From Hyphomicrobiales bacterium (GTDB taxonomy: Bacteria > Pseudomonadota > Alphaproteobacteria > Rhizobiales > RI-29): a stretch of 64,000 nt of DNA. Within the stretch, counting starts at the first letter, position 1. Every line of letters begins with the position of its first letter. Positions 1 through 64,000 of the stretch are shown here, piece after piece. The stretch is taken from positions 1-64,000 of the forward strand of contig WGLQ01000009.1 in NCBI GenBank assembly GCA_016125495.1, in the 5' to 3' direction. A program made the position numbers and the translations under genes. The notes below the pieces were generated by a model. That model was not told the DNA's origin and ran no database searches. It saw only the letters and a list, made by a program, of their open reading frames with translations.

Positions 1-246
1 GCAGTCGACGTGCGCATAGTGGCGGTTCGTCGTCTCGTATTCGACGTGCGCGGTCGAAATGGTGATGCCGCGCGCCCGCTCCTCCGGAGCCTTGTCGATC
101 TGATCGTAGGCCGTGAACGTGGCACCGCCCGTTTCGGCCAGGACCTTGGTGATCGCAGCCGTCAGCGACGTCTTGCCATGGTCGACGTGACCGATCGTGC
201 CGATGTTGCAATGCGGCTTATTGCGTTCGAACTTACCCTTGGCCAT
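1..246 (-). CDS. tuf: Elongation factor Tu, N-terminal part (cut by window edge)
   Basis: GTPase that delivers aminoacyl-tRNA to the ribosome in the cytoplasm. The first 82 residues are present, starting at the ATG at 246. They contain the G1 loop GHVDHGKT (residues 19-26) and the switch I motif GITI. The frame runs open off the left edge just after AHVDC, inside the G3 motif DCPG, so about four fifths of the protein lies outside. It is the last gene of the str operon and follows fusA by 55 bp on the same strand. Confidence 0.97.
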
Positions 247-301
247 ATCCGGCTCTCCATTCCCAGTCAGAATCGCTGATGTCCCCGTTACCGATCGGTG
301 C

Positions 302-2410
302 TCAGGCGAACTTCGCCCGAACCTCCTCGGCAACGGCCTGCGGAACCTGTGCGTAGTGATCGAATTGCATCGTGAACTGCGCACGCCCCTGGCTCATGGA
401 GCGCAACGTGTTCACGTAGCCGAACATGTTCGCCAGCGGCACCATGGCGTTGACGACCAGCGCATTGCCGCGCTGGTCCTGTCCCTGCACCTGCCCGCGC
501 CGCGAATTGAGGTCGCCCATGATGCCGCCGAGATATTCCTCCGGCGTCACCACTTCCACCTTCATGATCGGCTCGAGCAGCTTGGGGCCTGCTTTCTGGG
601 CCCCCTCGCGGAACGCCGCCCGCGAGGCAATCTCGAAGGCCATGACGCTCGAATCGACCTCATGATAGGCACCGTCCGTGAGCGTCACCTTGATGTCGAG
701 CATCGGGAAGCCCGCGAGCACGCCGGTGTCGATCACCGATTTGATGCCCTTCTCGACGCCCGGAATGTATTCCTTCGGCACCGCGCCGCCGATGATCGAA
801 CTCTCGAAGCTGAAGCCCGAATTCGGCTCACCCGGCTCGATCGTCAGTTTGACGCGCGCGAACTGGCCCGTGCCGCCGGTCTGCTTCTTGTGCGTGTAGT
901 CCACCGAGGCGGTCTTGGTGATCGTCTCGCGATAGGCGACCTGCGGCTGGCCGATATTGGCCTCCACCTTGAACTCGCGACGCATGCGGTCGACGATGAT
1001 GTCGAGGTGCAGCTCGCCCATCCCCTTGATGATGGTCTGGCCGCTCTCGGGATCGCTGGCGACGCGGAAAGACGGGTCCTCCTGCGCGAGGCGGTTGAGC
1101 GCGAGCGCCATCTTCTCCTGGTCGCCCTTCGACTTCGGCTCGACCGCGATCTCGATCACCGGGTTCGGGAACTCCATGCGCTCGAGGATCACCGGCTTGA
1201 GGGGATCGCAGAGCGTGTCGCCCGTCGTCACATCCTTGAGGCCGGCGAGCGCGACGATGTCGCCCGCGTACGCCTCTTTAATGTCCTCGCGGCTGTTGGC
1301 GTGCATCAGCAGCATGCGCCCGACCCGCTCTTTCTTCTCCTTGACCGTGTTGAGCACGGCCTGGCCGGCCTCGAGACGGCCCGAGTAGATGCGGCAGAAC
1401 GTCAACGAGCCGACGAACGGGTCGTTCATGATCTTGAACGCGAGCATGCCGAGCGGCTCGCTGTCCGACGACTTGCGCACGATCTCGGCGCCCGTCTTGA
1501 CGTCGATGCCCTTGATGTCGGGCACGTCGGCCGGGGCCGGAAGATAATGAATGACGGCGTCGAGCAGCGGCTGCACGCCCTTGTTCTTGAAGGCCGAGCC
1601 GCAGAACACGGGGAAAAACTGCACCTCACAAGTGCCCCTGCGAACGAGCGCGCGAATTCCCGCCTCGTCGGGCATTTCACCCTCGAGATAAGCCTCGGTC
1701 GCGGCCTCGTCGACTTCGACGACCGTCTCGATCAGCTTCTCGCGATACTCCTCGCACTGGGCCCGCATCTCGGCCGGGATTTCCTCTTCGCGGAACTTCG
1801 CGCCGAGGGTCTCTTCCTCCCAGATGATCGCCTTCATGCGCACCAGATCGACGACCCCGACGAACTGGTTCTCGGCTCCGATCGGCAGCTGCATGACCAC
1901 CGGCTTGGCCCCGAGCCGGTCGCGGATCATCTTGACACAATTGAAGAAATCGGCGCCGGTCTTGTCCATCTTGTTGACGAAGAACATCCGCGGCACGTGG
2001 TACTTGTCGCCCTGGCGCCAGACCGTCTCGGTCTGCGGCTCGACGCCGGCGTTGGCATCGAGGAGGGCAACCGCGCCGTCGAGCACGCGCAGCGAGCGCT
2101 CCACCTCGATGGTGAAGTCGACGTGGCCGGGCGTGTCGATGATGTTGACGCGGTGGCGTGGCCCGAGCGGCTGGCCGGAGATATCGAGGAGCTGCCAGAA
2201 CGTCGTCGTCGCGGCCGACGTGATCGTAATGCCGCGCTCCTGCTCCTGCTCCATCCAATCCATCGTCGCGGCGCCGTCGTGGACTTCGCCGATCTTGTGG
2301 CTCTTACCCGTATAATAGAGGATGCGCTCCGTCGTCGTCGTTTTACCGGCGTCGATGTGAGCCATGATCCCGATGTTACGATAGAGCTCGATGGGGGTTT
2401 CGCGTGCCAT
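302..2410 (-). CDS. fusA: Elongation factor G
   Basis: Translocation GTPase of the ribosome, 702 residues, full length for bacterial EF-G. The G1 loop AHIDAGKT is at residues 17-24, and DTPGHVDF and NKMDKTGAD (G3, G4) follow. Domains II-V continue to the C-terminal motif region with [13 protein letters not shown]. It is the third gene of the minus-strand order rpsL-rpsG-fusA-tuf and is presumably co-transcribed with them. The ATG at 2410 is preceded by a purine-rich AAGAGAGAA stretch as ribosome binding site. Nothing looks aberrant. Confidence 0.99.
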
Positions 2411-2476
2411 CGTCGTTCTCTCTTGCGTGAGGCCGGACCGAACCGTCGCCTCGCTTAGCTACGTTGCACCCGGCGC

Positions 2477-2959
<483 letters not shown>

Positions 2960-3049
2960 TCACGCTGTCTTCTGTCCGCCGTGGTTCCTGACACGCCGGC
3001 CGGCGCACCGCTCGTGGCGCCACCAAGGCCCGGCGCCGTTCCTGTCGGC

Positions 3050-3421
3050 TTACTTCGGCCGCTTGGCCCCGTACTTCGAGCGCCGCTGACGGCGCTTCGG
3101 CAGTCCCTGCGTATCGAGCACGCCGCGGATGATGTGATAACGCACGCCCGGCAGGTCCTTCACGCGGCCCCCGCGGATCATGACCACCGAGTGCTCCTGC
3201 AGGTTGTGCCCCTCGCCCGGGATGTAGCTCGTCACCTCGAAACCGTTGGTCAGCCTGACACGGGCGACCTTGCGCAGCGCCGAGTTCGGCTTCTTCGGCG
3301 TCGTCGTATAGACGCGCGTGCAAACGCCCCGCCGCTGCGGGCACGACTGCATCGCAGGCACCTTGTTGCGCTTCGTCGGCCGCACGCGCGGCTTGCGGAT
3401 CAGCTGCTGAATGGTCGGCAT
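3050..3421 (-). CDS. rpsL: 30S ribosomal protein S12
   Basis: Decoding-centre protein of the small subunit, 123 residues. The start is placed at the ATG at 3421 ([12 protein letters not shown]), the universal S12 N-terminus. The frame stays open about 108 bp further upstream, but that extension has no S12 homology. The conserved [13 protein letters not shown] loop (streptomycin region) and the [10 protein letters not shown] loop are both intact with the normal lysines, so no streptomycin-resistance substitution is evident. It is the first gene of the str operon and is preceded by a leader of about 220 nt containing strong inverted repeats. Confidence 0.98.
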
Positions 3422-3485
3422 GCGTTCCGTCCGGTCTCTTTGACAACGGCCCCCCCCGTGAGGGGTGCACAAAAACAAGTGTGAT

Positions 3486-3535
3486 GAGCCGCGATGCCCA
3501 CTTGGCATCCGGCTCTGACAGCAGAGCATCGCGGC
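3486..3535 (-). promoter_or_regulatory. Structured leader of the str operon with competing hairpins
   Basis: Two mutually exclusive structures can be drawn. One pairs 10-bp perfect arms, GCCGCGATGC at 3488-3497 with GCATCGCGGC at 3526-3535. The other pairs GAGCC+GATGCC (3486-3490 and 3493-3498) with GGCATC+GGCTC (3504-3509 and 3511-3515). They share bases 3488-3497. No U-run follows, so this is not a simple terminator. It lies 65-115 nt upstream of rpsL within the predicted transcript. A regulatory role is inference. Confidence 0.45.
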
Positions 3536-3651
3536 CCCTGACTTGGGGGCGATGATGCATCAGTTCTGGCATTCGGTTTCGTGCTGCAGCGTTTAGGTCG
3601 CGTATTGGCACGCGACGCAAAGCCGACCTACCGCCTGCAGAGAGTGCGCGG

Positions 3652-3680
3652 AAACTAGCTCCTGTCGCCCAGGTCGTCAA
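3652..3680 (-). promoter_or_regulatory. Candidate sigma-70 promoter of the str operon
   Basis: On the minus strand TTGACG (3680-3675) is followed by exactly 17 bp and TAGTTT (3657-3652). This is a good -35 and a fair -10 for a vegetative promoter. It would start transcription near 3645 and give rpsL a leader of about 220 nt. Confidence 0.45.
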
Positions 3681-3915
3681 CACCGTCTGAGCGCGATTTG
3701 CAAGAAAGTTCGTGTTCCGGCCTCGCCAACCGGAGGTCGGACAGGGAGAGGAGCGGCTTCGACGGCGAACGGCGCGCGAATTTGCTGGATGCATCCGGCG
3801 CAGGCAAGCGCGAACCCACGCCCGCCCCCATGGCCCAGCGCCCGGCGCCCGACGGCTTCCGCGATGATCCGCTCATCCCGGCTCAACCATGGCATCCGAC
3901 ACACGCGCCATTCGG

Positions 3916-3944
3916 TTTCACATGCGGACCCAATGGGCTAGAAT
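3916..3944 (+). promoter_or_regulatory. Candidate promoter of the winged-helix gene
   Basis: A near-consensus -10 TAGAAT (3939-3944) lies 17 bp downstream of a poor -35, TTTCAC (3916-3921). It would start transcription about 43 nt before the ATG at 3994. The region 3681-3915 between this and the str promoter shows nothing else I can name. Confidence 0.35.
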
Positions 3945-3993
3945 GCTCCCCTGTCGCGAGCCCCCCGGCCCGACAGAGTATGGAGTACGGCTC

Positions 3994-4680
3994 ATGTTCA
4001 CCTGGGATGCTGCCGGTCTGCTGGGTGTTCTCGGTAATCCGCTGCGTTTGCGCATCGTTGGCCAGCTAGCCCCGCTCGCCGGCGACAGCATCACCCTTTC
4101 ACGCCTCGCCGCCCGCCTCGGGGAACCCACGGACCGCATCCGCGCAGCCGTCACCCCCTTGCAGGAAGTGGGACTTGTGCTGGTCGAGCGAACCGGTCGT
4201 GCCACCCGCTACCGCACCGACGATGCGCTGCTTGCCGCGCTGCTCGAATACCTCGCGCGCCGTCTCGCGCCTGTCGAGCCTGCTGGTCGGCCGAAAAGCC
4301 AACCGGCACGCCGCCGGCCGCGATCGCTCGTGGCCGCGCTTTCCGAGCCCGACGCAACGGCTTCACGAGTGACGACGACGGGCGCTGCGACCGTTGCAGC
4401 GACGCTGTCGTCATCGAACGAAGGCACCGTCCCTGAGCGGGTCCGCATCCGCGCCCGATCCCGCCCGCATCTGGCTGGAAAACCGTCCCTCGAGCCGTCC
4501 GCGGCCGCCAGCCATATCTCTGACGGTAGCGGCAAGGCGGTCGCCTCGACAGCACGCGTGAATACCCTGGTTGCAAGCAAGTCCGGCCGCGAGCCAACGC
4601 TCCCTGCGAATGTGTCAGCGCGGCGCCGAGAGCGTCGACCCAGCCCCGAAGGCACGGTCGTCGGTGCCGGTCTCACCTGA
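3994..4680 (+). CDS. ArsR-like winged-helix protein with long disordered tail
   Basis: 228 residues. The first 80 form a winged helix-turn-helix of the ArsR/MarR kind: LLGVLGNPLRLRIVGQLA opens the fold, SRLAARLGEPTDRIRAAVTPL is the recognition segment, and RTGRATRYRTDD is the wing. The remaining 140 residues are Arg/Ser/Ala/Pro-rich and look disordered and basic. The ATG at 3994 is chosen because GGAG sits 8 nt upstream and the fold begins within five residues; an upstream start at 3889 would add non-homologous sequence. It is convergent with dnaE (17 bp apart). It is probably a DNA-binding regulator. No metal-binding cysteines are present, so metal sensing is not supported. Confidence 0.7.
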   Translation: MFTWDAAGLLGVLGNPLRLRIVGQLAPLAGDSITLSRLAARLGEPTDRIRAAVTPLQEVGLVLVERTGRATRYRTDDALLAALLEYLARRLAPVEPAGRPKSQPARRRPRSLVAALSEPDATASRVTTTGAATVAATLSSSNEGTVPERVRIRARSRPHLAGKPSLEPSAAASHISDGSGKAVASTARVNTLVASKSGREPTLPANVSARRRERRPSPEGTVVGAGLT

Positions 4681-4697
4681 GCTCGGCCCCGCCGAAG

Positions 4698-7600
4698 CTA
4701 CCCCTCGACGACCGCGATGACCCCGGGCAGCGCCCGCAGCCTCTCGGCCCGCCCCGGCGATACGTCGTAGCCGCCGGGAAGCTCCACGACGACCTCGCGG
4801 TGGCGCTCGGCGAGCTGGATCTCGAGACGCACCCGCCCGGCCCCCTCGCTCGCCAGCCCTTCGCGCAGCGCACTCCAGACCGTGCCCGCCCCGAGCCGCA
4901 GTGTCAGTCGCTTTCGGATGCGGTTCGCCGCCACATCGAGCGACTCCACCGACGCCACCCGCAACCGCAAGCTCTCGTCGTCGCCGTCGGCATGGACGTG
5001 CACCAGCACCGGCGTGCCGGTCTCGAGCAGGTCCGACGCGCTCGTCAAGAGCTCCGAGAACACCATGGCCTCGAATTGGCCAGACGGATCGGAAAAGCCG
5101 GCGAATGCGAACTTGTTGCCCTTGGCCGAGCGCCGGATGCGGCAGCTGGTGACTGTTGCAGCGAGCGTCGTCGAAAGGCCCGGAAAGGCCCGATCCGCGA
5201 ATGCCGCGTACCGCTCGACGCCGAGCTGTTCGAGCACCGAGGCGTACTGATCGATCGGGTGACCGGTGAGATAGAAGCCGACCGCGTCGAACTCCCGCGT
5301 CAAACGCTCCGTTGCGACCCATGGCCGCACCGGCCGCAGATCGACCTGCCCGCCCTCGGGCCCCTCGTCCGCGACCACCGCAAAGAGCCCGATCTGACCG
5401 CTCGAGCGGTCGCTCGCCAGACGCTGCGCGGTGGCCATGATCGTCTCGGCATTGGCGTGCACCGTCGCGCGATCGACGCCGAGCGCATCGAAGGCGCCCG
5501 CCGCCGCCAGCGTTTCGATGGTTCGCCGGTTGAAGGCGCGGGCATCGATGCGCTGAGCGAAGTCGTCGAGGCTCTCGAACGGTCCGCCGCGCGCGCGCGT
5601 TGCCTCGATCTGTTCGACAACGCCCCGCCCGATGCTCTTGATCGCCGCCAGCGCATAGCGGATGGCCCCGCCCTCCGGGGAGAAGTCGACGCCGGAGGCA
5701 TTGACACAGGGCGGCCGCACCTCGATGCCGAGCCGGCTCGCCTCACGGCAAAAGAGCGTCAGCTTGTCGGTATTGCCCATGTCGAACGTCATGGACGCCG
5801 CAAGGAAGGCGACCGGATGGTTCGCCTTGAGATAGGCCGTCTGGTAGGCGAGCAGCGCATAGGCCGCAGCATGCGACTTGTTGAAGCCGTAGCCCGCGAA
5901 CTTGTCGACGAGGTCGAAGATGCCGCCGGCCTTGGCCTTGTCGACGCCGCGCTGGACCGCGCCATCGACGAAGCGGGTGCGCTGCTGCGCCATCTCCTCC
6001 TTGATTTTTTTTCCCATGGCACGACGCAGCAGATCGGCCTCTCCGAGCGAATAGCCCGAGAGGACTTGAGCGATTTGCATCACCTGCTCCTGGTAGATGA
6101 TGACGCCGTAGGTCTCCCCCAGGATCGGCTCGAGCAGGGGATGCGGATACTCGACCGCCTCGAGCCCGTGCTTGCGGTTGATGTACGTCGGGATGTTTTC
6201 CATCGGCCCCGGCCGGTAGAGCGAGACCATGGCGATGATGTCCTCGAAGCGGTCGGGCTTCAGCCGCTTGAGGCTCTCGCGCATGCCGACGGATTCGAGC
6301 TGGAAAACGCCCGCCGTATCGCCCCGTGCCAGCAGTTCGTAGCTCGCCCGGTCGTCCAGAGCGAGGCGCTCGAGATCGATTTCCCCTCCCCCTCGGCGAA
6401 CCAGTTCGACCGCGCGCTCGATCACGGTCAACGTCTTGAGACCGAGGAAGTCGAACTTGACGAGGCCCGCCGGCTCCACCCACTTCATGTTGAACTGCGT
6501 CGCCGGCAGGGCCGATCGCGGATCGCGATAGAGCGGCACGAGCTGCGTCAGCGGGCGATCCCCGATCACCACCCCCGCCGCATGGGTCGATGCATGCCGA
6601 TAGAGGCCTTCGAGCTTCATGCCGATCGCGAGCAGGTTCGCGACCGTCTCGTCGCCGTCGCGCGCCTCCGCGAGACGCGGTTCGTCTCCGATCGCCTGCT
6701 CGAGCGTGACCGGGTTGGCGGGATTGTTCGGCACGAGCTTGCACAGCCGGTCGACCTGCGTATAGGGCAACTGCAATACGCGCCCGACGTCGCGCAGGAC
6801 GGCGCGGGCCTGCAGCTTGCCGAACGTGATGATCTGGGCAACGCGATCGGCGCCGTATTTCTCCTGCACGTAGCGGATCACCTCGTCGCGGCGGTCCTGG
6901 CAGAAGTCGATGTCGAAATCCGGCATCGAGACGCGCTCGGGATTGAGGAACCGCTCGAAGAGGAGACCGAAACGCAGGGGATCGAGGTCGGTGATGGTGA
7001 GCGCCCATGCGACCACCGAACCGGCACCGGAGCCGCGCCCGGGTCCGACCGGGATCGAATGGCTCTTGGCCCACTTGATGAAGTCCGCGACGATGAGGAA
7101 ATATCCAGGGAACTTCATGCTCGTGATGATCGAGAGTTCGAACTCGAGACGCGCGCGATAATCCTCCTCGGCGTATCCGGGCGCGACGCCTCCCGTTGCC
7201 AGCCTTCGGGCGAGCCCCTCGCGGGCCTGGCGCGCGAGTTCGGCGGCCTCGGCGGCCTGATGCGCGATTGTATCGCCCCCTGCCTCGGTGGCGACGAACT
7301 GTGGCAGGATGGGCTTGCGCGTACGCGGGCGAACGGCACAGCGCCGGGCGATCTCGATGGTCGCATCGATCGCCTCCGGCAGATCCGCAAAAAGCCGTCC
7401 CATCTCGGCCTGCGACTTGAAATAGTGCTCGCGCGTCAAGCGACGCCGCTCGTCCTCGGCAACGTAGGTGCCGGCAGCGATGCAGATGAGCGCGTCGTGC
7501 GCCTCGTGATCGTCGGGCGTCGCGAAATAGGGCTCGTTGCTGGCGACGATCGCTAGTCCCTCGCGATAGGCGAGGTCCACCAGCTGCCCCTCGACCGCGC

Positions 7601-8177
7601 GCTCCCCGGCGAGGCCGTGGCGCTGCAGTTCGACGTAGAGACGGTCACCGAACGCCGAAGCGAGCCGCGCGACCAGACCCTGCGCATCCGCCTCGCGCCC
7701 GGCCGCGAACGTGCGATCGACCGGTCCGTCCGGTCCACCCGTGAGACAGATGAGGCCTTCGGCCTTCTCGGCAACGAGTTCCAGCCCGACCGCCGCTCCC
7801 CCCTCGCCACCCCGATCGAGATAGGCCCGGCTGGTCAGCTCCATGAGATTGGCGTAACCGCGCTCGTCCTTGGCGATGAGCACCAGCCCACCCGCCACCC
7901 AGCCACCGCGCCCCTCGTCCTTGCCGCGCTGATCCTTGCCCGCGGCCGGAGGCGAAAGCGTCAGAACGGACCCGATGATCGGCTGGATGCCGCTACCCGC
8001 CGCCTTCTCCGAGAATTCGAGAGCGCCGAAGAGATTGCCCGTGTCGGCGATACCGACGGCGACCATCCCATCGGCCTTGGCAAGCCCGACGAGCTTGCCG
8101 ACCGGTAGCGCGCCCTCCAGCAGTGAATACGCTGAGTGCACCCGCAAATGCACGAAGGGACGAATGTCGCCCGCCAT
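4698..8177 (-). CDS. dnaE: DNA polymerase III alpha subunit
   Basis: Replicative polymerase catalytic subunit, 1159 residues, matching the DnaE1 length of about 1160. An N-terminal PHP domain starts HLRVHSAYSLLEGA. The palm motif GPGRGSGAGS is near residue 375. The catalytic aspartates are in PDFDIDF near residue 418, followed by the finger/thumb segments, helix-hairpin-helix, and an OB-fold near residues 1000-1080. Start ATG at 8177. It sits downstream of lolD in the same direction with a gap of about 90 bp, a gene order common in Hyphomicrobiales. Confidence 0.98.
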   Translation of the reverse strand: MAGDIRPFVHLRVHSAYSLLEGALPVGKLVGLAKADGMVAVGIADTGNLFGALEFSEKAAGSGIQPIIGSVLTLSPPAAGKDQRGKDEGRGGWVAGGLVLIAKDERGYANLMELTSRAYLDRGGEGGAAVGLELVAEKAEGLICLTGGPDGPVDRTFAAGREADAQGLVARLASAFGDRLYVELQRHGLAGERAVEGQLVDLAYREGLAIVASNEPYFATPDDHEAHDALICIAAGTYVAEDERRRLTREHYFKSQAEMGRLFADLPEAIDATIEIARRCAVRPRTRKPILPQFVATEAGGDTIAHQAAEAAELARQAREGLARRLATGGVAPGYAEEDYRARLEFELSIITSMKFPGYFLIVADFIKWAKSHSIPVGPGRGSGAGSVVAWALTITDLDPLRFGLLFERFLNPERVSMPDFDIDFCQDRRDEVIRYVQEKYGADRVAQIITFGKLQARAVLRDVGRVLQLPYTQVDRLCKLVPNNPANPVTLEQAIGDEPRLAEARDGDETVANLLAIGMKLEGLYRHASTHAAGVVIGDRPLTQLVPLYRDPRSALPATQFNMKWVEPAGLVKFDFLGLKTLTVIERAVELVRRGGGEIDLERLALDDRASYELLARGDTAGVFQLESVGMRESLKRLKPDRFEDIIAMVSLYRPGPMENIPTYINRKHGLEAVEYPHPLLEPILGETYGVIIYQEQVMQIAQVLSGYSLGEADLLRRAMGKKIKEEMAQQRTRFVDGAVQRGVDKAKAGGIFDLVDKFAGYGFNKSHAAAYALLAYQTAYLKANHPVAFLAASMTFDMGNTDKLTLFCREASRLGIEVRPPCVNASGVDFSPEGGAIRYALAAIKSIGRGVVEQIEATRARGGPFESLDDFAQRIDARAFNRRTIETLAAAGAFDALGVDRATVHANAETIMATAQRLASDRSSGQIGLFAVVADEGPEGGQVDLRPVRPWVATERLTREFDAVGFYLTGHPIDQYASVLEQLGVERYAAFADRAFPGLSTTLAATVTSCRIRRSAKGNKFAFAGFSDPSGQFEAMVFSELLTSASDLLETGTPVLVHVHADGDDESLRLRVASVESLDVAANRIRKRLTLRLGAGTVWSALREGLASEGAGRVRLEIQLAERHREVVVELPGGYDVSPGRAERLRALPGVIAVVEG

Positions 8178-8266
8178 CCCGCTTGCTCCTCACCTCGACC
8201 AGGAAACATGCAGAATGGGCCGATTCCGCCACCGGCCACAACGCTGCCCGCGGTCGGCGGGGACCG

Positions 8267-8977
8267 TCAGCGACGGTGCGCCGCGCCGACCTCGCCGCTC
8301 GTCAGTTCGACGAGCCGCCCCTCGGCGAGCCGCAACGTGCGGTCCATACGGGCGGCGAGTTCGAGATTGTGCGTGGCGATGAGAGCCGCGACACGCTCAC
8401 GCCGGATCAGCTCGACGAGGGCCGCGAAAACCCGCTCGGCGGTTTCCGGATCGAGGTTGCCGGTCGGCTCGTCGGCCAGCAGCACGTGCGGACCGTTGGC
8501 GAGTGCGCGCGCGATCGCCACGCGCTGCTGTTCGCCGCCGGAGAGTTCGGCCGGGCGGTGTCCCATCCGCCCCTCGAGCCCGAGCGACGCGAGCATCGAC
8601 TTCGCCCGCTCCGTCCCCTCGCGCCGGCTGCGCCCGAGGATGAGCTGCGGAATGAGCACGTTCTCGAGGGCCGAGAACTCCGGCAGCAGGTGGTGGAACT
8701 GGTAGACGAAGCCGATGGCGCTACGCCTGAGGCGCGTGCGCGAGCTGTCGTCCATCTTCGAGCAATCCTCGCCATCGATGACGACGCGCCCATTGTTCGG
8801 CCGTTCGAGGAGACCGGCGACATGCAGGAGTGACGACTTTCCCGCACCGGACGGGCCGACCAGCGCCACGCATTCGCCAGCGTCGATGTACGTACTCGCC
8901 CCGCGCAGCACCTCGATGGTGCGGCTGCCCTGCTCGAAGGTACGCACGATGCCGTCCAATTCGATCGCGTGTGCCAT
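8267..8977 (-). CDS. lolD: Lipoprotein-releasing ABC transporter ATPase
   Basis: ATPase that drives transfer of outer-membrane lipoproteins from the inner membrane to LolA, 236 residues. Walker A GPSGAGKS is at residues 41-48. The signature [15 protein letters not shown] and Walker [13 protein letters not shown] are both intact. Its start (ATG at 8977) lies 5 bp after the stop of the permease gene lolC, so the two are one transcriptional unit. Sequence type and partner put it in the LolD/MacB group; the four-helix LolC-type partner supports LolD. Confidence 0.95.
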
Positions 8978-8982
8978 CAGCG

Positions 8983-10269
8983 TCACTCGTACCTCAACGC
9001 CTCGACCGGATCGAGCCGGGAGGCCTTCCAGGACGGATAGACCGTCGCGAGAACCGAGAGGCTGAGCGCCATGATCACGATGGAGGTCGTCTCCCCGACA
9101 TCGATCTTGGCCGGTAGCGTGGCGAGATAATAGACGTTGGGATCGAACATGGTGGTGCCCGTGAGGGCGCTCACCCCCTGGCGAATGCTCTCGATGTTGC
9201 GGCAGAAGATGATCCCGAGGATCAAACCGACGATTGTCCCGACAATGCCGATGCTCGCTCCGGTGATGAGGAAAACGCGCATCACCGCGCCGCGCGTGGC
9301 CCCCATCGTGCGAAGGATCGCGATATCGCGGCCCTTGTCCTTCACCAGCATCATCAGGCCGGAAATGATGTTGAGCGCGGCCACCAGCACGATCAGGCTG
9401 AGGATGATGAACATGACGTTGCGCTCGACCTCGAGCACGGTGAAGAAGCTCTCGTTGCGCTCCGTCCAGTCGCTGACGAACACGGTCGGCCCGCCCGCCT
9501 GGCGCAACTGTGGGATCAACCCGGCGATCGTCTCGGGATCGTCGACCAGCATCTCGAGCACCGTGACCGCACCCGGCTGGTTGAAATAAATCTGCGCCTC
9601 GTCGAGCGGCATGAAGACGATCGAGCGGTCGTACTCCGACATGCCGATCTCGAAGGTCGCAACGACCTTGTACTGCTTGATGTTGGGCTTGGTCCCGAAG
9701 ACCGTGGTCTTGCCGCGCGGATTGATGATCGTGACGAAATCGCCGATGCCGACGCGCAGGTTCTGCGCGAGCCGCGTGCCGATGGCGATGCCCCCCGAGG
9801 CGTCGAAACCCTCGAGGCTCCCCTCCTGGATGCGCCCGCCGATCAGTGGCAAGCCGGCGATATCGTTCCCGCGCATGCCCCGCACGAGCGCGCCAGCCGT
9901 GTTGGCTGGGCCGGACATCATGACCTGCCCCTCGACCATCGGCATCACTTTGCTCACGCCCCCGACCGTTCGCAGGCGAGAGGCGACGTCGTCGTAGTCC
10001 TCGAAACGACCGCCGATCTTGTGCACGATGGCGTGGCCGTTGACCCCGAGGATCTTGTCGAACAGCTCCGCGCGAAAACCGTTCATGACGGCCATCACGA
10101 CGATCAGGGTCATCACTCCGAGCACGATGCCGATGAACGAGAATCCGGCGATCACCGAGATGAGCCCCTCGCGCCGCCGAGCCCCGAGATAACGCAGCGC
10201 CAGCATCCACTCGAACGGTGCGAATGGCGGCGTCTCGCGCCCCTTGCTCCTTGGCCGCGGCGAGCTCAA
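8983..10269 (-). CDS. lolC: Lipoprotein-releasing ABC transporter permease (LolC/E type)
   Basis: Inner-membrane permease, 428 residues. One transmembrane helix follows the N-terminal [15 protein letters not shown] motif, then a periplasmic domain of about 220 residues, then three C-terminal helices ending with DPVEALRYE, the typical FtsX/LolC architecture. The start is a TTG at 10269 whose TG overlaps the TGA stop of proS (sequence TTGA), suggesting translational coupling. Only one LolC/E-type gene is present here, as is usual where a single permease forms the homodimer. Confidence 0.93.
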
Positions 10270-11597
10270 TCGGCCACCGTCAGACGATTGAGGGCAGCTT
10301 CGAGCGACAGCGTCTCGCGTCCCCCACTGGCCCGGTCCTTGATCTCGACCTCACCGGCTTTGAGGCCTTTGGGCCCGACGATGAGTTGCTTGGGCAATCC
10401 GATGAGATCCATGGTCGCGAACTTCGCCCCCGCGCGCTCGTCGGTATCGTCGTAGAGCACGTCACGCCCGGCCTTCGTCAGCTTTGCCAGCAGCCCTTCG
10501 CAGGCCGCATCCGTCGCCGCGTCGCCCGACTTGAGGTTGACGAGCCCGATGTCGAACGGGGCGACGCTCGCCGGCCAGATGATGCCGGCTTCATCGTGGC
10601 TCGCCTCGATCACCGCGGCCACCAGCCGCGAGACGCCGATACCATAGGAGCCCGACTGCACCGCCACCTTCTGGCCGTCCGGCCCCTGCACGGTGCAACC
10701 GAGCGGCTCGGAATACTTGGTCCCGAAAAAGAAGATGTGACCGACCTCGATGCCGCGCCCGGCGAGTTGGCGCGACTTGGGCACGCGCTTGTCGAATTCG
10801 ACCGCATCGTGCTTGTCGTCGGTTGCCGCGTACTTGGCGGTGTAGGTCTCGACCACTTTGGCGACGGCGCCGACATCGTCGAAATCGATCTCGAAGGCCG
10901 ACCAGTCCATGTCGTAGAAATCGCGATCGAAGAACACCGCGCTCTCGCCCGTATCGGCGAGGATCAGGAATTCGTGGCTGTCGTCACCACCGATCGGCCC
11001 GGTCTCGGCGCGCATTGGTACGGCCTTCAGCCCCATGCGCGCGAATGTCCGCAGGTAAGCCACGAACATCTTGTTGTAGGAGTGCTGGCCCGCCTCGCGC
11101 GACAGGTCGAACGAATAGGCGTCCTTCATCAGGAACTCGCGCCCGCGCATCACGCCGAAGCGCGGCCGTACCTCGTCGCGGAACTTCCACTGGATGTGAT
11201 AGAGGTTGCGTGGCACGTCCTTGTAGCTCTGCACACCCTGGCGGAAGATGTCGGTGATCATCTCCTCGTTGGTCGGGCCATAGAGCATCTCGCGGTCGTG
11301 CCGGTCGCGGATGCGCAGCATTTCCTTACCGTAGGCATCGTAGCGCCCGGATTTCCGCCAGAGATCGGCCGACTGGATGGTCGGCATCAGAACTTCGATG
11401 GCCCCGGCCCGGTCCTGCTCCTCGCGCACGATCTGCTCGATCTTCTTGAGCACGCGAAACCCGGTTGGAAGCCAGGAATAGCTACCGGCCGCCTCTTGTC
11501 GGATCATGCCCGTGCGCAGCATGAGCTGATGGGAGACGATCTCGGCCTCCTTCGGCGTCTCGCGCAGGACCGGCATGAAGTATTGTGAAAGACGCAT
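10266..11597 (-). CDS. proS: Prolyl-tRNA synthetase (short alphaproteobacterial type)
   Basis: Class II aminoacyl-tRNA synthetase charging tRNA-Pro, 443 residues. It lacks the editing insertion domain found in the roughly 570-residue enzymes, as expected for alphaproteobacteria. Motif 2 is at [23 protein letters not shown]-like sequence (about residue 140) and motif 3 at [13 protein letters not shown]. The C-terminal anticodon-binding domain follows. Start ATG at 11597, [15 protein letters not shown]. Its stop overlaps the TTG start of lolC. Confidence 0.98.
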
Positions 11598-11879
11598 TCG
11601 CTGCTCCAGGCCATCCGCCGGCTGCCGCGGTGCTCCGACGCCCGCTTCCGCTCCGGCGCGGGCGCTCTGACGTCACCGGCCGTTCCGCCGCACACTCCTG
11701 CCAGCAGTTAGCTGTTTCGACCGCAAGGCGCAATGGCGACCCACTGGCGCCCCCCGTCCCTCCGGGGATTCGTCGTCGAAGTGGCGTTCACAATGTGACC
11801 GCACGGTGCCGCGCTGCACCGCGCCTGGACCAGCTAATTTTCCGATAGGGGGTGCACGTGGATGATGACAAGTGCGTGT

Positions 11880-12060
11880 CGATTGGCTAACGTCTGGTCC
11901 GTGGGAGCCAATGCCGCTCGAGACGGCAGGTACGCCCAAGTCTAGGGAGAGGAATGAGGCCGGCGATCACGGGCCTCAGAGTTCGCTGTAGAGTAACCGG
12001 GACATCCGGGGAGTGGTGAATACGACCAACGCAAGGCCTCTGCGCCTTGCGTTTTCGTTT
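11880..12060 (+). ncRNA. Candidate structured small RNA ending in a terminator
   Basis: A 560-bp gap between proS and the DUF1467 gene holds a run of perfect stems on the plus strand: TTGGCT/AGCCAA (11883-11888, 11906-11911), TGCCG/CGGCA (11912-11916, 11924-11928), GAGGCC/GGCCTC (11956-11961, 11972-11977), then a Rho-independent terminator (12028-12060). No plus-strand protein gene upstream would need that terminator. The 5' end is uncertain and no clear promoter was found. I could not match it to 6S, SRP or tmRNA by signature bases. The preceding 11598-11879 shows nothing convincing. Confidence 0.45.
12028..12060 (+). terminator. Rho-independent terminator of the candidate small RNA
   Basis: Perfect 10-bp stem AACGCAAGGC / GCCTTGCGTT with a six-base loop, followed by TTCGTTT. 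The T-rich tail is only on the plus-strand side, which fixes the orientation. Confidence 0.75.
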
Positions 12061-12158
12061 GTGCGATCACCGCTGGCGAGATGAGTGATCCGGTTGGTCT
12101 TGCCGACCTTTCGGGCCGTGCTCTCAGGAGCACCGCTCGCCCATCCGGGCGCCGGCCG

Positions 12159-12416
12159 TCACAACCCGCCGGGCAGGCTGTCCAAGTCGATCAGACGCTC
12201 GGTGATGATGATGTAGATGCCGGCGAAAACGACGCTGGCGACAACCGTCGTCATCAACACCTTGCGCAGCAGCCGGGGGCTGGTCGGGGCGCTTGCGGGC
12301 GTGCCCGGAACCACCTCGCCGCTTTCGCCCTGCGTGCGCACGCCGATCGGCAGGATCGCGAACAGCACGATCCACCAGACGACGAAATAGATGGCGAGCG
12401 CGAACGTCAACGACAT
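12159..12416 (-). CDS. DUF1467 family small membrane protein
   Basis: 85 residues with two transmembrane helices: FALAIYFVVWWIVLFAILPI near the N-terminus and a second around VLMTTVVASVVFAGIYIIIT. The WWxVLFxxLPxGVRTQGE segment after helix 1 is typical of DUF1467, an alphaproteobacterial family of unknown function usually placed next to methylmalonyl-CoA epimerase and proS, as here. Start ATG at 12416, four bases after the mce stop, so probably co-transcribed and coupled. Confidence 0.85.
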   Translation of the reverse strand: MSLTFALAIYFVVWWIVLFAILPIGVRTQGESGEVVPGTPASAPTSPRLLRKVLMTTVVASVVFAGIYIIITERLIDLDSLPGGL

Positions 12417-12420
12417 GGCT

Positions 12421-12825
12421 CTATGCCTGCTCCAGCTCGACCAACGTGCCGCAGAAGTCCTTCGGGTGCAGGAAGAGCACGGGCTTGCCATGCGCCCCGA
12501 TGCGCGGCTCTCCGTCACCGAGCACGCGCGCACCGCCCGCCTTCAACCGATCACGGGCGGCAAGGATGTCATCCACCTCGTAGCACACATGATGGATTCC
12601 GCCCGAAGGATTGCGCTCGAGGAAGGCCGCGATCGGCGAGCCCTCGTTGAGCGGTTCGAGCAGCTCGATCTTGGTGTTGGCCAAGGTGACGAAGACGACG
12701 GTAACGCCGTGCTCGGGCTGGGCGAGCGGTTCCGACACGTTTGCCCCGAGCACGTCGCGATAGATGGCGCACGAGGCGGCGAGGTCGCGCACCGCGATGG
12801 CCACGTGGTTCAACCGTTCGATCAT
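12421..12825 (-). CDS. mce: Methylmalonyl-CoA epimerase
   Basis: Interconverts (2R)- and (2S)-methylmalonyl-CoA in propionyl-CoA metabolism; cytoplasmic. 134 residues of the vicinal-oxygen-chelate fold. Metal ligands are visible as His in LNHVAIAV, His in GGIHHVCYEV and Glu in the C-terminal LVELEQ. The start MIERLNHVAIAV at 12825 is chosen because the metal-binding strand must lie at the N-terminus; the frame is open further upstream without homology. It lies between RNase J (196 bp away) and the DUF1467 gene. Confidence 0.95.
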   Translation of the reverse strand: MIERLNHVAIAVRDLAASCAIYRDVLGANVSEPLAQPEHGVTVVFVTLANTKIELLEPLNEGSPIAAFLERNPSGGIHHVCYEVDDILAARDRLKAGGARVLGDGEPRIGAHGKPVLFLHPKDFCGTLVELEQA

Positions 12826-13021
12826 GCCGAAACTCCCGTTTGCCCGGTCCCTGTTGCCGACCAGTTGCCGACCGCCCCGCACTGGAATTTACAAGCCCGC
12901 CCGTTCAATCCTTGGCACCACGAGCGGTTTGCTGCCGGCTCGTTCGACGGATGCGACCGCGCGGCTGTGGGCGGAAAGAGTGCTCCGGCACACCCCTTGG
13001 ACCGCATGCCTCAATGCCCGA

Positions 13022-14710
13022 TCAGACAACGGTCAGCAACACCTTGCAGATCGGCTTCTTGCCCCAGACCTCCGAGACCGCGCTCCGCGCCGCACGCCTC
13101 GCCGCCTCGGTGAGCGTGCCAGCGTCCTTTGCCCGCCCCCGCGGAATGCTGCCGATCGCCCGCGCAACGACCACCGCCACGACCTCGCGCATTTCGACGC
13201 CATCGTCGTCCTCGCCCGGCACCCCGTCGGTGATCACGCAGGGTTTGCCGAGCAATTCACCCTTGCGCGAGACCGCGAGCGCAACGACCACGATCCCGAC
13301 TTCCGCCAGTTTGCGACGCTCGCGAACCGACTGATCGGTCCCCTCGATGATGAGGCGCCCGTCCCGGAAGATTCGCCCCGTTGCGACGGTCCCCACCACC
13401 TCCGTCGGCCCCGGCAGTAGCCGGACCAGCGTCCCGTTGGCCGCCACCAGCGCCGTCTCGATGCCCTGTTCTTCCGCGAGGCGCCGGTGCTCGGCCATGT
13501 GCCGCGCCTCCCCGTGCATCGGAATGAGGGCCTTGGGCTTCAGCATCGCATACATGCGCTTCAGTTCCTCGCGACGCGGATGACCGGTCACATGCACGCG
13601 CCGTTCGGCATCCGTCACGATGTCGACGCCCATTGCCGCGAGCGCGTTCTGCACGCGCCCGACGGCATCCTCGTTTCCCGGGATCGTGCGCGAGGAGAAG
13701 ATGACGAGGTCGCCGCGCCGCAAGCTCACGGACTGATAGGCTTCGGTCGCGATACGCGCGAGCGCGGCCCGTGGCTCGCCCTGGCTGCCGGTGCACAACA
13801 GCACCGCCTCGTCGCGCTTGAGATACCCGAATGTCTCGGCCTCGGAGTACTTGAAGTCGCGCGGCAACACGCCCGTTTCGATCGCAACCTCGATGTTTCG
13901 GATCATCGAGCGCCCGGCCACCACGAGTTGGCGACCCGCGGCGCGCGTCGCCTCCGCGACCGACAGAACGCGCGCCATGTTCGAGGCAAAGAGCGTAACG
14001 GCGACCGCCTGGCGCGCCCCTTTGATGATCTCGGTGAGAGTGCGCCCCACCTCACCCTCGGTGATCGAGCTGCCTTCCCGAATGGCGTTGGTCGAATCGC
14101 AGATCAGGACGTCGACGCCCTCCGTCCCGATCGCCTCGAGACGCGCCACGTCCGTAGGCTTCCCGATGACGGGCTCGTCGTCCAGCTTCCAGTCGCCGCT
14201 ATGGACCACGACGCCGCCCGCCATGCGCATGACCAGCGCATTGGGCTCCGGAATCGAGTGGGCGACGGTCACCAGCTCGAGGTCGAACGGGCCGACCTCG
14301 AAGCGCTGGCCCTGCTTGATCTCGATGATCTCGATGTCCTGCGTTCCACCGTAGTCGCGCAGCTTGGCGCGCAACATGCCGATCGTGAAGGCGGTGGCAT
14401 AGACCGGCGCCCTGAGGTCCTCCCAGAGATCGAGGACGGCGCCCACGTGATCCTCGTGAGCATGCGTCAGCACGATGCCGGCGAGCCGGTCGCGCTGGTC
14501 CTCGATGAACCGTGTGTCCGGCATGATGACGTCGACGCCGGGCTCGCCTGGACCCGGGAACGTGACGCCGAGGTCGACCATCAGCCAAGCGCGATCGGCT
14601 GGCGGCCCATAGCCGTAGAGATAGCAGTTCATGCCGATCTCGCCGGCGCCGCCGAGCGCAACATAGACGAGCTCGGCACGGCCCGACTGGCCGCTCCGCG
14701 CTGCTGGCAT
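13022..14710 (-). CDS. rnj: Ribonuclease J
   Basis: Metallo-beta-lactamase/beta-CASP ribonuclease for mRNA decay and rRNA maturation, 562 residues. Zinc motif THAHEDHVGA, later HSGDWKLDD, and the beta-CASP segment with SRTIPGNE and HVTGHPRREELK are intact. The ATG at 14710 (MPAARSGQSGRAEL) is preferred because GGGAGGACTT precedes it directly; an ATG at 14770 is also in frame but lacks a good ribosome binding site. It lies 68 bp downstream of birA on the same strand. Confidence 0.96.
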   Translation of the reverse strand: MPAARSGQSGRAELVYVALGGAGEIGMNCYLYGYGPPADRAWLMVDLGVTFPGPGEPGVDVIMPDTRFIEDQRDRLAGIVLTHAHEDHVGAVLDLWEDLRAPVYATAFTIGMLRAKLRDYGGTQDIEIIEIKQGQRFEVGPFDLELVTVAHSIPEPNALVMRMAGGVVVHSGDWKLDDEPVIGKPTDVARLEAIGTEGVDVLICDSTNAIREGSSITEGEVGRTLTEIIKGARQAVAVTLFASNMARVLSVAEATRAAGRQLVVAGRSMIRNIEVAIETGVLPRDFKYSEAETFGYLKRDEAVLLCTGSQGEPRAALARIATEAYQSVSLRRGDLVIFSSRTIPGNEDAVGRVQNALAAMGVDIVTDAERRVHVTGHPRREELKRMYAMLKPKALIPMHGEARHMAEHRRLAEEQGIETALVAANGTLVRLLPGPTEVVGTVATGRIFRDGRLIIEGTDQSVRERRKLAEVGIVVVALAVSRKGELLGKPCVITDGVPGEDDDGVEMREVVAVVVARAIGSIPRGRAKDAGTLTEAARRAARSAVSEVWGKKPICKVLLTVV

Positions 14711-14778
14711 AAGTCCTCCCTCTCGGGTCGAAGCCAGTCGCTCGACCCGTTGCTCGCCGTTCCCGGCCACTTCTCAAC

Positions 14779-15576
14779 TCAGTTTTTTAGCAACACGTCG
14801 CCGAAAGTCACTTCGCAAATGACACCATCGTTCAATGCCAGCCGCAGCGCCCCCCGATCGGAGAGCCCCGCGATCCGGCCCGCGAGCTGACGATCGCCCG
14901 TGTTGACGACCACGTCCGTTCCGTTCTCGAGCGCGCGGGCGAGCCATGCGGCGCGCACCAGCGCGCTCGCCCCATCACCAGGACGGCTGCTCGCTTCGGC
15001 GATGCCGATCCAGCCGAGCAGGGCTCTCGAAAGGCCGTCGAGCACCGCTTCGAAATCCGCCTCGATCCCGGCAGCGGCGAGCGACGTCGTCGCGCGACCG
15101 GCGATGTCGGGCGCACGGGTGAGATTGATGCCGATGCCGATCACGACCGCCTCGCGTCGGCCTTCCACAGGCGCCACGCGCTCGATCAGCAGCCCCGCCA
15201 CCTTGGCGCCACCAACGAGCACATCGTTCGGCCATTTGAGCCGGATGGCAGAGGTCGCGACGCCCGCCCCCGCGAGATCGGCGATCGCATCGAAGGTCGC
15301 GACCCCCGCGATCAGCGGCAACGCCTCGACGACCTCGCGTGAGAGCGGCCTCCTGATGAGGAGTGAGCCGGCAAAGCTGCCATCCTCGCTCGTCCACCTT
15401 CGCCCTGCCCGACCGCGCCCCGCGGTTTGCCTCGCGGCTGTCCACCAGACGTAACCAGGTCCATCCCCGACGGCCGATGCCAGGGCATCGGCATTGGTCG
15501 AGCCTGTCACCTCGGCATGCACGCGCGCGATGCGCGGGGCCGGTCGTGGCAGCCTCGCCTTCGCGCCCGGGCTCAA
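14779..15576 (-). CDS. birA: Biotin--[acetyl-CoA-carboxylase] ligase
   Basis: Attaches biotin to the BCCP subunit of acetyl-CoA carboxylase. It is the class I form, without an N-terminal DNA-binding domain. The catalytic core shows GSTNADALA, the biotinyl-AMP loop [10 protein letters not shown], and [20 protein letters not shown], followed by a small C-terminal domain. The most likely start is the TTG at 15576, which overlaps the nuoN stop as TTGA and gives 265 residues. A GTG further in is possible but would clip the N-terminal strand. It is the terminal gene of the nuoG-N operon arrangement. Confidence 0.93.
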
Positions 15577-17018
15577 AAGAGCGACTTGGCCGCAGCCTCG
15601 GCGGCCGCCACCAGCGGTGCCGGCACGAAGACGAAGAGCAGCGTGAACAGGCCCGAAGCACCCAGCACGACGCGCGCCCCGTTCGCCATCGGCTCGAAGC
15701 GCTCGACCGGCTCCTCGAAGAACATCAGTCGAACGATGTTGAGGTAGTAATAGGCCCCGACCACGCTCGCGAGCACGCCGAGGATGGCGAGCGGATAGAG
15801 CCCCGCGTTCACGGCCGCCAGAAAGACGTAGAACTTGGCGAAGAAACCGGCGAGCGGCGGGATACCGGCGAGGGAAAACAGCAGGACGGCGAGCAGGAAC
15901 GCCATTGGGGGATTGCTCTGTGCGAGGCCCGCCAGCTCGCTCACCTCCTCGACGCTGCCATTGGCCCGCCTCATGGAGAGGATGCACGCGAAGGCACCGA
16001 GCGTCATGACCAGATAGATGGCCAGGTAGATCGCCACCGACTTCGCCCCTTCCGGGCTGGCGGCCGCCAGGCCAACCAGTGCGAAACCCATGTGACCGAT
16101 CGAGGAATAGGCCATCAGCCGCTTGATGTTGGTCTGCCCGATCGCGGCAAAGGCACCCCACGCCATGGAAGCGATGGACAGGAACACCAGCACCTGCTGC
16201 CACTGCGGTGTGATGCTCGGAAAGGCGGTCAGCACCACGCGCGCCAGCAGCGCCATCGCGGCGATCTTGGGAGCGGCGGCAAAGAACGCCGTCACCGGCG
16301 TCGGCGCGCCTTCATAGACGTCCGGCGTCCACATGTGGAAGGGCACCGCCGAAACCTTGAAAGCGAGGCCCGCGAGTACGAAGACGAGCCCGAAGATGAG
16401 GCCGATGCCCGCCCCACCCGATTGGAGCTGGCTGGCGATCGCCCCGAACTCGGTGGTGCCCGTGAACCCGTAGACCAGCGAAGAGCCATAGAGGAGCAGC
16501 CCGGACGAGAGCGCCCCGAGCACGAAGTACTTGAGCCCCGCCTCGCCCGAGCGCGCGCTGTCGCGCCGCGCGGCCGCGATCACGTAGAGCGCGAGGCTCT
16601 GCATCTCGAGCCCGAGATAGAGCGCGATCAGCGTGCCGGCCGAGACCATCACCAGCATGCCGGTGACGGAGAGCAACACGAGTGCTGCCAGTTCGAACGT
16701 GAGGATTCTCGCGTCCTCCAGCGCTTCGAAGGACATCACGAGGGTGAGCGCCGCACCGAGGAGCACCAGCACCTTCATGAAGCGGGCGAAGGAATCACCG
16801 ACGAACGCTCCACCGAAGAGCACGGTCTTGCCGGCCGGCTGCGCGAGCACCACGGCCGCCGCCGCCAGCAACACCACCACCGCCAGCGTCAACAGCGCGC
16901 CATCTCGCGGCTTCGGCGCGAACACCCCGAGCATCAGGATGAGCAGCGCGCCCGCCACCAGAATGATCTCGGGCAGGAACGGGGCGTAGGACGCCAGATT
17001 GGCGGGATCGAAATTCAT
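15573..17018 (-). CDS. nuoN: NADH-quinone oxidoreductase subunit N
   Basis: Proton-pumping antiporter-like subunit of complex I in the inner membrane, 481 residues with about 14 predicted helices. The family core helices include a lysine-bearing [20 protein letters not shown] and the broken-helix segment [16 protein letters not shown]. Start ATG at 17018. It is separated from nuoM by 96 bp, the largest gap inside this half-operon. Its stop overlaps the TTG start of birA. Confidence 0.98.
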
Positions 17019-17114
17019 CAGCTCATCTCCCGGGCCGCCTCCGCGTGCCCAAAACCTTCATCGCCGCTCCGCCGGCCGCACGCCAGCCCGCCGTCGGCCC
17101 CGCCCTTCGCGCAC

Positions 17115-18674
17115 CTAGCGCACGGCGATCGCCACTGCCTGCCCGAGCCCGGCATCGGCAACTGCCGCACGATAACCGGCGAGCAGATTTTCGACCGACA
17201 CCGCGAACACATCCAGGATCGGCCCCGGATAGAAGCCGAAGAAGATGGTCAGTACGACCAGCGGCAGTATGCATGCGATCTCGCGCGCATTGACGTCGGA
17301 GATCGACTTCAAGGCCGGCTTTTCCAGCACTCCGAAAATGACCCGGCGGTAGAGGTAGAGGGCGTAGGCCGCCGAGAGGATGACGCCGGTCGTCGCGAGG
17401 AACGCGACCCACGTGTTCGCCTTGAAGGCCCCGATCAGGGTGAGGAACTCCCCGACGAAGCCGCTCGTGCCGGGCAGACCCACATTGGCCATGGTGAAGA
17501 TCAGGAAGAAGGTCGCATAGATCGGCATCCGGTCGGCGAGCCCGCCATAGGCTGCGATCTCGCGCGTGTGCATGCGATCGTAGACGACACCGACGCAGAG
17601 AAAGAGCGCCCCGGAGATGAAACCGTGGCTGATCATCTGGAAGAGGCCGCCGCCGACGCCCTGCGTGTTGAGCGCGAAAAGCCCCATGGTCACGAAGCCC
17701 ATGTGCGCCACCGAGGAGTAGGCGATGAGCTTTTTCATGTCGACCTGGGCGAGCGCGACGAGCGAGGTGTAGACGATCGCGACCACACTGAGCGCGAAGA
17801 CCAGCGGCGCCAGGATGTCGGACGCGATCGGGAACATCGGGATCGAGAACCGCAGGAAGCCGTACCCGCCCATCTTGAGGAGGATGGCCGCGAGCACGAC
17901 GGAGCCCGCCGTCGGCGCCTCGACGTGCGCGTCCGGCAGCCACGTGTGCACCGGCCACATCGGCATCTTGACGGCGAAGGAGGCAAAGAACGCCAGCCAG
18001 AGCAGCGTCTGCATGCCGCCCCGGACCTCGACGCCGAGCACACTGAAGGTCTCGAACGGGAACTTCGTTTGCAGCAGCGTCGGAATGTCGGTCGTGCCGG
18101 CATGCCAGTACATCGCCATCATGGCGAGCAGCATCAGCACCGAGCCGAGCAGCGTATAGAGAAAGAATTTGAAGCTCGCATAGACGCGCCGCTTGCCGCC
18201 CCACACCCCGATGATGAGGAACATCGGAATGAGGCCGCCCTCGAAGAAGAGATAAAAGAGCACGAGATCGAGCGCGCAGAACACGCCGATCATCAGCGTC
18301 TCGAGGACGAGGAACGCGATCATGTACTCCTTGACGCGCGTCTTGATGCTGTCCCAGCTCGCCAGGATGCAGATCGGCATGAGGAAGGCCGTCAGCACCA
18401 CGAAGGGCAGCGAGATGCCGTCGACTCCCATCTTGTAGCGGATCGTGCCGCCGAGCCAGGCGGCCTCCTCGACGAACTGGAAGGCCGGCGTCGTCGGGTC
18501 GAACAGCCACAGCAGCCAGAGCGCGGGCAGCAGCGTGATGACGGTGGTCCAGAGCGCGGTCCAGCGCGCGTTCCCTTCCGCCTCGCGCGGCACGAACAGG
18601 ATGAACAGCGCCCCCGCCAGTGGCAGGAACGTGACGCCCGTCAGGAGCGGAGGATAATCCGTCGCCGGGTTCAT
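17115..18674 (-). CDS. nuoM: NADH-quinone oxidoreductase subunit M
   Basis: Antiporter-like membrane subunit of complex I, 519 residues. The conserved channel residues are visible in [14 protein letters not shown] and [20 protein letters not shown], and the broken helix in [12 protein letters not shown]. Start ATG at 18674 shares one base with the nuoL stop (TGATG), implying coupled translation. Confidence 0.98.
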
Positions 18675-20629
18675 CAGCGGGCACCTCCGAAGACCATGAA
18701 GTAGGACACCATGAGGGCGATGCCGATCAGCATGGCGAACGCGTAGTGATAGACGTAGCCGGTCTGCAGCTTGCCGACGCCGCGCGTCACGTCGAGAACC
18801 CTTGCCGCCACTCCGTCCGGCCCGATGCCGTCGATGATCCGCTGGTCACCGGTGCGCCAGAGCAGCCGCCCGAGCCACATCGTCGGGCGCACGAAGAGGA
18901 AATCGTAGAGTTCGTCGAAGTACCACTTGTTGAGCAGGAAGAGGTAGAGCGGCCGCAAGGCGCGGGCCAGCGCCGGCGGAATGCCCGGTGCGACGATGTA
19001 GAAGAGATAGGCGAGCGCGAACCCCGACAGCATCATCACGAAGGGCGTCCAGTAGACGAACTCGGGCACGTGATGCATCGCCTCGAGGATGTGGTTGTCC
19101 GGCCGGTTGTAGAGCGCCGCGCGCCAGAACGCGCCATACCCCTCGCCGATGAAGACATGCTTGAAAGCGATCCCCGCGAGCACCGCGCCGACCGCGAGCA
19201 GGATGAGCGGCACCAGCATCACCCACGGGCTTTCGTGGATGTGCTTGACCACTTCCGGACGCGCGCGCGAAGTGCCGTGGAAGGTCATGAACATCAGGCG
19301 CCAGGAATAGAACGAGGTGAAGAAGGCGGCGATCGCCAGGAGATAGAAGGCGTATTCGCCAACCGGCGTGTGCGCCCCGTAGGCGGCCTCGATGATCGCG
19401 TCCTTGGAATAGAAGCCGGCAAAGCCCGCCACGTGCGGCAGACCGAAGCCGGTCAGCGCAAGCGTGCCGATCAGCATCATCGCCCATGTCCAGCGGATCT
19501 TGGAGGCAAGGCCGCCCATGTTGCGCATGTCCTGCTCATCGCTCATCGCGTGGATGACGGACCCGGCGCCGAGAAACAGCAGCGCCTTGAAGAAGGCGTG
19601 CGTGAAAAGGTGGAAGATCGCGACGGAATAGGCCCCGAGGCCGCAAGCCGCGAACATGTAGCCGAGCTGCGAGCAGGTCGAATAGGCGATGACACGCTTG
19701 ATGTCGTTCTGCACGAGGCCGACGGTCGCGGCAAAGAACGCCGTGCTCGCCCCGACCGCCGTCACGACGAAGAGCGCCGACTGCGAGAGCTCGAAGAGCG
19801 GCGACAGTCGCGCCACCATGAAGACCCCGGCCGTCACCATGGTCGCGGCATGGATGAGGGCCGAGACCGGCGTCGGGCCCTCCATGGCGTCCGGCAGCCA
19901 GGTATGCAGCAGGAGCTGCGCCGACTTGCCCATCGCCCCGAGGAAGAGGAGCAGGCAGAGCGTCGTCAACACGTCGACCTCGTAGCCGAGGAACGCGAAG
20001 GTCTTGCCGACCTGGTCGGGCGCGGCCGCGAACACCGCGTCGAAATCGATCGACCCGAACACCGCGAAGACGCCGAAGATGCCGAGCGCGAAGCCGAAAT
20101 CGCCGACCCGGTTGACGACGAACGCCTTCATCGCCGCCGCGTTCGCCGACGGGCGATGGTACCAGAAGCCGATGAGGAGATAGGAGGCGAGCCCGACGCC
20201 CTCCCAGCCGAAGAAAAGCTGGAGGAAATTGTCGGCCGTCACCAGCGACAGCATCGCGAAGGTGAAGAGCGAGAGATAGGAGAAGAACCGGGCGCGGCCG
20301 TGATCGTGGTGCATGTAGCCGATGGAGTAGATATGCACCAGCGCCGAGACGCTGTTGACCACGACCAGCATCACCGCGGTCAGCGTGTCGATGCGGATCG
20401 ACCAGGAAACGTCGAGCTCACCCGACGTGATCCACCGCACGATCTCGACCTGCACCTTGTCCGGCGAACCGCCGAAGCCGGTCTGCACCAGCACGATCCA
20501 CGAGAGCACCGCCGCCAGCGAGACGCAGAAGCACGTGACGATCTCCGCGGCCTTGTCGCCGATCCGCGAGCCGAGGAGGCCCGCGATGAGGCAGCCGAGC
20601 AGCGGCAGGAAGAGAATGGCCGAATACAT
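18674..20629 (-). CDS. nuoL: NADH-quinone oxidoreductase subunit L
   Basis: Largest antiporter-like subunit of complex I, 651 residues, with the long C-terminal lateral helix region that braces the membrane arm. Channel motifs are [38 protein letters not shown] and [14 protein letters not shown]. Start ATG at 20629; six bases separate it from the nuoK stop. Confidence 0.98.
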
Positions 20630-20635
20630 GCGCCC

Positions 20636-20944
20636 TCAGCCTTTCATCAGGTTGATGTCCTCGACAGCGATGCTGCCGCGGTTGCGGTAGTAGACGACCA
20701 CGATGGCGAGCCCGATCGCCGCCTCGCCTGCCGCCACGGTGAGGACCAGCAGCGTGAAGATCTGACCGACCAGGTCGCCGAGATGGACGGAAAAGGCGAC
20801 GAGGTTGATGTTGACCGCGAGCAGCATCAGCTCGATCGACATCAGGATGACGATGACGTTCTTGCGGTTGAGGAAAATACCGAAGACGCCGAGCGTGAAG
20901 ACGATCGCCGACAGCGTCAGATAATGCCCGAGCCCGATCTCCAT
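20636..20944 (-). CDS. nuoK: NADH-quinone oxidoreductase subunit K
   Basis: Three-helix membrane subunit of complex I, 102 residues. It begins [13 protein letters not shown] and carries the conserved membrane glutamates in [11 protein letters not shown] and [11 protein letters not shown] used for proton transfer. The ATG at 20944 is chosen from family length and the MEIGL start; it shares its A with the nuoJ TGA stop. A GTG one codon upstream is in frame but unnecessary. Confidence 0.97.
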
Positions 20945-21585
20945 CACCCCTGTCTCCTGCTGCCCGGCATGATCGCTCCGCCGGTCGGCACCGTCTTGAT
21001 CTCGATCGCGGTTGCCGGTGTGCGCGCGATCTGTGCCGCCGCCGACTGGCGTTTGACGCCCGCGCGCTTTCGCAGCGTGAGCACGATCGCCCCGACCATC
21101 GCAACCAGCAGGATCAGCCCCGCGAGCTGGAAGAAATAGACGTACTGCGTATACATCAACCGGCCGATCGCGCGCGTGTTCGTGATGTTCTCGGCCACCG
21201 CCGGCAACGGTGCCTCGGGACGCGCGGCAAGCTCGGGCGCGATCGCCCAGCTTCCGAGGACGAGCACCAGTTCCACCAGCAGCACGCCGCCGATCGCGGC
21301 CCCGAACGGCAGATAATTCGTGAACCCCGCCCGCAGTTCGGCGAAATCGACGTCGAGCATCATGACGACGAAGAGGAACAGCACCATCACCGCGCCGACG
21401 TAGACGATGAGCAGCATCATGGCGAGGAACTCGGCCCCGAGCAGCACGAAGAGCCCAGCCCCGTTGAAGAACGCGAGGATGAGATAGAGCACGGCGTGCA
21501 CAGGGTTGCGCGCCGTGATCACCATGAACGCCGAAGCAACGAGCACGCCGGCAAAGAGATAGAAAAAGGCGGCTTGCAGGAACAT
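20944..21585 (-). CDS. nuoJ: NADH-quinone oxidoreductase subunit J
   Basis: Membrane subunit J of complex I, 213 residues with five predicted helices. The conserved [18 protein letters not shown] segment and the pi-bulge helix [17 protein letters not shown] are intact. The C-terminus carries a positively charged cytoplasmic tail. Start ATG at 21585, 72 bp downstream of nuoI. Confidence 0.97.
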
Positions 21586-21657
21586 CAGGTCAGGTCTCCA
21601 TGCCCGCTTTCGGCCGCACCCTCGAGGGGGAGGAAAGAATGGTCACCTCTGCCCCCA

Positions 21658-22149
21658 TCACCGATACGGCGCATCGAGCGCGAGGTTCTTGGCGATCTCG
21701 CGCTCCCAGCGGTCGCCGTTCGCCAGCAGCCGGTCCTTGTCGTAGAAGAGCTCCTCGCGCGTCTCCGTCGCGAACTCGAAATTCGGCCCCTCGACGATTG
21801 CATCGACCGGGCACGCCTCCTGGCAGAACCCGCAGTAGATGCACTTCACCATGTCGATGTCGTAGCGCGTCGTGCGCCGGGTGCCGTCGTTGCGCCGGGG
21901 CCCCGCCTCGATGGTGATCGCCTGGGCGGGGCAGATCGCCTCGCAGAGCTTGCAGGCAATGCAGCGCTCTTCGCCATTGGGATAACGCCGCAAGGCGTGC
22001 TCGCCCCGGAACCGCGGTGAAATGGGCCCCTTCTCGAACGGGTAGTTCAGCGTCAGCTTGGGGCGGAAGAAATACCTCATAGCCAGCCAGGCGGCCGAGA
22101 GGAACTCGAAGAGGAAGACCGATTTGACGGCCTGCGCGACACCCGACAT
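21658..22149 (-). CDS. nuoI: NADH-quinone oxidoreductase subunit I
   Basis: Peripheral arm subunit carrying iron-sulfur clusters N6a and N6b, 163 residues. Two ferredoxin motifs are complete: [12 protein letters not shown] and [12 protein letters not shown]. The N-terminal amphipathic region ([20 protein letters not shown]) contacts the membrane arm. Start ATG at 22149, 24 bp after the nuoH stop. Confidence 0.98.
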
Positions 22150-22173
22150 CGTATCCTCCTTTCGCCTCGACCC

Positions 22174-23205
22174 TCAGCTTCCCGCCGGCCCGAAGCCGCC
22201 GAAACGAAGCACCGCCGCCGTTGCCACCACCATGAACAACGAGATCGGCAGGAACACCTTCCAGCCGAGCCGCATCAACTGGTCGTAGCGGTAGCGCGGC
22301 ACGATCGCCTTCACCAACGCGAAGAGAAAGAAGACGAAGCACACCTTCGCGATGAACCAGATCACCCCCGGCACCCAGTTGAAGGGCGCCACATCAAACG
22401 GCGGCAGCCAGCCCCCCAGAAAGAGGATCGTCGTCAGCGCGCACATCAGCACGATCGCGACGTATTCGCCGAGCATGAAGAGGAGGTACGGCGTCGAGGA
22501 ATACTCGACCATGAAGCCGGCGACCAGCTCCGATTCCGCTTCCGGCAGATCGAACGGCGGCCGGTTCGCCTCTGCCAGCGCCGAGATGAAGAAGATGACG
22601 AAGATCGGGAACAGCGGCAGCCAGAACCAGTTGAAGAGGCCGAGTTCCCCCTTCTGCGCCATCACGATGTCGGAGAGGTTGAGCGAGCCCGCCACCAGCA
22701 GAACACAGACGATGACGAAGCCGATCGAGACCTCGTAGGAGATCATCTGCGCCGACGAGCGCAGCGCCCCGAGGAAGGCGTATTTGGAGTTGGAGGCCCA
22801 GCCGCCCATGATGACGCCGTAGACCTCGAGCGAAGAGATCGCGAGGATATAGAGGATGCCGACATTGAGGTTGGCGATCACCCAGTTTTCGTCGACCGGG
22901 ATCACCGCCCAGGCCGCGAGCGCCAGCACCGAAGCAACCAGCGGCGCGAGCAGGAACACGCCCTTGTCGGCGCCCGACGGGATGATCGGCTCCTTGAGCA
23001 CGAACTTGAGGAGGTCGGCGAACGATTGCAGCAACCCGAAGGCGCCGACGACGTTCGGCCCCTTGCGCATTTGCACGGCCGCCCAGATCTTGCGGTCGGC
23101 GAGCAGCAGGTAGGCGATGATGATGAGCAGCGCCACCAGCATCGCCACGCTCTGGGCGACGACGATCACGAACGGCAGGCCGTAGGTCGTCCAGAAATCA
23201 GCCAT
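22174..23205 (-). CDS. nuoH: NADH-quinone oxidoreductase subunit H
   Basis: Membrane subunit that forms the quinone-binding cavity with NuoB and NuoD, 343 residues and eight helices. Diagnostic segments: [19 protein letters not shown], the acidic loop [20 protein letters not shown], and the [14 protein letters not shown]-terminal motif. The start [11 protein letters not shown] at 23205 lies inside the end of the racemase-family gene (8-nt overlap), so expression is probably coupled to it. Confidence 0.98.
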
Positions 23206-23932
23206 GGGTCCCCGTCGCCCCCCTGTTCCAGCGCGCGTCCGCTTCGGCGAGCGCCAGATCGAGCGCCGCGTCGGCATGCACCAGCGTGGTATCGAAAACC
23301 GGCACCCCGACGTTGCCGCCCCCCAGCAGCATGCCGACCTCGGTGCATCCGAGAATGAGGCTATCGGCGCCCGCTGCCGCCAATCGTGACGCGATGGCTT
23401 CGAACTCCAGCCGTGAGGCCGGCGCGACCACACCCTGGCAGAGTTCATCGTAGATGATGGTATGAATGCGCTCGCGATCGGCCGCAGAAGGCAGCACCAC
23501 GTCGAGCCCGTGACGCGCGAGGCGCCCGGTGTAGAAGTCCTCGGTCATCGTGAAGCGGGTCGCCATCAGACCGGGCCGCCGGTGGCCCGCTGCCAGGATC
23601 CGCTCGGCGGTGGCGTCCGCGATGTGGAGGAACGGTACGCCGAGCCGCGCCTCGATACGCCCGGCGACACGGTGCATCGTGTTGGTCGCCAGCAGCACGA
23701 TTTCGGCCCCCGCCCGCTCGAGCCCCACCGCCACCTCCGCCAGCAGCGCGCCGGCCTCGTTCCAACGGCCCGCCGCCTGCATCTCGGCGATCGGCGCGAA
23801 ATCGAGTGAATGGATCAGCACGCGCGGCGAATGCAGGCCCCCGAGCCGCCGGCGCGTCTCGGCCACCAGGCGCTCGTAATAGAGCACCGTCGAATGCGCG
23901 CTCATGCCGCCGATGATGCCAATGGTCCTCAT
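23198..23932 (-). CDS. Aspartate/glutamate racemase family protein inside the nuo operon
   Basis: 244 residues, two-domain Asp/Glu racemase fold, close in layout to E. coli YgeA (IGIIGGMS start, [26 protein letters not shown]). The second catalytic cysteine is present (C196 in LGCTEVG). At the CNT position of the first cysteine the sequence is T83-N-T, so this belongs to the one-cysteine Thr/Cys subtype. The gene overlaps the nuoG stop by 4 nt (ATGA) and the nuoH start by 8 nt, so it is read as part of the complex I message. It has no known role in complex I. Likely an amino-acid racemase or epimerase of undetermined substrate. Confidence 0.85.
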
Positions 23933-25995
23933 TGTGCCGCCATGGCCATGCTCGAGCGCAGTGCGCTCAGGTCCCCCATCACCGCAGACGCGCGGGCAAT
24001 CGGGTTGGTCAGATAGAAGTCCGAGATCGGAGACCTGAAGGGCGCCGTGCCGATCGGCCCGCCGCTCCGCGCCAGCGCCTCGATCGCCGAAATCCCATTG
24101 TCGTCACCGGCGGGAGCGATGGCATCGATCGCACCGAAATGCGGATGGCGCGACACCAATTGCGCGCGCAGCGCACCGAGGTCGTCGAAGCCGAGTGCCT
24201 TTCCCATTCGCCCGGCGATCGCCCGTACGATCGCCCAATCCTCCTTGGCCTCGCCAGGCGGGAACACCGCACGCTGCGTCATCTGCACGCGCCCCTCGGT
24301 GTTCACGTAGATCGCCGACTTCTCGGTATGGGTCGCGCCCGGCAGGATCACGTCCGCTCTGTGCGCCCCGCGGTCACCATGCGAGCCCTGGTAGATGACG
24401 AACGGCCCCGCCGGAATCTCGATCTCGTCGGCCCCGAGGTTGTAGATGACGTCGACGGCACCATCGGCGATCCGCCCCGCGTCGGCACCGCCCGCCCCCG
24501 GCACGAAGCCGATGTCGAGCCCGCCGACCCGCGCCGCTGCCGTGTGCAGCACGCCGAAGCCGTTCCAGCCCTCGCGCACGACGCCGAGCGAGAGCGCGGC
24601 CTTGGCCGCCATCGCCATGACGGCTGCCCCGTCCGCTCGCGCATAGGCCCCCGGACCGACGATGAACATCGGGCGCTCGAGCTTCACGCGGCCATGATCG
24701 ATGAATTGCTCGAGGCTCGCGGCTCCGGCCCCGAGATGGTTGTAGGGGTAGGTGAGGTCCACCGGCTCGCCGATCAGACCGAGCAGCAATCCGCCCCGCA
24801 GGTATCGCTTGCGGATGCGCGCATTGAGCACGGCCGCCTCGAGGCGTGGGTTGGCCCCGATCAGCATGATGCCGTCGGCCGCCTCGATCCCCTCGATGGT
24901 CGGATTGAAGAGATAGCCCGCCCGCCCGTGGGCCGGATCGAGCTTCTCGCCCGCCGTGCGGCAATCGAGGTTGGGGCTGCCGAGCGTCGCCATGAGCGCC
25001 TGGAGCGCGAACATCTCCTCGATCCCGGCGAGATCGCCTGCGAGCGCTCCGATGCGCTCGCCGGGCGTGCCGGACAGCCGCTCGCCAACGACCGCGAGCG
25101 CTTCGTCCCAGCTCGCCGGCTCGAGCCGCCCGTCCCGCCGCACGTACGGCCGGTCGAGCCGCTGCGTGCGCAGCCCGTCCCAGATGAAGCGCGTCTTGTC
25201 GGAAATCCACTCCTCGTTCACCGCGTCGTTGTTGCGCGGCATGATGCGCAGCACCTCGCGCCCGCGCGCGTCGACCCGGATCGCCGAGCCGAGTGCATCC
25301 ATGACGTCGATCGATTCGGTCTTGCGCAGTTCCCACGGCCGCGCCTGATAGGCGTAGGGCTTGGAGGTCAGCGCCCCGACCGGGCAGAGGTCGATGACGT
25401 TGCCTTGCAATTCCGAGGTCATGCCAGCCTCGAGATAGGTCGTGATCTCCATGTCCTCGCCGCGCCCGATCGCGCCGAGTTCCTCGACGCCCGCGACCTC
25501 GGTCATGAACCGCACGCAGCGCGTGCAGTGGATGCACCGCGTCATGATCGTCTTGACGAGCGGCCCGATGTTCTTGTCCTCGACCGCCCGCTTGTTCTCG
25601 GCATAACGCGAGGTGTCGACGCCATAGGCCATCGCCTGGTCCTGCAGGTCGCATTCGCCGCCCTGGTCGCAGATCGGGCAGTCGAGCGGATGGTTGATCA
25701 GCAGGAACTCCATCACCCCCTCGCGCGCCTTCTTGACGATTGGCGAGTTGGTGCGGATTTCGGGCGGTTCGCCATTGCGTCCGGGTCTGAGATCCGAGAC
25801 GCCCATGGCGCACGAGGCGACGGGCTTGGGCGCTCCGACCACCTCGACGAGGCACATCCGGCAGTTGCCGGCGATAGAGAGGCGCTCGTGATAGCAGAAG
25901 CGCGGCACCTCGACGCCCGCCACTTCGCACGCCTGGATCAGCGTCAGGCCGGCGTCGAGGTCGTGCTCGGTGCCGTCGATGATCAGCTTGGGCAT
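23929..25995 (-). CDS. nuoG: NADH-quinone oxidoreductase subunit G
   Basis: Largest peripheral subunit of complex I, 688 residues. The N-terminal 2Fe-2S ferredoxin ([19 protein letters not shown]), the His/Cys cluster region ([19 protein letters not shown]) and the 4Fe-4S motif [10 protein letters not shown] are complete, followed by a molybdopterin-oxidoreductase-like domain without cofactor. Start ATG at 25995. In most alphaproteobacteria nuoE and nuoF precede nuoG; here the upstream neighbour is an unrelated divergent gene. Confidence 0.98.
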
Positions 25996-26257
25996 GATTG
26001 CGGTCCTGGCTCGGGGCGGGCATGCGTGGCGGTCGCCGTGGTGTTAGCGAAATTGTGCGCCGGGCTCCAGCCCCTCTAAGGTCGCTGAGGCAACGAAGCG
26101 GTGGAGGGCCCCGAGCCGTGGGCAACTGCAGCCAGCAACCGTCGGACCGACCGCACCAATCGACCGCGCCCCTTCGCCATCACGACGTTGCCACTGGACA
26201 ATGCGTGACCGGCTCGGGACTGTCTCCAGAGCAACACAGCCCGTAGAGGACACCCGC

Positions 26258-26773
26258 ATGATGCGATCCACAGCATTGCCTGCCCGCCGGGCCCGCCCCC
26301 GCCAACTCACCCGCTCGATGCTGACGGCTGCATCGGCTGTCGCGTTCACGCTCCTATCGGGCGCCGGTCCAGCCGCGGCGGTCGACGAGGGGCTCACCTG
26401 CTCGGACGCCAGCAGCGGATTCTTCTATGAAGGCGGGCAGCTCTTTCTGCGCGATCCTGCCAACCCGGCCAAGGTGGCCAAGCTCGCAAGCAAGCAACTC
26501 TCCTCGACGGTTGTCGCCCGCGATAGCGAGACCTGCGTGACCCGGAACGGCAAGCGCTTCCAGAGCCAATCGACGCTGAGCGTCACGGTCATCGAGTTCG
26601 ATTCGCCCTGGGGCGACGGCAAGTTGCAGGTCCACTTCCTCTGCGACGCGTTCTCGAGCGACTTTCCGGTCGACGAGAGTGCCGAAGTGACGTGCTCCAA
26701 GCGCACGCTGCGCGCCGAGCGGATCGACAACGTGACCCTCAAGGCCGAGCAGCGCGACGAGGCGGGTCAATAG
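26258..26773 (+). CDS. Secreted protein of unknown function
   Basis: 171 residues. A basic N-terminus, a hydrophobic stretch (MLTAASAVAFTLLSGAG) and PAAA before VDEG make a clear Sec signal peptide, so the mature part is periplasmic or outside. Four cysteines in the mature part (TCSD, ETCVT, FLCDA, VTCSK) could form two disulfides. No family recognised. Start ATG at 26258 (a second ATG follows at 26261) with AGAGGA upstream. It stands alone, divergent from nuoG and convergent with the ABC-2 permease gene. A run of ten G begins at its stop codon. Confidence 0.65.
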   Translation: MMRSTALPARRARPRQLTRSMLTAASAVAFTLLSGAGPAAAVDEGLTCSDASSGFFYEGGQLFLRDPANPAKVAKLASKQLSSTVVARDSETCVTRNGKRFQSQSTLSVTVIEFDSPWGDGKLQVHFLCDAFSSDFPVDESAEVTCSKRTLRAERIDNVTLKAEQRDEAGQ

Positions 26774-26822
26774 GGGGGGGGGTGAACGGAGCCCCGGTTT
26801 CAGCCGCCCCGTGGCTGCTCGA

Positions 26823-27590
26823 TCAGCGCTTCAAACGGTAGCCCGTCGCGAAGATCCAGGCGATCACCGCGAGGCAGACGCCCATGGAGGCGAACGTCAT
26901 GGCTAGACTGACCGTGAAATCGACGTCCGCCACCTCCGTGAAGCTCCAGCGAAAGCCGCTGATGAGATAGACCACCGGATTGAAGTAGCTGACCGTTTGC
27001 CAGAACGGCGGCAGCATCGAGATCGAATAGAAGGTGCCGCCGAGGAACGCGAGCGGGATGATGACCAGGAGCGGCACGATCTGCAGTTGCTCGAAGCCGT
27101 CCGCCCAGATGCCGATGATGAAACCGAGCAGCGAGAACGTCACCGCCGTCAGCACGAGGAAGACCAGCATCAGCAGCGGGTGCTTGATCTCGAGCGGCAC
27201 GATCAGCGCCGATGTCGCCAGGATCACGAGACCGACGATGACGGACTTGGTCGCCGCCGCTCCGACATAGCCCGCAACGATCTCGACCGCCGAGACCGGC
27301 GCCGAAAGAACTTCGTAGATGGTGCCGGTGAAGCGCGGGAAGTAGATGCCGAATGCGGCGTTCGAAACGCTCTGCGTCAGCAGCGAGAACATGATGAGGC
27401 CCGGCACGATGAAGGCGCCGTAGGCGACCCCGTCGATCGCCTCGATCCGCGAGCCGATCGCCGCCCCGAAGACGACGAAGTAGAGCGCCGTCGAGAGCAC
27501 GGGCGAAACGAGACTCTGGAACACCGTACGCCGCGCCCGCGCCATCTCGAAGCGATAGATCGCCCAGACCGCCTCGCCATTGATGGTCAT
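26823..27590 (-). CDS. ABC-2 type transporter permease
   Basis: 255 residues with six predicted helices and the ABC-2 membrane signature, including the loop [19 protein letters not shown] and [20 protein letters not shown] before the last helices. It is probably an exporter of drugs, lipids or polysaccharide precursors; substrate cannot be told. The ATG at 27590 overlaps the stop of the ATPase gene by 4 nt (ATGA), so the pair is one transporter. Confidence 0.9.
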
Positions 27591-28513
27591 CGTGCCTCCT
27601 TGACCAGGCTGACGAAGATCTCTTCGAGCGAGCTTTGCCGCGTCGCGAGGTCCCGAAAGGCGATGCCCGCTCCATCGAGCGCGTTGAGGAGGCGCCGGAT
27701 GCCCGTTCGCTCCCCGCTGGTGTCGTACGTGTAGGTGATCTCGAGGCCGTCCCCGGAGAGTTCGAGGCCATAGTCGGCCAATTCCGCCGGTAGTCCGGAA
27801 GCCCGCTCGGCGAGGTGCACGATCAGCTGCTTCTTGCCGAGTTTGCGCATCAGGCTCGCCTTTTCCTCGACCAGCACCAGTTCGCCCCGGTTGATGATGC
27901 CGATGCGGTCTGCCATCTCCTCGGCCTCGTCGATGTAGTGGGTCGTCAGGATGATGGTGACGCCGGCGGCTCTGAGGCCACGCACCAGTTCCCACATGTC
28001 CTTGCGCAACTCGACGTCGACACCTGCCGTCGGCTCGTCGAGAAACAGGATCTCCGGCTCGTGCGCGAGCGCCTTGGCGATCAGCACTCGCCGCTTCATG
28101 CCGCCCGAGAGCGTTCGGATCACCTGGTCGCGCTTGTCCCACAGGGTGAGCTGGCGCAGCACCTTCTCGATGTGTGCCGGGTTGCTCGGTTTGCCGAAGA
28201 GGCCCCGTGTGAAGCTCACCGTGCTCCAGACCGTCTCGAAGGCGTCCGTCGTCAGCTCCTGCGGCACGAGCCCGATCAGAGCGCGCGTCTTTCGGAAATC
28301 CGTGATGATGTCGTGGCCCGCGACCGTCACTCGGCCGCCGGTCGGGCTGACGATACCGCAAACAATGCTGATGAGCGTGGTCTTGCCGGCCCCGTTCGGC
28401 CCGAGCAGCGCCAGGATCTCGCCCTTCTCGATGGTGAGGTCCACGCCTTTGAGGGCTTGGAACCCGTTGGCGTAGGACTTCGACAATCCCTCGATCTCGA
28501 TGACCGCCGCCAT
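27587..28513 (-). CDS. ABC-2 type transporter ATP-binding protein
   Basis: 308 residues. Walker A GPNGAGKT (residues 38-45), signature [15 protein letters not shown], Walker [13 protein letters not shown], and a C-terminal extension of about 80 residues typical of DrrA/CcmA-like exporter ATPases. The start [14 protein letters not shown] at 28513 is chosen over an upstream in-frame start because the ABC core begins there. First gene of a two-gene exporter operon, divergent from mbfA. Confidence 0.92.
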
Positions 28514-28687
28514 GCTTCGCCCCCGACCCCGGGCACCGATCACCCGGGCCGGCTCACTAGCACGCGGAAGGTCCCCGTGCGAGCCCGCCGCAATCCCAAT
28601 TGAACCGATCCCGGGGTTGCGACGTTCCCCGATTGCCGCTAGGCGAGATTGGATTCAGTCAAAACTGACGCCAGGAAGAGCCCCCCG

Positions 28688-29665
28688 ATGATCCCCGGCC
28701 TGCTCAACCGTCGCCGCTTCTCCGACCTCACCGAGCAGGAGATCGTCGCCCTAGCGATCTCTTCCGAGGAGGACGACGCGCGCATCTATCGCATGTACGC
28801 CGAACGGCTGCGCCAGGACTACCCGGCCTCGACCGCCATGTTCGAGGCGATGGCCGAGGAGGAGGACGAGCACCGCCACCGCCTCATCGAGTTGCACAAG
28901 CGGCGCTTCGGCAACACCATTCCGCTGATCCGGCGCGAGCACGTGGCGGGCTTCTACTCACGCCGCCCCGTTTGGCTCGTCGAGAACCTCGGCCTCGAGC
29001 GCATCCGCGAGGAAGCCTCGATGATGGAGCGCGACGCCGCGCGCTTCTATGAGTCCGCGGCCAAGCGCACCAGCGACGCCGACACCCGCAAGCTGCTCGG
29101 CGACCTCGCCGCCATCGAGGCGATGCACCAGGAGCGGGCCGAGGAACTCGAATCCGACCTCCTCGGCGACGGCAAGCGCAGCGAAGAGGACATGGTGGCC
29201 CACCGCCAGTTCGTCCTCACGTACGTGCAGCCGGGTCTCGCCGGCCTGATGGATGGCTCGGTCTCGACCCTCGCCCCGATCTTCGCCGCCGCGTTCGCGA
29301 CCGGCGACACCTGGCAGACTTTCCTCGTCGGCCTCGCCGCCTCGATCGGCGCCGGCATCTCGATGGGCATGACGGAGGCCCTTTCGGACGACGGCGAGAT
29401 TTCCGGTCGCGGCTCGCCGGTCAAACGCGGCCTCGCCTGCGGCATCATGACCGCCGTCGGCGGCCTCGGCCACGCCCTGCCCTACCTCATCCCCGACTTC
29501 TGGACGGCGACCACCATCGCCTTTGCCATCGTCTTCGTGGAACTTTGGGCGATCGCCTGGATCCAGAACCGCTACATGGAGACGCCGTTCGTGCGCGCCG
29601 TCTTCCAGATCGTCATCGGCGGCGCGCTGGTGTTGGCGGCCGGCATCCTCATCGGCGGCGCTTAG
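28688..29665 (+). CDS. mbfA: Membrane-bound ferritin-like iron exporter (rubrerythrin-VIT fusion)
   Basis: 325 residues. Residues 1-170 are a ferritin-like di-iron domain with the expected Glu/His pairs (ISSEEDDARIY, EEEDEHRHRLIELH, MMERDAARFYE, EAMHQERAEEL). Residues 170-325 are a VIT1/CCC1-like membrane domain (GLMDGSVSTLAPIFAAAF, then about four helices). In Agrobacterium and Bradyrhizobium MbfA exports iron and protects against peroxide, under Irr control; here that role is inferred. Start ATG at 28688 with GGAAGAG upstream. A short dyad TCAGT-caaa-ACTGA lies at 28655-28668, which is not the classical Irr box. Confidence 0.92.
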   Translation: MIPGLLNRRRFSDLTEQEIVALAISSEEDDARIYRMYAERLRQDYPASTAMFEAMAEEEDEHRHRLIELHKRRFGNTIPLIRREHVAGFYSRRPVWLVENLGLERIREEASMMERDAARFYESAAKRTSDADTRKLLGDLAAIEAMHQERAEELESDLLGDGKRSEEDMVAHRQFVLTYVQPGLAGLMDGSVSTLAPIFAAAFATGDTWQTFLVGLAASIGAGISMGMTEALSDDGEISGRGSPVKRGLACGIMTAVGGLGHALPYLIPDFWTATTIAFAIVFVELWAIAWIQNRYMETPFVRAVFQIVIGGALVLAAGILIGGA

Positions 29666-29667
29666 CG

Positions 29668-29991
29668 GGCGGGCTGGAGAACGGGATCGGCAGGGCACGC
29701 GCCGTCACCGTCGCGCCGCGCCTCGAAGTCAACGACGCCATTGCCGCGCTCGCCGCCGCCGAGGCCGGGGAGGGAATCACTCAGGCCCTCTCCTACATGG
29801 TCGCCGCGATGCTGAAGGAGGGCACCCTCGTCACGGTCCTCGACGCGATCATGCCGCCGGCCGTACCCGTGCACCTGGTGCACGGGCAGGATCGCCTGAT
29901 GGCGCCGAGGCTGCGCGCTTTTCTCGACTTCGCAACACCCCGCCTTGCCCGCGCCCTGGAATTGCTTTCCGTTCCCCGCGCCACGTGGTGA
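29668..29991 (+). pseudogene. Decayed LysR-type regulator (C-terminal remnant)
   Basis: Immediately after mbfA, about 100 codons match the end of a LysR effector domain: PRLEVNDAIAALAAAEAGEG, then LVTVLDAIMPPAVPVHLVHG and LRAFLDFATPRL. The helix-turn-helix half and most of the effector domain are missing, and no start codon with a ribosome binding site exists. This looks like the tail of a truncated gene left at a recombination junction. The reading frame of the remnant is still open to its stop. Confidence 0.7.
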
Positions 29992-30019
29992 CCGGGGCCC
30001 TGGCGCTCGGCTCGTCTCG

Positions 30020-31327
30020 TCAGCAATCGAGCGTGCGATCGCGCTCCCAGGTCGTCATGTGGCGGGTGAAATCATTCCACTCCGCCGTCTTGAGCTTGAC
30101 ATAGGCATCCATCAGCTCGCCGCCGAGCCGGGCGCGGATCGCGCCATTGCCCGACAGTTCGCGAATGGCATCCAGCAGGTTGAGCGGCAGCTTCTTGGCG
30201 CCCTCCACCTTGTGGCCCTCGGTGTACATGTTGATGTCGAGGCGCTTGCCGGGATCGCGCGCATTCTCGATCCCGTCCATGCCGGCGGCCATCAGCGCGG
30301 CGGGCATCAGGTAGGGGTTGGCCGCCCCGTCGGGCAGACGGAACTCGATGCGCCCGGCATCGGGGATGCGCACCATGTGGGTACGGTTGTTGCCGCCGTA
30401 GGTGACGGTGTTCGGCGACCAGGTGGCACCCGAGGTCGTTGCCGGCGCGTTGATGCGCTTGTAGGAATTGACCGTCGGGTTGGTGATGGCGCACATCGCC
30501 GTCGCGTTCGCGACCAGCCCGCCGAGGAAATTGTAGCCGAGCTTGGAGACGCCGAGTTCGCCGGCGGAATCGGAAAAGAGGTTGGTCTTTCCATCCGCCG
30601 ACCAGACGCTGACATGCGCATGGCAGCCGTTGCCGGTGAGATTGGAAAAGGGCTTCGGCATGAACGTCGCCCTGAGCCCGTGCTTTTCCGCGATCGTCTT
30701 CGTCATGTACTTGAAGAAGGCGTGTCGATCGGCGGTCACGAGCGCATCGGCGAAATCCCAGTTCATCTCGAACTGGCCGTTCGCATCCTCGTGGTCGTTC
30801 TGATAGGGCCCCCATCCCAGCTCGAGCATGGCATCGCAGATTTCCGTGATGACATCGTAGCGGCGCATGAGGGCGGCGACGTCGTAGCAGGGCTTGGTCT
30901 GCGTGTCCGCGCCGTCGGCAAGGGCGTTGCCGTCCGACGAGATGAGGAAATATTCGCACTCGACGCCGTGCTTGAGGCGGTAACCCTTCGCCTCCGCCTC
31001 GCGCAGGACGCGCTTCAGCGTGTTACGCGGCCCGTGCTCCACTTCCTTGCCATCCATGTGGAGGTCGGCGGCGAGCCAGCCGACGTTTTTCTTCCATGGC
31101 AGCTGAATGAGGCTTGCGGGATCCGGCACCGCGAACATGTCGGAGTTGGCCGGCGTCATGTCGAGCCAGGTCGCAAAGCCGGCAAAGCCCGCCCCGTCCC
31201 GCTGCATACCCTTGATGGCCGAGGCCGGCACGAGCTTGGCCCGCATCACGCCGAACAGGTCGACGAAGGAGATGAGGAAGTATTCTATGCCCTTCTCGCG
31301 GGCCGCCTGCGCCAAGTCCACCGTCAT
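30020..31327 (-). CDS. gmaS: Glutamine synthetase-like enzyme, type III GlnT / gamma-glutamylmethylamide synthetase
   Basis: 435 residues of the glutamine synthetase fold, shorter than GlnA-I and lacking the adenylylation loop. Active-site segments: VECEYFLIS, QNDHEDANGQFEMNWDFADAL (metal Glu/His), NGCHAHVSVW, NSYKRINAP and RIEFRLPDGAANPYL. It belongs to the GlnT/GmaS group, which joins ammonia or methylamine to glutamate. The company of three split glutamate-synthase-like genes favours GmaS of the N-methylglutamate pathway, but Rhizobium GlnT sits in the same setting, so the amine is not settled. Start ATG at 31327; 30 bp after the glxD-like gene. Confidence 0.8.
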   Translation of the reverse strand: MTVDLAQAAREKGIEYFLISFVDLFGVMRAKLVPASAIKGMQRDGAGFAGFATWLDMTPANSDMFAVPDPASLIQLPWKKNVGWLAADLHMDGKEVEHGPRNTLKRVLREAEAKGYRLKHGVECEYFLISSDGNALADGADTQTKPCYDVAALMRRYDVITEICDAMLELGWGPYQNDHEDANGQFEMNWDFADALVTADRHAFFKYMTKTIAEKHGLRATFMPKPFSNLTGNGCHAHVSVWSADGKTNLFSDSAGELGVSKLGYNFLGGLVANATAMCAITNPTVNSYKRINAPATTSGATWSPNTVTYGGNNRTHMVRIPDAGRIEFRLPDGAANPYLMPAALMAAGMDGIENARDPGKRLDINMYTEGHKVEGAKKLPLNLLDAIRELSGNGAIRARLGGELMDAYVKLKTAEWNDFTRHMTTWERDRTLDC

Positions 31328-31357
31328 CCTCGACCTCCCTGTTTTTCGCCCCGTGGG

Positions 31358-32671
31358 CTATTTTCCCGGTATCCAGCGCGTGCCGGCGAGCGGAACCTCG
31401 GCCATCGCCGCCGCCTCGACGGTGAGCGCCGCGAGATCCTCCGGCTCGAGGTTGTGCACGTGGCTCTTGCCGCAGGCACGCGCGATCGTCTGCGCCTCGA
31501 GTGTCAGCACCTTCAGATAGTTCGCAACGCGCCGCCCGGCCATCACCGGATCGAGCCGCGCTTCGAGTTCGGGGTTCTGCGTTGCCACCCCGACCGGGCA
31601 TCGCCCGGTGTGGCAGTGCGCGCACTTGCCAGGCTCGGTCCCGAGCGCCTCGTAGTCCTCGAGGTAGAGCGGGCGATTGCAGTTGAGCGCGATCATGGCG
31701 GCCGAGCCGATCGAGACGGCGTCCGCGCCGAGCGCCAGTGCCTTGGCGACGTCGGCGCCCGAGCGGATGCCGCCCGAGACGATGAGCTGCACCGTGCGGT
31801 GCATGTCGAGCTCCTGGAGCGCGCGCACCGCCTCGCGCACCGCCGGCAGCGTCGGAATGCCGACATGCTCGATGAAGACGTCCTGCGTCGCCGCCGTGCC
31901 GCCTTGCATGCCGTCGACAACCACGACGTCGGCGCCGGCCTTGACCGCGAGCGCCGTGTCGTAATAGGGCCGCGCCGCGCCGACCTTGACGTAGATCGGC
32001 TTTTCCCAGTCCGTGATCTCGCGCAACTCCTGGATTTTGATCTCGAGGTCGTCCGGTCCCGTCCAGTCGGGATGCCGGCAGGCCGAGCGCTGGTCGATGC
32101 CGACCGGCAGTGTGCGCATGCCGGCGACACGCTCGGTGATCTTCTGGCCGAGCAGCATGCCCCCGCCACCGGGTTTGGCCCCCTGGCCGACGACCACCTC
32201 GATGGCGTCGGCGCGCCGAAGGTCGTCCGGGTTCATGCCGTACCGCGATGGCAGCACCTGGTAGACGAGGAGCTTGGAATGCGAACGCTCCTCGTTCGTC
32301 ATGCCACCGTCGCCGGTCGTCGTCGAGGTGCCGGCCGCCGTCGCTCCGCGCCCGAGCGCCTCCTTGGCGTTCGCCCCGAGCGCTCCGAAGCTCATGCCGG
32401 CGATGGTGACGGGGATTTTGAGTTCGATCGGCTTCTTCGCGTACCGCGCACCGAGCACGACATTCGTTCCGCACGCTTCCCGGTAGCCCTCGAGCGGATA
32501 GCGCGAGACCGAGGCGCCGAGGAAAACGAGGTCGTCGAAGGAGGGGACATGGCGCCGCGCGCCGAGCCCACGGATATCGTAGACACCGGTATCGGCCGCC
32601 CGCTGGATCTCCGCGATCACCGCATCCGGAAAGGCGGCGAACCCCTGGCGTCTGCGCCGGTCCTGAGCCAT
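31358..32671 (-). CDS. glxD: Glutamate synthase-like FMN domain protein (GlxD / MgsC)
   Basis: 437 residues corresponding to the central FMN-binding domain of the GOGAT large subunit, encoded here as a separate protein. Visible: SFGALGANAKEALGRGA, TTTGDGGMTNEER, GQGAKPGGGGMLLG, DGMQGGTAAT, SGGIRSGADVAKALALGAD, and the cluster motif CAHCHTGRCPVGVAT for an Fe-S centre. Start ATG at 32671 shares one base with the stop of the GXGXG gene. Together with its two neighbours it rebuilds a split amidotransferase/synthase, as in N-methylglutamate synthase MgsABC. Confidence 0.87.
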   Translation of the reverse strand: MAQDRRRRQGFAAFPDAVIAEIQRAADTGVYDIRGLGARRHVPSFDDLVFLGASVSRYPLEGYREACGTNVVLGARYAKKPIELKIPVTIAGMSFGALGANAKEALGRGATAAGTSTTTGDGGMTNEERSHSKLLVYQVLPSRYGMNPDDLRRADAIEVVVGQGAKPGGGGMLLGQKITERVAGMRTLPVGIDQRSACRHPDWTGPDDLEIKIQELREITDWEKPIYVKVGAARPYYDTALAVKAGADVVVVDGMQGGTAATQDVFIEHVGIPTLPAVREAVRALQELDMHRTVQLIVSGGIRSGADVAKALALGADAVSIGSAAMIALNCNRPLYLEDYEALGTEPGKCAHCHTGRCPVGVATQNPELEARLDPVMAGRRVANYLKVLTLEAQTIARACGKSHVHNLEPEDLAALTVEAAAMAEVPLAGTRWIPGK

Positions 32672-33354
32672 CAGCCGTTCCCCGCGTTGTCGATCTTGAA
32701 ATTGTACAGACGGCGCGCCGAGCCATAGCGCTTGAATTGCCCCGGATCGGCGGCGAGGCCCGCGCGCGTCAGCAGTTCGGCGAGGGCGGCGAGGTGCGCC
32801 GCGTCCATCGGCTTTTCCTCGCAATCGGCGCCGAGGCTCTCGACCTTGCCGCGCACGTAGATTTCCGCCTCGTAGATGGAATCCCCGAGGTCCGCGCCCG
32901 CGTCCCCGAGCACGACGAGCCGGCCGGCCTGCGCCATGAAGCCCGACATGTGCCCGACGTCGCCGCCAACGACGATGTCGACCCCCTTCATCGAGATGCC
33001 GCAGCGCGCCGAAGCCGAGCCTTCGACGACGACGAGCCCCCCGTGCCCCGAGGCCGCGAGCGACTGGCTCGCATCGCCCCTGACGCGCACGAGGCCGGAC
33101 ATGATGTTCTCCGCGCAGCCCGTGCCGACGTTCCCGTCCACGATCACCGTCGCGTGCTTGTTCATACCGGCGCAATAATACCCCGCATGCCCCGCCACCG
33201 TCACTTCGAGCGGCGCATCGAGCCCGCAGGCGAGCGCATGGGCGCCGCCTGGATGGCGCACCAGGAACGCTCCCTCCCCCGCCGCATGGAGCGCCGCGTT
33301 GAGTTCACGAACAGTCTGACGCGAGAGGTCGAATTCGGCATTTCGCAGTGTCAT
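32671..33354 (-). CDS. glxC: GXGXG-domain protein of split glutamate synthase (GlxC / MgsB)
   Basis: 227 residues of right-handed beta-helix corresponding to the GOGAT alpha C-terminal domain. Repeated glycine turns: GHAGYYCAGMNKHATVIVDG, NVGTGCAENIMSG, GDVGHMSGFMAQAGRLVVLG, GDAGADLGDSIYEA. Start MTLRNAEFDLSRQTVREL at 33354, overlapping the stop of the amidotransferase gene by 4 nt (ATGA). Structural subunit linking the glutaminase and FMN subunits. Confidence 0.87.
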   Translation of the reverse strand: MTLRNAEFDLSRQTVRELNAALHAAGEGAFLVRHPGGAHALACGLDAPLEVTVAGHAGYYCAGMNKHATVIVDGNVGTGCAENIMSGLVRVRGDASQSLAASGHGGLVVVEGSASARCGISMKGVDIVVGGDVGHMSGFMAQAGRLVVLGDAGADLGDSIYEAEIYVRGKVESLGADCEEKPMDAAHLAALAELLTRAGLAADPGQFKRYGSARRLYNFKIDNAGNG

Positions 33355-34259
33355 GCAACCGACCTCCCGGCCTGCGTCCAGGCATAGATGCGGGCGGGTT
33401 TCGGCTCCCAGATTTCCGCGTTCTCGACCCCCGGCAATCGCGCGATGGCGCGGAACTCCGACGACATCGCAACCCATTCGTCGGTCTCGGCGATCACCGC
33501 CGGCTTGCAGGCGATGGGATCGCGCACCACGGCGAAACCGTCCCGCGTTCCGATGGCGAAGGTATAAAATCCGTCGAGATCGTCGAGCGCATGGCGGATG
33601 GCGCCTTCGAGGCTGTCACCCTCGCGCATGCGCCATGCGAGATAGCCAGCGGCCACCTCCGTGTCGTTCTCGGTCTGGAAACTCTCCCCGCGCTTCCTGA
33701 GGTTTTCGCGCAGGCGGTTGTGGTTCGACAGCGAGCCGTTGTGCACGAGGCAGGTGTCCTCGCCCGTCGCATAAGGGTGGGAGCCGGTGATCGTCACGGC
33801 CGATTCCGTCGCCATGCGGGTGTGGGCGATGGCGTGGCTGCCCGAGCGCTCGCCGAGCCGGAAGCGATCGATGATGTGGTCGGGTCGCCCGACCCCCTTG
33901 TAGAGTTCGATCGAACGCCCGACCGAGAGCACCGTGACGCCCGGCGCCGTCTCGATGATCCGCCGGCGTGCCTTGGCCCCGTCACCGTCGGTGTAGAAGA
34001 TCGCATGATCGTCGATCACCTGTGTTTCGACCTCGGCACCGAGATGGCGCTCGAGATCGGCGTCGATCGCCTTCCAGTCCGTCCCCCCGTCCATCGAGAC
34101 GCAGGTGATCTTGGTGCGCTCGCCCGGCGCGTCGTAGACCGCGAACCCTGCCGAATCCGGTCCCCGGTCGACCATCTCGCGAAGCATCAACGCCGTCAGC
34201 CGCCCGAGTTCGCCCTCGAGCGCCTTCGACTTGAGGAAGAGGCCGACGATGCCGCACAT
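33351..34259 (-). CDS. glxB: Class II glutamine amidotransferase (GlxB / MgsA)
   Basis: 302 residues, N-terminal nucleophile hydrolase of the PurF/GltB kind. After removal of Met1 the protein begins with Cys2 (MCGIVGLF), the catalytic nucleophile; further glutaminase motifs are RGPDSAGFAVY, HTRMATESAV, HNGSLSNHNRLR and NDTEVAAGYL. Start at 34259 is forced by the need for an N-terminal cysteine. First gene of the four-gene cluster glxB-glxC-glxD-gmaS, 70 bp downstream of a perfect palindrome that is a likely operator. Confidence 0.9.
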   Translation of the reverse strand: MCGIVGLFLKSKALEGELGRLTALMLREMVDRGPDSAGFAVYDAPGERTKITCVSMDGGTDWKAIDADLERHLGAEVETQVIDDHAIFYTDGDGAKARRRIIETAPGVTVLSVGRSIELYKGVGRPDHIIDRFRLGERSGSHAIAHTRMATESAVTITGSHPYATGEDTCLVHNGSLSNHNRLRENLRKRGESFQTENDTEVAAGYLAWRMREGDSLEGAIRHALDDLDGFYTFAIGTRDGFAVVRDPIACKPAVIAETDEWVAMSSEFRAIARLPGVENAEIWEPKPARIYAWTQAGRSVA

Positions 34260-34328
34260 GGCTGGCTCCCGTTCGTTGCAGATCGGGCGCCAGCCTCGCC
34301 GAGGCGCTGGCTGCATGTCAAGAAAATT

Positions 34329-34347
34329 AGTTCACTCCGAGTGAACT
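34329..34347. promoter_or_regulatory. Palindromic operator candidate between XRE regulator and glxB
   Basis: AGTTCACT-CCG-AGTGAACT is a perfect inverted repeat with 8-bp arms in the 129-bp gap between the regulator gene and glxB. No U-run follows, so it is not a terminator. Size and symmetry suit a dimeric helix-turn-helix protein, most simply the adjacent XRE-cupin regulator. Confidence 0.6.
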
Positions 34348-34388
34348 TCTCGCGCATCCCGCCCGCCGCCATGGCAGCCGCATCCCAT

Positions 34389-34973
34389 TCACTCGGCCGG
34401 CGTCACGATGACCGAGAGGTAGACCGCCGGCAGCTTCCTGAGTTCGAGCGGCCCGTGCAGCGCCTCGGCATCGAAAAAGAGACTGTCGCCCGGCTTCAGC
34501 AGATAGCTTTCCGTGCCGTGACGATAGGTCACCTCGCCCTTCAGCATGTAGATGAACTCGACGCCCTTGTGCTGGAAAATCGGGTAGGCATCGGAGCGCC
34601 CGTCGAGCGTGATGAGGAACGGCTCGACCTGGGTTGCGCTTCGCAGACTGTGGCCGAGCAGCTGGTAGAGATGCCCCTTCGAGGAACCACGCCGCTCGAT
34701 GGCGAGGCCCTGGCCGGCTTTGACATAGGTGGCGTCGCGCTTTTCGTCGAACCGCGCAAAGAACGTCGCGATCGGTACGTTGAGCGCGCTCGCCAGGCCC
34801 TGCAGCGTCGAGAGGGACGGCGAGGCTTGGCCGTTCTCGATCTTGGAGAGCATGCCGACGGAAATGCCGGCCGCCTTGGCCAGATCGGCGAGCGTCACGC
34901 CCAGTGCCTGGCGCGTCGCACGCACCTCGGCCCCGACCGCCACCTCGAGGGCGTTGTCGCGCTCGCCGCTCAC
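34389..34973 (-). CDS. XRE-family transcriptional regulator with C-terminal cupin
   Basis: 194 residues. Residues 15-70 are a lambda-repressor-type helix-turn-helix (RQALGVTLADLAKAAGISVG, then LSKIENGQASPSLSTLQ). Residues 115-190 are a small cupin (FQHKGVEFIYMLKGEVTYRH, LKPGDSLFFDAEALHGP) that probably binds an effector. This layout is shared with PuuR and other amine or amino-acid catabolism regulators. Start is a GTG at 34973 with AAGAGGG upstream. Same strand as and directly upstream of glxBCD-gmaS, so it probably controls them. Confidence 0.9.
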   Translation of the reverse strand: MSGERDNALEVAVGAEVRATRQALGVTLADLAKAAGISVGMLSKIENGQASPSLSTLQGLASALNVPIATFFARFDEKRDATYVKAGQGLAIERRGSSKGHLYQLLGHSLRSATQVEPFLITLDGRSDAYPIFQHKGVEFIYMLKGEVTYRHGTESYLLKPGDSLFFDAEALHGPLELRKLPAVYLSVIVTPAE

Positions 34974-35024
34974 GCGAGGCCCTCTTGGCCGAGAATGCGC
35001 GCGGCTGGTCGCGCTCGCACCATG

Positions 35025-35735
35025 TCAGAACGTCTCCGTCCAGGGCCGGAGCGCGATCTCGCTGGTCCAGGCCGTGCGGGGCTGGCGGATGAGCGCCAGA
35101 TAGGTCTCGGCGATGGCATCGGGATCGAGCAGGCTGTCGGGGCGATCTCCCGGCGCCTGTCTCGTCGCGCTCGCGATCACACCGTCGATGTTGATCCAGG
35201 CAACGTGGATGCCCTTGGGTTGCAGCTCGCGGGCCATCGACTGGGCGAGCCCGCGCTCGGCGAATTTGCCCATCGCAAAGGGAGCGGACTGCGCGAAGCC
35301 CTTTTCGCCGGCCGAGGCGCCGGTGAAGAGAATGGTGCCGCGAACACCGCCGACGGGCTCTTGCCCGAGCATCCGCCGCGCCGCCAGCCGGCCCATCAGG
35401 AACGCGCCGAAGGCCGTGACCTCGAGCGCCTGTCGCACCGCTTCGGGCTCGAGTTCCGCGATCGACCCGCGCACCCGCATCGAGGGATTGTAGACGGCGA
35501 CATCGAGCCGGCCGTCGATCGCCGAAAAGAGCGCATCCATATCATCCGGCCGCGCTGCATCGCACGTCTCGCGACGGGCCCCGGTCTCGGCCGCGAGCCC
35601 GGCGAGCTTGTCCGTATCGCGCGCCGCGAGCGTCACCCCGTAGCCGGCCCGCGCCAGCAGCCGGGCGAGCGAGGCCGACAATCCGGAACCAGCCCCCACG
35701 ATGAGCGCACCGCCAGCCCTGCCAACTTCGACCAT
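35025..35735 (-). CDS. Short-chain dehydrogenase/reductase family protein, atypical active site
   Basis: 236 residues, Rossmann fold with the glycine motif GAGSGLSASLARLLARAGY and an NAD(P)-binding start LIVGAG. The catalytic Ser lies in ILFTGASAG, but the YxxxK motif reads FAMGK, with Phe in place of Tyr. The following segment RGLAQSMARELQPKGIHVAW is typical of an SDR subgroup that often lacks this tyrosine. Substrate unknown. Start MVEVGRAGGALIV at 35735. Same strand as the XRE regulator (51 bp away), divergent from the M24 gene. Confidence 0.8.
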   Translation of the reverse strand: MVEVGRAGGALIVGAGSGLSASLARLLARAGYGVTLAARDTDKLAGLAAETGARRETCDAARPDDMDALFSAIDGRLDVAVYNPSMRVRGSIAELEPEAVRQALEVTAFGAFLMGRLAARRMLGQEPVGGVRGTILFTGASAGEKGFAQSAPFAMGKFAERGLAQSMARELQPKGIHVAWINIDGVIASATRQAPGDRPDSLLDPDAIAETYLALIRQPRTAWTSEIALRPWTETF

Positions 35736-35925
35736 CACCGGACACTCCCTGCCGGACGAGCAGCCTTTCGCTGCACGCGTTGGTCGGGCTATACCACAAC
35801 CCACCAGAAAGGCATGAGCCCGATGCACCGGAGGTCGGCCTGCCCTGCAAGACGTCCGCTTGCCATCGACCGATGGACGAGGGCAACCTCGCCCCCGCTA
35901 TCCCCCTGCCACCAAGGACCGCCAG

Positions 35926-37083
35926 ATGCTGCAAGAGGCCCGCCTGCGCACTGAGGAATTGCAGCGCCGCCTGCGTGACGAGGGCATCGAGGTCGCTCTC
36001 ATCACCGACCAGAGTTCGATCGCCTACTATGCCGGCTTCTGGGGATACCTCTCCGTCGAGTTCGGCCGCCCGACATTCCTCGTCGTTCGCCCCGATACCG
36101 CCCCGACCGTCGTCACGCCGCTCATGGAAAGCGAGATGGTGGGCGCGATGACCTGGGTGGACGATATCCGCCCCTGGACGGATGCCGGCAGCGACCGCTG
36201 GGAGAATGTGCTCTCCGCCCTGCTCGGGCCGCGCCTTGCCGCCATCGGCATCGAGCGACCGCACCTACCCGCCATCGTGCGCAACTGGCTGGACGATCAA
36301 CTCCCCGCCACCCGGCTTCGCGACGTCTCGGGGCTCATCGGCACGATGCGGATGATCAAGTCGCCGTCCGAGATCGAGGTGATGCGTCAGGCCGGCCGCA
36401 TCGCCGGCGCCATGATGGCCGCCGCCGAGGGCGCGCTGGCCGAGGGCGCCCCGGAGTACGAGGCCGCCCTCGCCGTCATGAACGCCGGAACCCGCGCCGC
36501 CGCCGGCTTCCTCACCGCCCGTGGCTGGGAGGCATTCGTCTCTCCCGTGATCCACAACTTGCAGATCATGCAGTCCGGCCGCGACACCTCGATGGTTCAC
36601 CGCCGCGCCAGCGTGAAACGGCTCGAGCGCGGCGACCCAGTCTATTTCTGTTTCTGTAACATGGCCGAGTTCAAGCAATACAAACTCGGGTTCGACCGCA
36701 TGTTCTTCGTCGGTGAGGTGAGCGACGAGGCGGGCCGCGTGCAGGAGGCCGCCATCGCCGCCCAGCAGGCGGCCATCGCCGCGATCCGGCCGGGCGTACG
36801 CGCTGAAGAAATCGCCGAGGCGGCCAACGAGGTCTACCGCGCGCGCGGCTACGAAACCGGTTACCGCACAGGCCGCTCGATCGGCATGGCCCATCTCGAG
36901 GCGCCGGAGCTCAAGGCCGGCGACCGCACCATCCTGCGGCCCGGCATGACCTTCGCCGTCGACGGCGGCATCAGCGTCGATGGCCGACTCGGCGGGCGCA
37001 TCGGCGATTCCATCGTCGTGACGGAGACCGGCGCCGACTACCTCACCGACTATCCTCGCAAGCTCATCGTCGTGGGGAGCTGA
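35926..37083 (+). CDS. M24 (creatinase/aminopeptidase P fold) family protein, metal ligands missing
   Basis: 385 residues: an N-terminal creatinase-N domain (residues 1-140) and a C-terminal pita-bread domain. The five metal ligands of M24 peptidases are not conserved: the Asp pair region reads FCFCNMAEFKQYKLGFDR, the His motif reads GRSIG, and the last Glu motif reads RIGDSIVVTETG. That argues against a metallopeptidase and for a metal-independent hydrolase like creatinase or ectoine hydrolase DoeA. Start ATG at 35926. It lies 6 bp upstream of a nitrilase-family gene, so the two probably act on one nitrogenous compound. Confidence 0.8.
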   Translation: MLQEARLRTEELQRRLRDEGIEVALITDQSSIAYYAGFWGYLSVEFGRPTFLVVRPDTAPTVVTPLMESEMVGAMTWVDDIRPWTDAGSDRWENVLSALLGPRLAAIGIERPHLPAIVRNWLDDQLPATRLRDVSGLIGTMRMIKSPSEIEVMRQAGRIAGAMMAAAEGALAEGAPEYEAALAVMNAGTRAAAGFLTARGWEAFVSPVIHNLQIMQSGRDTSMVHRRASVKRLERGDPVYFCFCNMAEFKQYKLGFDRMFFVGEVSDEAGRVQEAAIAAQQAAIAAIRPGVRAEEIAEAANEVYRARGYETGYRTGRSIGMAHLEAPELKAGDRTILRPGMTFAVDGGISVDGRLGGRIGDSIVVTETGADYLTDYPRKLIVVGS

Positions 37084-37089
37084 AGCAGC

Positions 37090-37863
37090 GTGCGCGCGGC
37101 CATTTTGCAATGCGATGCCACCGGTCTCGCAACGTCCGAACGACTCTCCCTCCTCGAGACATCCGTAAGGCAGGCCGAGAGCGACCTCGTGGTCTGTCCA
37201 GAATTGTATATGTCGGGCTACGCGGTGGGGGACGACATCGCCCGCCGCGCCGAGCCTGCCGACGGGCCCTTCGCCAAGGCCGTCGCTGCGATCGCACGCC
37301 GTACCTCGACGGCGATCCTCTATGGCTATCCCGAGCGCTGCGGCGACATCATCTACAATTCCGCCTTGCTCGTTTCTGGCGAAGGGCGCCCGCTCGCGAA
37401 CCACCGAAAGCTCGCCATTCCACCTGGCTTCGAACGGCGCTGGTTCGCGACCGGCGAGAGCCCCACCCTGGTGGAACTCGGCGGCCTGCGGCTCGGCATC
37501 CTCGTGTGCTACGATGCCGAATTCCCCGAACCCGCGCGCACCCTCGCCCTTGCCGGCGCCGATGCCATCCTCGTGCCGACCGCCCTTTCGGCGCAATGGG
37601 ACATCGTCGCCCGAAAGGTGATACCGACGCGCGCCTTCGAAAACGGCGTCTACATCGTCTACGCCAACCACGCCGGACGGGAGGGCGAGATCAACTACCT
37701 CGGCGCGAGCTGCATCGTCGCCCCGGACGGCGCCGACCTCGCCCGCGCAGGTCGATCGGGCGAGATCATCCGTGCCACACTCTCGCGCGAAACCGTCGCC
37801 ACAGCACAAACCCGGCTGCCCTATCTCGCGGACCGGGCCAAGGTGCTGCACGCGATCGACTGA
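37090..37863 (+). CDS. Carbon-nitrogen hydrolase (nitrilase superfamily)
   Basis: 257 residues with the complete Glu-Lys-Cys triad: Glu in CPELYMSGY, Lys in NHRKLAIP, Cys in LVCYDAEFPE. Amidase or carbamoylase activity on a small amide is expected. Starts at GTG 37090, six bases after the stop of the M24-fold gene, so the two form a small catabolic operon. Proximity to the glxBCD-gmaS cluster fits use of an amide or methylated amine as nitrogen source, but the substrate cannot be read from sequence. Confidence 0.88.
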   Translation: MRAAILQCDATGLATSERLSLLETSVRQAESDLVVCPELYMSGYAVGDDIARRAEPADGPFAKAVAAIARRTSTAILYGYPERCGDIIYNSALLVSGEGRPLANHRKLAIPPGFERRWFATGESPTLVELGGLRLGILVCYDAEFPEPARTLALAGADAILVPTALSAQWDIVARKVIPTRAFENGVYIVYANHAGREGEINYLGASCIVAPDGADLARAGRSGEIIRATLSRETVATAQTRLPYLADRAKVLHAID

Positions 37864-37913
37864 TCGGGTCGTTGCCGGCGCGTTACCCGCGTTGGGGGTC
37901 CCCGCTCACCAAC

Positions 37914-37942
37914 TTGACACGAGTTTGCCCTCGCGCCTAAGC
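37914..37942 (+). promoter_or_regulatory. Possible promoter of the acylation locus
   Basis: A perfect -35 TTGACA (37914-37919) lies 17 bp before CTAAGC (37937-37942), a weak -10. Transcription would begin at about 37949, right at the ATG at 37950, and no Shine-Dalgarno precedes that ATG. The first message could thus be leaderless. Confidence 0.3.
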
Positions 37943-37949
37943 ACGCCCC

Positions 37950-38621
37950 ATGAGTTCACGAGAGATGGCCCTGGATGTGACTCTGCGCGGCACCCGGAAC
38001 TACGTTCAGGGCTCGCAGATCCTCGGGCGCACCGCCGCCTGGCTGGCCAGCCGGCCGGATGGCCACCACCTGACGCTGACCACCGCCAAGTTCACCCGCA
38101 TCACCGATCGCCTCGTCGCCGCGCGGCTGCTGGACGTAGGCGCCGAACCTGGCGCACCGGAGCCGGACCAGATCGGCGAGGCGCGTTTTGCCGCCGAGCC
38201 TCAGGAGCCGGCGCGCATCGTCCAATTCCTCGAGGGCACCACCACCGCCCCCCGCATCGCCGACGAGCCCTCACGCCTGTTGCGTTTCGAGGAGACCGCC
38301 CGCCTTTCCGGATCGGCCGACTACCGCATCACGAACGCGATGCAATCCTATCTCGCGGCAACCATCGAATTCGTGAAATGGCTGCACGCTCGCGCCGCCG
38401 CCGACGTCACGGACATCTGGTTCACCTCGCTCGCATCCGCGCGGCTCGCCGTCGCACCGGACTATGCCGCAACCGCGACGATGACGGTAACCCTGGAATT
38501 CGAGCGCCCCCATGCCGGCCGGCTGCTGACGCTCTGCCGCGTCGAATCCTCGGACCGCGCGCTCTCTCCGTTCAACATCGGTTTTTCCTGCAAGGTGGCC
38601 GAGGGAGCCTCGCGCTCATGA
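37950..38621 (+). CDS. Unknown protein, first gene of the acylation locus
   Basis: 223 residues, soluble, no signal peptide, no membrane helix, no recognised family. The sequence alternates beta-rich stretches (LTLTTAKFTRITDRLVAARL; ATMTVTLEFER) with a helical middle part (SYLAATIEFVKWLHA). The C-terminus reads SPFNIGFSCKV. Its stop overlaps the start of the KAS III gene by 4 nt (ATGA), so the two are translationally coupled and it probably works in making the acyl chain. A dehydratase, thioesterase or binding role would all be guesses. Start ATG at 37950. Confidence 0.7.
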   Translation: MSSREMALDVTLRGTRNYVQGSQILGRTAAWLASRPDGHHLTLTTAKFTRITDRLVAARLLDVGAEPGAPEPDQIGEARFAAEPQEPARIVQFLEGTTTAPRIADEPSRLLRFEETARLSGSADYRITNAMQSYLAATIEFVKWLHARAAADVTDIWFTSLASARLAVAPDYAATATMTVTLEFERPHAGRLLTLCRVESSDRALSPFNIGFSCKVAEGASRS

Positions 38622-39613
38622 AGATCCGCGCCATTGCTTCAGCCGTGCCGGAGCACCGCTACAGCGCCGAAGAGATCGGCGAATGGGTGGGCGAGGGCGC
38701 GGCCTTCATCCGCGACAAGGTGGGGGTCGCCGAGCGCGCTTTCCTCGGCCCCGACGAGACCGGTGTCGGCCTCGCGCGCGCCGCCGTCGAGCGGCTGCTC
38801 GCGGCAACCGGCGTCGGGCTCGGCGAGGTCGACCTCCTCGTCTTCGTCACCCAGACGCCCGACCACGGCATCCCGCAGAATTCTTCGCTGCTGCTCGCCG
38901 CCCTCGACGCGCCCAAGTCCATCGCTTCGTTCGACATTTCCCTCGGCTGCTCGGGCTATCCCTATGCCCTCGTCACGGCCAAGGGGTTCCTTGCCGCGCA
39001 AGGGGCCGAGCGAGCGATCGTCGTCACGTGCGATCCCTATTCGCGCATCATGAACCGGACCGACAAATCGACGGTCGCGGTCTTCGGTGACGCGGCGACC
39101 GCGACGCTGCTCGATTCGAGCGGCACGGGCGAGATCGGCCGCGGCGACTTCGGCACGGACGGTACCGAGGCGAACAATCTGATCGTGCGACGCGGGCGCG
39201 GCGCGAGCCCGTTCGCCTCGATCCACCACCCCTTCCCGACCTTGGACGCCGACGCGGCGGCGCAATACTACCTGACGATGAACGGACGCGGAGTCTTCAA
39301 CTTCGTCATGAGCGAGGTGCCGGGAAGCCTCGCGCGCGCCCTCGAACTCAGCCGACTTACGATGGACGAGATCGACCTCTTCGCCATCCATCAGGGCAGC
39401 CTATACATGCTCGAGCAGCTCGCCCGCTCAGTGGGCATCCCGCGCGAGAAGCTGCTGGTGAACCTCGGGCGCTACGGCAACACGGTCTCGTCGTCGATTC
39501 CTCTTTTGCTCGAGGACGCCATGGCCATGCCCGGCGGCCTCGCTGGAAAGCGCGTGTTGATCTCGGGGTTCGGCGTCGGACTTTCCTGGGGGAGCTTGGT
39601 CCTCTCGCATTGA
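38618..39613 (+). CDS. KAS III-type beta-ketoacyl-ACP synthase (second FabH-like enzyme)
   Basis: 331 residues, thiolase fold. The full Cys-His-Asn triad is visible: C111 in SLGCSGYPYAL, H258 in FAIHQGSLYM, N288 in RYGNTVSSS. It differs from the housekeeping FabH at 53919-54899, for example LGCSGYPYAL against [15 protein letters not shown] enzymes condense an acyl-CoA with malonyl-ACP, or act as acyltransferases to a carrier. The gene directly precedes its own acyl carrier protein (73 bp), so it most likely builds or loads the acyl group used by the MBOAT system downstream. Start ATG at 38618. Confidence 0.88.
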   Translation: MKIRAIASAVPEHRYSAEEIGEWVGEGAAFIRDKVGVAERAFLGPDETGVGLARAAVERLLAATGVGLGEVDLLVFVTQTPDHGIPQNSSLLLAALDAPKSIASFDISLGCSGYPYALVTAKGFLAAQGAERAIVVTCDPYSRIMNRTDKSTVAVFGDAATATLLDSSGTGEIGRGDFGTDGTEANNLIVRRGRGASPFASIHHPFPTLDADAAAQYYLTMNGRGVFNFVMSEVPGSLARALELSRLTMDEIDLFAIHQGSLYMLEQLARSVGIPREKLLVNLGRYGNTVSSSIPLLLEDAMAMPGGLAGKRVLISGFGVGLSWGSLVLSH

Positions 39614-39686
39614 CTCGCCCCAACCGGTATGAAACCAAGGCCGAGCGGTTGAACGCACAACCTCAGCCTACGAACGGGAGAGGCCA

Positions 39687-39932
39687 GTGACCAGAGACGA
39701 GGCCATCGGGCACATCCGTGCGGCACTCAAAGAGGTTCTGTCGAAGGACCTCGGGCAATTGTCGGAGGCAACGCACCTCCTTCAGGACAACGTCCTCGAC
39801 AGCCTCGATACGATGAATTTCCTCTTCAAGCTCGAAAAGCGCATCGGCAAGAAGCTCGATGTGATCGACGAGAGTTTCACGGACTTTCGGATCGGCGTCA
39901 TCGCCGATCTCATCCTGAGCGAGGCCGCCTGA
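39687..39932 (+). CDS. Dedicated acyl carrier protein
   Basis: 81 residues, four-helix carrier fold. The phosphopantetheine attachment serine is S39 in NVLDSLDTMNF. It resembles DltC-like and stand-alone carrier proteins more than the general FabF-associated ACP (it lacks the GADSLD motif). Start is GTG at 39687 with GGGAGAGG upstream. It lies between a KAS III gene and genes of an envelope acylation machine, so it probably carries the acyl group to the cytoplasmic face of the MBOAT. A 157-bp gap to the next gene shows nothing I can assign. Confidence 0.85.
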   Translation: MTRDEAIGHIRAALKEVLSKDLGQLSEATHLLQDNVLDSLDTMNFLFKLEKRIGKKLDVIDESFTDFRIGVIADLILSEAA

Positions 39933-40089
39933 CCATCGCGCTGCGAGCCGCGCGGGCGAATGGCGCGAGCATGCGGATCGGGTCGCCCGCAAGTTTCGCC
40001 CGCCCGGGCACGATCGCGCAACGGGAGGGCTGCGTGGTAGCCGCGGACGTCGTCGCAGTCCGGTCGCACGCCACAACCGGGACGCCAGC

Positions 40090-40371
40090 ATGAGCGTGAG
40101 ATCGATCGACAGGTTGTCCTCCCTCGCCAGCAAGGCTGCCGCGGGCGCGAGATTGGGAGCGGACAAATCGCTCCGCGCGGCGCGTGGCATCGCCGGTACG
40201 GCCGCGAGACAGACGCGCGATCGACTTGCCGCGACGTCGCGACCGACCTGGAACGTAACAGGGCGCGAACTCGGCTGGTCGTTCCTCACCGCCGCGGCCC
40301 TCTGGATGATCGTCTTCTTCTATCTCGCCAACAACCAGGGACTGCAGGTCTTCCGCTACGTCGGGTTCTGA
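40090..40371 (+). CDS. Single-pass membrane microprotein with C-terminal FRYVGF (DltX-like acyl shuttle candidate)
   Basis: 93 residues. An Arg/Lys-rich N-terminal half (residues 1-55) is followed by one transmembrane helix (about 62-81, ELGWSFLTAAALWMIVFFYL) and a short tail NNQGLQVFRYVGF. Positive-inside topology puts the tail in the periplasm. The last six residues F88-R-Y90-V-G-F93 fit the F-x-Y-x-x-F pattern of the C-terminal acyl-shuttle peptide reported for DltX and for some MBOATs, where the tyrosine carries the acyl group. The adjacent MBOAT has no such tail of its own, which fits a separate shuttle. Function is inferred. Confidence 0.75.
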   Translation: MSVRSIDRLSSLASKAAAGARLGADKSLRAARGIAGTAARQTRDRLAATSRPTWNVTGRELGWSFLTAAALWMIVFFYLANNQGLQVFRYVGF

Positions 40372-40480
40372 GGCCACGGGCGACGGGCCGGCCCACCGCT
40401 CGCGCCACGGCCTCGTTTGGGGCACTCGCGCGCGCACGCCCCGAAGCCGCCCGCCCCCACATGCCGCAGGCACTCGATCG

Positions 40481-43400
40481 ATGCGATTCATCTTCTATAC
40501 GGCGCTCTTTTTCGCTCTCCAGGGCGTTGGCCTCGTCGCCTTCCAGGATCAAATCCTCGGTGCCTTCGGGCGCAACTGGCCGGCCTCCTGGCAGTCAGGT
40601 GTGCAGCGTGATGCCCTGCTCGGCGCCCAGCGCATCGCCGAGGCCAATCGCGAAGGCAAGCCCAAGACGTTCATCGTCGGCCCGTCCAGCGCGCCGCCCT
40701 TCTTCGAGGCTGCCAAGACCCTGCCCCCTGAAATCAGCGAGCACGTCGTCTCGCTCTATTCGGGCTCGCAGGTGCTGCACGACGCGATCCGCCTCATGGA
40801 GGCGATGGAAGTGCCTGGCTCGACCGTGGTCGTCATCGTCACGCCCCACAAGTTCGCCAACATGTGGTACGATCGTTCGATGGTCGAAACCCATTACATC
40901 AATGGGATGGCCGGAAAATACATGCTCCCGAGCCCGACCTTCGACCGGCTCTGGGAGGAATTCCGGGCCGGCAACGATGTCAACTCGATGGTCTGGACGC
41001 AGAAGCACTGGCGGCTCTTCCAGCCCCTGATGCCCTACGCCTATTACCTCAACGACATGGTCGACCAGAACGTCAGGCGCCCGATCCGCCGGCTGAAGCA
41101 GTCCCTCAAACCCCGCCCGCCCAGAAAGCCCGCCGGCACCGCCTCGTTGCTCTTCGATACGGCCTGGGCCGCCGATGCGCCGGCCACCGCAATGCCCGCC
41201 TCGATCGCTCCGATCGCCTCACAGCACCCCACCTTCGGCGGCAATGCCAGCGCTGGAGAACGTGGTCCCACCGCCGCGACGCGCATGGCCCAGGCCACGG
41301 CCCGCAACGAACCGATGGCGAGCGAATACGGCGGCCACATCTCGGTGCGCAAGCTCAAGGAATTCCGCGACTGGCGCGATTTCTCCAAGACGCAGTTCGA
41401 GCAGTCGGTGCGCGAGAGCTTCGCCGTCCTCGAAATCCTCGTCGAGATCGCCAACGCACGTGGCCTCAGACTGGTGCTCGCCGAAGCCCCCTTCCCCGAC
41501 GTCGAGGAGGCCGAGCTGCTGCCGCTGATGCCGGAATACGGCCCGCTGTTCGAGGCGTTCGCCGCCCGCCATCCGCAGGTCCGCGTGGTGCGCTTCGATC
41601 CGGCGGTTCTCGAGAACGATCAGAAGTATTTTTCCGACTACGTCCACCTCAACAAGGATGGAAAAGAATTCTACAGGAGCTATCTCCGCTCTCCCTTTCG
41701 CAATCCGGAATGCCGCGACCAATTCGAAGTGATCCATCTCCCGCCGGCGGGCGCGGGCGCGCCGCCCGCGATCGACTGGAACGGTGCGGACATCGTCCAC
41801 GTCCACGAGGGTGATTTCATCCGCCGCGACCTCATCGGCAAGGGCGCCCGCGTCGCGTTCGCGGACCGGGCGGCGGTCGGGCGCGCGATTTCTCTATCCG
41901 GCCTCGGCGTCGAGGTTCGCCCCTTCGTCGACACCTTGCGCACAGACCCCGAGCCAGCCCCCCTCACCTGGGACGAAGCACGCAAGGCCTACGATCTCGA
42001 GATCGCCGGCGCCTCGCACATGTCGCTGTCGTTCAACACCGAGGCGAACGTCAATTTCTATCTCCGCGCTCAGTGGTGGACGACCGGCCCGACGGGAGAG
42101 ACATATTCGAACCGCCGCCAGTATTCCCATTTCGCCACGCCCTTCGGCTGGGCGTTCCAGAAGCCGGACCTCGCGAGCATTGCGGCGGCGACGTGCGTCA
42201 AGCACCCCTATATCGCGCCGGGTCACGCCTGGACACGCTCGCAGAATTGGTCCCTGCCCTTCGATGTCGACAGGATGGAACTCGCCGCCCGCGAGTTCCC
42301 GCGTGACTTCGAGGTGCGCCTCGTGCGCGAGGCCCGCCGGTACCTCAGCATGCCGGATCTCGGCGAGACCACCGGTGGCGACGCGCTTCTACTGGCGATG
42401 CCGGCCATCGACAGTGGCGCCGTGAAGGACAAGATCGCCAACTACGGCGTCGAACTGACGATTTCAGAAGTCGTGGCGGTCCGCTTTGCGGACGGCAGTC
42501 ACACGCCGCGCGAGCTGGCGCCTGGAAAGCGGCGGCGGATCGGCGTACAGGCCCCGCAGTCGCTCGCCCTTCGCCGCACCGACGGCAGCGAGCGCGTCCT
42601 CTTCCTCGACGGCATCGACCTCGTCGACATTGCCCTCGACGGCGAGAATAAAGAGGCCCGGCTGTCGGCCTATCTCTACCACGCCGACGAGCATGCGATC
42701 TCCGGCTACGACCTCACCCCGGCCCGTGTGAAGGTCGAGGGTGAACTCATGCATTTCGAGCGCACCTACCGAAATCTCGCCATCACGGATTTCGTTCCGG
42801 CAGGCGAGATCGGCATTCGAGCGGCTGAGTCGTCCGAGAGCGAAACGAGCCTCGCGTTCCGCGTCTGGCAACCGAACGCGAACCTGTCGACCTTCATCTT
42901 CGTCGAGCACGCCGATTACCAGGACACCGCCAGCGATCACCTCCTCATGTATGGCAACCCCGACCGCAAGGTGGTCGAGGGAGAAGGCGTTCTCGGCAAT
43001 CGCATCCCCTATACCAAGACCGTCTTCACCGGCGGCAGCCCGCTGACGTTCCGCACCGCCATGGTGCAGGACACGCCGATCGAATTGACCCAACCGACCA
43101 TAACGACCGATCCGATCTTTTCGGCCGACCTTCAAGCCTACCACGACAGTGGTCTGGTCGAAATCGCCGCGCATCAGGCGGGCACAACACCCTATGCGAA
43201 CGAGCATCTCGCGACGAACCGCTCGCTTGCCGTTCTGCGCGAGCGGTTCGGCAATCGCGTCTGGACCGATCACGGCGGCATCCCTTCGAACATTTCTTTC
43301 AACGGCTGGGATCGGCGACAGACACAGTACTTCGTCATCGATGCGTTCCGCGAGGCAGGCATCGACTATGCCTGGCCGGTGGGCGATCGGCTCCCCGTCT

Positions 43401-44032
43401 GTCGATCCGAGGCAACGAAAAAACCTCCGCAAGAGCTCTGCAGCATCAGTCAGCTCCCTCAGAACGAAGCTTCCTCCGTGCTCTACAGCGTACCGATGTT
43501 GATGGATGGCGAGCGCCTGGACATGCGCCCCAAGTTCTTCCGCAACATCGCCATGGTACTCCCCGACGCCACGATCCGCGATCCGCTGGTCGAGCCGCTG
43601 CTCTCGCGCTTGGTCGACGAGCGTGGTGCAACGCTCCTCCATTTTTATCCCGGGCGTCTCGCCATCGAATACGACATCGTCGATGGCAAGCGCGTGGCGC
43701 GCCTGCGGCCATACTGGAACGAGGGCCTTGCGCGGCTCGCGCGCTATCGCGACGCCGGGCTCGTGCATGTCGCCAAGGTCTCCGACTGGCTCGACTACGT
43801 GGATGGCATGCGCGCCGTGCGCATCCTCGAGAGCAGCGCCGAGGGCTTGACGGTCGACAACCCGGGCAAGCCGATCGCCGGTGCCTCGTTCGCGGTGATG
43901 AATATCGTCGGGGACGATCCGGGCGCCTGCGAGGTGCGGTATTTCGCCGCCGACATCGCGACCGGCAGGACCGTCATCGGTGCGGACAAGATCGCACGCA
44001 AGCTCGCCTGCGGAACCTCTCCGACCTTGTAG
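40481..44032 (+). CDS. Membrane-anchored SGNH (DltD-like) acyltransferase fused to a deacetylase-like domain
   Basis: 1183 residues. One N-terminal helix (residues 3-20) anchors it; the rest is periplasmic. Residues 60-400 form an SGNH/DltD-like domain: nucleophile region FIVGPSSAP (S69 or S70) and the D-x-x-H motif YFSDYVHLNKDG (D386, H389). Residues 420-780 are beta-rich and unassigned. Residues 800-1130 resemble a NodB-type deacetylase barrel in outline (FVEHADYQD near 809, EIAAHQAG near 896, WTDHGG, LHFYPG); this part is tentative. The SGNH half is the expected final transferase of a Dlt-like pathway. The gene sits between the shuttle microprotein and the MBOAT. Much longer than DltD (about 400 residues). 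Confidence 0.72.
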   Translation: MRFIFYTALFFALQGVGLVAFQDQILGAFGRNWPASWQSGVQRDALLGAQRIAEANREGKPKTFIVGPSSAPPFFEAAKTLPPEISEHVVSLYSGSQVLHDAIRLMEAMEVPGSTVVVIVTPHKFANMWYDRSMVETHYINGMAGKYMLPSPTFDRLWEEFRAGNDVNSMVWTQKHWRLFQPLMPYAYYLNDMVDQNVRRPIRRLKQSLKPRPPRKPAGTASLLFDTAWAADAPATAMPASIAPIASQHPTFGGNASAGERGPTAATRMAQATARNEPMASEYGGHISVRKLKEFRDWRDFSKTQFEQSVRESFAVLEILVEIANARGLRLVLAEAPFPDVEEAELLPLMPEYGPLFEAFAARHPQVRVVRFDPAVLENDQKYFSDYVHLNKDGKEFYRSYLRSPFRNPECRDQFEVIHLPPAGAGAPPAIDWNGADIVHVHEGDFIRRDLIGKGARVAFADRAAVGRAISLSGLGVEVRPFVDTLRTDPEPAPLTWDEARKAYDLEIAGASHMSLSFNTEANVNFYLRAQWWTTGPTGETYSNRRQYSHFATPFGWAFQKPDLASIAAATCVKHPYIAPGHAWTRSQNWSLPFDVDRMELAAREFPRDFEVRLVREARRYLSMPDLGETTGGDALLLAMPAIDSGAVKDKIANYGVELTISEVVAVRFADGSHTPRELAPGKRRRIGVQAPQSLALRRTDGSERVLFLDGIDLVDIALDGENKEARLSAYLYHADEHAISGYDLTPARVKVEGELMHFERTYRNLAITDFVPAGEIGIRAAESSESETSLAFRVWQPNANLSTFIFVEHADYQDTASDHLLMYGNPDRKVVEGEGVLGNRIPYTKTVFTGGSPLTFRTAMVQDTPIELTQPTITTDPIFSADLQAYHDSGLVEIAAHQAGTTPYANEHLATNRSLAVLRERFGNRVWTDHGGIPSNISFNGWDRRQTQYFVIDAFREAGIDYAWPVGDRLPVCRSEATKKPPQELCSISQLPQNEASSVLYSVPMLMDGERLDMRPKFFRNIAMVLPDATIRDPLVEPLLSRLVDERGATLLHFYPGRLAIEYDIVDGKRVARLRPYWNEGLARLARYRDAGLVHVAKVSDWLDYVDGMRAVRILESSAEGLTVDNPGKPIAGASFAVMNIVGDDPGACEVRYFAADIATGRTVIGADKIARKLACGTSPTL

Positions 44033-44074
44033 GAAGACGCGCGCGAACGCTGCGCCAGCGCGATTGGGGGATCG

Positions 44075-45292
44075 ATGTTCGACTTTCCGGGGGTGACGGA
44101 CCTCGCCCGCAGGATGACCGAGGACTTCGGCGTCGTCCCCTACATGGTCGCGCTCTTTGCCGTCCTCGCGGCGATCGAGCTGTTCCGCCGCGCACCGCTG
44201 GCGGTTGCTGCAAAGCAGCTCATCCTCATCGCCGCGTCAGCGGGCCTCATCGGCTACCTCGACTGGCGCTCGCTCCTCATCATGACCATCCTGGCGACGG
44301 CCACTTATATCGCCAGCCGGCTCGATCTCGAATTCCGCAAGTACATCATCACCGTCACCGCCATCGGCATCCTCGGCCTCATCCTCGTCAAGAACGTGCT
44401 CGCCTCCTGGCAGCCGCAGCCGATCGTTCTGATGGGCCTCTCCTACTACGTGTTCCGCCTCCTGTCGGTGGTCATCGAGATCGGGCGCAAGAACCCGGAC
44501 TACCTTCACCTCAAGGCGCTGCCGTTCTTCTCCTACGTCTATTTCTTCCCGATCTTCTTTGCCGGCCCCGTCCAGAAATATGCCGATTTCCGTCCCGTCG
44601 AGGTGCCGGACGGGCTCGCCATGCGCACCTACGGGCTGATGGCGTTGATCATCCTCATCAAGCTCTCGCTGGTCGACTACCTGCTGCTCCAGGCGGTGAT
44701 CGCGCCGATGCGCACCGACCTCGTGCCGGTCGTCCTGCAGTGGCCCGCGCCCGAGCGGATCGGTTTTTTCTTCACGCACGGCGTCGTCAGCTTCGCCTAC
44801 CACTACCTCGATTTCATGATCTACACCGAGATCGCCAAGGGCGTCGGCCGCCTGCTCGGCTATCACGTCGTCGACAACTTCAACTATCCCTACCTCGCCA
44901 CCAGCATCGCCGACTTCTGGCGCCGCTGGCACATGTCGCTGACCGGCTTCACGCGCGACTATGTCTTCATGCCGGTCATGGTACGCTCTCGCCGCGTTTG
45001 GCTCGCCATGATGCTGACCATGCTGGTCATCGGCCTCTGGCACACCAGCAACCTCAACTGGCTGGCCTGGGCGCTCCTGCACGGCGGCGCGCTGGTCGCC
45101 TACGACCACTTCCGCCGCTCGCGCGTCCACGGGGCGATGACGGCGAGCGCCTGGAGGCAACGGGTGACGCGGGTCCTCGGCTGGGCGACGGTCATCCTCT
45201 TCGTCGGCGGCGTCAACAACCTCATCACCTTCGCCCCGAAGTACGACGTTGCCTGGACCTTCCTTCGCCAGGCGTTGTTCGGCATCGAGTGA
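44075..45292 (+). CDS. Membrane-bound O-acyltransferase (MBOAT, DltB/AlgI type)
   Basis: 405 residues, about ten to eleven helices. MBOAT landmarks: FFPIFFAGPVQKYADF, the buried FWRRWHMSLTGFTRDY (H286), and GLWHTSNLNWLAWALLHGG with H323 and H336, the latter at the position of the catalytic DltB histidine. It should take the acyl group from the carrier protein in the cytoplasm and pass it across the membrane to the tyrosine of the microprotein. Its C-terminus (LRQALFGIE) lacks a fused F-x-Y-x-x-F tail. Start ATG at 44075, 42 bp after the SGNH gene; last gene of the locus. Confidence 0.92.
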   Translation: MFDFPGVTDLARRMTEDFGVVPYMVALFAVLAAIELFRRAPLAVAAKQLILIAASAGLIGYLDWRSLLIMTILATATYIASRLDLEFRKYIITVTAIGILGLILVKNVLASWQPQPIVLMGLSYYVFRLLSVVIEIGRKNPDYLHLKALPFFSYVYFFPIFFAGPVQKYADFRPVEVPDGLAMRTYGLMALIILIKLSLVDYLLLQAVIAPMRTDLVPVVLQWPAPERIGFFFTHGVVSFAYHYLDFMIYTEIAKGVGRLLGYHVVDNFNYPYLATSIADFWRRWHMSLTGFTRDYVFMPVMVRSRRVWLAMMLTMLVIGLWHTSNLNWLAWALLHGGALVAYDHFRRSRVHGAMTASAWRQRVTRVLGWATVILFVGGVNNLITFAPKYDVAWTFLRQALFGIE

Positions 45293-45358
45293 ACCGGCGG
45301 CGGACCGCGTTCGCCCTGCCCCCCTTTCGCGAGCGCCCCGGGACGGCTATCGAGGCGC

Positions 45359-46159
45359 ATGCTCTCCTATCAGCACGCCTATCACGCGGGCGCACCCGCC
45401 GACGTCCACAAGCACCTCGTGCTGCTGCTGGTTCTCGCGCGCCTGACCGTCAAGGCCCGTCCCATCACCTACATGGAAACGCACGCCGGCCGGGGCCTCT
45501 ACGACCTCGCCTCGCCCGAGGCGAGAAAGACGGGGGAGGCGAATGCTGGTATCGCCCGGCTGCGCCGTGAGCGACCGCCGTTCGCTGCCCCCCTCCTCGC
45601 CATGGCCGGCAACGGGGAAAGCTATCCGGGCTCTCCGCTCATCGCGGCCCGCAGCCTGAGACCGGACGATCGCCTCCATCTCATGGAACTCCATCCCCGC
45701 GAACATGCCGCCCTTGCCGCCCTGATGCGCGGTGATGCGCGGGTCGCCGTCCACCGACGCGATGGCTACGAGGGCGTCCTCGCCATCAGCCCGCCCCGTC
45801 CCAATCGCGGGCTCGTCCTCATCGATCCGAGCTACGAGATCAAGAGCGAGTATGCGAACCTGCCCGCCTTCCTTGCCCGCCTCGCCCGGCGCTGGCTCGA
45901 GGCCGTTCTGGTGGTCTGGTACCCGATGCTGGCTGCGGGTCTGCACGAGCCGATGACCGCGGCGATCGTAAGCGATGCTCTCGATCGGACCGGCACGGCG
46001 CCATGGCAGCATGAATTGAGGCTCGCCCCGCCCAGGGATGGGCACAGAGGACTGCTCGGCTCCGGCATGCTGGTGATTTCGCCACCCTGGGGCTTTGCCG
46101 AGTCCACCGCACCAGTAATGCACGAACTCGCCGATTTTTTTTCGACTTCGGCGGCCTGA
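45359..46159 (+). CDS. rlmJ: 23S rRNA (adenine2030-N6)-methyltransferase
   Basis: 266 residues. Starts MLSYQHAYHAGAPADVHKH, the RlmJ N-terminal signature. The SAM-binding motif is METHAGRGLYDL and the N6-adenine catalytic motif reads DPSYE in place of the usual DPPYE. It methylates A2030 of 23S rRNA during assembly in E. coli. It is 66 bp downstream of the MBOAT gene on the same strand but is a housekeeping gene with no apparent link to it. Confidence 0.92.
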   Translation: MLSYQHAYHAGAPADVHKHLVLLLVLARLTVKARPITYMETHAGRGLYDLASPEARKTGEANAGIARLRRERPPFAAPLLAMAGNGESYPGSPLIAARSLRPDDRLHLMELHPREHAALAALMRGDARVAVHRRDGYEGVLAISPPRPNRGLVLIDPSYEIKSEYANLPAFLARLARRWLEAVLVVWYPMLAAGLHEPMTAAIVSDALDRTGTAPWQHELRLAPPRDGHRGLLGSGMLVISPPWGFAESTAPVMHELADFFSTSAA

Positions 46160-46284
46160 TTCCTGCGGCGGCACGGCGCTTTACGACCGCTTAACCGCCT
46201 TCGACAACTGCCGTCGATTTCCCGTCCCGGAGCAACCTATCGTTTCCATTACGGGGACGGACACGAACAAGGAAAGCAATTGAG

Positions 46285-46503
46285 ATGGTTGCTGTCGCCT
46301 CGAACGCCGTATTCACCCCTGCCAGCTCCCACCTTCTGACGAAGGTCCCTGGAGCCGCCGCCGCCAACCCGAGGCCGGCCGGCAGCGAACCCCAAAGGGC
46401 CTACGTCGTCTGGCACGATTGGTCGGCGGGACGCGCCGAGGAGCGCCGCATCGGCGGCCTGCCGCGTCTTTCGCGTACCGTCGGGCTTCAGCGCTGCTTT
46501 TGA
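46285..46503 (+). CDS. Small protein of unknown function
   Basis: 72 residues, no recognised domain and no signal peptide. Supported only by a good ribosome binding site (AAGGAAAG, seven bases before the ATG at 46285) and a codon pattern similar to neighbours. It ends 34 bp before the stop of a convergent secreted-protein gene. The stretch 46160-46284 upstream shows nothing else. Could be a chance frame. Confidence 0.35.
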   Translation: MVAVASNAVFTPASSHLLTKVPGAAAANPRPAGSEPQRAYVVWHDWSAGRAEERRIGGLPRLSRTVGLQRCF

Positions 46504-46537
46504 GCGTCGCTGCTCGTTTCGGGGGCGTGACCCCGAC

Positions 46538-46873
46538 TCAGCCCTTGCGACAAGGCCGCGCCTCGACCCGGCACTTCCAGGCGCCGGAAAAGACGGTGCA
46601 CTCCGCCCGCTGGCTGGCCGCGATGCGGAAGTTGCCCCACTGATCGCCATATTCGGCCGCCGTGAACGACTGCCAGGATTGGACCGCCTGGACGAGTGCG
46701 ATCTTCTTGTCCGGCGTGACGCCGCTGGAGCCATCGTGGAAGTGGCCGGTCATGCAAATCCGGCCCTTGCCCTCGGGAGACTGGTCGTGGAGCCAGTCGA
46801 GAGCCATTGCGGACGAACCACCGAGCATGAGAAAACCGCCGAGGATGGCGGGCAGAACGCAACGCGTGAACAT
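46538..46873 (-). CDS. Small secreted cysteine-containing protein
   Basis: 111 residues. Signal peptide MFTRCVLPAILGGFLMLGG ending SSAMA before LDW. The mature part is about 86 residues with four cysteines (RICMTG, AECTVF, WKCRVE, RPCRKG), so two disulfides are possible. No family recognised. ATG at 46873 is taken as start because it puts the signal peptide at the N-terminus; a GTG three codons upstream is in frame. It lies downstream of nuoD on the same strand, 145 bp away, where nuoE would be expected. Confidence 0.6.
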   Translation of the reverse strand: MFTRCVLPAILGGFLMLGGSSAMALDWLHDQSPEGKGRICMTGHFHDGSSGVTPDKKIALVQAVQSWQSFTAAEYGDQWGNFRIAASQRAECTVFSGAWKCRVEARPCRKG

Positions 46874-47018
46874 TACCAGCACCCAGATACTGCACTATGG
46901 ATGCTGCGGATGCTCCATCATCAGGGTTGATCGACGGTAAACGCGCGCCCCTCCCCGGCACGCGGGAGCCGGCATCCCCCCGGAACCACGCCAGCCCCGT
47001 CTATGCCCCGACCGCAGT

Positions 47019-48209
47019 TCAGCGATCGACCTCACCGAACACGATGTCGAGCGAACCGAGGATGGCCGAAACGTCGGCGAGCAGGTGACCGCGATTGAGG
47101 AAGTCCATCGCCTGGAGGTGAGCGAAGCCCGGCGCGCGGATCTTGCAGCGGTAGGGCTTGTTCGAGCCGTCGGAGACGAGGTAGACGCCGAACTCTCCCT
47201 TCGGCGCCTCGACCGCTGCATAAACTTCCCCGGCCGGCACGCGGTAGCCCTCGGTATAGAGCTTGAAGTGGTGGATGAGCGCCTCCATCGAGGTTTTCAT
47301 CTCCGCGCGCTTTGGCGGCACGACCTTCTGGTCGGTAGCGACATGCGGCCCCCGCCCCTTGTCGGAAAGCAAAAGGTCGCAGCACTGCTCCATGATCCGG
47401 ACGCTTTCACGCATCTCCACCATGCGGATAAGATAGCGATCGTAGCAGTCGCCGTTCTTGCCGATCGGAATGTCGAAATCGAGATCGGCGTAGCACTCGT
47501 AGGGCTGCGACTTGCGCAGGTCCCAGGCCGCCCCCGAGCCACGCACCATGACGCCGGAAAATCCCCACTTGAGGCAATCCTCGAGGGAAACGACGCCGAT
47601 GTCGACGTTGCGCTGCTTGAAGATGCGGTTGTCGGTGAGCAACCCTTCGATGTCATCGAGCACCTTGGGATGGTGCTCGCAGAACTTGGCGATATCCTCG
47701 ACGAGCGCGTCCGGCAGGTCCTGGTGCACGCCGCCGGCACGGAAATAGGCAGCATGCATGCGGCTGCCCGAGGCGCGCTCGTAAAAGACCATGAGCTTTT
47801 CGCGCTCGTCGAACCCCCAGACCGGGGGCGTCAGGGCACCGACGTCCATGGCCTGCGTCGTCACGTTGAGAATATGCGAGAGGAGGCGGCCGATCTCGCA
47901 GAAGAGCACGCGGATGAGCTGGCCGCGATAGGGCACCTCGATCCCCGCGAGACGCTCGATCGCGAGGCAGAATGCATGTTCCTGATTCATCGGCGCGACG
48001 TAGTCGAGGCGATCGAAGTAGGGGATCGCCTGCAGATACGTCTTGGCCTCGATCAGCTTTTCCGTCCCTCGATGGAGGAGACCGATGTGTGGGTCGACAC
48101 GCTCGACCACTTCACCGTCGAGTTCCAGCACGAGCCGGAGAACACCGTGGGCCGCAGGGTGCTGCGGACCGAAATTGATGTTGAAGTTGCGGATTTCGGT
48201 CTCTGGCAT
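47019..48209 (-). CDS. nuoD: NADH-quinone oxidoreductase subunit D
   Basis: 49-kDa subunit of complex I that forms the quinone site with NuoB and NuoH, 396 residues. Hallmarks: [46 protein letters not shown] and the C-terminal [12 protein letters not shown]. Start ATG at 48209 ([14 protein letters not shown]). It is preceded by two unrelated genes, not directly by nuoC, and is the last nuo gene of this half. Confidence 0.98.
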
Positions 48210-48214
48210 AGCTC

Positions 48215-48655
48215 TCACTCTTTCCCGACGGAGCCGGACACCATGGCGACGAAATCGGCCTCGGTCAGCTTCCTGGTCTCGTTCGCGAAGGCATAGGCGT
48301 CCGGCTTGCGGTCGATGAAAATCTCCATCGTGAATGCGAGCCCGGACACATCGTCGATCGCACCGTAGCTGACACCGTAGTAGTCGAATGCCGGCGCCAC
48401 GGAAAAAAGGTGGCTGCCGCACGTGCGGCAGAAGTGGCGCTCGGCCCACTCGGACGACTTGTAGGTGGCGACGTTGTCCGCTCCTTCGACAGCGGGCGCG
48501 GCGAGAGCACGCACCGTGAGCGCCGGCCCCCCGCCCCAGCGCCGGCACATGCCGCAGTGGCAGGCATCGAAGTGCGGCTCGGCCGGCGCGAACGTGAACC
48601 GCACCGCGCCGCAGAGGCATTTGCCGGTCAGTTCCTTCGCGATCGCATCGCTCAT
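48215..48655 (-). CDS. GFA family (glutathione-dependent formaldehyde-activating enzyme-like) protein
   Basis: 146 residues with the zinc-binding cysteines of the Mss4/GFA fold: [20 protein letters not shown] and [10 protein letters not shown]. Family members bind zinc; only a few have shown formaldehyde-glutathione activity, so the name is a fold label. Its ATG at 48655 overlaps the thioesterase stop by 4 nt (ATGA), and its stop is 5 bp before nuoD, so it is embedded in the nuoABC-D message. Confidence 0.88.
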
Positions 48656-49101
48656 GATCCGCTCCTTGCAAGGGGCGCAACGCCCGCTGCCGCGGCCTTC
48701 TGATCGACCTTGGCGCGGAACCGCTCCCACGGCACCACCATGCGCTGGTGCGTGCCCTCGCCGATCGCATCGAGACCGTCGTGCGCCGCAACCCGGAACG
48801 TCAGCCGCCGGCCCTCGACGGCCGTGCAGGTCGCGGTCACCGTCACGGTCTGGCCCGGCAATGTGGCCGCCGCATGGGAGACATCGACATGGATGCCGAG
48901 CGAGCCTTCACCCTCGTCGAGATGCGGCGCGATCGCCCTGACGGCCGCCCACTCCATGAGGCCGACATGGAACCCGGTCGCAAAGACGCCCGGCATCGTC
49001 TGGAATTCCGGCGCCTCGGGATAGAGGTGCGGCACCGTCTTGTTCGCTGGCACGACGAACGTCATCGTATGGCTGATGCCGGGCTTCAAGCTCTCCTTCA
49101 T
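48652..49101 (-). CDS. FlK-like hot-dog thioesterase inside the nuo operon
   Basis: 149 residues, single hot-dog domain. The sequence lines up with fluoroacetyl-CoA thioesterase FlK from memory at the same numbering: F33 in APEF, T42 in FATGF, E50 in GLMEW and H76 in DVSH. That conserves the Thr-Glu-His catalytic set, while FlK Phe36 is Met36 here. It should hydrolyse a short acyl-CoA; which one is unknown. It lies 21 bp after the nuoC stop and is coupled to the GFA gene. Start ATG at 49101. Confidence 0.82.
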
Positions 49102-49122
49102 CGCCTCGACCCCACCGTTCGC

Positions 49123-49725
49123 TCAGCCGGCTGCCTTCTCGTCGCCCGGCAGCACATAGTCCGGCCCTTCCCAGGGACTGACGTAGTCGAACGAGCGGAA
49201 CTCCTGCACGAGCTTGACCGGCTCGTAGACCACCTTCTTGAGTTCGTCGTCGTAGCGCACCTCGACGTAGCCCGTGAGCGGGAAATCCTTGCGCAGCGGA
49301 TGTCCGCGAAAGCCGTAGTCGGTGAGGATGCGGCGCAGGTCCGGATGGCCAGAAAAGCGGATACCGTAGAGGTCGAAGGCTTCGCGCTCGAACCAGTTGG
49401 CCGCCGGGAAGACCTCGACGAGGCTCGGAACCGGTGTCGTCTCGTCGGTCGTCACCTTGATGCGCACCCGCATGTTCTGGTGCAGGCTGAGGAGGTGATA
49501 GACGACCTCGAAGCGCTCCGCCCGGCCCGGGTAGTCGACGCCGCAAATATCGATGAGGCACTCGAAGCGCATCCTGAGATCGTCGCGCAGCAGCTTGCAG
49601 ACCTCGAGAATGCGCGACCGCGTGACACGCACTGTCAGCTCACCGAACGCCAGCTCCTGGCCGAGGATGTGCGCCCCGAGCTTTGCCTCGAGCGTTGCGC
49701 CAAGTTCCAGAAGTGCCTCGCTCAT
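49123..49725 (-). CDS. nuoC: NADH-quinone oxidoreductase subunit C
   Basis: 30-kDa subunit of the peripheral arm, 200 residues. Family segments: [51 protein letters not shown] and the C-terminal [20 protein letters not shown]. Start ATG at 49725 (MSEALLELG). Separate from nuoD, not fused. 53 bp after nuoB. Confidence 0.98.
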
Positions 49726-49778
49726 ACCCGCTCGTCCCTTCCCTGTCGGCCGGCCGTCGGCGTTCAGCCTGCCTGACC

Positions 49779-50363
49779 TCAGCGCTCGATCGTGCCGGTG
49801 CGCCTGATCTTCTTTTGCAGGAGGAGCACGCCGTAAAGCAGCGCCTCCGCAGTCGGCGGGCACCCGGGCACATAGACATCGACCGGTACGATCCGGTCAC
49901 AGCCGCGCACCACCGAATAGGAATAGTGATAATAGCCGCCGCCGTTCGCGCACGATCCCATGGAGATGACGTAGCGTGGCTCGGGCATCTGGTCGTAGAC
50001 CTTGCGCAGGGCCGGCGCCATCTTGTTGGTCAGCGTGCCCGCGACGATCATCACGTCCGACTGGCGCGGGCTCGCCCGGGGCGCGAAACCGAAGCGCTCG
50101 ATGTCCCAGCGCGGCATCGCGGTCTGCATCATCTCGACCGCGCAGCACGCGAGGCCGAACGTCATCCACATCAGCGAGCCCGTGCGTGCCCAGTTGATGA
50201 GATCATCCGTCGTCGTCGTGATGAAGCCCTTGTCGGCGAGCTCATCGGAAATCTGGTTGAAATAGAGGTCGCCCGGCCGCACGCCAGCGCCGCGATCCCC
50301 TTCGCCCGCCCGGTCCGCGACCCAGCCGCCGCCACCGCCCTGCCGCTCACCGATCAATCCCAT
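49779..50363 (-). CDS. nuoB: NADH-quinone oxidoreductase subunit B
   Basis: Carries the terminal 4Fe-4S cluster N2, 194 residues. Ligand cysteines are in [21 protein letters not shown] and [12 protein letters not shown]. The N-terminus has a glycine-rich linker ([14 protein letters not shown]) before the conserved fold. Start ATG at 50363 lies 10 nt inside the end of nuoA, as often in alphaproteobacteria. Confidence 0.98.
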
Positions 50364-50731
50364 TCGAGCGCTCCCTTGCGCCATTCGTAGGCGAACCCGA
50401 TCGTCAGCACCGCCAGGAACACCATCATCGACCAGAACCCGAAATCGCCGATGTCCCAGAAGGCGATCGCCCAGGGAAAGAGGAAGGCCACCTCGAGGTC
50501 GAAGATGATGAACAGCAGCGCGACGCGATAGAACTGCACGTCGAACTTCATGCGCGCGTCGTCGAATGAGTTGAAGCCGCACTCGTAGGCCGAGAGCTTC
50601 TCGCTGTCCGGCTGCTGGTAGGCGATGATGAACGAGGAAGCCATGAGGGCGATGCCAATGGCTCCGGCAACCGCAAAGAAGATCACGACCGCCAGATACT
50701 CCTGGAAGTACGATTGCAGCGTTCCGTCCAT
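50354..50731 (-). CDS. nuoA: NADH-quinone oxidoreductase subunit A
   Basis: Three-helix membrane subunit of complex I, 125 residues. Conserved [20 protein letters not shown] loop and [11 protein letters not shown] helix are intact. Start [15 protein letters not shown] at 50731 is chosen from family length; an upstream in-frame start adds unrelated sequence. First gene of the nuo transcript. Confidence 0.98.
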
Positions 50732-50813
50732 GTTCTTCCTCGATCTTCCGGCAAGGCGAGGTGCCCCGGCGCGAGCGGCGGCGCCCGAGCGCGCGAGCAC
50801 GTATTTCTCAGGC

Positions 50814-50819
50814 TCTATA
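50814..50819 (-). promoter_or_regulatory. Weak -10 element candidate for nuoA
   Basis: TATAGA on the minus strand, which would start transcription near 50807, 75 nt before nuoA. No convincing -35 is seen 16-18 bp upstream. The rest of the 356-bp divergent gap (50732-51087) shows no other feature. Confidence 0.25.
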
Positions 50820-51087
50820 GCCGCCCTCGCGACGAAAGGCACGCCTACAATCGGCCAACGCGCGTCTATCCCCGGCAGCGCGGCCCCACTTGGGCGCCCG
50901 GTACGTCGGCAGAAAGTGCTTCGACCACGACGGCTTCGGATGCCGGGGACGACGTGGGGGCGAGCGCCGGAGTTGACCGCGAGCCGGAACTGGCCGCCGG
51001 CCCGCCAGTGATGCTAAGGCAGGTCTCTCGAACCATGACCGAGGCACGGGGTCGGGCCATCGGCGCACGCGAAGGGACGAATTGAGG

Positions 51088-51456
51088 ATGAGCATCCATG
51101 ACGGGGCGGACGTCGTTTCGGTCGTCGGCGACTACTACGATTCCATGATCGCGAACGACGAGGCGGGCCTGCGCCGGGTGTTTCACCCCAAGGCCCAGAT
51201 CGCCGGCCATTTCGGCGGCGCCCTCGAGATCGCCGATCTCGACCAGTTCGTCTCCGGCGCGCAGTATGCACGCTCGGGCGACGGCCCCTTCGAATGGCGG
51301 CTCGACGGGTTGATACTGCTCGGCGACACGGCCGTCGTCACCGTCACCGGATACTGCTTCGGCGCCTGGATCACCGACCACGTCTCGCTGCTGCGGATAG
51401 AAGGGCAATGGCGGATCATCGGCAAGACCTACTACGTCCGACCGGAAGGCTCGTGA
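51088..51456 (+). CDS. NTF2-like (SnoaL/lumazine-binding-2 type) protein
   Basis: 122 residues with the cone-shaped NTF2 fold: VVGDYYDSMIANDEAGLRRV, FHPKAQIAGHF, a hydrophobic core around WRLDGLILLGDTAVVTVTGY, and WRIIGKTYYVRPEGS. Such proteins bind small ligands or act as isomerases; no catalytic residues can be assigned. Start ATG at 51088 is preferred over a TTG two codons earlier, with AAGGGAC upstream. Divergent from nuoA. The 287-bp gap after it has nothing clear. Confidence 0.75.
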   Translation: MSIHDGADVVSVVGDYYDSMIANDEAGLRRVFHPKAQIAGHFGGALEIADLDQFVSGAQYARSGDGPFEWRLDGLILLGDTAVVTVTGYCFGAWITDHVSLLRIEGQWRIIGKTYYVRPEGS

Positions 51457-51743
51457 GCCCTCGGGGCTGACCGCCAACTCCCCCCAGCCCGGCCGGGCGT
51501 CCGCGAACAGCGCCGCTTCGGGCGGCGTCCTGCGGGCCGGCGCCTCACGCCGAACGGTCGGTTCCACCCAGACAATCGCGAGCGCCGCACCGCGCCCCAC
51601 GCAGGCGGGCCCGGCCAATTCGGACCGAATGCGAGCCGATGGCATCAAGTCGTCGATGCGGTCGGCCGGCCAGCCACGGACGAACCTTGCCAGTGTGTCG
51701 GCGTGATCCGAAGTTTCAGGTGTCCGGGGAGGTATTCTGCCTT

Positions 51744-52715
51744 TCAACTCGCCATGATATCGGTCGAGTCCGGAAAAAACTCGTGCCGCGCGCAAATTCG
51801 GACATCAGCCATCACGGATGCATGATCATTGGTAATCCTGCACAGGAACGCACCACCTGGCGCGCGAACACGTAACGGAGCCGAAGGATCGTCTCGGCCG
51901 CGCATGTTGGCAATGGCATGCACGGCAAGTGCGCCGGTTCCACCTGCCGATCTGGCGAGAAAACCTTGATCGGATATCCACACCGCATTTGTCTCGTCGT
52001 TCGAAACGCTGTGCGTCACCATCACGAGCCATTGCGCATATGAATTCTCGATCCCGAAGTCGGATAACGGATACGCCTTGCTGACGTCTCGGCTCAGCTC
52101 TGCGGCGGTCGGTCCGAGTCTTTCATGATCATGGATCGATATACCCAGCTCTTCGTCGGTGATGACAATGTATGGCAGGCCCGTCATGACCACCGAAAAG
52201 TTGCGGCCGGACCAGCGGCCTTGTGCGATGTTGCCGTCGGCAACCAGAACCCTCGGGATTTGCGTTCGCCATCGCGCGCGAACAACTTCGTTACGCGAGA
52301 TCTCCACTTCGATCTGAGCCGATCCCAAGGCGGTATCCATCGAAATCGCCGTCCAACCTTCGACGGGCGGAATCCGCCCCTCGTCCACAGCGACCGTGGC
52401 GCCGGCCATCAGTGCCGTACCCGCGAGCGGCGCATATCCGAAGCTCGAAGCCAGGAAGAACCTGCCCGCATACGGTTCGGTCGCAGCCGGGTAAAGCAGG
52501 CAGGAATTGACCAGCCAGTTGCCATGCGGTGGCGTGTTCAGGAACCGTCTGAACGGCTCGAATCTCAGTCGCAGGTCTTCGAGTTGTTCGCCGGCGCTTT
52601 CGCCCGCGAGCTTGGGCAGCCCACCGTGAACCACGCGCAATATGTCGCCTGCCAGCATCACGTCGGTCGCGACGACGGGGCACCTGCGATCCGAACTCTC
52701 CCCGGACTTGCTCAA
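51744..52715 (-). CDS. Proline racemase family protein lacking both catalytic cysteines
   Basis: 323 residues if started at the TTG at 52715, which has GGAG seven bases upstream; ATG at 52658 is the alternative. The fold is that of proline racemase/4-hydroxyproline epimerase: AGDILRVVHGGLPKLAGES, HGNWLVNSCLLYPA, ISMDTALGSAQIEVEI, LPYIVITDEELG. The MCGHG-type motif reads PLAGT (about residue 93) and the SPCGTG-type motif reads SAGGTG (about residue 256), so neither catalytic Cys remains. It is an intact frame with lower GC and looser codon use than its neighbours, suggesting transfer. Probably not a racemase; dehydratase, binding or a dead enzyme are open. Confidence 0.65.
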   Translation of the reverse strand: MSKSGESSDRRCPVVATDVMLAGDILRVVHGGLPKLAGESAGEQLEDLRLRFEPFRRFLNTPPHGNWLVNSCLLYPAATEPYAGRFFLASSFGYAPLAGTALMAGATVAVDEGRIPPVEGWTAISMDTALGSAQIEVEISRNEVVRARWRTQIPRVLVADGNIAQGRWSGRNFSVVMTGLPYIVITDEELGISIHDHERLGPTAAELSRDVSKAYPLSDFGIENSYAQWLVMVTHSVSNDETNAVWISDQGFLARSAGGTGALAVHAIANMRGRDDPSAPLRVRAPGGAFLCRITNDHASVMADVRICARHEFFPDSTDIMAS

Positions 52716-53156
52716 GCAACAACTCCAATTGCCAGGTCCGATGTGAGGATTGCCCCGCCTCTGCTCACCCGGCAAGTCGGCCTAGACCGGCCGCTCAAAG
52801 AAAAACGCCGAGCCCTCGATGCGCGCGAGCGCCTCGAGCATCACGTCCACGCTCGCCGAAATCCGATCCATGGATTGCCTTTGGCTTCTTGCCGAGGCTG
52901 GCGGGGCCGAGCGAACGACTGCGACTGCAAAATGACCAAGTCCGGTGCCGTTTGCAGAATTTGCCGGTCACCTGCTGTCGACGAAGCCGGCAAGGGCAGG
53001 AGGACGCCCCCCGCCCGGGGCCGGCCCCGCCCCCCCCCCCCCGCATTCGGCAAGGAGCCCGTCACCTTCCGCACCTCGACGATCCCGCCGGTTTCTCTCC
53101 GCGGTCGTTCGCGAGAATTCTTGCGGTGAAGCAAGGCATTGTTTTACAATGAAAAA
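52716..53156. other. Intergenic stretch with poly-C tract
   Basis: No convincing gene. A run of 13 C lies at 53030-53042. On the minus strand a 29-codon frame with plausible codon use (52782-52871, MDRISASVDVMLEALARIEG at its start) ends in a stop and may be a gene remnant or chance. Confidence 0.4.
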
Positions 53157-53234
53157 TGGTCGGAGCGAGAGGATTTGAACCTCCGACCCCCGGTCCCCCA
53201 GACCGGTGCGCTAACCGGGCTGCGCCACGCTCCG
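53157..53234 (-). tRNA. tRNA-Pro (GGG)
   Basis: Cloverleaf is complete: acceptor stem CGGAGCG (53234-53228) pairs with CGCTCCG (53167-53161), discriminator A and encoded CCA (53160-53157). Anticodon stem CCGGT/ACCGG encloses the loop CTGGGGG, giving anticodon GGG for CCC/CCU proline codons. T-arm GGAGG-TTCAAAT-CCTCT is normal. Confidence 0.97.
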
Positions 53235-53355
53235 ACACTCGGGTCTTATGGCCGCAAGCCGCACCACGCGTCAAGCCGGCTGGCCCCCGCGCCCCGAACT
53301 GGCCGGGAACGGCTCACGGTTTCGCGCCGGCGCCCGCGCCGACCCCTTGGCAGCG

Positions 53356-53673
53356 CTATTCTGCCGCCCGGCGCCGACGGCCGCGCGCGTTGATGCGCTC
53401 CTTCATGATGTTGCTGGCCCGAAAGACCAGCACCCGGCGCGCCTTGATCGGCTTTTCCTCACCGGTCTTGGGATTGCGCCCGACGCGCTCGCCCTTTTCG
53501 CGAATGCCGAACGACCCGAACGAAGAGAGCTTGACCGCCTCGCCCCGCGCGAGACTGTCGCAGATCTCTCCGATCACACGCTCGACGACCTCATGTGCCT
53601 CATTCCGTGAGAGCCCTGCCTTCTGCATGACTGCATCCGAAAGGTCAGCACGCGTCAACGTCTTCATGCCCAT
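53356..53673 (-). CDS. ihfA: Integration host factor alpha subunit
   Basis: 105 residues, HU/IHF fold that bends DNA as a heterodimer with IhfB. Begins MGMKTLTRADLSDAVMQKAG, followed by the beta-arm GRNPKTGEEKPIKARRVLVF with the intercalating proline, and FRASNIMKERIN. A short basic tail RGRRRR is added. Start at 53673 chosen from family alignment; other in-frame ATGs lie at 53667 and 53688. Downstream of plsX-fabH on the same strand, the usual neighbourhood. Confidence 0.93.
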   Translation of the reverse strand: MGMKTLTRADLSDAVMQKAGLSRNEAHEVVERVIGEICDSLARGEAVKLSSFGSFGIREKGERVGRNPKTGEEKPIKARRVLVFRASNIMKERINARGRRRRAAE

Positions 53674-53918
53674 TGCACCAGCCCGCATCTCTTGACTGGT
53701 TGTAGTTAGGACCGAATTCGGTGTATCGTCAACGCCCAAGAGGCGCAACAAACTGAAAACGAACGATCTTTCTCGGCCAAGGTTTCCAGATGGACACGTT
53801 TGGCCGGTTCCCTGTCGCTCGCCCGCCCCAACGCCCCGGGCGAAACGGCATCGATTGGCGCTTGCGGACCGCGCTCGCGCGCATCTGGGCCCGCCCCGGA
53901 TGGCCTGCCCCGCGCCGC

Positions 53919-54899
53919 CTACCAGCGCGCGAGCACCGAGCCCCACGTGAAGCCGCCGCCCATCGCCTCCATCAGCACGAGATGGCCCTCCTTGAGGCGC
54001 CCGTCCTCGATCGCGGCATTGAGCGCCAGCGGAATGGAGGCGGCCGACGTGTTCGCGTGCTTGGAGAGCGTGACGACGACCTTTTCCTCGGGAATGCCGA
54101 GCTTCTTGGCGGTACCCTCGAGGATGCGTTTGTTCGCCTGATGCGGCACGAACCAGTCGATCTCGTCCGCTGCGAGCCCCGCATCGACGAGCGCCTCCTC
54201 GATGACGCTCGAAATCTTGTTGACCGCATGGCGGAACACCTCGCGCCCGTTCATGCGCAGGTGCCCGACCGTCTGCGTGCTCGAGGGGCCGCCGTCGACG
54301 TAGAGCTCCTCACGATAGCGCCCGTCCGCCCGCATCCGGCTGGCAATGATGCCACGCTCGTCGATTCGCCCGTGCTGGGTCTGCGCCTCGAGCACGATCG
54401 CCCCGGCGCCATCACCGAAGAGCACGCACGTCGTTCGGTCCTCCCAGTCGAGGATCCGCGAAAACGTCTCCGCTCCGATCACCAGGGCGCGCTTGTAGGG
54501 TCCGGTCCTGAGCAGCGCGTCGGTTGTCGCCACCCCGTAGATGAAGCCGGAACAGACCGCCTGGATGTCGAACGCCGCCCCGCCACGGTGCGCGCCCAGC
54601 ATCGCCTGCACCGCCGTTGCAGTCGCCGGAAAGGTCTGATCCGGCGTCGACGTCGCCACCACGATGAGATCGATCTCGGAAGGGTCGAGCCCCGAGCGCA
54701 CCAGCGCCTGACGCGCGGCGCCGACCGCCAGATCGCTCGTCAGCTCACCTTCGGCGGCAATATGGCGCTGCTCGATGCCGGTGCGCTCGCGGATCCACTC
54801 GTCGCTCGTATCGAGACGCTCCGAGAGCTCTGCATTCGTCACCACCCTTGCAGGAAGGTATGCGCCACAACCCCGGATCACCGAGCGCACGACTGCCAT
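53919..54899 (-). CDS. fabH: Beta-ketoacyl-ACP synthase III (housekeeping)
   Basis: Starts fatty acid synthesis by condensing acetyl-CoA with malonyl-ACP, 326 residues. Triad: Cys in AVCSGFIYG, His in [10 protein letters not shown], Asn in KHANTSAAS. The [20 protein letters not shown] and [13 protein letters not shown]-like C-terminus ([16 protein letters not shown]) are standard. Start ATG at 54899, 26 bp after plsX, typical plsX-fabH pair. This is the canonical FabH; the divergent KAS III at 38.6 kb is a second, specialised copy. Confidence 0.97.
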
Positions 54900-54925
54900 T
54901 TTCGAACCTTTCCAACGGTCGGCCG

Positions 54926-55987
54926 TCAGGCCCCCCGGCCCCCAATGCCCACGGCTCCGCCTGCGGGTGCCCTGGCGAGCCCATCGAGATCCATCTCCAG
55001 CCTGGCGACCAGGTCCCCGCGCGCCATTTCGTAGCCGAGATCGACCGCGCTCGCAAAGCCGGTGGCATCGGTGCCCCCGTGCGACTTGACCACGAGCCCC
55101 CTGAGTCCGAGGAACACGCCACCGTTCATGCGACGCGTGTCCATCTTCGCCTTGAGTACCTCGAAGGCGTCGCGGGCAAGGAAGGCGCCCATCTGGCTCA
55201 TCATGGAATGATTGAGCGCGGCCCTGAGGTACGCGGCGATCTGGCGGGCAGTACCCTCGGCCGTCTTGAGGGCGATGTTGCCGCTGAAGCCCTCCGTGAC
55301 CACGACGTCGGTGACGTCGTGCCCGATGTCGTCCCCTTCGACGAAGCCGACGTACTCGAACGCGACATCGGCGCCACGAAGGTAGGCATGCGCCGCCTTC
55401 ACCTCTTCGAGCCCCTTGACCTCCTCGGCGCCGATGTTCAGCAGCCCGACGCGAGGGCGCGCGAGGGAAAAGAGGCCGCGCGCCATCGCCGCCCCCATGA
55501 CGGCGAAGTCGACGAGCTGACGGGACGTGGCACCGACATTGGCGCCGACGTCGAGCACGAGGCACTCGCTGTTCACCGTCGGCCAGATGGCGACGATGGC
55601 CGGCCGCTCGACGCCCGCCAGCGGCTTCAGACAGAACTTCGACATCGCCATCAGCGCGCCGGTATTGCCCGCCGAAACCGCCGCCCGCGCCCGCCCGTCG
55701 CGCACATCTTCGAGGGCGCGCCACATGCTGGAGTTGCGCCGCCCCTCGCGAAGCGCCTGGCTGGGCTTGGCCCCCATGGCCACTGCGACGTCCGTGTGGA
55801 CCACCTCGCAAGCCTCGGCGAGCCGCGAATGGCGAGCGAGTTCGTTCCTGATCAGCGCCTCGTCGCCGTGCAGCCGAAAGCGCAGCGACGGGTTGCGCTC
55901 GAGCGAGATGGCCGCCCCGGCCACGATCACGCTGGGACCGCGATCACCGCCCATGGCATCCAGCGAGATGGCGAAGCCTTGCGACAT
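54926..55987 (-). CDS. plsX: Phosphate acyltransferase PlsX
   Basis: Makes acyl-phosphate from acyl-ACP for phospholipid synthesis, 353 residues. Starts [56 protein letters not shown] and the C-terminal [18 protein letters not shown] are conserved. ATG at 55987 is preferred over an in-frame start six codons upstream. The operon continues into fabH. Confidence 0.97.
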
Positions 55988-56120
55988 GACGATGACCGGG
56001 AGCACCTGCTGGAACGGGCGTACCGGCGCCTGGTCGGCGAAAGGCCGAGCGACGGCCCCGGTGGCCCGCGACCATACCGACTTCGCAATTCAGCACAAGC
56101 GTGTTGCCGATCCAGGTGGT

Positions 56121-56711
56121 TCAGGCGCTCGCCTCTCCAGCCCCACCACCATCGGCCGGCGGCCAGCTCGCGCCTTCGGCACGCGGATAGGGATCGAGGG
56201 AAACCGCCAGAACTTCATAGGCGAGCCGGCCGAGCACGATCTGACCGTTCAGGATCGGCTCGATGGCGTCCTCGTCCGGGTCGAGCACGATCTCCCGCTC
56301 GGACTCGTGGCGGTCCCGCCGACCGTCCCGCGCCCCGCTCCGGCTGTTCTGTGCCGGGGCTGGCTGGCGATTGTCGACGACGGCGCCACGTTCACCGGCA
56401 TCGGGCACGAACACCGCGGACACCTCCTCCTCGATGTCCTGCGCCACCGGTTCGAGCGACACCACACAAGCCTGTTCGAGCCGCGCATGCAGACGCCCCG
56501 TGAGGCGCCACCTGCCGCGCGACAAGGGTGCGAGCCGCCAGTCGAGCGCCAGGTGGTCGAGCGCGAGCAGACCGAGCGCGCGGGCCACCTCGAGCCGCTC
56601 CTCCTCGATCGCCTCGATTAGCCCGGTATTGGCACCACGCGAGAGTGCCCCGACCGGAATCCGCCAGGGCATGGCCTCGAGCGGCGATGCCGCAGGTTCC
56701 TGTTCGCCCAT
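56121..56711 (-). CDS. DUF177 / YceD family protein
   Basis: 196 residues. YceD-like pattern: LSRGRWRLTGRLHARLEQACVVSLEPVAQDIEEEVSAVFVP followed by an acidic linker and DPYPRAEG near the end, with the usual cysteine-bearing strand. In E. coli YceD is encoded with rpmF-plsX and affects 23S rRNA maturation; here it precedes plsX by about 130 bp. Start ATG at 56711, because GGAGG lies nine bases upstream and overlaps an earlier in-frame ATG at 56720. Confidence 0.85.
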   Translation of the reverse strand: MGEQEPAASPLEAMPWRIPVGALSRGANTGLIEAIEEERLEVARALGLLALDHLALDWRLAPLSRGRWRLTGRLHARLEQACVVSLEPVAQDIEEEVSAVFVPDAGERGAVVDNRQPAPAQNSRSGARDGRRDRHESEREIVLDPDEDAIEPILNGQIVLGRLAYEVLAVSLDPYPRAEGASWPPADGGGAGEASA

Positions 56712-56791
56712 CGCTCGCATCCTCCACGACCACGTCGCACCGCCATCGCCCTGCGCGTCGCCGGCGTAGCGCCCCGGCGAACGCCACCGCC

Positions 56792-57358
56792 TCAGTCACC
56801 CGCCGCAGCCGGGCGCCCTGCCACGACCTCGCCCGGCTCCGGAAACGTCAGCCGGCCGGCCAGCACGTCGGCCGTCTCGACCGTGGCGAGGTGGCGCAGC
56901 GCCGCCACTACATAGGTTGCCATGTCGCCGGCCGCGACCGGTTCCTCACGCCCGCCATAGAGATTGCGCCCGAGCGCCGCACGCAGCGCCTCGCCGCTCG
57001 GCTCGCGCACCCCCTCCGCATAGGCCTTGAGACGGCCATATACGGCCTCCGCGGTGCGCCCCATCTTCCGTGCGACACTGAGATCGGCCAATCCCATCTC
57101 CCGGTGCTCGTGATCGAGGTTCGAAAAGAAGGTCTCGAGGAGATCTCGGGTCGCGGTTTCCCCCGACGGCCCGAGCACCCGCAACCTCTCGAGGACCAGG
57201 AAGAGATGGAGCGTCAACATCTCGAAGCGTCCGGCGATGTCATCGGCAACCGCGAGTTGCATGTAGTGTGCGGGATGCCGCGCCGCCGTCACAATCGCCT
57301 CGTATTGCTGCTCGGCGCCGCCGGGGCCGCGAACGCGACGAGCGAACCACTTGAACAT
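56792..57358 (-). CDS. Ubiquinol-cytochrome c chaperone (CBP3/UPF0174 type)
   Basis: 188 residues, all-helical. Features of the CBP3 family: YEAIVTAARHPAHYMQLAV, RFEMLTLHLFLVLERL, FFSNLDHEHREMGLADLSV, KMGRTAEAVYGRLKAY. In mitochondria Cbp3 supports cytochrome b assembly; the bacterial homologue is presumed to help assemble cytochrome bc1. Start ATG at 57358. Divergent from bamE, 81 bp upstream of DUF177. Confidence 0.88.
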   Translation of the reverse strand: MFKWFARRVRGPGGAEQQYEAIVTAARHPAHYMQLAVADDIAGRFEMLTLHLFLVLERLRVLGPSGETATRDLLETFFSNLDHEHREMGLADLSVARKMGRTAEAVYGRLKAYAEGVREPSGEALRAALGRNLYGGREEPVAAGDMATYVVAALRHLATVETADVLAGRLTFPEPGEVVAGRPAAAGD

Positions 57359-57521
57359 GAAGTCTTCTCCGCATTATGGAACCGGGTGTTCGCACGCGGA
57401 TGCGCGAAGGCAACGTGTGCGTGGAAAACGTCGAGAAGCCAAGTCTTCCATCTCCGCTGCAGGCGCATTTCTGGCTAGGCTGGCGCATGGATTCGGGGGC
57501 TTCGGTGGGCAGGCGAGGAAC

Positions 57522-58070
57522 ATGATGGCGCGTTCACGAGCGGCCGCCGGGCAGACCCGCACCGGATCGACGGTATCGGTCTTGCCAGTGGGGCTGGGCG
57601 GCGCCCCGCGCCGTGCGACCGGGCGCGCGAAGATCGCGAAGGGCGTTCTGGCGGCTGTGTTCGCCGGAGGCCTCCTCGGCGCCTGTGCGGGTGAGACGAT
57701 CCGCCACGGCCACCACTTCTCGGCCGTCGAAATCCAGCAGATCCAGCCGGGGATGAGTCAGGAGCAGGTCCGTCTCACCTTGGGCACACCGATCACCACG
57801 TCCACCATGGACGGCGGTGCCTACTACTACATCTCCACCACCAAGAAGCAGGTCGCCTTCATGGCGCCCGAGGTGGTCGACCGACAGGTGCTGGCGGTCT
57901 ATTTCGATCCGTTCGGCTCGGTGACACGCGTCGCCCAATATGGCCTCGAGGACGGTCGCGTCGTCAATTTCAGTGAGCGCGAGACGCCGCCGCAGATCGC
58001 CGAGCGTGGCCTCATCGGTCAGCTGTTCCGTGGCATCGGTCGCGCGAAGGTCGACCCGAACGCCAGCTGA
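57522..58070 (+). CDS. bamE: Outer membrane assembly lipoprotein BamE
   Basis: 182 residues. A long basic N-terminus leads to a hydrophobic stretch and lipobox LLGAC with lipidated C55. The SmpA/OmlA domain follows: IQQIQPGMSQEQVRLTLGTP, YYYISTTKKQ, FDPFGSVTRVAQYGLEDG. It stabilises the BAM complex at the outer membrane. Start ATG at 57522 (second ATG at 57525) with GAGGA upstream. Monocistronic, divergent from the bc1 chaperone gene. Confidence 0.93.
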   Translation: MMARSRAAAGQTRTGSTVSVLPVGLGGAPRRATGRAKIAKGVLAAVFAGGLLGACAGETIRHGHHFSAVEIQQIQPGMSQEQVRLTLGTPITTSTMDGGAYYYISTTKKQVAFMAPEVVDRQVLAVYFDPFGSVTRVAQYGLEDGRVVNFSERETPPQIAERGLIGQLFRGIGRAKVDPNAS

Positions 58071-58471
58071 TCCGTTCGCGGCGCGATCCCCACTCGGCCG
58101 CCTCCGGCCGGCGCCAGCCGCACCCTGCCCTGCCTGGTCGGGTCCTGACCTGGCACCGCGCCCCCTCCGCTTTGAAAGAACGCGCGTGTCGTCGATCGCG
58201 CGAGCCCCGCCACCATTATCAACAGCGCGTGAAGGGTTCGCTGCCACGCAGCCATAGACGACAGGTGCGGTGGGAACTATGCAGGAACGGGGCTTCGGCA
58301 ATGCACTCGACGCATGCATCCGCACGAATTCGACGGTTTCGGAATATTTTCTGTCGGTTTTCTTGGGTTGTCAGAAGTGACGCGAAGCGAGGATGATACT
58401 TGCGTTCGACGTCCGCCGGTTACAACCGGGGGGGCTCGTCGGAGCGCCCAACACGTCGCCGAGGGGACCTG
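58071..58471 (+). other. Intergenic region upstream of the peptide-type ABC importer operon
   Basis: No gene seen in 401 bp. A possible weak promoter is TTGTCA (58368-58373), 18 bp, GATGAT (58392-58397), giving a leader of about 70 nt to the permease gene. The stretch 58330-58370 is AT-richer than its surroundings. Confidence 0.3.
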
Positions 58472-59440
58472 ATGCACCCGATCGTACGCACCGTGATTCA
58501 GCGTCTGGCACTCAGCATTGTCACCCTCTTCGTCGTTTCGATCGTCATCTTCTCCTCCGTGACCATGCTACCGGGCGATTTCGCCAAGTCGATCCTCGGG
58601 CAGTCCGCGACGCCGGAGACCGTCGCTGTCTTCCAGCGCGAGCTCGGCCTCGACAAGCCACCCGTGCAACGGTATTTCGAGTGGATTTCCAAGGTCGCCG
58701 TCGGCGACTTCGGCAACAGCTTTGCGAGCGGCGCTGGCTACAAGCGCACCGTTGTCGACGTCATCAAGCCGCGCCTCTGGAACACGCTATTCCTCGCCAG
58801 CATGACGGCGATCATCGCGGTGCCGCTCGCTCTCTTTCTCGGGATCATGGCGGCACTCCATCGCAATGGCATCTTCGATCGAACCATCAACGCGACGACT
58901 CTGACGACGATCTCGTTTCCAGAGTTCTTTGTTGCCTACGTGCTGATGCTGTTCCTTGCCGTGCAGTGGCACCTATTGCCGACGCTCGCCAACGTCAGCG
59001 CCGACATGAGCCTCGGTGAACGCATCTGGCGGTGCCTCTTGCCCGCCCTCACCCTGACGCTGGTCATCATCGCACACATGATGCGCATGACGCGGGCGGC
59101 CCTGATCAGCCTGCTGGCCAGCCCCTACATCGAGATGGCGCGTCTCAAGGGAATTCCCAATCGACAGGTCATCATGCGGCACGCCCTGCCGAACGCCTGG
59201 GCCCCCATCGTCAACGTGATCGCTTTCAACCTCGCCTATCTCATCGTCGGCGTGGTCGTCGTCGAGGTGGTCTTCGTCTATCCTGGCATCGGCCAGCTCA
59301 TGGTCGATGCGGTCAGCACGCGCGACATCCCCGTCGTTCAGGGCTGCGCCCTGATCTTCGCGGCGACCTACATCCTTCTCAATCTGTTGGCCGACGTGAT
59401 CTCGATCGCCACCAATCCGAGGATTCTCCACCCGAGATGA
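58472..59440 (+). CDS. Peptide/oligopeptide-type ABC transporter permease (DppB-like)
   Basis: 322 residues, six helices. N-terminal RTVIQRLALSIVTLFVVSIV and LPGDFAKSILGQSATPE are typical of DppB/OppB; the EAA loop reads YIEMARLKGIPNRQVIMRHALPNA. Start ATG at 58472 with GAGGGGA six bases upstream. First gene of a four-gene operon. Substrates of family-5 importers include peptides, nickel, opines and sugars; none can be chosen here. Confidence 0.92.
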   Translation: MHPIVRTVIQRLALSIVTLFVVSIVIFSSVTMLPGDFAKSILGQSATPETVAVFQRELGLDKPPVQRYFEWISKVAVGDFGNSFASGAGYKRTVVDVIKPRLWNTLFLASMTAIIAVPLALFLGIMAALHRNGIFDRTINATTLTTISFPEFFVAYVLMLFLAVQWHLLPTLANVSADMSLGERIWRCLLPALTLTLVIIAHMMRMTRAALISLLASPYIEMARLKGIPNRQVIMRHALPNAWAPIVNVIAFNLAYLIVGVVVVEVVFVYPGIGQLMVDAVSTRDIPVVQGCALIFAATYILLNLLADVISIATNPRILHPR

Positions 59441-60408
59441 CGACCGATCCAAACGCAGCCGGTCTGCCTGCTCCGACGGCCGACGAGACGGCCGAGCGCG
59501 GTCGTTTCTGGCGTGAAGTCCGCAAGATGCCGTTCACGGCATTCCTCGGCTTCGTGATCATTTTCGGCTACATCTTCGTCGCGCTGTTCGCCCCGTTCAT
59601 CGCGCCGCACGGCGAATCCGAGGTCTTCGACATCCCCTACGAGCAGTGGAGTCACGTGCCCAAGTTGCTTTGGGCCGATCTCGGACCGATCTCGCTGCCC
59701 TACTGGATCACCATAGAGACCACCGGATCGCAATTCCTGCTCGGCACCGACCAGCTTGGCCGCGACATGCTCTCGCGTCTCATCTACGGTGCCCGCAATA
59801 CCGTCGGCATCGCGGTCGCCACCACCCTGCTCGCATTCTTCGTGGGCGGCACGCTCGGCATCCTGGCGGCGGTGATCGGAAAGGGCTGGCTCGAACTCGT
59901 CATGAGCCGCATCGTCGACGTGCTCATGTCGATACCCTCCCTCATCTTCGCGCTGATGCTGCTCTCGATTTTCGGCTCGAACGTCGTGAACCTCGTCATC
60001 ATCATCGCGTTGCTCGACGCCACCCGCGTCTTCCGCCTTGCCCGCGCGGTCGGAATGAACGTTGCCGTCATGGATTTCGTCGAGGCGGCGCGATTGCGCG
60101 GCGAGGGGCTCGGCTGGGTGATGCGTCGCGAGATCCTGCCCAACGTCATGCCGCCGCTCGTTGCCGAGTTCGGCCTGCGCTTCTGCTTCGTGTTCCTCAC
60201 CATTTCGGCGCTTTCGTTCCTCGGCGTCGGTATTCAACCGCCGTCCGCGGATTGGGGCTCGATGGTGCGCGAGAACGCGACTCTCATCACCTATGGCGAT
60301 GTCACGCCACTGTTGCCCGCCGGCGCTATTGCGCTGCTGACGGTTGCGGTGAACTTCGTCGTCGACTGGTTCCTGCACAAGACGAGCGGATTGCGCGATG
60401 AGCACTGA
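59437..60408 (+). CDS. Peptide/oligopeptide-type ABC transporter permease (DppC-like)
   Basis: 323 residues with the OppC N-terminal domain (FTAFLGFVIIFGYIFVALFAPFIAPHG), GTDQLGRDMLSRLIYGAR and the EAA loop FVEAARLRGEGLGWVMRREILPN. An insertion of about 30 residues (FDIPYEQWSHVPKLLW and on) lengthens the first periplasmic loop. The ATG at 59437 overlaps the preceding stop by 4 nt (ATGA). Confidence 0.92.
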   Translation: MTTDPNAAGLPAPTADETAERGRFWREVRKMPFTAFLGFVIIFGYIFVALFAPFIAPHGESEVFDIPYEQWSHVPKLLWADLGPISLPYWITIETTGSQFLLGTDQLGRDMLSRLIYGARNTVGIAVATTLLAFFVGGTLGILAAVIGKGWLELVMSRIVDVLMSIPSLIFALMLLSIFGSNVVNLVIIIALLDATRVFRLARAVGMNVAVMDFVEAARLRGEGLGWVMRREILPNVMPPLVAEFGLRFCFVFLTISALSFLGVGIQPPSADWGSMVRENATLITYGDVTPLLPAGAIALLTVAVNFVVDWFLHKTSGLRDEH

Positions 60409-62089
60409 AATGGCGAATGGCGCGCGATCCCTGTCGCCCCGCACGGGTTCCGGCTCCCGCTCCGCAAAGAGCGGCGTTCTGGTCGAGATGCGCGGCCTGA
60501 TGATCGAGGGTCAGTCCGACGATCGCTGGATCGAGATCGTGCGCGGCGTCGATGTCACCGTCGAGCGCGGCCGCGTGCTCGGCCTCATCGGAGAATCCGG
60601 GGCTGGAAAATCGACCATCGGCATCGCCGCGATGGGCTATGCGCGGGCCGGCTGCCGGTTCACCGGTGGGCGCATCATGTTCGACGGCGTCGATCTGCGC
60701 ACGCTCGGCGAGAGCGAACTCGACCGCTTGCGCGGCAGCCGCATCGCCTATGTCGCTCAGTCCGCCGCGGCGGCATTCAACCCGGCCTACCGCCTGATCG
60801 ACCAGATCGTCGAAACGGCCCTCGCCCATGGTGTGATGAACCGCAGCGAGGCCGAGGCGCGGGCCGTCGAGCTCTTCACCAAGCTGAAGCTCCCCGACCC
60901 TCAGCGCATCGGGCAACGCTATCCCCATCAGGTCTCGGGCGGCCAGCTCCAGCGCGCCATGACCGCGATGGCGCTGGCGCCCCGCCCCGACCTCGTGATC
61001 TTCGACGAGCCGACCACCGCTCTCGACGTGACCACGCAAATCGACGTCCTGGCCGCCATCAAGGAGGCGATCGAGGACGAGGGGGTGGCGGCGATCTACA
61101 TCACCCACGATCTCGCCGTCGTCGCCCAGATCGCCGACGACATCATGGTCCTGCGCCATGGCCTGATGGTCGAGCAGGGGCCGACCGACGAGATCATCAC
61201 GCGCCCGAAGCAGGACTACACCCGCGATCTCGTCGCCATCCGCCAATTCTCCAAGCCGACCGCCGAGACCGCCGCCCCGGCACCGCTGCTCGCCGTCGAG
61301 AACGTGACGGCCGCCTACGGCAACCAGCTCACGGTGCTCGATGGTGTTTCGGTCAGCGTCGAGCCCGGTGAGACGCTCGCCGTGGTCGGCGAGTCCGGCT
61401 CCGGCAAATCGACCATGGCGCGTGTGATCACGGGTCTGCTGCCGCCGAAGTCCGGGCGCATCGTCTTTGCGGGTGAGGCCCTGCCGCCAGCGCTCAAACA
61501 GCGCACGCGAGAGCACCTGCGCGACCTGCAGATGATCTACCAGATGCCCGACGTGGCGGTTAATCCACGCCATACCGTGCGAGAGATCATCGGGCGACCG
61601 CTGGAGTTCTATTTCGGCCTCGCCGGCGCCGCACGCGAACGCCGCATCGTCGAATTGCTCGACCAGATCGAGATGGGCAGACGCTTCATCGGCCGCTACC
61701 CGGGCGAACTGTCGGGCGGGCAGAAGCAGCGCGTGTGCATTGCTCGGGCCCTCGCCGCCAACCCCCGCCTCATCATCTGCGACGAACCGACCTCCGCGCT
61801 CGACCCGCTCGTTGCCGACGGCATCCTGAAGCTGCTGGTCGGCCTGCAGAAGGAGACGCACGTCTCGTACGTCTTCATCACACATGACATTGCGACGGTC
61901 CGCGCGATAGCCGACAGTGTCTGTGTCCTCTACAAGGGGCGCGTGGTCCGCTTTGGTCGCAAGGCCGACGTCCTGTCGCCACCATTCGACGACTATACGG
62001 ACCTGTTGCTGAAATCGGTCCCCGAAATGCGGACCGGCTGGCTGGAGAATGTTCTCCAGACACGCAGGATGGAAAGCGCGGGCAACTGA
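60398..62089 (+). CDS. Fused DppD-DppF-type ABC transporter ATPase
   Basis: 563 residues with two complete nucleotide-binding domains in one chain. First (about 28-280): GESGAGKST, VSGGQLQRAM, LVIFDEPTTALDV. Second (about 295-555): GESGSGKST, LSGGQKQRVCIA, LIICDEPTSALDP. Each is followed by the oligopeptide-transporter C-terminal extension region. Overlaps the preceding permease by 11 nt. Supplies both ATPase subunits for the two permeases. Confidence 0.94.
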   Translation: MSTEMANGARSLSPRTGSGSRSAKSGVLVEMRGLMIEGQSDDRWIEIVRGVDVTVERGRVLGLIGESGAGKSTIGIAAMGYARAGCRFTGGRIMFDGVDLRTLGESELDRLRGSRIAYVAQSAAAAFNPAYRLIDQIVETALAHGVMNRSEAEARAVELFTKLKLPDPQRIGQRYPHQVSGGQLQRAMTAMALAPRPDLVIFDEPTTALDVTTQIDVLAAIKEAIEDEGVAAIYITHDLAVVAQIADDIMVLRHGLMVEQGPTDEIITRPKQDYTRDLVAIRQFSKPTAETAAPAPLLAVENVTAAYGNQLTVLDGVSVSVEPGETLAVVGESGSGKSTMARVITGLLPPKSGRIVFAGEALPPALKQRTREHLRDLQMIYQMPDVAVNPRHTVREIIGRPLEFYFGLAGAARERRIVELLDQIEMGRRFIGRYPGELSGGQKQRVCIARALAANPRLIICDEPTSALDPLVADGILKLLVGLQKETHVSYVFITHDIATVRAIADSVCVLYKGRVVRFGRKADVLSPPFDDYTDLLLKSVPEMRTGWLENVLQTRRMESAGN

Positions 62090-62197
62090 CCCACGTCAGA
62101 TGGGAAACGTAACCGCTGACCATCACACACCGCGATGCCCGAGATCGGCCGGGGCGTGCGGTGTCAAGGGAGGTAGGCTGAACAGAAGGGTCACTCG

Positions 62198-63805
62198 ATG
62201 ACGGACAAGAAGAATTTGGACTGGATGAAGAAGGAAGCGGGCAAAGGCCGCATGAACCGGCGTGAGTTCGTGCAGCTCGCGATCGCTGCCGGTGTCACCG
62301 CGACCGCCGCAGAAACGATGTTCTCGACCGCCGCGCGCGCCGAGCCCAAGAAGGGCGGGCACTTCGTCAACGCGCTGACCGGCGGCGGGACCAAGGACGT
62401 GCTCGACCCGGCCCAGACGCTCGACAGCTACATGATCAACGTCAGCTCGGGTCAGCTGCGGAACAACCTGATCGAGATCGGACCGGACGGCCAGCTCACC
62501 GCCGAACTCGCCGAGAGCTGGGAAGGCTCCGACAACGCCGCCACGTGGGCCTTCAAGATTCGCAAGGGCGTTGAGTTCCACAACGGCCGGACGATGACGC
62601 CGAACGACGTCGTCGCCTCCTTCAATCACCACCGTGGTGAGAACACGAAGTCCGCCGCCTCCGGCCTCACCAAGCAGATCAAGGACGTCAAGGCCGACGG
62701 CGACATGGTGATCTTCACGCTGGAAGGCGGCAACGCCGACTGGCCGGCGATCACCTCCGACTACCACTTGACGATCTGCCCGGCCAACGACGACGGCAGC
62801 ATGGATTGGCAGTCGGGCGTCGGCACCGGCGGCTACGCGCTGGAGAATTTCGATCCCGGCGTCAGCACCAAGGTGCGCCGCAACCCGAACTATTGGAAAG
62901 AGGGCCGCGCTTGGTTCGACTCGATCGACAACCTCTTCATCGCCGATTCGGGTGCCCGCTCGAACGCGCTGATCACGGGCTCGATCCACTCGATGTCGAA
63001 CCTCGACCTCAAGACCGTGCACCTCCTCCAGCGTGACCAGAACGTGCAGGTCGTGCCGACCTACGGCAACAAGCACGCCACGCTGCCGATGCACTGCGAT
63101 ACCGCGCCGTTCGACAACAACGACGTGCGACTGGCGATCAAGTACAGCATCAAGCGTGACGAACTCGTCGCCAAGATCCTGCGCGGCCAGGGCGAGGTCG
63201 GCAACGATTCGCCGGTCGGCCCCGCCAACATCTACCGGGCAACCGCGGAAGAGATGCCGCAGCGGCCCTACGACCCCGACAAGGCCAAGTTCCACCTCAA
63301 GAAGGCTGGGATGGATAGCCTCAAGGTGCAGCTCCACATCGCCGACACCGCCTTCGAGGGTGGCATCGACGCCGCGACGCTCATCGCCGAATCGGCCAAG
63401 GCCTCCGGCATCGAGATCGAGGTCGTGCGCGAGGCCGACGACAGCTACTGGGACAACGTGTGGCTGAAGAAGCCCTGGTGCGGCAGCTACTGGGGTGGCC
63501 GTCCGACCGAGGACTGGATCTTCTCGCAGATCTATTCCAAGGGCGCGGACTGGAACGAGTCGAAGTGGGACAACGCGCGCTTCAACGAGTTGCTCCTGCA
63601 GGCGCGCAGCGAACTCGACACCGCCAAGCGTCGCGAGATGTACGTCGAGATGCAGAAGCTCTGCAACGAGGACGGCGGCGCCATCATCCCGATGTTCATG
63701 GCCTACACGCACGCCATCAGCAAGAAGGTCGGTCTTCCGGCACAGCTCGCCAACAACTGGGAGCTCGACGGCCACAAGAACGGCGAGCGTTGGTGGTTCG
63801 TCTGA
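62198..63805 (+). CDS. Family 5 extracellular solute-binding protein
   Basis: 535 residues. A twin-arginine-like signal (NRREFVQLAIAAG, R21-R22) with a predicted cleavage after TAARA near residue 48, so export is probably by Tat. The mature protein shows the SBP_bac_5 pattern: LAESWEGSDNAATWAFKIRK, GVEFHNGRTMTPNDVVASFN, DVRLAIKYSIKRDELVAKIL. Last gene of the importer operon, 108 bp after the ATPase and 55 bp before a strong terminator. Ligand unknown. Confidence 0.93.
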   Translation: MTDKKNLDWMKKEAGKGRMNRREFVQLAIAAGVTATAAETMFSTAARAEPKKGGHFVNALTGGGTKDVLDPAQTLDSYMINVSSGQLRNNLIEIGPDGQLTAELAESWEGSDNAATWAFKIRKGVEFHNGRTMTPNDVVASFNHHRGENTKSAASGLTKQIKDVKADGDMVIFTLEGGNADWPAITSDYHLTICPANDDGSMDWQSGVGTGGYALENFDPGVSTKVRRNPNYWKEGRAWFDSIDNLFIADSGARSNALITGSIHSMSNLDLKTVHLLQRDQNVQVVPTYGNKHATLPMHCDTAPFDNNDVRLAIKYSIKRDELVAKILRGQGEVGNDSPVGPANIYRATAEEMPQRPYDPDKAKFHLKKAGMDSLKVQLHIADTAFEGGIDAATLIAESAKASGIEIEVVREADDSYWDNVWLKKPWCGSYWGGRPTEDWIFSQIYSKGADWNESKWDNARFNELLLQARSELDTAKRREMYVEMQKLCNEDGGAIIPMFMAYTHAISKKVGLPAQLANNWELDGHKNGERWWFV

Positions 63806-63860
63806 TCCATCGCACCGCGGCGGCTCCGACACTCGGCGCCGCCCGTTGCCGATGATTGCG

Positions 63861-63891
63861 ACCCGCGGGGGCTTGCTCCCCGCGGGTTTTT
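63861..63891 (+). terminator. Rho-independent terminator of the importer operon
   Basis: Perfect 10-bp stem ACCCGCGGGG / CCCCGCGGGT with a seven-base loop GCTTGCT and a run of T directly after it. It sits between convergent genes. Confidence 0.92.
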
Positions 63892-63998
63892 CACTCCCGA
63901 CGGCCGTCCCGCCGACGCTCCGAATGGCTTTCGAACTCGGGAGCGCAGACGCGCTGACCCGTCGAAAGCGTCTCGACCGTCACGCGCACGCCATAGAC
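63891..63998 (-). CDS. C-terminal end of an unidentified minus-strand gene (cut by window edge)
   Basis: An open minus-strand frame from the right edge ends in TGA at 63893-63891. The last 35 residues run VYGVRVTVETLSTGQRVCAP to an Arg-rich end. Codon use fits coding sequence and the stop abuts the terminator. No family can be told. Confidence 0.4.
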   Translation of the reverse strand, partial: VYGVRVTVETLSTGQRVCAPEFESHSERRRDGRRE

Positions 63999-64000
63999 CG

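Follow-up and report, generated by a model that had tools for sequence, protein, structure and literature searches.

A candidate Dlt-like acyl relay with a fatty-acid-type synthase at the loading-enzyme position in a probable alphaproteobacterium

In the Dlt pathway (DltXABCD), a relay running from DltC through DltB and DltX to DltD has been described, and acyl-tyrosine within an FXYXXF motif has been demonstrated for PatA, both according to the sections of a 2025 paper on which we draw here (PMC12148441). As far as those sections cover them, the MBOAT pathways other than Dlt have neither a DltX-like microprotein nor a carrier protein (PMC12148441). The two loci described below, which come from one phylum, have both, and in one of them the putative loading enzyme differs. 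That locus lies in the window, the 64,000-nucleotide stretch of DNA that was analysed, and consists of six co-directional plus-strand ORFs spanning 37950-45292, all recovered where the sequence-only reading had placed them.

The stop codon of the first gene, ORF1, overlaps the start of the second, and five of the six genes are spaced by 74, 157, 109 and 42 bases, the 157-base gap separating the acyl carrier protein (ACP) and microprotein genes. A promoter scan of the cluster (0 found, 0.8 expected) was uninformative in either direction. Pfam scanning of 11 flanking ORFs, four of which gave no match, with at least one of these four probably in the wrong frame, returned no alginate or cellulose gene, in agreement with the earlier statement that such synthase genes are absent nearby, and no sugar aminotransferase or N-acyltransferase. 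An SDR gene lies at 35025-35828 on the strand opposite to the cluster. One MBOAT paralog of the same genome groups with alphaproteobacterial MBOATs, which fits an alphaproteobacterial origin. ORF1 (P0001; 37950..38621, +) encodes an orphan protein of 223 aa with no predicted transmembrane segment (TM); it had been called an unknown protein and no family can be assigned to it here, as searches gave no family match, no PDB match, no paralog within the genome and a sole, non-significant plasmid match (E 0.3). Its AF2 model (pLDDT 38) is too low in confidence to use, the long helix and four strands in it being a mere hint, and ORF1 is possibly a hotdog-like protein.

The second and third genes were predicted to encode a KAS III-type synthase and an acyl carrier protein, and both assignments hold. 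In the FabH-like ketosynthase (KASIII; P0002; 38618..39613, +), the triad C111, H258 and N288 was confirmed by position and by alignment with the window's other FabH-like gene, and both KASIII Pfam domains score above their cut-offs, with NCBIfam fabH models matching below cut-off; the condensing-type Cys-His-Asn triad and the two Pfam domains place the protein in the KASIII family. The other FabH-like gene is located at 53931-54878 on the minus strand. The carrier protein (P0003; 39687..39932, +; GTG start) has its predicted 4'-phosphopantetheine site, S39, in the motif DNVLDSL, scores marginally under the Pfam PP-binding cut-off (19.9 against 20.8 bits) and matches only itself in its own genome at E<=1. 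At 16.6 bits against a DltC cut-off of 68, it is a dedicated carrier protein and not DltC by threshold.

The fourth gene encodes a DltX-like microprotein of 93 aa (P0004; 40090..40371, +) without a Pfam or NCBIfam match. As had been proposed, it is single-pass and ends in FRYVGF: one TM (61-79), with a net charge of +8 before it and +1 after it, is followed by the motif containing Y90 at the exact C-terminus. A separate membrane microprotein with a C-terminal FxYxxF is a feature of Dlt, and two DltX proteins carry FIYNEF at the same place. Among the window's 654 ORFs of at least 25 aa, only the microprotein ends in FxYxxF. Seven of 18,286 ORFs from other loci do so, in a control set that excluded nine loci with window or L175 sequence, included some overlapping loci and left MBOAT ORFs unscored; three of these seven are at most 120 aa with a single TM near the end, namely two annotated DltX proteins and the continuation of the L112 MBOAT described below. 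A DNA pattern for FRY[AV]GF plus stop matched the window and two others in 289 genomes of the class, and both of the latter matches were taken as chance, one (G204) being a repeat inside an overlapping ORF and the other (G267) having no stop codon. On its own the pattern count is uninformative, because a reversed-pattern control matched 8 times in 7 genomes.

The fifth gene encodes a candidate membrane-anchored SGNH acyltransferase (P0005; 40481..44032, +). It has a TM at 3-21. For the sequence-only reading of an SGNH/DltD-like periplasmic protein, the motifs are present (G67-P-S69, TPHKF and D386-x-x-H389), and family searches found no match, DltD included; the label rests on those motifs and on a weak match to a profile of three DltD sequences (hhalign probability 3.6, P 0.012, 48 residues). 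With its 1183 aa it greatly exceeds DltD in size and has an additional C-terminal part, and residues 798-1127 are related to Methanosarcina proteins annotated as LamG. A model with the first 23 residues removed was too low in confidence to use (pLDDT 33); with it, Foldseek found nothing below E 0.3 (the SGNH O-acetyltransferase domain 5ufy appeared at E 1.3) and VIA-align gave no Z of 5 or more. Searching 385 genomes of the class found no match in the other 384.

The sixth gene encodes a DltB-sized MBOAT of 405 aa (P0006; 44075..45292, +), which exceeds the Pfam MBOAT cut-off and whose only NCBIfam match is DltB; its 126 bits fall short of the 375 required by the DltB model TIGR04091, so that under the curated threshold it is a relative of that family and not one of its members. 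Of the three histidines named for it earlier, H286 and H323 are shared by every sequence in a four-way alignment of P0006, the L175 MBOAT and two DltBs, but H336 is not conserved, being Gln in Listeria DltB. P0006 ends in ...QALFGIE and lacks the C-terminal FxYxxF 'acyl shuttle'. This motif, which when fused is a PatA/AlgI-type feature, is fused in all three MBOAT paralogs of the same genome and in 79 of 80 MBOAT relatives, counted at one MBOAT per locus among the matches listed (80 of 582 loci). The MBOAT of L014 is without the motif because its contig ends inside the gene. L112 was considered as a second split MBOAT and excluded, its microprotein-like ORF being the in-frame continuation of the MBOAT after a stop.

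Trees of these MBOATs, which included no named reference from alginate or cellulose acetylation, place P0006 inconsistently. In the whole-length tree it joins, on an end branch of 5.71 and with support of 99, three fused-motif MBOATs, one of them a paralog from its own genome, and this placement speaks against the split-relay reading. A core tree from a quick search joins it to L169 with support of 85, and with the short row L007 removed and the second MBOAT of L079 added, support for its placement falls to 22. P0006 stands on a very long branch, and we adopt no placement. In a core tree, 2 label changes suffice for the 11 rows labelled ACP-linked, against a shuffled mean of 10.7 with none of 500 shuffles as low, where the label was defined after the contexts had been seen, flanks were unequal between loci and the fused L079 MBOAT was labelled 'other' despite two ACPs in its locus. 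ACP-like ORFs occur in 4 of the 80 loci among the matches listed (L038, L079, L083 and L115), the ACPs of L175 and L079 having contributed to the search profile and the L115 match being weak (E 3e-4).

A second split MBOAT was found at locus L175 of genome G1120, which belongs to the window's phylum and to a different class, and which is itself the whole sample for its order. L175 encodes an MBOAT without a fused motif, a 44-aa microprotein (P0008) ending in FRYAGF, an SGNH-motif protein and an ACP; it carries an AMP-binding ligase and, among the genes listed (phmmer, domains of the six window proteins), no KASIII. Its gene order is divergent, the two MBOATs are 30% identical over 237 residues, and BLAST detected no relation between the SGNH-motif proteins. 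The gene set, the motifs, the separation of MBOAT and shuttle, and this one recurrence with a different loading enzyme are findings at the level of sequence. Recurrence of the split in L175 with another loading enzyme favours a carrier-fed, DltX-type relay in which that enzyme is exchangeable.

The six genes had been expected to co-occur elsewhere, an expectation that drew no support: no second genome with the set appeared in the samples searched. Nor was a second KASIII-ACP-MBOAT locus found in those samples, so the exchange of DltA for KASIII rests on one locus. KASIII was seen in none of 80 MBOAT loci among the matches listed (80 of 582 loci). Searches with P0006 matched 22 of 60 other genomes among 61 relatives (E<=1e-3, best 111.8 bits), one of 396 others among 397 genomes of the order (E<=1e-32) and three of 350 genomes from the class to which G702 belongs (E<=1e-30), strict limits that would hide weaker split MBOATs, L175's own E being 3.9e-31. 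Scans of viral sequences found nothing, and plasmid searches gave no second cluster among the matches listed. Starting from KASIII, hits at E<=1e-30 came from 326 of 398 genomes of the phylum, the best place apart from its own reaching 38% identity and 189 bits, and no MBOAT lies near the relatives at 34 distinct KASIII places. Some relatives (31-39% identity) are located in sugar-modification cassettes: vioA-KASIII-ACP with an SDR in Burkholderia glumae, ACP-ligase-KASIII-SDR in Parabacteroides, and KASIII, an ACP-sized ORF and an SDR together at L151. Others have dissimilar contexts, such as PHB/transport genes in Pseudomonas veronii.

We consider it fairly probable that the locus encodes a carrier-protein-fed, DltX-type acyl relay, and we infer which way the group travels, that KASIII produces the donor, what is transferred and to which acceptor, and whatever part ORF1 may play. 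The dedicated ACP would receive a short acyl group from KASIII, which would synthesize or at least load it, the simplest product being acetoacetyl-ACP from acetyl-CoA and malonyl-ACP, which a general reductase could perhaps convert to 3-hydroxybutyryl-ACP. From the phosphopantetheine of the ACP, the MBOAT would transfer the group through the inner membrane onto Tyr90 in the FRYVGF tail of the microprotein; the tail would then move to the SGNH protein, whose serine would pass the group on to a hydroxyl of a glycan, either in the envelope or extracellular. The earlier claim of a Dlt-like relay is well supported by sequence and by the repeated set in L175, there with a ligase. The further claim that a ketosynthase replaces DltA fits the anatomy, with no DltA over cut-off in the genome, but no second six-gene genome appeared in the samples searched. 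More tentatively, and at somewhat less than an even chance, a KASIII-plus-ACP chain-building module may supply the relay with a beta-ketoacyl or 3-hydroxyacyl group formed through fatty-acid chemistry, which would be exported as acyl-tyrosine and then ester-linked to a glycan of the envelope.

FabH-type enzymes can, as a side activity, transacylate from CoA to ACP, and some relatives of KASIII function as acyltransferases, which would allow the same relay with KASIII as a mere loading enzyme, moving an acyl group from CoA to ACP without condensation so that plain acetyl or another CoA-derived acyl group is exported. This variant needs no reductase, and there is no reductase gene inside the six-gene cluster; however, the condensing Cys-His-Asn triad is intact, a triad that acyltransferase relatives often have altered, and we regard the variant as rather unlikely. 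The locus could also be two neighbours, with ORF1, KASIII and ACP producing an acyl group for another purpose (e.g. to N-acylate a sugar or a small metabolite) beside an MBOAT-microprotein-SGNH system for acetyl-CoA-fed O-acetylation. The MBOAT-free sugar cassettes of related KASIII genes, the 157 bases between the ACP and microprotein genes and the whole-length tree point that way, as does the use of acetyl-CoA by the fused MBOAT PatA, yet the same source, in the sections drawn on, confines DltX-like microproteins to the carrier-fed Dlt pathway (PMC12148441). L175 likewise has an ACP, and the flanking ORFs scanned offer no sugar aminotransferase or N-acyltransferase; we judge such an arrangement unlikely. 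Very improbable, in our estimate, is true D-alanylation with a ligase encoded elsewhere and KASIII incidental. DltB as the MBOAT's sole NCBIfam match and 24 stretches elsewhere in the genome that match the DltA model would suit it, as would dlt genes in a few Gram-negatives, Dickeya and Pectobacterium, as reported in the part of the source relied on here (PMC5541007); but all 24 stretches fall below cut-off (best 107 of 560 bits), none is on the window's contig (C9), and the MBOAT and ACP stay under the DltB and DltC thresholds given above.

If the chain-building reading is true, carrier-fed MBOAT relays would be a modular family in which the loading enzyme sets the exported group: an AMP-ligase in L175, an FkbH-type enzyme in L079 and KASIII in the window. 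The loading enzyme could then, if this is confirmed, serve to guess the acyl group on bacterial surface glycans. Rhizobium exopolysaccharide is known to bear O-(3-hydroxybutanoyl) groups, as stated in the excerpts used of two papers (PMC3233446, PMC5748678), and such a relay would be one possible route to them; nothing here connects the two.

Set beside known systems, the locus resembles Dlt, the Gram-positive system of teichoic-acid D-alanylation, in its DltB-sized MBOAT, its separate one-TM FxYxxF microprotein, its carrier protein and its membrane-anchored SGNH-motif protein. It differs in having KASIII and the orphan ORF1 in place of DltA, with no AMP-binding gene among the six, in the extra C-terminal part of its 1183-aa SGNH-motif protein, in an MBOAT and ACP that fall under the Dlt cut-offs with the remaining parts lacking a Dlt match, and in its host, a probable alphaproteobacterium, where to our knowledge teichoic acids are not expected. 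PatA/PatB-type O-acetylation likewise pairs an MBOAT with an SGNH-type protein and uses an FxYxxF acyl shuttle, but there, in the sections consulted, the MBOAT itself carries the shuttle as a fusion and the PatA donor is acetyl-CoA (PMC12148441), whereas the window's shuttle is separate and stands beside an ACP. KASIII-ACP-SDR surface-sugar cassettes such as the Burkholderia glumae vioA cluster share KASIII and a dedicated ACP, with no adjoining MBOAT found. From its sequence, the cluster looks like a variant of the Dlt/MBOAT-SGNH relay with a fatty-acid-type synthase at the position of the loading enzyme.

The six genes of the cluster, all on the plus strand, span 37950-45292; ORF1 overlaps the start of the KASIII gene, the remaining intergenic gaps are 74, 157, 109 and 42 bases, and GC content is 0.65 against 0.66 for the window. 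The gene set described by the sequence-only reading was right, as its coordinates, KASIII triad, carrier serine, FRYVGF terminus, SGNH-like motifs and MBOAT were all seen. Genes matching the M24 peptidase and CN_hydrolase families lie upstream and one matching RlmJ downstream; six of ten flanking ORFs scanned had a family match (glutamine synthetase, glutamine amidotransferase, HTH-cupin regulator, SDR, M24 peptidase, RlmJ) and four had none.

The KASIII, P0002, matches both KASIII Pfam domains, carries the C111-H258-N288 triad and is alignable to the window's other FabH-like gene, while P0003 is a carrier protein (Ser39) whose Pfam score falls slightly below the cut-off. Searching the PDB with the MBOAT sequence, P0006, returned significant matches to DltB only, with eleven YnaI chains ranking next (E 0.046-0.074), and its sole NCBIfam match was DltB, at 126 bits against a cut-off of 375. 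P0005 has a transmembrane anchor and S69, D386 and H389 within SGNH-like motifs, and profile comparison matched it weakly to DltD; neither it nor the microprotein P0004 nor ORF1 (P0001) matched any family in Pfam or NCBIfam. Residues 798-1127 of P0005 (window 42872-43861) resemble plasmid-encoded, LamG-annotated proteins of Methanosarcina, with 24% identity to one (tblastn E 6e-4). HAD, EI..H and W.DHG stretches are common to both, and we would guess that this C-terminal region might adopt a metal-dependent hydrolase-like fold.

In the Dlt pathway, DltB is described as taking an acyl group from DltC and placing it on the tyrosine of the microprotein DltX's FXYXXF tail, from which DltD receives it; PatA, an MBOAT, carries the same hexapeptide within its own chain and uses acetyl-CoA as donor (PMC12148441). 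P0006 lacks a terminal FxYxxF, and P0004 bears one, the only such ending among 654 ORFs of the window. A fused motif ends the best-scoring MBOAT, one per locus, in 79 of 80 loci kept from 582 matched, the exception being an MBOAT broken by a stop; two of the 80 hold a second MBOAT, with the motif in L045 and without it in L079. Genome searches added 29 MBOATs, including three paralogs from the window's genome, and 27 end with the motif; the other two are one truncated at a contig end and that of L169/L175. The three further MBOATs of the window's genome (G000, contigs C3, C4 and C5) each end FIYFQF. A control set of 18,286 ORFs contained three that were short, single-TM and ended FxYxxF: two DltX proteins and the remnant of a stop-interrupted MBOAT in L112.

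The split recurs in L175 (5886-12458 of G1120:C12; GC 0.35), from the window's phylum and a different class, where an AMP-binding ligase accompanies an MBOAT without fused motif, a 44-aa one-TM ORF ending FRYAGF, a 361-aa SGNH-like-motif protein and a PP-binding ACP. Scoring 122 bits against the 476 required, the ligase does not qualify as DltA. An ORF of 511 aa that lies between these genes matches FMN_red. In Magnetococcales, L079 (352-7868) encodes FkbH, two ACP-like ORFs, methyltransferase-like and epimerase-like genes and a 395-aa DltB-like MBOAT without FxYxxF; near it, a 49-aa ORF ending LVYKIF (7719-7868) could, at a guess, be its shuttle. In L176 (4601-8687 of G1135:C1), an 888-aa fusion protein with AMP-binding (ligase), weak PP-binding (E 0.017) and GDSL matches adjoins an MBOAT that itself ends FIYFDF; this system may combine carrier feeding with a shuttle fused to its MBOAT. 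Taken together, these loci point to a set of carrier-fed MBOAT relays that differ in loading enzyme; the KASIII would fill that place in the window.

Carrier linkage was surveyed with a profile built from 11 carrier proteins, including those of L175, L079 and the window and an L151 member without Pfam match. It found an ACP-like ORF in four of the 80 MBOAT loci (of 582 matched), in L115 weakly, as well as in L175 and the window, and had no match in the five other loci scanned (L163, L164, L165, L176, L177). In the Bacteroidota loci L038 (7684-7971), L083 (7365-7616; above the Pfam cut-off) and L115 (7353-7592; weak), the ORF lies just before a fused-FxYxxF MBOAT, which runs counter to the view that acyl-CoA is the sole donor of fused MBOATs. 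On a 114-row MBOAT core tree, the 11 rows labelled as ACP-linked need two label changes (shuffled mean 10.7; 0 of 500 shuffles as low). This clustering is no more than suggestive, because labels were assigned after contexts had been seen, flank lengths were unequal, ACP context was checked for part of the rows, and P0006, L169 and the L079 MBOAT sit on very long branches. An earlier whole-length tree grouped P0006 with fused-motif MBOATs.

The conserved co-occurrence of the six genes by which the sequence-only reading proposed to check itself did not emerge, as no second KASIII-ACP-MBOAT locus appeared in the genome samples searched. An MBOAT was found at none of 34 distinct KASIII places (44 loci, 10 being longer stretches of the same places), 19 of them seen with at most about 1.5 kb per side and some ending at contig ends, and a KASIII in none of the 80 MBOAT loci (of 582 matched). 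Since the searches sampled genomes, they establish rarity rather than uniqueness. None of the open-licence papers listed, judged by title and abstract opening, described a KASIII-fed MBOAT relay. Dlt genes are reported in Gram-negative Dickeya and Pectobacterium (PMC5541007), and finding a Dlt-like system in a Gram-negative bacterium is therefore no novelty in its own right.

As to what the KASIII may make, its intact triad favours condensation. Several P0002 relatives adjoin an SDR gene, some an ACP too, in surface-sugar loci; one is close to a flagellin gene and another amid PHB and transport genes, contexts in keeping with short acyl groups of the 3-oxo or 3-hydroxy type. The six genes include no reductase, and nothing ties the SDR gene at 35025-35828, on the opposite strand, to the pathway. 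Rhizobium exopolysaccharide is reported to bear O-(3-hydroxybutanoyl) groups (PMC3233446, PMC5748678), and an ester of this kind would thus be chemically unsurprising.

With moderate confidence, we retain the Dlt-like relay first proposed from the sequence as the best explanation of the cluster, given a split MBOAT and FxYxxF microprotein alongside an ACP and SGNH-motif protein, and the same split in L175. The cluster is not a Dlt member, as no DltA was found and its MBOAT scores far below the DltB cut-off; it belongs with Dlt/MBOAT-SGNH systems, differs from the known ones, and is built to work like Dlt. Its putative shuttle, P0004, is a separate microprotein as DltX is in Dlt, whereas in PatA the shuttle is fused to the MBOAT, a fusion that P0006 lacks.
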